From Gammaproteobacteria bacterium (GTDB lineage: Bacteria; Pseudomonadota; Gammaproteobacteria; Pseudomonadales; Azotimanducaceae_A), in assembly GCA_028819775.1 (NCBI GenBank), contig JAPPKV010000331.1, positions 1 through 25,284 on the forward strand: DNA of 25,284 nt, given 5' to 3'. The translations under genes were made by a program, and so were the position numbers. Of this stretch, positions 1-25,284 are shown piece after piece; within the stretch, counting starts at the first letter, position 1, and the number at the start of each line of letters is the position of its first letter. A model generated the notes under the pieces. That model was not told where the DNA came from. It saw only the letters and a program-made list of their open reading frames with translations, and ran no database searches.

Positions 1-72
1 CTAGCCCAGAAGACCGTCACCAAGTCAAAGGCGCTGCTCAGAACAGCGGCCAGGCAAGGCGGATGGTCAAGG

Positions 73-1554
73 ATGATCGAGCTAGTCGCGAAACACGGGC
101 CACCGGCACTGGGTTCGTTCTTCTATCTGATGGTTGCTCTCGTCGGAATTACATACAGCCTTGGCTATTATGATCGTTTCGAGGACGTCGACATCCTTGG
201 GTTGTTCGACACTCCCGACTTCCTGCTAAGCGCGTTTGGCAACCTATGGGCGCTATTGTTCGGTATTGTCGCGCCATTTGTTGCCCTAGCCCTACTAACA
301 CTGGTCTATCTAACTTCCAGCACCGTACGCGCGAATCTCCACGCAAGGGACAGGCGAAAGTCCCTCCTGCTGCAGCTCACAATCTGGCTTCCCCCCATCG
401 CCATACTTGCCCCCCTGGGATTCTCCTTCCTGCTCGGTAAGGCCAACAGTCTTACGGACGTAAGTGATCCGCAGTACGTCCAGTACGCCACACGAGGCGC
501 CCCTGGCAACCCAGATGCTCGAAACCCCAATCTAGCCCACACTATCCTGCTCGGAACGACAAGCGACTTCCACATCTTCTACGAGTGCGCGGCGGTAAAT
601 CGTACCGACGAGGAAGGGAACAAAACGGGCTCCGTCACCGCACGAGACCAATCCGCAAACGATGTGGACGTGGACTGCACCAAGGATGGCCTCGCATTCG
701 TCGTACCCACCGCAAACGTGGCCTCCGTTACGTTCCAGCCGATTGGCAAGTCAACTCGACCTCCTGAACCGACAGAGAATCCCATAGCCAACTCGTTGTC
801 GGAACTTCACGCCACGCTCAAAACACTCGTTCAGGACGTTAACACAGAGACGGAATCGAAGAGACGCCTCACAGTTCGCCTTCCCGAGCTAGAGAGCGCG
901 ATCGCTGACCTACAAGAATCGTTAGTAGATCATCCCCCGGTCACCATAGTTGACACAACCGAAATCCTGGCTCTTACATCGGAAATCAAGAAGCAGATCG
1001 ACGCGTCTCTCAAAAACAATGGTCCGGTTGTTTCTGACCCCCCCAATGGTTCGATGAAACAGAGCCTAATGGGCATCGAAGAAAAAATCGACGAACTCAG
1101 CCTCAAGATCGAATCGCTTCGCGGAACTCCCGCCCGCTGCGACGAGCGACTGAAAATGATCGACGTTGTAGGTCCCTTCCCTGAGGGGCAGTCCGCACCT
1201 GACGCAAACACAAGGAGGCGCATAAACGAGGACATTGACAGGGCTACGAAGCGACTCTATGACCGGCGAACGCCCCAGTATCTCATGCTCGTTGGGCGAG
1301 TCGACACGAAACGACCGCAACAGGAGGGGATCGAATACTCTGGGTCCGCCGACACGTTGGCCTTGAGCCGTGCCAAATGGACCCTAGATAGAGTCAAGAC
1401 GAGGGCGTCCGAGCTAGGCCGAGCGGTTGACGACGAGTTGTTTAGTCGCGCTGCGATCCTCAGCGCGGGACTAATGAGTGTGCGGGATGACTCGATAGGC
1501 CAGGAGGACGCGGAGGAACGCGTCGTCGAGATTTGGGTCTGCGGAACCTTCTAG
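73..1554 (+). CDS. Inner-membrane protein with periplasmic coiled coil and OmpA-like C-terminal domain
   Basis: This 493-residue protein has no family I can name with confidence. Three hydrophobic segments are visible at about residues 11-33, 52-84 and 97-122. A soluble region follows, and then a charged, heptad-rich stretch at about 235-350 that is likely coiled coil. The last ~135 residues resemble an OmpA/MotB peptidoglycan-binding fold: LMLVGRVDTKRP near 405, LALSRAKWTLDRV near 430, and a terminal ERVVEIWVC that corresponds to the usual NRRVEI strand. A role in anchoring an inner-membrane assembly to the cell wall is inference. The ATG at 73 has a purine-rich GGCGGA nine bases upstream. 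However, the same frame stays open back to base 1, so the true start may lie outside the window. Base composition is low in GC (26 of 60 in 961-1020). The gene converges on the crotonase gene. Confidence 0.7.
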   Translation: MIELVAKHGPPALGSFFYLMVALVGITYSLGYYDRFEDVDILGLFDTPDFLLSAFGNLWALLFGIVAPFVALALLTLVYLTSSTVRANLHARDRRKSLLLQLTIWLPPIAILAPLGFSFLLGKANSLTDVSDPQYVQYATRGAPGNPDARNPNLAHTILLGTTSDFHIFYECAAVNRTDEEGNKTGSVTARDQSANDVDVDCTKDGLAFVVPTANVASVTFQPIGKSTRPPEPTENPIANSLSELHATLKTLVQDVNTETESKRRLTVRLPELESAIADLQESLVDHPPVTIVDTTEILALTSEIKKQIDASLKNNGPVVSDPPNGSMKQSLMGIEEKIDELSLKIESLRGTPARCDERLKMIDVVGPFPEGQSAPDANTRRRINEDIDRATKRLYDRRTPQYLMLVGRVDTKRPQQEGIEYSGSADTLALSRAKWTLDRVKTRASELGRAVDDELFSRAAILSAGLMSVRDDSIGQEDAEERVVEIWVCGTF

Positions 1555-1586
1555 CAGGAATCCATCGAGGCGACCCGTCTCAACAT

Positions 1587-1629
1587 CCGGGACAAAACGA
1601 ATGGCCAAATGACGCCGGTCATGTCCCGG
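1587..1629. repeat. Inverted repeat in convergent gene junction
   Basis: CCGGGACA at 1587-1594 is perfectly complementary to TGTCCCGG at 1622-1629, with a 27-base loop. The right arm overlaps the end of the crotonase reading frame (stop at 1619-1621). It lies in the junction between two converging genes and could act as a weak bidirectional terminator. The long loop and the absence of a T-run make that uncertain. Confidence 0.25.
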
Positions 1630-2416
1630 TGAACTTTGGCTTGCGTCTTTCCCGAAACGCCGCCAACGACTCCTTTCGGTCATTGACCGCCCGATTGCCG
1701 TACGAGAGGCTCGTCAACTCGTAACGTAGCGCGTCGGCGAGGTCGCACTCGACATTGTGCTGCAAGACCCGCTTCGAGACGCGCAGCGCCAGCGGTGGCC
1801 AGTCCGCCATCTGCGATGCCAGTTCAATGGCCCGTTCCAGGAGCTCGTCGTGGTCAACCAAGCGATCCAGGAGGCCCATTCGATAGGCCTCCTCGGCATC
1901 CACTGCCCTGCTCGTGTAGATCAGGTCCGCCGCCCGCGAATAGCCCACGATGCGCGGCAGGAAGAAGCTCATGCCCGAGTCGGGCGACAGGTTGCGCTCG
2001 ATGAACACCGTCTTAAAGCGAGCGTTCTCGGATCCGACGCGCATGTCGCAGGCGAGGGCCAAGCTCATTCCCGCCCCGGCGGCCACGCCATTGACGGCGG
2101 CGATCACCGGTTTGTCGAGACCATACAACGCGAGTGCCTGCCGTCCGACCCAGCCGAGTTCGTCGAGGTGATCGTTCTGGGACGGAGGCCTCGGCTCGCC
2201 GCCGCCGCCGCTGGTCAGGTCGGCTCCGGAGCAGAATCCCCTGCCGGCACCCGTGACGACCACGGCACGCACATCGTCGTCGGTTCTAACGGTCTCAACC
2301 GCGTCGTGCATCGCGTCGCGCAGTTCCCCGTCCAGAGCATTCAGCTTGTGCGGGCGGTTCAGCGTGAGCACGGCGACATGGCCGGTCCTTTCCACGAGCA
2401 CTACGCAGCCAGCCAT
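1619..2416 (-). CDS. Crotonase-family enoyl-CoA hydratase/isomerase
   Basis: The product of 265 residues acts on acyl-CoA thioesters in the cytoplasm, as expected for enoyl-CoA hydratases and isomerases. The oxyanion-hole segments are present: GRGFCSGADL near residue 60 and AAVNGVAAGAGMSLALACDM near 105. The active-site loop reads LSPDSGMSFFLPR, with Asp where hydratases usually have Glu. That pattern is closer to PaaG-type isomerases (PDCGG) than to classical hydratases, so an isomerase role is plausible. I chose the ATG at 2416 because AGGAG lies six bases upstream. An in-frame GTG at 2434 would add six residues but has no clear ribosome site. The gene is separated by 80 bases from fcl and is probably not functionally linked to the glycan genes. 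Confidence 0.88.
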   Translation of the reverse strand: MAGCVVLVERTGHVAVLTLNRPHKLNALDGELRDAMHDAVETVRTDDDVRAVVVTGAGRGFCSGADLTSGGGGEPRPPSQNDHLDELGWVGRQALALYGLDKPVIAAVNGVAAGAGMSLALACDMRVGSENARFKTVFIERNLSPDSGMSFFLPRIVGYSRAADLIYTSRAVDAEEAYRMGLLDRLVDHDELLERAIELASQMADWPPLALRVSKRVLQHNVECDLADALRYELTSLSYGNRAVNDRKESLAAFRERRKPKFTGT

Positions 2417-2448
2417 CTTTGTCTCCTCTGCCACAACAAAGCGCGGGT

Positions 2449-2481
2449 ATTCTATTGGACCCTAGGCCGGCACGACCCTAG
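2449..2481 (-). promoter_or_regulatory. Candidate promoter with 8-bp direct repeats before crotonase gene
   Basis: On the minus strand a TAGAAT -10-like hexamer (plus coordinates 2449-2454) lies about 32 bases before the crotonase ATG. Two exact copies of GACCCTAG (plus strand, 2458-2465 and 2474-2481) are spaced 16 bases apart and cover the place where the -35 would lie. No good -35 hexamer is visible, as expected for an activator-dependent promoter, though chance is also possible. Confidence 0.28.
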
Positions 2482-2496
2482 ACCGAGTTCGCACGG

Positions 2497-3450
2497 TCAC
2501 CCTGGCACGTCGCCATGCGACAGATACCACTGATACACGCCCGCCAAACCCGAGGACAGTTCGATCTTCGGCCGCCACCCCAACGCCGTCAGTTTGGAGA
2601 TGTCCAGAAGTTTGCGCGACACCCCGTCCGGCTTCGTGCTGTCGAACACCAGTCGCCCCTCAAAACCGGTCACGTTCCTGATCGACTCGGCAAGCGCCGC
2701 GATCGTGAGGTCCCGGCCCGTTCCGACGTTGACGTGCTGTTCGCCGGCGTACCACTCGAGCAAGTGGATGGCGGCTGCGGCTAGGTCGTCGACATGCAGA
2801 AACTCGCGCCTTGGCTTGCCTGTCCCCCAAACGGTGACATGCCGGCTTCGCGCTGACTTGGCCTCGTGCATCTTGCGCATCAACGCCGGCACGACATGGC
2901 TGCTGTCGAGATCGAAGTTGTCGCCCGGGCCGTAGAGGTTGCAGGGCATCGCGGAGATGAAGTTGCAGCCGTATTGGCGACGATAGGCCTGGCAGAGCTT
3001 GATGCCAGCGATCTTGGCGACGGCGTACCACTCGTTGGTCGGTTCCAATGGGCCGGTGAGCAGCCCTTCCTCGGCTATCGGCTGCGGTGCTTCCTTGGGA
3101 TAGATGCAGCTCGATCCCAGAAACAGCAGTTTCTCGACGTTCGTTCGGTGCGCCGCCTCGACCACGGTCGACGCGATCGCCAGATTGTCGTAGATGAACT
3201 CGGCCGGACGCGTGTCGTTGGCGAGTATTCCTCCCACCCGGGCCGCTGCCAGTATCACGGCGTCGGGCCGGTTGTCCTTCAGCCAGTGCTCCGCGTCTTC
3301 TTGACGCCGCAGGTCGACGCCGGGCCAAGGCGCGGTGACCACCTCGCAATGCCGCCCCCTCAAGGCGCGAACAACCGCAGAGCCCACCATGCCCCGGTGG
3401 CCGGCAACGAATATGCGCTTGTTGTCGAGCGCGAAGTCACGCTTGTGCAT
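2497..3450 (-). CDS. fcl: GDP-L-fucose synthase
   Basis: This protein of 317 residues is the bifunctional epimerase/reductase that turns GDP-4-keto-6-deoxy-D-mannose into GDP-L-fucose using NADPH. It is an extended SDR. The Rossmann glycine motif is FVAGHRGMVGSAV near the N-terminus. The family signature SSCIYPKEAPQPIAEEGLL contains the catalytic Ser, and the YAVAKIAG segment carries the YxxxK pair. Downstream GRDLTIAALAE and KPDGVSRKLLD are also typical. Length matches the family. The ATG at 3450 is preceded by GGAG five bases upstream. It lies 12 bases after gmd on the same strand, which supplies its substrate, so the two are almost certainly co-transcribed. As the last gene of the minus-strand set, it marks the end of the polysaccharide cluster. 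Confidence 0.96.
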   Translation of the reverse strand: MHKRDFALDNKRIFVAGHRGMVGSAVVRALRGRHCEVVTAPWPGVDLRRQEDAEHWLKDNRPDAVILAAARVGGILANDTRPAEFIYDNLAIASTVVEAAHRTNVEKLLFLGSSCIYPKEAPQPIAEEGLLTGPLEPTNEWYAVAKIAGIKLCQAYRRQYGCNFISAMPCNLYGPGDNFDLDSSHVVPALMRKMHEAKSARSRHVTVWGTGKPRREFLHVDDLAAAAIHLLEWYAGEQHVNVGTGRDLTIAALAESIRNVTGFEGRLVFDSTKPDGVSRKLLDISKLTALGWRPKIELSSGLAGVYQWYLSHGDVPG

Positions 3451-3462
3451 GGCTACTCCAAC

Positions 3463-4518
3463 TCACGACCTGTCCTCGCCAGCGGCGAGTCGTAGATCGG
3501 CCTGGACCATTTCCGACACCATGGCACCAAACGTCGTCTTCGGTCGCCAACCCAACACGCGTCGCGCCTTGGTTGCATCGCCGACGAGTTCGTGTACTTC
3601 CGTCGGGCGGAAATAGCGCGGATCAACCGCCACGCGGACGGTTCCGGTCGACGCGTCGACTCCCTGCTCGTCGACGCCACGGCCCTGCCAGCCGATCTCG
3701 ACACCGACCTCGGCGAACGCGAGTTCGACCATGTCACGTACCGAATGCGCCTGCCCCGTCGCCAGGACGTAGTCGTCCGGCGAGTCGTGATTGGCGATCC
3801 TCCACATGCCATCGACATAGTCGCGCATGTGGCCCCAGTCCCGTCTTGCGTCCAGATTGCCTAGATAGACCCGATCCTGTTTGCCGAGAGCGATGGCGGC
3901 AACCGCTCGCGTGATCTTCCGCGTCACGAAGGTCTCACCCCGTGTCGGCCCCTCGTGGTTGAAGAGTATGCCGTTCGAGGCGTGCATCCCGTAGGCCTCC
4001 CGGTAGTTCACGGTGATCCAGTAGGCGTAGAGCTTGGCCACCCCGTAGGGGCTTCGCGGGTGAAACGGCGTCGCCTCGTTCTGGGGAACAACCCCGGCGT
4101 TACCGAAGAGTTCCGACGATGACGCCTGGTAGAAACGCACCTCCCGACTCGGTTTCAGTATTCGCAATGCCTCGAGCAACCGCAGCGTCCCAAGGGCGTT
4201 TACGCTCGCCGTGTACTCGGGCATCTCGAAGCTCACCTGGACATGGCTCTCCGCCCCGAGATTGTAGATTTCGTCCGGAGCCGTCTCCTGTACCAGACGA
4301 ACCAGGTTCGTGGCGTCGGTCAGGTCGCCGTAGTGCAGGTGGAAGTCGACATGCGCCTCGTGCGGATCGCGATAGAGGTGATCGACGCGTGCCGTGTTGA
4401 ACGAAGACGATCTGCGCTTGATGCCATGGACCTCGTAACCTTTCTCAAGCAGGAACTCCGCGAGATAGGCACCGTCCTGGCCAGTGACACCGGTAATCAA
4501 CGCCGTGCGACGGGTCAT
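3463..4518 (-). CDS. gmd: GDP-mannose 4,6-dehydratase
   Basis: The 351-residue enzyme converts GDP-D-mannose to GDP-4-keto-6-deoxymannose, the first committed step to GDP-L-fucose (or GDP-rhamnose and related sugars). The N-terminal [19 protein letters not shown] is the NADP-binding motif typical of Gmd. [30 protein letters not shown] and [12 protein letters not shown] (YxxxK) follow in the usual order. [15 protein letters not shown] and the Gly-Leu-Asp/Asp-Trp-Gly region ([15 protein letters not shown]) complete the match. The ATG at 4518 has GAGGGA just upstream. Pairing with fcl shows the product is meant for fucose. It is separated from the upstream fucosyltransferase-like gene by about 240 bases. 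Confidence 0.97.
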
Positions 4519-4759
4519 GTCCCTCGCCTAGGCGAACACGGCTCCATCGAAGGGGCCAGCACCGCGGTCGTTGGACCTAGGTACACGAGACGGATGACGC
4601 AACGCGCCCGAATCGAGGATTCACGAGGCAACCCTACTTTCCTTCACATGGAACCGTCAGTATAAGGTTCGGATTTCCGTCAAGCACCGGATAGCCAGTT
4701 TCGCGTTCCCCATGCTCAGTCGTCGCGATTCTCTGCGGTCCGCCGTCGGCAGGACACAT

Positions 4760-5824
4760 TCACCTATCCAGAGACCGCGCCGGTCGCAGGCGCCGAGTCG
4801 CAGGTGCCGCGAGTTTGACCGACTTCCGCACGCAGCGGCGTAGGAAGCGCCGCGTCGAGCGCCACCCCCTGCGCACGTTCCTGGCAACCACCCAGACAGC
4901 GATTGGCACGAGGGTCTTTTGCGGGCGTTCGCCTCTCGGCGACGGGAAGGTCTCAAGAACCGCTGTGGCGTGGCGCACGATTTCCTTTTCGATCTCATAG
5001 AGCAGGTAGTTGTCAGGGGGGGTAGAAGAACTAGACGGCGCAACGATCGCTACCAGCTCCGGAAAATCCGTATAGCGGGCCATTTCATAGTGCGCCGCAA
5101 ACCCGGACCAGTACTCCGCGTCTCGTTCGTCAGACAGGAAGAAGACGTCATCACCTTCATGGATGCCGAGTTTCCCCAAGCGGCGACGGATGTTGCCCGG
5201 ACTCGTCAACCACCTCATCGGGCCCCATAGGCGATCACCGCGTCGAATGTGTACCGCCGCAAATCCCGTCGGCCAGCGGTTCCGGAGCTCCTCAATGACG
5301 GGACCTGCGCGGTGAAGCACGGTCGCGGACGGACGCAACTGTAAGGCCGGCGTGTTCGTCAAAGGCACTTCCTTTGAGAACACTTCGTGGCGAACCTGAC
5401 GGACAACCAACTCCGCACCCTCCTTCGCAGACAAGCGACCTCTCGGTGGGACGGTACGCGTCTTGAGGCCCCCCGCTGGTATTTCGCGTACGAAAGGCAA
5501 CGGGTGTGTTCGCCCGTCGTTGCCGACCAGTCGGCTCGCGTCAAGGTCGAAATAGGTATCCCAAGACCAGTCCCTGGCGATGCCGAAGTTGTGCTTAGAC
5601 TCAAGTCGAAGTGGCGGCAGCACGGCAAGGCGTCCTAGGGCATGAGCTTCGGCAAGCAGGCACCGGAGGTTGCTCAACTGGTGATCGATGCCAGCCGCCA
5701 CCGGACGCACTTCGTCGTAATGCAAGTAGCGCGCGATCGGAGTCGATCGAGCCGACGATGCCTGCGACCGGGCGGCAGTGTCGTCTCCCAATGTCACGAA
5801 CGCCTCATCGAGGCACGTCACCAC
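4760..5824 (-). CDS. Fucosyltransferase-like protein (HIRRGD motif)
   Basis: The product has 354 residues. Its key sign is FAAVHIRRGDRLWGP at about residues 186-200. The HxRRGD motif binds GDP-fucose in several fucosyltransferase families (GT11, GT23, GT65, GT68). DVFFLSDERDAEYW near 230 resembles the later nucleotide-binding segment (strand, then S/T-D-E) of the same fold. Gmd and fcl lie directly downstream, so transfer of L-fucose to a glycan is the best inference; the acceptor is unknown. The last ~50 residues are rich in Arg, with a short hydrophobic patch (TLVPIAVWVVARNV), and might associate with the membrane. The GTG start at 5824 overlaps the end of the sulfotransferase gene by 20 bases, which suggests translational coupling. 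No alternative upstream start is convincing, and the first in-frame ATG is far too late. Confidence 0.68.
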   Translation of the reverse strand: MVTCLDEAFVTLGDDTAARSQASSARSTPIARYLHYDEVRPVAAGIDHQLSNLRCLLAEAHALGRLAVLPPLRLESKHNFGIARDWSWDTYFDLDASRLVGNDGRTHPLPFVREIPAGGLKTRTVPPRGRLSAKEGAELVVRQVRHEVFSKEVPLTNTPALQLRPSATVLHRAGPVIEELRNRWPTGFAAVHIRRGDRLWGPMRWLTSPGNIRRRLGKLGIHEGDDVFFLSDERDAEYWSGFAAHYEMARYTDFPELVAIVAPSSSSTPPDNYLLYEIEKEIVRHATAVLETFPSPRGERPQKTLVPIAVWVVARNVRRGWRSTRRFLRRCVRKSVKLAAPATRRLRPARSLDR

Positions 5825-6716
5825 GGACTAGGCCTCGCGAGCCGACTTTCCGAAGCAGTTCAAAGTCCCGACGATAGCGCCGATGCAAGATCGCCAAGCT
5901 GTCGTCATCCACAGGCACGCAAACCGTCCCCGCCCTTCGCTTGTTCAGGTGAGGCAATGCAGTGTACGGAACGCCAAGCCGTGTCAGGACCCACCGCCAG
6001 TTCTGCTCTAGGTTTTCGTACGAACCAACGTAATCCGGTAGACATCCATCCACTTCGATGTGTCTGTATTGCGAGAGCCAGTGTCTTTCGGCAAATGCGT
6101 CTGAGCCAAAAGGCGTCTCAAGCCATCGACAATACTCAGCGAACGACATTCCCTTGTACAATCCATAGTAACGCCTTTCAACATTCCACTCAGGAGCCAG
6201 AGGTCCAGGATCTAGCTTATCGTCAAAGAACGACCGCGCTCGCTCGAAAGGACTCCGAACGAAAGCGAATCTGAAGAATTCCTTCGTTTCAGGGTACGCC
6301 GAAAACAGCTCTTGAATTGTCCTTTGCTCGACTCGTATTGCATCAGGGTCGGCGGCCACTAGGGCCTGAATGATGCTCCGAGAAGCAACCTTCGGGTTAC
6401 AAATCCAGACAAACTTGTGCCGATGCGACACGATCTTCTCCGCCCGTTTATCCGGCCTTTGACGAGCATTTCGCGCCATCGCCAATGCGACCTTCGACTC
6501 ACCGCATCTGACGGCATTGACGAATTGACCTGCGACTTGGCGGCGCTCCCTTGTGGACGAGATCGATAGCCGGCCTAAGAGAAAGGGCAGTTCGACTGAG
6601 TTTGACAAACGTCTTGCCAACTCGTAAGCCGCCGTGTCTCCCAGCACCCAACGAAGGAGACGCAAGACGCGCCGCCGTAGGTCGCGCCTATGTCGGTCAG
6701 CTTGAGGCCGGGACAT
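5805..6716 (-). CDS. Carbohydrate sulfotransferase family protein
   Basis: The protein has 303 residues. KFVWICNPKVASRSIIQAL at about 100-120 matches the 5'-phosphosulfate-binding loop of PAPS-dependent sulfotransferases (family 2, HNK-1/chondroitin type, where the motif is PKxAsTS). FRFAFVRSPFERARSFFDDK at about 148-168 matches the 3'-phosphate-binding motif (FVRxPxxRxxS). Together these support transfer of sulfate from PAPS to a sugar. The acceptor is probably the glycan made by neighbouring genes, possibly on fucose. No PAPS synthesis gene is in the window. The ATG at 6716 is the first plausible start. The gene overlaps the fucosyltransferase-like gene by 20 bases. GC content is visibly lower than in the flanks (27 of 60 in 6121-6180), hinting at transfer. 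Confidence 0.82.
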   Translation of the reverse strand: MSRPQADRHRRDLRRRVLRLLRWVLGDTAAYELARRLSNSVELPFLLGRLSISSTRERRQVAGQFVNAVRCGESKVALAMARNARQRPDKRAEKIVSHRHKFVWICNPKVASRSIIQALVAADPDAIRVEQRTIQELFSAYPETKEFFRFAFVRSPFERARSFFDDKLDPGPLAPEWNVERRYYGLYKGMSFAEYCRWLETPFGSDAFAERHWLSQYRHIEVDGCLPDYVGSYENLEQNWRWVLTRLGVPYTALPHLNKRRAGTVCVPVDDDSLAILHRRYRRDFELLRKVGSRGLVRGDVPR

Positions 6717-6920
6717 GCCGATGCGTTAGTGCAGAGACGGAATCGTGCACCCGGATCCCACTTGGGGCAACCCACCTAGGAGTGATCGTTAGACGCACAA
6801 ACCGATCTCGCGCGTTCGAGCCGAGGGTTCAATGCGCTGAGCGCACCTAGCAATTCAGGTCGCATTCCGCAGACCTGATCGTGACGCGCTTACGCCCACC
6901 GGTCCGATACATCCGAGCAC

Positions 6921-6947
6921 AGGATAGAATTGGCTGCTTCCGAGAGG
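6921..6947 (+). promoter_or_regulatory. Candidate -10 and ribosome site for plus-strand glycosyltransferase
   Basis: The 238-base divergent gap between the sulfotransferase and the plus-strand glycosyltransferase holds TAGAAT at 6925-6930, about 25 bases before the ATG. A strong GAGAGG lies at 6942-6947, seven bases before the ATG at 6955. No clear -35 is visible. I see nothing else recognisable in the rest of 6717-6954. Confidence 0.3.
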
Positions 6948-6954
6948 TCGCATT

Positions 6955-8529
6955 ATGTCCAACCGCGCAGACTGCCATCAACCCGCAAGTCCGAGGTCAC
7001 TGGTGAAGCGCATCCGCGTCCGCCTTGGTCGAGCGCTCGCCGATGCGTTGTTTATCCAAGATCCCGGCTTCGTCGGTAGTGCACTCAAGTGGGCTGCGGG
7101 ACGTATCCTGGCCTTCGCTGCGGGATCATCGCGTCGAAGCCAAGCTAGGGGCCGCCGTGTTTGGGAACGGTTACCGCGACGTAGACGTACCGGTTTCCGC
7201 ACGGACGTTGTCGCGCTCGGCCCCTGCGCAAGGGCCGCGCTCGCCGCAAGCCCCGATGTGCATACACGTTTGGGGCGTTCGAATGTCGACCTAGTGGTAG
7301 CGGACAGCCCCACCGAAGCTGAAGGAGTGGTTCAACCGACCATCGTACTGTCCGGCAATCCCAGCTTGGCAGTGCCAGCGTTCGACCCCAGGATGCATAA
7401 TCCAATCGGTTGGCGCCGTCGCGTAGAGAACCGCGTCGCGGCACTCGGACCCATTGACCAGCTTCCGCCTGGCAGCCATGCCAAGTTTATCGTGAACCGT
7501 AACAGTCCTGACATGATTCGGCATTGCCATCACGTTGAAGACGTTGCGAGCTATCACGCCAATTCGACCGACAGGGCCGGCACACTCGTTCGCCTCGCGG
7601 CTATGGGTACACCTATCCATGTTGTAGACGGCGACCCCCACCTTGAGTCGATGTTGGGCAGGGAGCTTTTTGCCGTCCTGACCACGGAGATCCGAGACGC
7701 CGATGACACGACCCGAGAACTCCATAGCGTTCGCATGCGACGAATGGCGCTAAGGGATCATTCAATTGCCCGCCGTTTGCGAGAGATGGGCGAAGTGGCC
7801 CTCATGGAACTCCAGAAAGTCCCTTGCGTTTCGATTGTCCTCGCGACGAACCGGCCCAAGTTCCTCAAGTGGGCAATCGCCAACGTGCAGAAACAAAACT
7901 ACCCACGACTTGAGCTCATACTTGCCTTGCATGGCGATGACTTCGATCGCTCCGCCATAGAGCATGCGATCGCACCTCTGTCATGCCCGGTGGAGGTCGT
8001 TCAGATCAGCGAAGAACAAGGATTTCCCGTCGTATTGAACGCGGCCACTGCCGCGACAAATGGCGAACTAGTCACGAAAATGGACGACGATGACCTATAC
8101 GACGAGCATCACGTATGGGATCTCGTGCTCGCACACCAATATTCGGGGGGCCATCTCATCGGCAAAGGAGCCGAGATCGTATATTTGCAGCGCAGAAACC
8201 AGACCATCGAACGCTATCGTCAGGCCGAGACCTATTCGCGAAGTGTCGCTGGCGGCACCCTATTGATCGCTCGAGATCACATTGACGCCATCGGCGGCTG
8301 GCAAGGCATCCCGCCCAACGTCGACAGTACACTCATCGACAACGTGATCCGTTGGGGAGGTCTCGTCTATAGGACGCACGGCAACGGTTACGTACTCATT
8401 CGACATGGGCAACGCCATAGCTGGAATGCCGGCGACGACTACTTTCTAGATGGCGCGGGAGCCGTGCACAACAACTGGCGACCAGATTTGGCCGGCATCG
8501 GAGCCTCTTCCCAGCGCCTTCCCACATGA
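6955..8529 (+). CDS. Glycosyltransferase: GT-B-like half fused to GT2 domain
   Basis: The protein has 524 residues. The C-terminal domain (about 290-500) is a GT2-type GT-A fold with VSIVLATNRPKFLKWAI, LILALHGDDFD and the metal/nucleotide motif KMDDDDLYD near 375. Conserved GGW and GNGYVLIRHG blocks follow. Before it, at about 110-283, is a module shared with the large minus-strand enzyme and with the gene at 21073: VDLVVAD, LAVPAFDP, HNPIGW, DRAGTLVRLAAMGTP, and ALRDHS. The last part resembles the C-terminal half of GT4/CgeB-type GT-B enzymes, but that is inference. GAGAGG seven bases upstream fixes the ATG. The gene opposes its neighbours: it diverges from the sulfotransferase and converges with the large glycosyltransferase, leaving 31 bases between stops. 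The sugar transferred cannot be read from sequence. Confidence 0.83.
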   Translation: MSNRADCHQPASPRSLVKRIRVRLGRALADALFIQDPGFVGSALKWAAGRILAFAAGSSRRSQARGRRVWERLPRRRRTGFRTDVVALGPCARAALAASPDVHTRLGRSNVDLVVADSPTEAEGVVQPTIVLSGNPSLAVPAFDPRMHNPIGWRRRVENRVAALGPIDQLPPGSHAKFIVNRNSPDMIRHCHHVEDVASYHANSTDRAGTLVRLAAMGTPIHVVDGDPHLESMLGRELFAVLTTEIRDADDTTRELHSVRMRRMALRDHSIARRLREMGEVALMELQKVPCVSIVLATNRPKFLKWAIANVQKQNYPRLELILALHGDDFDRSAIEHAIAPLSCPVEVVQISEEQGFPVVLNAATAATNGELVTKMDDDDLYDEHHVWDLVLAHQYSGGHLIGKGAEIVYLQRRNQTIERYRQAETYSRSVAGGTLLIARDHIDAIGGWQGIPPNVDSTLIDNVIRWGGLVYRTHGNGYVLIRHGQRHSWNAGDDYFLDGAGAVHNNWRPDLAGIGASSQRLPT

Positions 8530-8560
8530 GAAGCGTCCAGATCGGGATCAGGTCCGTGTG

Positions 8561-11530
8561 CTATTTCCCCCCAAACGAGTGCGGCAGGTGGGGAGCGTCT
8601 TCAATGTCCGCCACAGCAGGTTGCCAACCCGGGAAGGCCGTGTAGTCGCCCCTCAAGAATTCACTATCGCCGGCTTCCCAAGTGTGAGCTTCGCCGTGAC
8701 GAACCACTATGTAACCCGAGCCATGCGTTCGATAGACACTCCCCCCGTTGCGAAGGACGCCAGCCCTGAGAGCCACGTCTTCCCGTGACCGCACACGTTG
8801 CCAACCGCCCACACCGTCGAGATCATGCCTTGAGATCAGCATCGCACCGCCAGCGATAGATCTGTTGAATGTCTCGTACTGGCGTTGATACTGTCGTATG
8901 GTCTGATCGCGGCGAGCAAGATAGACAGTCGACCAAGTCTTGCCAACAAGCTGTGCGCCGGAGTACTCGTGGGCGAGCACTAGGTCCCAGATGTGATCTG
9001 GCCCGTAAAGGTCGTCGTCGTCCATCTTCGTCAGCAATGCACCGTTTGCTTCCTTCACGGCTGCATTCAGGACAGTCCCCAGGCTTTGGTTCTCCGGCAC
9101 CCGCACAACACGAACCGGCGGTCGCAGGCGTCTGACTACCCGCTCGACCGCCGTTGTATCGAATTGGTCCCCGTGCAGCGCCAGCACGACCTGCAACCGG
9201 GGGTAGGTTTGTCTGCCGACGTTGTCGACAGCCCAGCCTAGTGAGCCGGGGCGTTTGGTGGGCAGCAGAATCGATACACTGGGCACTTCCGGTGGATCAT
9301 CCAAGGCCGCTTCGCCCATTTGCCTTGCCCGACTGCGAAACGAGTGTTCGCGTAAAGCTAGGCGACGCATCTTGATACTTAGTGCCTCTCGTGCGTTCGT
9401 GTCCGCTTCTCGAACGCCCGTCGTCATTAGTGCGTGGAGTTCGTTGCCAACCAGCGCATCCAAACCGCGTCCACCGTCCGCCAAGAATACAGGCGCGCCA
9501 GTCGCTGCCAAACGAACAAGCATTCCAGCACGCTCGACCTCATCGGGATGAAACGCCGCCACATCCACCAGATGGTGACATAGACGCACCGCGTGAAGAT
9601 CGCTGTGTCCTACCACGCGATGGGCCTTTATCCCACGGGGCAATAGGCGGCGCGGGCCGAGCGAGCCGACAACGTGGTTGACATCCCTTGCCCACCCAGT
9701 GGGATTGTGGATGCCGGGATCGAATGCCGGCACGGCCAACTTCGGCGTTTCCGAAAGGACTACGGCTGGTCTCGTGGAGGATGCCGCCTCACTCCGTGTA
9801 TCGGCGATCACGAAGTCGACGTGGTCACCTGCCATGCGTGCGGTAACGAGCGGACACTCCCCGAAGACCCTCGCCGCACGGGCACCTAGTGCCGAGATTT
9901 CCACGCCTAGCGGCGCAAGAGCCTTCGATACGGGGTTTCGCGGTGATGTGCCGCTGCTCAACGCCTGCTCGATTTCCTTCGCACCCGTTTCGCGCCGTTC
10001 CCCGCCCGCAATCTCCGAAAACCGGGCTGCTACGCCATGCAAGAACCACCGGATGAAAGCCAGGAGATCACGGGTACGCGTGAACGAGGCCCTTCGGAGT
10101 ACATCCCGCCATCCCGCCCGGTACGGCGCAGCGCTGAGTATCCGACGGGCGCGTCGCAACCATAGGCGAACCCTGAATGTGCGCGACCGAACATCGATCA
10201 CTGCCACATCGCCGAATTCCTCGACGTCCAGACCAGTTCGTTGCGCTCGCCGCAGCGCCCACGCACGAGTGATCGACACCTGTGCCCCCGGCGGCAATGG
10301 GACCTTGCCGACGACCCCAGATCCCAATCCCTTGCGCAGCGAGCCGATCAAGTCGCCATTGAAGTCGGTACCAGCCTCCACGACTACGTGAAACGGCGAC
10401 GCCGGAAACTCATCCAGTGCCGATTGAGGACCCGAAAGACGCACGCGGGGGTCGCCCTGCAAGCGGCTCGCGAGCCACGTGGAAACACCGTGGTTGAGAC
10501 CGCGCATTTCTAGACGAACAACAAGGTCGTGAGTGGCACCGCCGAGAATCGCTTCCACAAGATCCAGAATCTGTTCCTGCGACCCACCTTGCGGGCGTAT
10601 CGTCACCACGTATTCCGGTACTAGAAAGCTCCTACCTAGCACTGCCCGTCGATAGACCGGATGGGCAATCAGGTTGGCGAGCCTTCCCCGTTGTATTGCG
10701 GCATCCCGCTTCTTCTCCTGACTCTCGTCTTGGCGACCTTGATGCCACGCCATGGCTTCGGGCACGGGCACCAACAGAGCACCATGCGTATAGGCACGAT
10801 AGGCAAACTCCGTATCCTCGCCGCCATAACGGGTGAACGTCTCATCGACGCCACCAACTTCGTCGAAAAACCGCTTGCGAATACCTAGATTGCCACCCGA
10901 AACCGCACGGAAGATGTCGTCATGTTTCGTGGTGAGACCATCCGCCTTGTCCATGTATTCGGCCAAGGGCGGTGGATCCGATTCCCTGTCCCCAACCAAG
11001 CTCGAGATTGATCCAGCTCGCTCGCGAATCATCGATGCGGAAATCCCGTCGACCGACACTCGTCGGTACATCCCCAAGGTCACCGCGTCAGACAACGCAT
11101 GGTGCCACCGTGCGTGAGCCGCCAGCAGTTCCTTCTCCGCCAATAGGTCCGCGTCAAGGAAAATGAGAATCTCGTGCGCTGCGGTCCGGGCTCCGCTGTT
11201 TCTCGCGCGTGCCAATCCAAAACCGACACCTTCCTGGCGCACTAACTTGACATCCAAGGGAGACGAGGGAAGCTCAAGCGGAGGGTCCGAGGCATCGTCC
11301 ACAACGATCACTTCGAACAGCTCGCGCGGGTAGGACTGACCTTCGAGCGCCGCCAACGTACGGGCCAGTTCGTTCGGCGTTTCGAAGCAGGGAACGATTA
11401 CGCTGATGGGGCACGACAGCTCGCATTCCTCAACCGTAGGCAAGTCCACGTTGGTCCAATCGTTGTAGGGAACGCTCGTCGGTTTCGCGACAGGCCTTCG
11501 CCCCTTCTTCTCTACGGATGCTACAGACAC
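8561..11530 (-). CDS. Large multi-module glycosyltransferase (GT2 + GT-B-like half + GT2)
   Basis: The protein has 989 residues. Residues ~40-300 form a first GT2 domain: CPISVIVPCFETPNELART, VIVVDDASD, ILIFLDADLL (DxD) and RYGGEDTEFAYRA (the ED catalytic-base region). A middle section of ~250 residues has no recognisable motif. Residues ~570-740 are the same module found in the glycosyltransferases at 6955 and 21073 (VDFVIAD, LAVPAFDP, HNPTGW, ERAGMLVRLAATGAP, ALREHS). Residues ~745-965 are a second GT2 domain with VSILLPTKRP, VLALHGDQFD and KMDDDDLYG near 835. Two catalytic domains suggest a polymerase adding alternating sugars, as in chondroitin-type synthases; this is inference. The GTG start at 11530 has an AGGA about nine bases upstream. 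It follows wecC by three bases, so it is probably in the same operon and may use UDP-ManNAcA. Confidence 0.85.
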   Translation of the reverse strand: MSVASVEKKGRRPVAKPTSVPYNDWTNVDLPTVEECELSCPISVIVPCFETPNELARTLAALEGQSYPRELFEVIVVDDASDPPLELPSSPLDVKLVRQEGVGFGLARARNSGARTAAHEILIFLDADLLAEKELLAAHARWHHALSDAVTLGMYRRVSVDGISASMIRERAGSISSLVGDRESDPPPLAEYMDKADGLTTKHDDIFRAVSGGNLGIRKRFFDEVGGVDETFTRYGGEDTEFAYRAYTHGALLVPVPEAMAWHQGRQDESQEKKRDAAIQRGRLANLIAHPVYRRAVLGRSFLVPEYVVTIRPQGGSQEQILDLVEAILGGATHDLVVRLEMRGLNHGVSTWLASRLQGDPRVRLSGPQSALDEFPASPFHVVVEAGTDFNGDLIGSLRKGLGSGVVGKVPLPPGAQVSITRAWALRRAQRTGLDVEEFGDVAVIDVRSRTFRVRLWLRRARRILSAAPYRAGWRDVLRRASFTRTRDLLAFIRWFLHGVAARFSEIAGGERRETGAKEIEQALSSGTSPRNPVSKALAPLGVEISALGARAARVFGECPLVTARMAGDHVDFVIADTRSEAASSTRPAVVLSETPKLAVPAFDPGIHNPTGWARDVNHVVGSLGPRRLLPRGIKAHRVVGHSDLHAVRLCHHLVDVAAFHPDEVERAGMLVRLAATGAPVFLADGGRGLDALVGNELHALMTTGVREADTNAREALSIKMRRLALREHSFRSRARQMGEAALDDPPEVPSVSILLPTKRPGSLGWAVDNVGRQTYPRLQVVLALHGDQFDTTAVERVVRRLRPPVRVVRVPENQSLGTVLNAAVKEANGALLTKMDDDDLYGPDHIWDLVLAHEYSGAQLVGKTWSTVYLARRDQTIRQYQRQYETFNRSIAGGAMLISRHDLDGVGGWQRVRSREDVALRAGVLRNGGSVYRTHGSGYIVVRHGEAHTWEAGDSEFLRGDYTAFPGWQPAVADIEDAPHLPHSFGGK

Positions 11531-11533
11531 GAC

Positions 11534-12835
11534 TCAAGTCCTCGAGGGGGCCTTCGAACCGCCGTAATCCTTGGCACCCCACAGACCTCGCGTATCGATC
11601 AAGCGTTTGCCAACGAGCCAATCCGTTTCAATGTTCAGGAACTCTCGATGATCGGTGAGAACGACGATGACATCCGCGACCGACAAAGCGTCGTCTTGAT
11701 CAACAAGCTTGACGCGCCTGCGCACAAGCACATCCGGGAGCTCGGCCACGTGTGGATCCACCACGAGCACGGTTCCCGCCACCATCGACTCCAGCCGCTC
11801 AACGATCGTGACCGCTGGGCTCTCTCGCAAGTCTCCGACATTGGCCTTATAGGCGAGGCCGAGACAAGCGACTGTCGGGTTCACCAAACCGTCGCAAGCG
11901 TCCAAAACGCGATCCACGACCCATTGCGGCTTGCCGTCATTGACTTGACGAGCAGTCTGGACAAGCGGGGTCTGGTCCGGCGCTGCGTGGACCAGGAACC
12001 AAGGGTCTACTGCGACACAATGCCCACCGACACCGGGTCCAGGTCGCAGGACATCAACACGCGGGTGACGGTTGGCGAGCTCGATCACTTCCCACGTGTC
12101 GACTCCGAGCGCATCGCACACCAATGACAATTCGTTTGCGAAGGCGAGATTCACGTCACGATAGGCATTCTCGGTCAGCTTGACCAGCTCTGCCGTACGG
12201 GCCGACGTCACGGAGCAAGTTCCTTGAACAAAAATGCGATACAACGAACTCGCAACCCGAGCACAATTTGGCGTGACACCTCCAACGACTCGGTCGTTAT
12301 TCTCCAACTCCGCGAGAATATTCCCGGGGAGGATGCGCTCTGGACTGTAGGCCACCCGAATGTCGCTGTCCTCGCCTGCCGTGTGGGGAAACGTGAGTTC
12401 AGGGCGCGCCTCGGCCAGCCATTTGCAGACTGCCTCCGTGGTCCCCACCGGGGAAGTCGACTCCAATACGACTAAATTACCTGGAACGAGCACCTGGGCC
12501 AGGCTCGCGGCGGCATTGCGGAGGCACTGCAGGTCGGGCTCGTGGTTGCGTCCAAATGGCGTCGGCACGGCGACAACAAAAGCATCGGCGGCCACGACCT
12601 CCTGCCGGGCGTGCAACCTGCCTCTCTCCACCGACTCCCGCACCATGGCACCGAGGTCGGGTTCGGCGATGTATGCCGCGCCGGCGTTGACAGCTTCGAC
12701 CCGGGCCGCCTCCACATCGACACCAACAACGTCAATGCCCCTGGTTGCCAAGATCGCAGCCGTTGGCAGGCCCACGTAACCGAGACCCACCACGCAGATG
12801 CGGCGAAAGTCGTGCGGTACGTTCGTCTTGGCCAA
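11534..12835 (-). CDS. wecC: UDP-N-acetyl-D-mannosamine dehydrogenase
   Basis: This 433-residue NAD-dependent enzyme oxidises UDP-ManNAc to UDP-ManNAcA in the cytoplasm. ICVVGLGYVGLPTAAILAT is the N-terminal Rossmann motif. TSPVGTTE, YSPERILPG and KLTENAYRDVNLAFANEL follow in the order seen in the UDP-glucose/GDP-mannose dehydrogenase family. The catalytic Cys lies in GPGVGGHCVAVDPWFL at about residue 273, and the WecC-like form HPRVDVLRPGPGVGGHC favours ManNAc over glucose as substrate. The neighbouring wecB supplies UDP-ManNAc. The likely start is TTG at 12835; no ATG or GTG lies near the expected N-terminus, and a GGGA is 11 bases upstream. It follows wecB with a 49-base gap that carries a perfect hairpin. 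Confidence 0.95.
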   Translation of the reverse strand: MAKTNVPHDFRRICVVGLGYVGLPTAAILATRGIDVVGVDVEAARVEAVNAGAAYIAEPDLGAMVRESVERGRLHARQEVVAADAFVVAVPTPFGRNHEPDLQCLRNAAASLAQVLVPGNLVVLESTSPVGTTEAVCKWLAEARPELTFPHTAGEDSDIRVAYSPERILPGNILAELENNDRVVGGVTPNCARVASSLYRIFVQGTCSVTSARTAELVKLTENAYRDVNLAFANELSLVCDALGVDTWEVIELANRHPRVDVLRPGPGVGGHCVAVDPWFLVHAAPDQTPLVQTARQVNDGKPQWVVDRVLDACDGLVNPTVACLGLAYKANVGDLRESPAVTIVERLESMVAGTVLVVDPHVAELPDVLVRRRVKLVDQDDALSVADVIVVLTDHREFLNIETDWLVGKRLIDTRGLWGAKDYGGSKAPSRT

Positions 12836-12870
12836 GATTTACGAATTCCCGAGCTCAGTCATCGACACCT

Positions 12871-12892
12871 CACGTTGATTCCTATCAACGTG
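12871..12892. repeat. Perfect 9-bp hairpin between wecB and wecC
   Basis: CACGTTGAT (12871-12879) and ATCAACGTG (12884-12892) are perfect complements around a 4-base loop. The hairpin overlaps the wecB stop codon (12885-12887) and precedes wecC in the transcript. No T-run follows on the minus strand, so it is not a standard intrinsic terminator. It may modulate mRNA stability or translation between the two genes. Confidence 0.5.
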
Positions 12893-14006
12893 CCAAGTCT
12901 CCCACTATGCGCCCGCTCGCCCGACCGTCTCCGTACAGATTGTGTCGCCGTGCCATCGTGTCGTGCGCTTCAGTGTCGTCCAATAGGCGTGCCGCTTCGC
13001 GGTGGATGACATCCGCATCCGTCCCGACAAGCCGGGCGGTCTGCGCTTCCACCGCCTCAGGTCGCTCCGTCACCTCACGCAATACGAGAACGGGCTTTCC
13101 AAGTGAGGGAGCTTCCTCTTGAATGCCGCCCGAATCGGTAACGATGAAGTGTGCCTGGCTCATCAGATACGCGAACGAAACGTAGTTAAGCGGCGGAAGG
13201 AGGTGTACATGCGGCAGTCCACCCAAGGCCGAGTATACCGGTCCATGAACGTGCGGGTTGGGGTGGACAGGGTAGACGATTTCGACATCGTCCCGATTTA
13301 CGAGCCGAGCAAGGGCATCGCAGATTTCCGCCAAGCCAGTGCCGAGGTTTTCGCGACGGTGGGCTGTCACCAAAACGACCCGTCGCGTGGTGTCGAAATG
13401 AGGCAATCCAGACCGAGCCCGTTCCGCCAAGTGAGGTTCGATTTCCAAGCGTTCGACAACGTGAAGCAGGGCATCGATGCCAGTGTTTCCCGTGACGACT
13501 ATGCTGCCGCCATGGAAACCTTCGGCGAGCAGGTTCTCCCGCGCGCGCCGTGTCGGCGCATAGTGGCGATCGCTCAAACGATCGGCGAGCCGACGGTTCA
13601 TCTCCTCTGGCCAAGGCATCGTCGGGTCACCGCTTCGCAAGCCGGCCTCAACATGACCAACGGGGACGTCGGCGTAGTAGGCTCCCAGTGCGGCCGCGAA
13701 CGTCGTTGTTGTATCTCCCTGCACGAGGACGCGATCCGGCTTGAACCCCTCGAGAATCGGCGTCATTCCTGTTAGAACAGCTTGAGTCACGTGAGTGAGA
13801 TCCTGCTCGGGCACCATCACGTCGAGGTCGTAGTGGGGGCGCAAATCGAACAGACCTAGTACCGAGTCAAGCATTTCGCGATGCTGGGCCGTTGCGCAAA
13901 TGCGGTGCTCGATCCCGTTGGCTCCGTCCAGTGCGCGAGCGACCATCGCCATCTTGATGGCTTCCGGACGCGTTCCGATCACCGATAGAATGCGCATATC
14001 TGACAC
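12885..14006 (-). CDS. wecB: UDP-N-acetylglucosamine 2-epimerase (non-hydrolysing)
   Basis: The 373-residue enzyme interconverts UDP-GlcNAc and UDP-ManNAc. It has the full motif set of the non-hydrolysing family. IGTRPEAIKM at the N-terminus, VQGDTTTT and VEAGLRSGD come first, followed by NTGIDAL, TAHRREN, VYPVHPNP and TDSGGIQEEAP near 290. Length is typical. The most likely start is GTG at 14006, with AGGGA five bases upstream; an ATG three codons later is also possible. With wecC it forms a two-gene route to UDP-ManNAcA, as in enterobacterial common antigen and many capsules. It lies 32 bases after the exporter ATPase gene, so transcription from the wzm promoter probably continues through it. 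Confidence 0.97.
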   Translation of the reverse strand: MSDMRILSVIGTRPEAIKMAMVARALDGANGIEHRICATAQHREMLDSVLGLFDLRPHYDLDVMVPEQDLTHVTQAVLTGMTPILEGFKPDRVLVQGDTTTTFAAALGAYYADVPVGHVEAGLRSGDPTMPWPEEMNRRLADRLSDRHYAPTRRARENLLAEGFHGGSIVVTGNTGIDALLHVVERLEIEPHLAERARSGLPHFDTTRRVVLVTAHRRENLGTGLAEICDALARLVNRDDVEIVYPVHPNPHVHGPVYSALGGLPHVHLLPPLNYVSFAYLMSQAHFIVTDSGGIQEEAPSLGKPVLVLREVTERPEAVEAQTARLVGTDADVIHREAARLLDDTEAHDTMARRHNLYGDGRASGRIVGDLAR

Positions 14007-14038
14007 GATGGTCCCTAGGTAGCGGCTGGGGATTCCGG

Positions 14039-14782
14039 CTAGTAGTCCCGGAGCACTTCGTCGATCGACCCGTGTGCCTTGACCTTGCCAGCATCGAGGA
14101 GCACGCCCTTCGTGCAGACGCGTTCAAGCAAGCTGGCGTTCTGCGAAGCGAGCACCAGAATGCCTGCCCGCTCGACAAATTCCTCAAGCCGTTTTTGTGC
14201 CTTCTCGACGAAGTGCCGGTCGCCCACACTCAACCACTCATCCATGAGAAGGATTTCGGGCTCGAAACTGGTACAGACCGCGAATCCCAATCGAAACCGC
14301 ATCCCTGCCGAATAGGTATGCGCTGGCATCGCCAGGTAGTCGCCGAGTTCGGTGAACTCCGCGATTTCCGCTGTGCGTTCCTGGACCTCCTTGGGCGAGA
14401 GCCCCAGCAGGAGTCCGCGCGTCATGATGTTCTCGTACCCCGTGGCGTCGTCGTCGATTCCTAGCGAGACATTGAGCAAAGATGCGGTTCGCCCTCGCCG
14501 CCAAACCCGGCCACGGACGGGTTCGTAGACACCGGCCAACACCCGCAGGAGCGTCGTCTTGCCCGCGCCGTTGTGGCCGACGACACCTACCCGGTCACCG
14601 TGCTCCAACGCAATGCTGACATCGTCCAGCGCTCTTACCGTTAGGCGGTTGCCTGCATCCCGACCGACGCGACCGCCGGTGCCGTGGTAGATGAACCGGT
14701 TCTTGATCGAACGCATGTTTGCGTTGTAGATCGGGAAATCGACCGTGACGGATTCCACTTGGATGCTTGCATGAGTGTTCAT
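14039..14782 (-). CDS. wzt: Polysaccharide export ABC transporter ATP-binding protein
   Basis: The 247-residue ATPase powers export of a lipid-linked polysaccharide across the inner membrane with Wzm. The N-terminal VDFPIYNANMRSIKNRF is typical of Wzt/KpsT/TagH-type ATPases. Walker A is GHNGAGKT at 69-76, the signature segment is YSAGMRFRLGFAV near 158-170, and Walker B is ILLMDEWLSVGD near 178-189. The H-loop reads VLASQNASLL, with Gln at about residue 214 where the switch His is expected; this is unusual. No extra C-terminal carbohydrate-binding domain is present, so export need not depend on a recognised chain cap. The ATG at 14782 overlaps the wzm stop (ATGA), indicating coupling. The same frame continues open upstream through wzm but that part is not coding. 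Confidence 0.93.
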   Translation of the reverse strand: MNTHASIQVESVTVDFPIYNANMRSIKNRFIYHGTGGRVGRDAGNRLTVRALDDVSIALEHGDRVGVVGHNGAGKTTLLRVLAGVYEPVRGRVWRRGRTASLLNVSLGIDDDATGYENIMTRGLLLGLSPKEVQERTAEIAEFTELGDYLAMPAHTYSAGMRFRLGFAVCTSFEPEILLMDEWLSVGDRHFVEKAQKRLEEFVERAGILVLASQNASLLERVCTKGVLLDAGKVKAHGSIDEVLRDY

Positions 14783-15636
14783 ACCCAGTAAGCGATTCGC
14801 CAGCGGTAACGGACGTAGATCACGAACGTGGCCGCCCCCCCAACAAGCGTATAACCAATCATCGCCAGCCACGAAACCGCACTTGGCAATTCGCCGAGTA
14901 ACGGCGCCCGAACCACTTCGAGGACGTGGAAGAACGGGTTGAGATTCATGGGTAGCACGGCCCGATTCGGCAGCAACTCCGGCATCCAGATGATGGGCGT
15001 CACAAAGAAAGCAATCCGCACGATACTTGCGACGATCGGCGGAATGTCGCGAAACCGCGCCGCGAACGCACCGAGGAGCATGCCAACCCAGACTCCGTTC
15101 ACGCAGAGGAGCACCATCCCCGGTATGGCCAACAGACCCGTCCATCCCGGCCACACCATGAAGATGATCGCCACGACCACGAAGATCACTGCGTTGTGGA
15201 AGAAGATAATGAGGTTGCGCCAGACCACCCGGTAGACATGCACAGACAACGGTAGCCGAGCCTGCTGGATGATGTTGCTGGCGGCTACGTACGCGGTGCA
15301 GCCATCCGTGATCAGGCCGTTGACCAGTGTCCAGATGACAAAGCCGAGGGTTAGGTAGGGGACGTAGTTCGTCGCCTCCACCTTGAACAGGCCACCGTAA
15401 AGGGTACCCAGTACGGCAACCAGCATTCCCATGCTGATGGTGATCCAGAAAGGTCCCAGCGTCGAGCGTCGGTAGCGCCGGCGTATGTCCTGCCAGCCTA
15501 GGCGACCCCAGAGGTGGGTAACCCGGGCACCCTCCACGAGGTCGAAAAGCGCGAGGGCGGATTGCGAGGTCGGTTGGTTCAGCACCGGCTCGGACACGAC
15601 TGTTCTCTGCTCCCACGGCGTCATGACGAACGACAC
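14779..15636 (-). CDS. wzm: Polysaccharide export ABC transporter permease
   Basis: The 285-residue protein is an ABC-2 type inner-membrane permease. After a ~45-residue cytoplasmic N-terminus comes LWGRLGWQDIRRRYRRSTLG, the family's conserved amphipathic stretch. About six hydrophobic segments follow (for example FWITISMGMLVAVLGTLY and GLLAIPGMVLLCVNGVWVGM). The conserved ARFRDIPPIVASIVRIAFF and MNLNPFFHVLEVVRAPLL also match Wzm/KpsM/TagG. It pairs with wzt through an ATGA overlap. The start may be GTG at 15636 or ATG at 15624; neither has a strong ribosome site. It is the first gene of the minus-strand polysaccharide set and diverges from the small gene before xseB. Confidence 0.94.
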   Translation of the reverse strand: MSFVMTPWEQRTVVSEPVLNQPTSQSALALFDLVEGARVTHLWGRLGWQDIRRRYRRSTLGPFWITISMGMLVAVLGTLYGGLFKVEATNYVPYLTLGFVIWTLVNGLITDGCTAYVAASNIIQQARLPLSVHVYRVVWRNLIIFFHNAVIFVVVAIIFMVWPGWTGLLAIPGMVLLCVNGVWVGMLLGAFAARFRDIPPIVASIVRIAFFVTPIIWMPELLPNRAVLPMNLNPFFHVLEVVRAPLLGELPSAVSWLAMIGYTLVGGAATFVIYVRYRWRIAYWV

Positions 15637-15679
15637 CCGTTAGCACCGGCTTGCTACGGGCGGGCCGATCCTTCGCAGG

Positions 15680-15688
15680 ATTATGTCA
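15680..15688 (-). promoter_or_regulatory. Candidate extended -10 promoter for wzm operon
   Basis: On the minus strand the sequence TGACATAAT fits an extended -10 element (TGn followed by a hexamer with 5 of 6 matches to TATAAT). It lies about 44 bases before the wzm start and would give a short leader. No clear -35 is present, as is common with extended -10 promoters. It is in the divergent gap before the polysaccharide genes. Confidence 0.35.
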
Positions 15689-15817
15689 CACACGTCGGGA
15701 ACTCACGGCGACCAAGTAGCTTGCAGGCGCAACCGTTTGCGGGAACGAGCCAAGCGGTAAGCTACAATATCGTTCCTGGTGGAACCCAGGGGCGATCATC
15801 CTCCAACGGAATCCAGT

Positions 15818-16087
15818 GTGAGCGAGCAAGCGAGGCGCACAAAAACCGTGTTCGACGCCGTGACGGCGTTGAAGGCTGGAGGAAGCACGGTGTTTAGACC
15901 GGGCGATGTGACCGCTCACTTACGCGCTAGCGGAACGCCTTTCGGGGCGTGGGAGGTGCGGGGCGAGCTCACCAACTTGGAGCGGTTGGGATTGATCGTG
16001 CTCGACGAAGACTCCGGCACATGGCGGCTTGTAAACGGTGCATCCTTTTCGGTCGAGGAAGCGAAGGTGGCCCGGGAGAACGGCTAG
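15818..16087 (+). CDS. Small winged-helix-like protein of unknown function
   Basis: The protein is about 89 residues from the GTG at 15818 (VSEQARRTK), which has GGA about seven bases upstream. A GTG at 15779 would add 13 residues but lacks a ribosome site. The sequence TVFDAVTALKAGGSTVFRPG, then DVTAHLR, WEVRGELTNLERLGLI and a short beta-hairpin-like GTWRLVNG has the layout of a winged helix-turn-helix: three helices and a wing. A DNA-binding or regulatory role is inference. It ends nine bases before xseB and is probably co-transcribed. A TACAAT at 15763-15768 could be its -10, with no good -35. The divergent position beside the exporter operon would suit a local regulator. Confidence 0.6.
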   Translation: MSEQARRTKTVFDAVTALKAGGSTVFRPGDVTAHLRASGTPFGAWEVRGELTNLERLGLIVLDEDSGTWRLVNGASFSVEEAKVARENG

Positions 16088-16096
16088 GGGGCGCAA

Positions 16097-16354
16097 ATGG
16101 CAGACGCTGCAAGTCAACACAATTCGGAGGTCCAGGATCCCATCGATTTTGAGGCGGCACTTGCCGAACTCGAGGAATTGGTGGGTAGGATGGAAGCAGG
16201 ATCGTTGAGTCTCGAAGAATCCCTTGCCGCTTTCGAGCGTGGGATGAAGCTCACCCGCGAGTGTCAGTCCGCGTTGCGGTCGGCGGAACTGCGGATCAAG
16301 GCATTGACCCAGGAAGGTGATGAACTGGATCTATCGTCGTCTGGAGACGAATAG
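16097..16354 (+). CDS. xseB: Exodeoxyribonuclease VII small subunit
   Basis: The 85-residue protein is the small subunit that decorates the XseA catalytic subunit of exonuclease VII, which degrades single-stranded DNA. The family core is clear: FEAALAELEELVGRMEAG, SLSLEESLAAFERGMKL and CQSALRSAELRIKAL, forming two helices, with an acidic tail. Length is typical. GGGGGC lies just before the ATG at 16097. In many gammaproteobacteria ispA and dxs follow directly; here a UbiA-family gene starts 45 bases later. XseA is not in the window. Confidence 0.95.
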   Translation: MADAASQHNSEVQDPIDFEAALAELEELVGRMEAGSLSLEESLAAFERGMKLTRECQSALRSAELRIKALTQEGDELDLSSSGDE

Positions 16355-16399
16355 GATACGCCTAGCCGGGTTGCACATACCCGCGGGACGTCCTAATAC

Positions 16400-17353
16400 G
16401 TGGTGTCACCAACCGAGGACACAGACAAGCGCCAGGTCGAAGACCCAGCTGCGCCCCCCGTAGTCGATGTCCACGGCACGCCGGTGGTCACGGAATACCT
16501 CCGTGCGTTGCGCCCACACCAATGGGTCAAGAACGCCTTGGTGTTGGTGGCTCCGGTCGCGGCACACGCTGTGGATCCGGTCTCCTACCTTTGGGCGGCG
16601 GGTGCGTTCGTGGTCATGTCGCTGGTCGCCTCGGCTGGCTATGTACTCAACGACATCGTCGACGTCGATCACGATCGCGAACACCCTTCGAAGCGGCAAC
16701 GGCCATTGGCAGCGGGGAAGGTCCGCGTTGTCCCCATGGCAGCAGTGGGCTCGACGCTGGCAGCCGTGGGTGTCGCTGCATCGTTCTTGATGTCGGTTGG
16801 CATGGGAGCGTGCGTAGTTCTCTACCTTGTGCTGGCGGTCGCCTATTCGCTACGGCTAAAGCGCGCAATCATCATTGATGTGATCGTGCTGGCATCGCTC
16901 TACGTGATTCGGGTGGTGGCCGGAGGTGTCGCGGTGGCGATACCGGTGTCGCCTTGGCTGCTGGCGTTCTCCCTGTTCACATTCGTGTCGCTCGCAATCG
17001 TCAAGCGGCGGACGGAACTGGCCAACGTGGCAGAGGGCCGTCAAGAGGCCGTGTTGGGCCGAGGCTACATCGCGAAGGATGCGAGTGTGGTGACAATGTT
17101 GGGGGCAGCCAGCACTATCGGCGGCGTGATCGTGCTCGCGCTGTATGTCCAAAGCCCCGAGGTGGCGATGCGCTACGATCGACCGGAACTCCTTAGGCTG
17201 GTATGCCCTGTGCTCCTCTACTGGCTCGGTCGGTTGCTCCTGCTCGCCAACCGGGGTGCCGTGGACGACGATCCGGTGATGTTCGCAGTTCGCGACAGGA
17301 CTAGCTGGCTGGCCGGTTTGCTTGCGGTCGCAATCGTGGCCGTCGCGATTTGA
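16400..17353 (+). CDS. UbiA-family phosphoribosyl-polyprenyl-phosphate synthase
   Basis: The 317-residue membrane protein belongs to the UbiA prenyltransferase superfamily, in the subgroup that joins polyprenyl phosphate and PRPP (Rv3806c-type). LRPHQWVKNALVLVAPVAA opens the domain at about 35-53. The first Asp-rich motif is NDIVDVDHDREH at 84-95, followed by KRQRPLAAG. The second region, YSLRLKRAIIIDVIVL with LYVIRVVAGG, lies at about 150-178. About eight to nine hydrophobic helices are present. The RPHQWVKN start and the DprE1/DprE2-like genes immediately downstream point to 5-phosphoribosyl-polyprenyl phosphate rather than a quinone. The start is GTG at 16400, with a second GTG as the next codon. 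GGGA is 11 bases upstream. The separate phosphatase of the mycobacterial pathway is not seen here. Confidence 0.88.
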   Translation: MVSPTEDTDKRQVEDPAAPPVVDVHGTPVVTEYLRALRPHQWVKNALVLVAPVAAHAVDPVSYLWAAGAFVVMSLVASAGYVLNDIVDVDHDREHPSKRQRPLAAGKVRVVPMAAVGSTLAAVGVAASFLMSVGMGACVVLYLVLAVAYSLRLKRAIIIDVIVLASLYVIRVVAGGVAVAIPVSPWLLAFSLFTFVSLAIVKRRTELANVAEGRQEAVLGRGYIAKDASVVTMLGAASTIGGVIVLALYVQSPEVAMRYDRPELLRLVCPVLLYWLGRLLLLANRGAVDDDPVMFAVRDRTSWLAGLLAVAIVAVAI

Positions 17354-17405
17354 CCGCCCACGTCGCCAGCGTCTGTTTGCACCTGGCCATGGCGCACTGG
17401 CGGGC

Positions 17406-18743
17406 ATGATGCGGGCGACGCACCTATCGGGCTGGGGGCGTTATCCGATTCGCGAATGTCGGGTCGCCACTCTGCGCCGGGAGGAGCAGTTGGCGGAGTG
17501 GTCGCAAACCAAGACGTTGATTGCGCGCGGGAATGGTCGATCCTACGGCGATGCGGCGCTCAACCCGGAAATGACGCTGTCGATGCTCGCGATGGATCGA
17601 TTACTCGCCTTCGATGCGAGTTGCGGAGTATTGAGCTGCGAGGCCGGTGTGCTGCTCGCCGACTTGTTGCGAGTCTATGCGCCCCAGGGGTGGTTTCCTC
17701 CGGTCGTGCCGGGGACGGCGGACGTAACGGTTGGCGGCATGATCGCCGCTGACGTCCATGGCAAGAACCATCACCGGGATGGTTCGTTCGGTGACCACGT
17801 CGAGTCGTTCCGCTTGGCCGGGGGCAACGGCGATGTCCTGACCTGCAGCCGCGAGGAGAACCCGGATCTCTTCCGAGCCACCGTCGGCGGCATGGGATTG
17901 ACGGGGGTCGTTCTGTCGGCGCGTTTTCGAATGTGCAGGATCGAGTCTGAGCATGTCCGAACCGAGACCTTGGGCACGCCGGACCTTGACGCGACGATGG
18001 AGACGCTCGCGGCATCGAATGACTGGCGCTACAGCGTCGCTTGGCTCGATGGAAGTGCAAAAGGCGGAAACTTGGGGCGCGGGCTGGTCTCACGTGGCGA
18101 TTTCGCGACACGCGACGACCTCTCAGGCCAGTCTTCAGCTTACCGTTCTCGTGCTCCGGTAAGTCGGCAACTACCGACACCGGCGCTGCTGTCCGGCGCA
18201 CTCAATCCTGGGTCGGTTCGTCTGTTCGATGCGCTCTACAACCGGGTAGGTCGCTTTCGAAAGGGTCCGCGACTGGTTCACCATACGTCGTTCTTCTTTC
18301 CCTTGGACCGCCTTCAGCAGTGGAACCGACTGTACGGACGTCGCGGATTCGTCCAGTACCAGTGCGTTCTGCCCGTTTCGCAGAGTTCGCACGGCCTCCG
18401 GGCCATTCTGGAGCGCGTGGCGGCGTCGGACCACATCGCCTACCTTGCCGTTCTCAAGCTGCTTGGACCGCAAGGCGAAGGGATGCTGTCGTTCCCGCTG
18501 TCGGGGTACACGCTCGCGCTGGACTTCCCGATGCGCCCCGGTACGCTGGAACTCTTGGATTCGCTTGACGACATCACCACGGCGCACGGCGGGCGCGTCT
18601 ACCTGGCGAAGGATGCGCGCTGCCGACCGGACCACGTGCAGGAGTCCTACGCCGACCTCCCATCTTTTATAGACGTACGCCAAGGTGCGACTAGCGGCAC
18701 CCGTGAGTTCTCATCGGTCATGTCGCGGCGGCTGGGGCTATGA
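17406..18743 (+). CDS. dprE1: Decaprenylphosphoryl-ribose 2'-oxidase-like FAD enzyme
   Basis: The 445-residue protein matches DprE1, the FAD oxidase that converts polyprenyl-phosphoryl-ribose to the 2'-keto intermediate. The FAD-binding segment ARGNGRSYGDAALN lies near 40-53, GGMIAADVHGKNHHRDGSFG near 111-130, and TVGGMGLTG near 160. The C-terminal part VYLAKDARC carries Lys at 402, which aligns with the catalytic Lys418 of the M. tuberculosis enzyme. At the position of its Cys387, the target of benzothiazinones, this protein has Ala371 (GYTLALDFP). The spacing between the two residues is identical (31). I chose ATG 17406, with ATG 17409 next; the frame is open further upstream into the UbiA gene but without a likely start. 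The stop overlaps the next gene in ATGA. Confidence 0.92.
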   Translation: MMRATHLSGWGRYPIRECRVATLRREEQLAEWSQTKTLIARGNGRSYGDAALNPEMTLSMLAMDRLLAFDASCGVLSCEAGVLLADLLRVYAPQGWFPPVVPGTADVTVGGMIAADVHGKNHHRDGSFGDHVESFRLAGGNGDVLTCSREENPDLFRATVGGMGLTGVVLSARFRMCRIESEHVRTETLGTPDLDATMETLAASNDWRYSVAWLDGSAKGGNLGRGLVSRGDFATRDDLSGQSSAYRSRAPVSRQLPTPALLSGALNPGSVRLFDALYNRVGRFRKGPRLVHHTSFFFPLDRLQQWNRLYGRRGFVQYQCVLPVSQSSHGLRAILERVAASDHIAYLAVLKLLGPQGEGMLSFPLSGYTLALDFPMRPGTLELLDSLDDITTAHGGRVYLAKDARCRPDHVQESYADLPSFIDVRQGATSGTREFSSVMSRRLGL

Positions 18744-19492
18744 GTCGAAGCAGTCGTCGCAATTCCGGGACGGCCCTGGTAGTGGGGGCGACCGGAGACA
18801 TTGGTCGGGCCATCGCACGCAGGCTGGGTCGCGACGGTTGGGAACTTCAGCTCGCCGCTCGTGATCCGGCGCAACTCGAAGCGGAAGCACAAGACCTCCG
18901 CCTCCGCGGCATCTCGGTATCAGCGCACGAGTGCGACCTACTGAACGAGGATGGTGGCGTCTCGCTGATCGACGCGCTGCCAGCCACGCCCGATGTCGCC
19001 GTGTGTACCGTCGGAGTACTGGGCGATCAGTCCGATGCGGAGACAGACTGGCGAGCCGCCGAACGCGTCATGCGGACGAACTACCTCGGCCCGGCGCTGT
19101 TGATGGGCGCATTGGCGAACCGATTCGAGCAGCGGGGGCACGGCACACTCGTCGGAATAGGCTCGATCGCCGGCGAACGCGGCAGGCGCTCGAACTACGC
19201 CTACGGATCCGCCAAAAGCGGGTTCACTACCTTCCTCTCGGGCCTTCGCAGCCGACTCTTGCGCTCCGGCGTCCATGTGGTCACGGTCAAGCCCGGGTAC
19301 GTTCGAACGAGGATGACGGACCACTTGGAGCTGCCGGCATTGCTCACGGCCGAGCCGGAGGATGTTGCCGAAGCGATCGCACGGGCGATCAGAAAGCGGC
19401 GCGACGTCGTGTTCGTCGGCCGCTTGTGGCGACCCGTGGCATTCGTCGTGCGTGCGATGCCCGAGTCGATCTTCAAGCGAATATCGCTGTAG
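18740..19492 (+). CDS. dprE2: Decaprenylphosphoryl-2-keto-pentose reductase-like SDR
   Basis: The 250-residue classical short-chain dehydrogenase most likely reduces the keto intermediate made by the preceding enzyme, yielding polyprenyl-phospho-D-arabinose. GATGDIG at 16-22 binds the cofactor. The catalytic triad residues Ser142, Tyr155 and Lys159 are in GIGSIAGERGRRSNYAYGSAK order. VVTVKPGYVRTRMTDHL follows, and the C-terminus ends PESIFKRISL, as in DprE2-like proteins. The ATG lies inside the stop of the preceding gene (ATGA), so the pair is translationally coupled. Length agrees with the family. SDRs are diverse, and the specific assignment rests mainly on the DprE1 partner and UbiA neighbour. 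Confidence 0.88.
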   Translation: MSRSSRRNSGTALVVGATGDIGRAIARRLGRDGWELQLAARDPAQLEAEAQDLRLRGISVSAHECDLLNEDGGVSLIDALPATPDVAVCTVGVLGDQSDAETDWRAAERVMRTNYLGPALLMGALANRFEQRGHGTLVGIGSIAGERGRRSNYAYGSAKSGFTTFLSGLRSRLLRSGVHVVTVKPGYVRTRMTDHLELPALLTAEPEDVAEAIARAIRKRRDVVFVGRLWRPVAFVVRAMPESIFKRISL

Positions 19493-19505
19493 GGGCAACG
19501 AGGGG

Positions 19506-21062
19506 ATGAACAACAGTCCAACGCACCCCCACAACCGTTTGCATGCGCTCAGGCGGGTAGATCCGGTAATCCTCGGCATCTTGGTCTTGGCTTTGGTTGC
19601 CGGCCTGCTCGTAGTGATTCGTACCTGGGAGTTTGGGATCGGATTGAGCCCGGATTCGGTTCACTACGTGTCGATGGCCCGAGCGCTGGGGACGGATGAA
19701 GGCCCGCATCTACGCCCCACGTGGCCACCTTTGTTTGTGCTGCTCCTGGCGGCGCCGCGGGTAGTTGGTGTCGACCCTATCGACGCAGCCGCGGTTCTCA
19801 ATCCGTCGATCCTGGTTTGCATCTGCCTCGTCTCCGGTTGTTGGTTCTATCGCCGGACGAATTCGGGGCTCGTAAGCGTCGTTGTGACGGCTGCGCTGGC
19901 GTTTTCGATCCCGTTGACACGGGTCTCGAGTTCCGTGTGGACGGAACCGTTGTTTGTGCTGCTCACCGTCTGTTCGCTCGCGCTGCTCGACAGCCACCTC
20001 AGGAACGACTCCCTCAAAGTCCTGATGCTCGCCGCGCTGTTCGCAGCGTTCGCGTGTCTCACCCGTTACGCCGGTATCGCGCTGTTGGCGAGTACGGTGC
20101 TGATCTTGTTGAGCAAGCCGCAGGTGACGCTGCGGAAGAGAGTTGTCCAAGCGCTCTCCTACTCGGTAATCGCGGCGTTGCCGGTGTGCCTCTGGTTGCT
20201 GCGGAACCACCTCCTGTCGGAGACGTTTGTCGGCGGTAGAACGGCGGGGATCTGGTCGTTTGCCGACAACGCCGAGCGCGCCGTCCTGACTCTTGGTGCA
20301 TGGGCGTTGCCTTGGGGGAGGCGGGATCAGGGTCTGGAGCTGCTGATCCCCGGGGTCCCATTGTTGGCCGTGGTGGGGTTCGCTTTGGCTTGGGTATGGT
20401 CGTCGTCACGAAGTCGCGGTGTTCGAGAGACGATCTCGTGCTTGAAGCTGTCCGATCCATTCGCCCGGGTCCTGGCCGTTTATGCAATGGTCTATGTCGC
20501 GTTCATCCTTACGGTGTCTACGGCTATTCGCATCGACCCGATCAACGACCGGCTTCTTGTGCCCTGCTTCGTGCCGTTGGCCCTGCTCGCCGGATTCGCG
20601 GTGGAAAGGTTGATCGCGATGTCGAAACGCGATCACGGTGAGCGCTTTGGCGTCGCGTTTGCCATCGCGGTCGTTATGTTTGCGGCGTCGCACGTGGCAG
20701 CCTACATCCCTGAGCTGCGGTTCGCGGCATACAAGGGGCACGGCTACGCCTCCCGGACATGGGAAACGTCGGCGTCGATTTCATGGATACGGCGTACGGA
20801 CGCGCAGCGGTTGCTGACGAACCGGTGGGATGCTCTCCATCTGCTCGTTCCTGAAGTTGCCGTCGAGTCGCTGCCTCGGAACGAGGCGGAGCTAGCCGCC
20901 ATCGTGTCGTCTATTGGCGAACGACGTGTGGTCTGGTTCCACGGCACGAGTTATCCCTACGACCTGACAGAGCTGTCGTCGGATCTGGGCCTGGGGAAGG
21001 TTGTGGAGTTCGACGACGGTGTCGTCTTCGAGGTTCGCCAGCCACGTGGAACGACACGATAG
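19506..21062 (+). CDS. GT-C membrane glycosyltransferase (ArnT/PMT-like)
   Basis: The 518-residue protein has about ten hydrophobic segments beginning at ~19-38. The first periplasmic loop carries GLSPDSVHYVSMARALG with Asp50, followed by LRPTWPPLFVLLLA. This is the typical GT-C pattern (an acidic residue in loop 1, then a P-x-x-P/F segment) of enzymes using polyprenyl-phosphate sugars. The C-terminal ~100 residues are soluble and probably periplasmic. Because the preceding three genes should make polyprenyl-phospho-arabinose, this protein is the natural candidate arabinosyltransferase; that is inference, and the acceptor is unknown. The ATG at 19506 has GGGG runs just upstream. An earlier in-frame start would lie inside the SDR gene and is unlikely. 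It starts 13 bases after the reductase and ends 10 bases before the next gene. Confidence 0.8.
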   Translation: MNNSPTHPHNRLHALRRVDPVILGILVLALVAGLLVVIRTWEFGIGLSPDSVHYVSMARALGTDEGPHLRPTWPPLFVLLLAAPRVVGVDPIDAAAVLNPSILVCICLVSGCWFYRRTNSGLVSVVVTAALAFSIPLTRVSSSVWTEPLFVLLTVCSLALLDSHLRNDSLKVLMLAALFAAFACLTRYAGIALLASTVLILLSKPQVTLRKRVVQALSYSVIAALPVCLWLLRNHLLSETFVGGRTAGIWSFADNAERAVLTLGAWALPWGRRDQGLELLIPGVPLLAVVGFALAWVWSSSRSRGVRETISCLKLSDPFARVLAVYAMVYVAFILTVSTAIRIDPINDRLLVPCFVPLALLAGFAVERLIAMSKRDHGERFGVAFAIAVVMFAASHVAAYIPELRFAAYKGHGYASRTWETSASISWIRRTDAQRLLTNRWDALHLLVPEVAVESLPRNEAELAAIVSSIGERRVVWFHGTSYPYDLTELSSDLGLGKVVEFDDGVVFEVRQPRGTTR

Positions 21063-21072
21063 TCGGACTGCT

Positions 21073-22578
21073 ATGGGACGTCGTTGGACACGGGTGTTGA
21101 GGCAAGCGCGACGGATCCGCGATCTCACGACAGCCGTGATGTTCGTCGGTTGGTTCGGCAACAGGCTAAAGGGGTGGTTGCGGCAGACGCTGTTGGGCCT
21201 GAACAAGGTGAGAGCGACAACGGCTAGGAGAACGGTCGCGCTCGGCATCGAGGTTGCTGTCGCCGGCAAGTTGTCGCGGGCCGTATTCCGGGACTTCGTG
21301 GCACCTCCGCGTCGCCATGAGTTCAATCATGTCGACGTATTGCTGGCTGACACGGAGGCAGACGTGAGCGGTCAGCACCTGCCGGCAGTCGTACTGTCAG
21401 AGCATCTGCAACTCTCCGTCCCCGCCTTCGATCCTGCATCGTTCAACCCGATAGGGTGGGAACGGGACGTCAATGACCGGATCGGCGCCCTCGGGTCGCC
21501 ACGACTGTTGCCGACGGGAGTCACCGCCGACCTCACGGTGCCATTAGCCGATCTAGAGAAAGCCCGGCGGTGTCACCACCTAATCGACGTTCAAGGTTTT
21601 CATCAGAGCACCGTGGAACGGGCCGGGGCACTAGTACGCCTGGCCGCGAGTGGCATTCCAGTTCATCTGGCCGATCGTGGTGACGAACTCGAACCACTGT
21701 TGGGAGCCGAGTTGCATCGTCTGATGAAGTCGGACATTCATGGCAAGGGGGCGACCGAGCGGGAGCTACTGAGCATCGCGCTTAGACGAGCCGCGTTCCG
21801 CGATCACACCCTTCGAACCCGAGCCCGGCAAGTGAGTCGAATCGCCGGGCTTGACCTTGCACCAGAACCGACGGTGTCCGTCCTGCTCGCGACGAAGCGG
21901 CCCACTCACCTCGACCAAGCATTGCAGAACATTGCAAGGCAGACCTACAAACCGCTGGAGGTGGTAATTGCGCTCCACGGCGACGGATTCGAAGACGCTG
22001 CCGTGGACCGCGCCATCGCCCAACTAAACATGCCCGTGACCGTCCGGCGCGTTGATGGATCGGCACCGTTGGGCCTGGTGTTGCGCATCGCCACCGATGC
22101 CGCGAACGGGGACTTCGTTACCAAGATGGACGATGATGACGTCTACGACGCGTTGCACATCGGCGACTTGATGATGGCGTACGAGTTCTCCGGGGCGGAA
22201 CTCGTCGGCAAATACCATGAAGTCAACTACCTCGCCGATTCGGACCAAACCGTGGAGGTCCAGCGCGGCTTGGGGGAAAGGTACGCCTTGCATGTCTCCG
22301 GGGCGGCCTTGCTGATGGCACGCCAAGACCTGTACCGGTTCGGGGGTTGGCAGCGAGTTCCGGGGCGCGAGGACAGCGCTTTGGCGGACGACGTGCTCCG
22401 AGGCGGTGGCACGGTCTATCGGACCCATGGCGCCGGTTTCGTTTGCATCCGCCATGGCCAGCACCACGGACACACCTGGGAGGCATCGGACGACTACCAG
22501 ACCGATCGTGCCGACGGTGTCCACGACGGGTGGTGTCCTTGGCTTGCTGGTATGCCCGATGCCCGGTTGCTTCTCTAG
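21073..22578 (+). CDS. Glycosyltransferase: GT-B-like half fused to GT2 domain
   Basis: The 501-residue protein is a paralogue of the enzymes at 6955 and 8561. Residues ~86-259 hold the shared module: VDVLLADTEADV, LSVPAFDP, FNPIGWERDVNDRIGALG, CHHLIDVQGFH, ERAGALVRLAASGIPVHLAD and RELLSIALRRAAFRDHTLR. Residues ~265-480 are GT2, with VSVLLATKRPTHLDQAL, VVIALHGDGFE, KMDDDDVYD near 350, REDSALADDVL and YRTHGAGFVCIRHG. A short N-terminal hydrophobic/basic stretch (TTAVMFVGWFGNRLKGW) may attach it to the membrane. The ATG at 21073 lies 10 bases after the GT-C stop with only a weak GGA ribosome site; translational coupling is likely. An earlier in-frame ATG at 21001 would overlap the GT-C gene. 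Confidence 0.84.
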   Translation: MGRRWTRVLRQARRIRDLTTAVMFVGWFGNRLKGWLRQTLLGLNKVRATTARRTVALGIEVAVAGKLSRAVFRDFVAPPRRHEFNHVDVLLADTEADVSGQHLPAVVLSEHLQLSVPAFDPASFNPIGWERDVNDRIGALGSPRLLPTGVTADLTVPLADLEKARRCHHLIDVQGFHQSTVERAGALVRLAASGIPVHLADRGDELEPLLGAELHRLMKSDIHGKGATERELLSIALRRAAFRDHTLRTRARQVSRIAGLDLAPEPTVSVLLATKRPTHLDQALQNIARQTYKPLEVVIALHGDGFEDAAVDRAIAQLNMPVTVRRVDGSAPLGLVLRIATDAANGDFVTKMDDDDVYDALHIGDLMMAYEFSGAELVGKYHEVNYLADSDQTVEVQRGLGERYALHVSGAALLMARQDLYRFGGWQRVPGREDSALADDVLRGGGTVYRTHGAGFVCIRHGQHHGHTWEASDDYQTDRADGVHDGWCPWLAGMPDARLLL

Positions 22579-22608
22579 GAATACATCCTGTCCGGGGGTT
22601 TGCTAGCC

Positions 22609-23523
22609 GTGCCGCGAAAACCACTACGCCCGTTCCGCTGGAGCTATGCGGACATGGTTCTGCATCGGGCGAAGCGGATCACGGAGGCGCGGGATGTCTG
22701 GTGGTTCCTGCGCTGGCTCGCGGGAGTGGCCCGACTCCGGTTTGGGCTAGGTTCCTCCGTGGCCCCGGAAGCTCGTTCCTATCAGCCGAGCGTGTCCATC
22801 ACGATGGCGACGAACCGACCGGAAACGGTTTCCTGGGCGGTGGACAATGTGCGACGGCAGAACTATCCGCACTTGGAGCTTGTTCTGGCACTCCACGGCG
22901 ATGGATTCGACGACGGAAGGGTCAACGCAGAGTTGGCACGCCTAGCCATCCCTGCCAAGGCCGTCCGCGTTGACGGCGCCGCCAACTTGGGAGACGCGCT
23001 TGCGGCCGCGACGGCGGAAGCGACGGGTGAATTGCTCACCAAGATGGACGACGACGACCTCTACGGGGCCGATCACATCCGTCAACTGGTTTCGGCCTGG
23101 CGGGAAACCGGCGCGCGGCTGGTGGGCAAACTGCCCGAGTGGACCTACCTTTGCGAACACAACGTCACGATACGGCGCTACAGCGGAACCCGGGCGCGAC
23201 ATCGCTACCGAATGTCGGGCGGCACGATGATGATCGCGCGCGCCGATTTCGATCGCATCGGCGGTTGGCGTTCCGTACCCCGAGGCGTCGACACATGGCT
23301 CCTAGACGACGTCATCGCGGGTGGGGGGATGGTCCACAGTGCGCCGGGTGGCGGCTACCTTGTGATTCGACACGGTCGAGGCCATACCAACGACCGGAAA
23401 GAGGAACACTACCTGGGCCTCGCGGAATCCGTCTGTGACGGTTGGCGTCCATCGCTGGCGGGTATCTCCGACGTTGCCGACGCCGGATCTTTTCCAGGTT
23501 TCGATTGCCGCAGCGCATCGTAG
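22609..23523 (+). CDS. GT2-family glycosyltransferase (single-domain paralogue)
   Basis: The protein is about 304 residues and is the short member of the local family. It lacks the GT-B-like half and goes from a ~60-residue N-terminus directly into the GT2 domain. VSITMATNRPETVSWAVDNV starts it, followed by LVLALHGDGFDD, KMDDDDLYGADHI near 144, SGGTMMIARADFDRIGGW and VDTWLLDDVIAGGG. Where its paralogues have YRTHG it reads HSAPGGGY, so the acceptor or product may differ. A GTG at 22609 has GGGGG about ten bases upstream; a TTG at 22600 is too close to that site to be preferred. It is the last gene of the plus-strand set. Its TAG stop lies within the palindromic element at 23520. Confidence 0.83.
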   Translation: MPRKPLRPFRWSYADMVLHRAKRITEARDVWWFLRWLAGVARLRFGLGSSVAPEARSYQPSVSITMATNRPETVSWAVDNVRRQNYPHLELVLALHGDGFDDGRVNAELARLAIPAKAVRVDGAANLGDALAAATAEATGELLTKMDDDDLYGADHIRQLVSAWRETGARLVGKLPEWTYLCEHNVTIRRYSGTRARHRYRMSGGTMMIARADFDRIGGWRSVPRGVDTWLLDDVIAGGGMVHSAPGGGYLVIRHGRGHTNDRKEEHYLGLAESVCDGWRPSLAGISDVADAGSFPGFDCRSAS

Positions 23524-23607
23524 GGGCGGGGTTTGTCCCTGCCCGTGTTCGTTTTCGACAAACGGGCCGAATGCGTCAGCGCGGGCGACCACAAGGGTCG
23601 CCCCTAC
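23520..23607. repeat. 88-bp palindromic intergenic element
   Basis: The element starts GTAGGGGCG (23520-23528) and ends with the exact complement CGCCCCTAC (23599-23607). Inside the left end, GGGCGGGG and CCCTGCCC pair with one mismatch. The right end GGGCGACC-ACAAG-GGTCGCCC is a perfect 8-bp hairpin. A third hairpin in the middle joins CCCGTGTTCG and CGACAAACGGG around TTTT, with one bulge. It sits exactly between convergent genes and contains the stop codon of the last glycosyltransferase. It resembles dispersed REP/MITE-like elements of environmental genomes and could also end transcription from both sides. Confidence 0.7.
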
Positions 23608-23611
23608 GGAG

Positions 23612-24127
23612 TCAGGATATTGCGTACCAAGCCATAAGGGCCGCGACGGCTGCCATCATCCCGGCAATCAAGTCGTCGCCCATGATGCCTAAACCGCCGG
23701 TGACGCGGGTATCGACCCAGGACGCAGGCCAAGGCTTGACGATGTCGGCGATCCGAAAGAGCACGAAGGCTGCGGCTACCCAGAGAATCGATTTCGGCAT
23801 GAACAGCAGGGCGAACCACATGCCGACCACCTCGTCGAGGACGATGGCCCGGTCGTCGCCAAGACCGTAGCGTTTCACGGCACTTTCGACGACCAACACG
23901 CTGAAGAAGAACACGGCGAACGCCGCAGCGGCCCGGATGGTGTAGTCCAAGTCGGCGAACACGAACCACCAGATTGCGGCACCGAGGACCGATCCGACCG
24001 TGCCCGGGGCGACCGGCGCGAAGCCGCAGCCAAATCCCGTCGCGAGCAACACCCGCGGGTCGCGAAGTTCGCGCCAAGTTAGCGCTACCGGGTCGCCGTT
24101 CCCGTTTGTCGGTCGTTCTGACGTCAC
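23612..24127 (-). CDS. pgpA: Phosphatidylglycerophosphatase A
   Basis: The 171-residue membrane enzyme removes phosphate from phosphatidylglycerol phosphate. The family motifs are FGCGFAPVAPGTVGSVLG near residue 30, IVLDEVVGMWFALLF near 90, ADIVKPWPASWVD and GGLGIMGDDLIAGM near 148. About four hydrophobic segments are visible. The start is GTG at 24127, whose GTGA overlaps the thiL stop; longer in-frame extensions would run inside thiL and are not expected. Length fits the family. It is the last gene of the conserved nusB-thiL-pgpA set and faces the glycosyltransferase genes across the palindromic element. Confidence 0.95.
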   Translation of the reverse strand: MTSERPTNGNGDPVALTWRELRDPRVLLATGFGCGFAPVAPGTVGSVLGAAIWWFVFADLDYTIRAAAAFAVFFFSVLVVESAVKRYGLGDDRAIVLDEVVGMWFALLFMPKSILWVAAAFVLFRIADIVKPWPASWVDTRVTGGLGIMGDDLIAGMMAAVAALMAWYAIS

Positions 24128-25071
24128 TTGAAGTGCCGGTATCCCGGTCGGACCTCGGCAGCCTCCCCGTGCCGTGTCCAACTCATTCCGGGACGAACGG
24201 TTCGCTGGAGGGTGGCGATTCGGGTGATACGAACTCCATGCTTCCGGCTGAGCGCATCGACGGCACCTTGCGCGTTGCGATGGGCCGTAAACGCCAGTTC
24301 GTAGTCGTCTCCCATTGCCACCGCGTCGTCGGCCGTTGCTCCCGGAAAGAGTGGTATGCCGTCCAGATCGACTTCGCACGCCACCCGGCTAGCGCAACAC
24401 AGGTGATCCAGATCCGACGACAACCCGTCCGACAGGTCGATGGCGGCACTGGCGATGCCCCGCAGTTCGATGCCCAGTTGCAGCCGAGGTTGCGGCATCC
24501 AGTAGCGCTTTGGCGGCGAGTCGTCCTTCAGCGCAACCAACGACCATTCGCCAAGGTTTTCAACCGCCAACGCGAGACCAGCACCGCCCAGGGATCCCGT
24601 GACGTACACGTCGTCACCCGGTTCAGCCCCGGAGCGCGTGATCGCCGCCCCGTTCGGCACGTAACCGTGGACCGTGACGGTAACGCTCTCGGAACCCCGC
24701 GCGACGTTGCCGCCGACGATGGCGATTCCGAAGTCACGCGCAGCTGCCGCGAGACCGTCGGCGTAGTGTTCGGCCCAGTTGACGGTCAGGCTTTCGGCGG
24801 TCAACGACACCGTGGCGAAGGCGGGAGTCGCGCCCATCGCGGCGAGGTCCGATGTGGCCACGGCAAGACTGCGGTAGCCGATGGCGTCGGCGCACGCGCC
24901 GCCGGGGTAGTGCCGGTCGGCCACCAGGGTGTCGGTGGAAACCACCAGTTGGTGCCCGATCGGAATCTCAAGCACTGCGGCATCGTCGCCGGGACCGAGT
25001 ACGACCCCGTCTCCACCGGCAGTGTCGCGGAGGCGGGCGACGATTCGTTCGATGAGTTCGAACTCGTGCAT
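24124..25071 (-). CDS. thiL: Thiamine-monophosphate kinase
   Basis: The 315-residue enzyme phosphorylates thiamine monophosphate to thiamine diphosphate with ATP. Motifs occur in family order: HEFELIERI at the start, VVLGPGDDAAVLE near 25, STDTLVADRHYP, SLAVATSDLAAMGATP near 75, and GIAIVGGNVARG near 120. DVYVTGSLGGAGLAL, AAIDLSDGLSSDLDHLC near 210 and MGDDYELAFTA near 255 follow. The ATG at 25071 was chosen because it gives the canonical N-terminus and lies four bases after the nusB stop, indicating coupling. A longer form starting inside nusB is unlikely. Confidence 0.97.
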   Translation of the reverse strand: MHEFELIERIVARLRDTAGGDGVVLGPGDDAAVLEIPIGHQLVVSTDTLVADRHYPGGACADAIGYRSLAVATSDLAAMGATPAFATVSLTAESLTVNWAEHYADGLAAAARDFGIAIVGGNVARGSESVTVTVHGYVPNGAAITRSGAEPGDDVYVTGSLGGAGLALAVENLGEWSLVALKDDSPPKRYWMPQPRLQLGIELRGIASAAIDLSDGLSSDLDHLCCASRVACEVDLDGIPLFPGATADDAVAMGDDYELAFTAHRNAQGAVDALSRKHGVRITRIATLQRTVRPGMSWTRHGEAAEVRPGYRHFK

Positions 25072-25075
25072 GGCG

Positions 25076-25284
25076 TCAGTCTTGTTCTGTGCCGGACTGC
25101 CCGGACCCGGCGCCGTCCTCCGTGGGTGCGGTCTGGCCGAGTTCCGCCGTCCGGAGATCGCGGGCGACCCGGTCCAGCACGCCGTTGACATAGCGGAAAC
25201 TCTCCGCTGCGCCAAATCGCTTGGCAAGCTCCACCCACTCGTCGATGACCACCCGCGCCGGCACGTCGAGCCGTTCCTTCATCT
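25076..25284 (-). CDS. nusB: Transcription antitermination protein NusB (C-terminal part)
   Basis: Only the last ~68 codons are in the window; the 5' end lies beyond base 25284. The sequence [18 protein letters not shown] followed by [16 protein letters not shown] is the conserved C-terminal helix pair of NusB, which with NusE (S10) binds boxA RNA. A Met near the edge is internal, not the start. A ~25-residue low-complexity tail (rich in Gly, Ser, Thr, Glu) extends past the usual end. It heads the nusB-thiL-pgpA set. Confidence 0.93.

What the first reader, a model, noticed from the sequence alone, without database searches (positions are those of the whole stretch)
16400..21062. Complete-looking polyprenyl-phospho-D-arabinose module plus a candidate arabinosyltransferase in a proteobacterial locus
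Seen: a UbiA-type gene with RPHQWVKN and NDxxDxxxD motifs, a DprE1-like FAD enzyme, a DprE2-like SDR (ATGA-coupled) and a GT-C protein with an Asp loop-1 motif, all in one tight plus-strand set. Known: in mycobacteria the first three types make decaprenyl-phospho-arabinose, used by GT-C arabinosyltransferases. Inferred: this bacterium makes a D-arabinose-containing surface glycan, and the 518-residue GT-C protein is the transferase. The phosphatase step is missing from the window.
Basis: partly seen in the sequence, partly recalled or inferred. Interest (0 to 1): 0.75.

Follow-up and report, generated by a model that had tools for sequence, protein, structure and literature searches.

The report
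Arabinose-donor gene set, phosphatase deleted
A gammaproteobacterium carries genes that look able to make and attach a lipid-carried form of the rare sugar D-arabinose, as tuberculosis bacteria do, but the first enzyme of the chain has lost its built-in phosphatase half through a clean deletion.

Summary
Window 16400-21062 (+) encodes a UbiA-fold enzyme closest to mycobacterial DPPRS (8j8j), DprE1-like and DprE2-like enzymes with key residues kept, and a 518-aa GT-C_A-fold protein. The kind of system is published: Kelly et al. 2024 (PMC11127046) describe widespread polyprenyl-phosphate-pentofuranose systems, with DprE1/E2 homologs where the sugar is arabinofuranose and a HAD phosphatase fused to the UbiA enzyme. 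New here: the UbiA gene is a shortened descendant of such a fusion. About 166 HAD codons are gone in frame, leaving the N-terminus and a decayed motif I (DVHGT for DVDGT). The window and five relatives form one HAD-less clade nested among fused ones. In the one HAD-less relative whose genome I searched for them, neither a HAD-PRP nor a PAP2 phosphatase was found. The GT-C reaches no curated family cut-off; it is linked to the module in relatives, and a different membrane protein sits in its slot in one. Best reading: und-P-D-Araf is made with a borrowed phosphatase and decorates an ABC-exported O-polysaccharide. Phosphatase and flippase are absent from the window, so 'complete' is too strong. 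A sister MAG has lost the donor module, so decay is a live rival.

The parts
16400..17353 (+). UbiA-fold polyprenyl-phosphate phosphoribosyltransferase (DPPRS/PPPRS type), 317 aa, HAD phosphatase domain deleted
16466..16480 (+). relic of HAD motif I (DVHGT, DVDGT in fused relatives); deletion junction just downstream at about 16487-16490
   Evidence: protein alignment, DNA comparison with L031
17406..18743 (+). DprE1-like FAD oxidase, about 445 aa (ORF opens at 17322)
   Evidence: NF053785 406 bits, under its cut-off of 500; DprE1 structures are the best solved relatives; motifs
18740..19492 (+). DprE2-like SDR reductase, 250 aa, ATGA overlap with the DprE1 gene
   Evidence: NF005489 (generic SDR) 309 over cut-off 267; NF053786 (DprE2) 189 under cut-off 250; 21gq chain C best solved relative
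19506..21062 (+). GT-C_A-fold membrane protein, 518 aa, candidate pentofuranosyltransferase
   Evidence: model pLDDT 86; PDB matches; invariant D50, E147, R349 in 30 sequences
21001..22578 (+). family-2 glycosyltransferase ORF (true start uncertain), probably the next gene of the set
   Evidence: PF00535 27.0 bits over cut-off 23.3; conserved in L031, not found in L007
22600..23523 (+). family-2 glycosyltransferase
   Evidence: PF00535 32.9 bits over cut-off 23.3; conserved in L007 and L031
14779..15636 (-). Wzm-like ABC exporter membrane subunit
   Evidence: PF01061 52.4 bits over 26.9
14039..14770 (-). Wzt-like ABC exporter ATPase
   Evidence: PF00005 71.4 bits over 25; NF050108 286 bits under cut-off 400 (on the longer ORF)

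Best explanation
The four genes make and use a polyprenyl-phospho-D-arabinofuranose donor. [quoted passage not shown] (2) The 5-phosphate, once removed by a HAD domain fused to this same protein, is now removed by a phosphatase encoded elsewhere. (3) DprE1 oxidises and DprE2 reduces C2, giving und-P-D-Araf. (4) An unlinked flippase turns the lipid to the periplasm. (5) The GT-C transfers Araf as a side chain to the O-polysaccharide that the neighbouring Wzm/Wzt exports. Shown here: gene identities, folds, conserved catalytic residues, the deletion and its clade. Inferred: all activities, the identity of phosphatase and flippase, and the acceptor.
For: Sequence and fold identities. Kelly et al. 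showed the UbiA-HAD chemistry and report DprE1/E2 homologs in Araf-containing systems (PMC11127046). Same gene order xseB-UbiA-DprE1-DprE2-GTC-GT2-GT2-pgpA-thiL in L031 and, without the first GT2 and with an extra gene before UbiA, in L007. dN/dS window-L007: DprE1 0.22, DprE2 0.40, GT-C 0.26. The phosphatase looks replaceable elsewhere too: ORF15 D18A kept some activity, and Rv3807c was the one gene of its set not found essential by knockdown (PMC5964476 passage).
Against: No phosphatase or flippase in the window. DprE1 and DprE2 equivalog cut-offs are missed (406 vs 500; 189 vs 250 bits). The GT-C fold does not tell arabinose from other lipid-phosphate sugars, and in G004, G005, G006 and G081 distant GT-C homologs lie far from UbiA. 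Relatives show damage: UbiA of L007 is frameshifted and MAG G166 has lost UbiA 3', DprE1, DprE2 and GT-C 5'. UbiA dN/dS window-L007 is higher (0.43 and 0.63 in two pieces) than window-L031 (0.25). The window's own genome is not held.
Confidence: 0.62

Rival explanations
1. Decaying module: loss of HAD was the first step of losing the pathway; the remaining genes are open only because the loss is recent, and they make little or no donor.
For: HAD deletion; frameshifted UbiA in L007; G166 carries the same HAD deletion and lacks the rest of the donor module; UbiA dN/dS 0.43-0.63 for window-L007.
Against: All four window frames are intact with catalytic residues kept; the six HAD-less UbiA proteins of the clade in the protein collection are 291-317 or 336 aa long at 83-100% identity (that search lists only proteins of 0.55-1.75 times the query length, so broken ones are under-represented); DprE1 and GT-C dN/dS 0.22 and 0.26. 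Damage in the two MAGs may be assembly error.
Confidence: 0.2
2. The donor is made, but this GT-C is not its transferase: it transfers another polyprenyl-phosphate sugar, and an unlinked enzyme uses the arabinose donor.
For: The fold fits many lipid-phosphate-sugar transferases; distant homologs are unlinked to UbiA in four of six genomes; L001 has an unrelated 488-aa membrane protein after DprE2 instead.
Against: Orthologs at 65% identity or more sit with the module in at least 8 of 14 cases; the gene follows DprE2 by 13 bases; distant homologs lie about 4 kb from UbiA in G079 and G122.
Confidence: 0.12
3. The UbiA product is used as ribofuranose (or another pentofuranose) and DprE1/E2 relatives here do some other epimerisation.
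For: Equivalog cut-offs for DprE1 and DprE2 are missed; two active-site positions near the drug-target cysteine differ from mycobacteria in all 39 aligned DprE1-like proteins.
Against: The catalytic His, Lys and Gln positions compared are kept in 39 of 39 and the SDR Ser-Tyr-Lys in 35 of 35; Kelly et al. report DprE1/E2 homologs in the Araf-containing systems.
Confidence: 0.05

Closest known systems
Extracytoplasmic three-component pentofuranose systems (Citrobacter youngae O1/O2 ORF12-15; Araf versions with DprE1/E2), PMC11127046
   Same: UbiA-type lipid-P-ribose synthase, epimerising enzymes, a GT-C, beside an ABC-exporter polysaccharide cluster
   Different: HAD PRP domain deleted here; no flippase gene in the window; GT-C not shown to be GT136
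Mycobacterial decaprenyl-phospho-arabinose pathway (Rv3806c, Rv3807c, DprE1, DprE2, Emb/Aft)
   Same: same three donor-making enzyme types, best solved relatives of each
   Different: no Rv3807c-type (PAP2) phosphatase found in 3 relatives' genomes; GT-C is far from Emb/Aft in sequence (no PDB match by profile); DprE1 lacks the benzothiazinone-target Cys
Pseudomonas pilin arabinosylation (TfpW and a PPPRS; TfpW known to me from recall and search listing)
   Same: DPPRS-type UbiA without a HAD domain, proposed und-P-Araf (stated in PMC11127046)
   Different: acceptor there is pilin; no pilin gene seen in this window
Azorhizobium noeCHOP Nod-factor arabinosylation (recalled, no call)
   Same: DPPRS/DprE1/DprE2-type genes in a proteobacterium
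   Different: different acceptor; not compared here

Membership tests
DPPRS/PPPRS (Rv3806c type) | NDxxDxxxD motif and R-x-x-E of the second cytoplasmic loop | tested here: met
   N84 D85 D88 D92 and R203, E206 invariant in 23 aligned sequences; the mapping of R203/E206 onto R366/E369 of ORF15 is mine, by spacing
DPPRS/PPPRS (Rv3806c type) | NCBIfam decaprenyl-phosphate phosphoribosyltransferase equivalog scores | tested here: not met
   NF008978 160 vs 207, NF008977 149 vs 234, NF008976 132 vs 474 bits; the over-cut-off family is NF006088, a UbiA family prenyltransferase, 361.5 vs 351
DPPRS/PPPRS (Rv3806c type) | fold | tested here: met
HAD-UbiA fused PPPRS (ORF15 type) | PRP (HAD) domain in the protein | tested here: not met
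   absent; relic and in-frame deletion
DprE1 | NCBIfam equivalog score NF053785 | tested here: not met
   406 vs cut-off 500 bits
DprE1 | FAD- and substrate-site residues of DprE1 | tested here: met
   DVHGKNHH, QYQ, K and AKD positions kept in window; His, Lys, Gln positions in 39 of 39; Asn and Cys positions differ (Thr in 39; Ala 35, Thr 4)
DprE2 | NCBIfam equivalog score NF053786 | tested here: not met
   189 vs cut-off 250 bits
DprE2 | SDR Ser-Tyr-Lys and similarity to DprE2 of 21gq | tested here: met
   S, Y and K in 35 of 35; E 5e-34, best of the solved proteins
GT-C_A glycosyltransferases | GT-C_A fold with an Asp after the first helix | tested here: met
GT136 | sequence similarity to ORF12 of C. 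youngae | not testable with these tools
   no ORF12 sequence and no GT136 model in the libraries used
Three-component pentofuranose system | flippase gene in the locus | tested here: not met
   crude hydropathy scan of ORFs of 60 aa or more found, with 3 or more membrane segments, only UbiA, GT-C, Wzm, PgpA and the 517-aa ORF at 1-1554; one SMR gene each in G001-G003, on other contigs than the module
D-arabinosylated glycan | D-Araf in the product | not testable with these tools
   needs chemistry

The most novel reading that the evidence does not exclude
With the phosphatase gone, the pathway keeps the 5-phosphate: DprE1/E2 act on und-P-ribose-5-phosphate and the GT-C puts D-arabinofuranose-5-phosphate on the glycan, a charged sugar decoration not known to me. 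Nothing here excludes it. The five DprE1 motifs I compared show no change shared by window and L007 and absent from fused relatives, which speaks mildly against.
Probability: 0.04. Interest if true: 0.75.

Novelty: new variant of a known kind. Interest (0 to 1): 0.42.

Why it matters
The pathway kind is known, but here one lineage has deleted the phosphatase half of the first enzyme while keeping the rest open, so it becomes testable whether the dephosphorylation step needs a dedicated enzyme at all (in mycobacteria Rv3807c was not essential by knockdown while ubiA, dprE1 and dprE2 were; PMC5964476). The GT-C reaches no curated family cut-off and is a candidate for a new arabinofuranosyltransferase family. 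The 39 DprE1-like proteins that I aligned all lack the cysteine that benzothiazinone drugs attack (residue role recalled).

Tried and rejected
Wzm-Wzt fusion: the 535-aa ORF at 14039-15646 looked like a fusion; it is two genes in different frames.

Relocated HAD: the HAD-PRP query hit 5 of 6 relatives' genomes, once each, in an open frame shared with UbiA (G002, G004, G005, G006; in G003 with the first part of UbiA at a contig end), and gave no match in G001, the HAD-less one; G001 is a MAG and may be incomplete. The PF12710 search matched 6 of 6 genomes and was too general to use. PAP2 (Rv3807c type): 0 of 3 genomes, while 11 of 14 controls ring. GtrA: 2 of 3 genomes, 3 matches in open frames of 379-410 aa, so probably synthase fusions (inference), not in the module's contigs.

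PgpA as the substitute phosphatase: adjacent here, but it also sits beside HAD-containing L031 and next to ThiL, so probably housekeeping. GT-C profile against the PDB sequences: five matches, E 0.14 or worse, none a glycosyltransferase.

HAD loss as unique to this clade: rejected. In 76 UbiA loci 60 are fused, 12 show no HAD with my profile, 1 has HAD in a separate frame, 3 are cut by a contig end; DprE1 and DprE2 are both found in 36 (short contigs cause misses). Of the 12, L006, L009 and L024 have UbiA frames long enough to hold a diverged HAD that my profile missed. Of 120 listed UbiA proteins 31 show no HAD, among them P0061 and P0066 in the same wider clade; a tree of 62 rows needs 8 changes of the label, at least 4 forced by supported branches.

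Full report
What is there. Window 16400-21062 (+) holds four tightly packed genes between xseB (16097-16354; read) and two family-2 glycosyltransferases, followed by pgpA and thiL on the other strand. The GT-C's 100%-identical database entry is from a MAG labelled Gammaproteobacteria. The nearest named genome loci, L007 and L031, are MAGs of Gammaproteobacteria isolates IRC1_bin_7 and RHO1_bin_53; I take IRC and RHO to be sponge hosts, which is recall. No whole genome is held for the window.

The missing phosphatase. In alignment A1 the window protein and five relatives (P0049-P0053) lack the N-terminal HAD domain that most of the other 17 rows carry. At DNA level the window keeps a stretch of the HAD gene start (16414-16479, 75% identical to L031), then jumps to the UbiA part; by length (483 vs 317 aa) 166 codons are gone, in frame. 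What remains of HAD motif I reads DVHGT. A tree of 62 UbiA domains puts the six in one clade (98/90) nested among fused relatives; P0061 and P0066 in the wider clade also lack HAD. P0049, from a different assembly, shows the same relic, and L114 aligns without a break across the junction, so an assembly error is unlikely. In the HAD-less genome G001 neither a HAD-PRP (no match; 5 of the 6 genomes searched have one) nor a PAP2 protein (0 of 3 genomes) was found. Precedent says that the step can be borrowed: ORF15 D18A kept some activity (PMC11127046 section 7), and Rv3807c was the exception in a knockdown set in which ubiA, dprE1 and dprE2 were essential (PMC5964476 passage).

Signs against a healthy pathway. 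L007 has a frameshift in UbiA. MAG G166 has lost the stretch from UbiA codon about 69 to GT-C codon about 196, with a 4-base overlap of the two matches at the joint, and has no DprE1 elsewhere (best match 29% identity over residues 71-206). UbiA dN/dS for window-L007 is 0.43 and 0.63 in two pieces, against 0.25 for window-L031; the other genes for window-L007 run 0.08-0.40. These are small counts, and ratios at low divergence run high. I give decay 0.2.

Context and acceptor. On the left, minus strand: Wzm/Wzt exporter, WecB, WecC, a 989-aa glycosyltransferase with two family-2 stretches, a sulfotransferase, Gmd and Fcl. This looks like an ABC-exported O-polysaccharide cluster, so an O-polysaccharide with ManNAcA, fucose and perhaps sulfate, decorated with D-Araf, is the natural guess; it is inference.

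What is known. Of PMC11127046 I read the abstract, sections 7, 8, 9, 11 and 12 and found passages; of PMC5964476 two passages; other papers only as search listings. In those seven listings I saw no title or abstract start on a HAD-deleted UbiA or on this module in sponge-associated bacteria. PMC11127046 says that its supplement shows further candidate systems in other species; supplements could not be opened here.

Verdict. Observation confirmed, interpretation partly supported, a new variant of a known kind.

Noticed in passing
window about 16750-19500 vs L007: UbiA 3' part, DprE1 and DprE2 are 95.6-99.6% identical to L007 in 250-base steps, while GT-C is 84-90%, Wzm/Wzt 86-94% and the stretch right of the GT-C 87-96%: a mosaic that suggests recent exchange of the donor-making core.
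   Followed up: partly
L114 (G166 contig C366): A natural deletion has removed most of UbiA, DprE1, DprE2 and the start of the GT-C, leaving both ends in place; it may also be an assembly error.
   Followed up: partly
L007 4008-5474: A 489-aa PMT_2-type membrane protein sits between xseB and UbiA, where the HAD domain lies in fused relatives; its relative follows DprE2 in L001.
   Followed up: partly
window 17406-18743 and 38 loci: None of 39 aligned DprE1-like proteins has the benzothiazinone-target cysteine (Ala 35, Thr 4); the Asn two residues before it is Thr in 39 of 39.
   Followed up: yes
window 1-1554 (+) and 4760-5824 (-): Two long ORFs without a Pfam or NCBIfam match at E 0.001 (517 aa with about 3 membrane segments; 354 aa).
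   Followed up: no
window 5805-6716 (-): Sulfotransferase (PF03567) in the polysaccharide cluster, suggesting a sulfated surface glycan.
   Followed up: no
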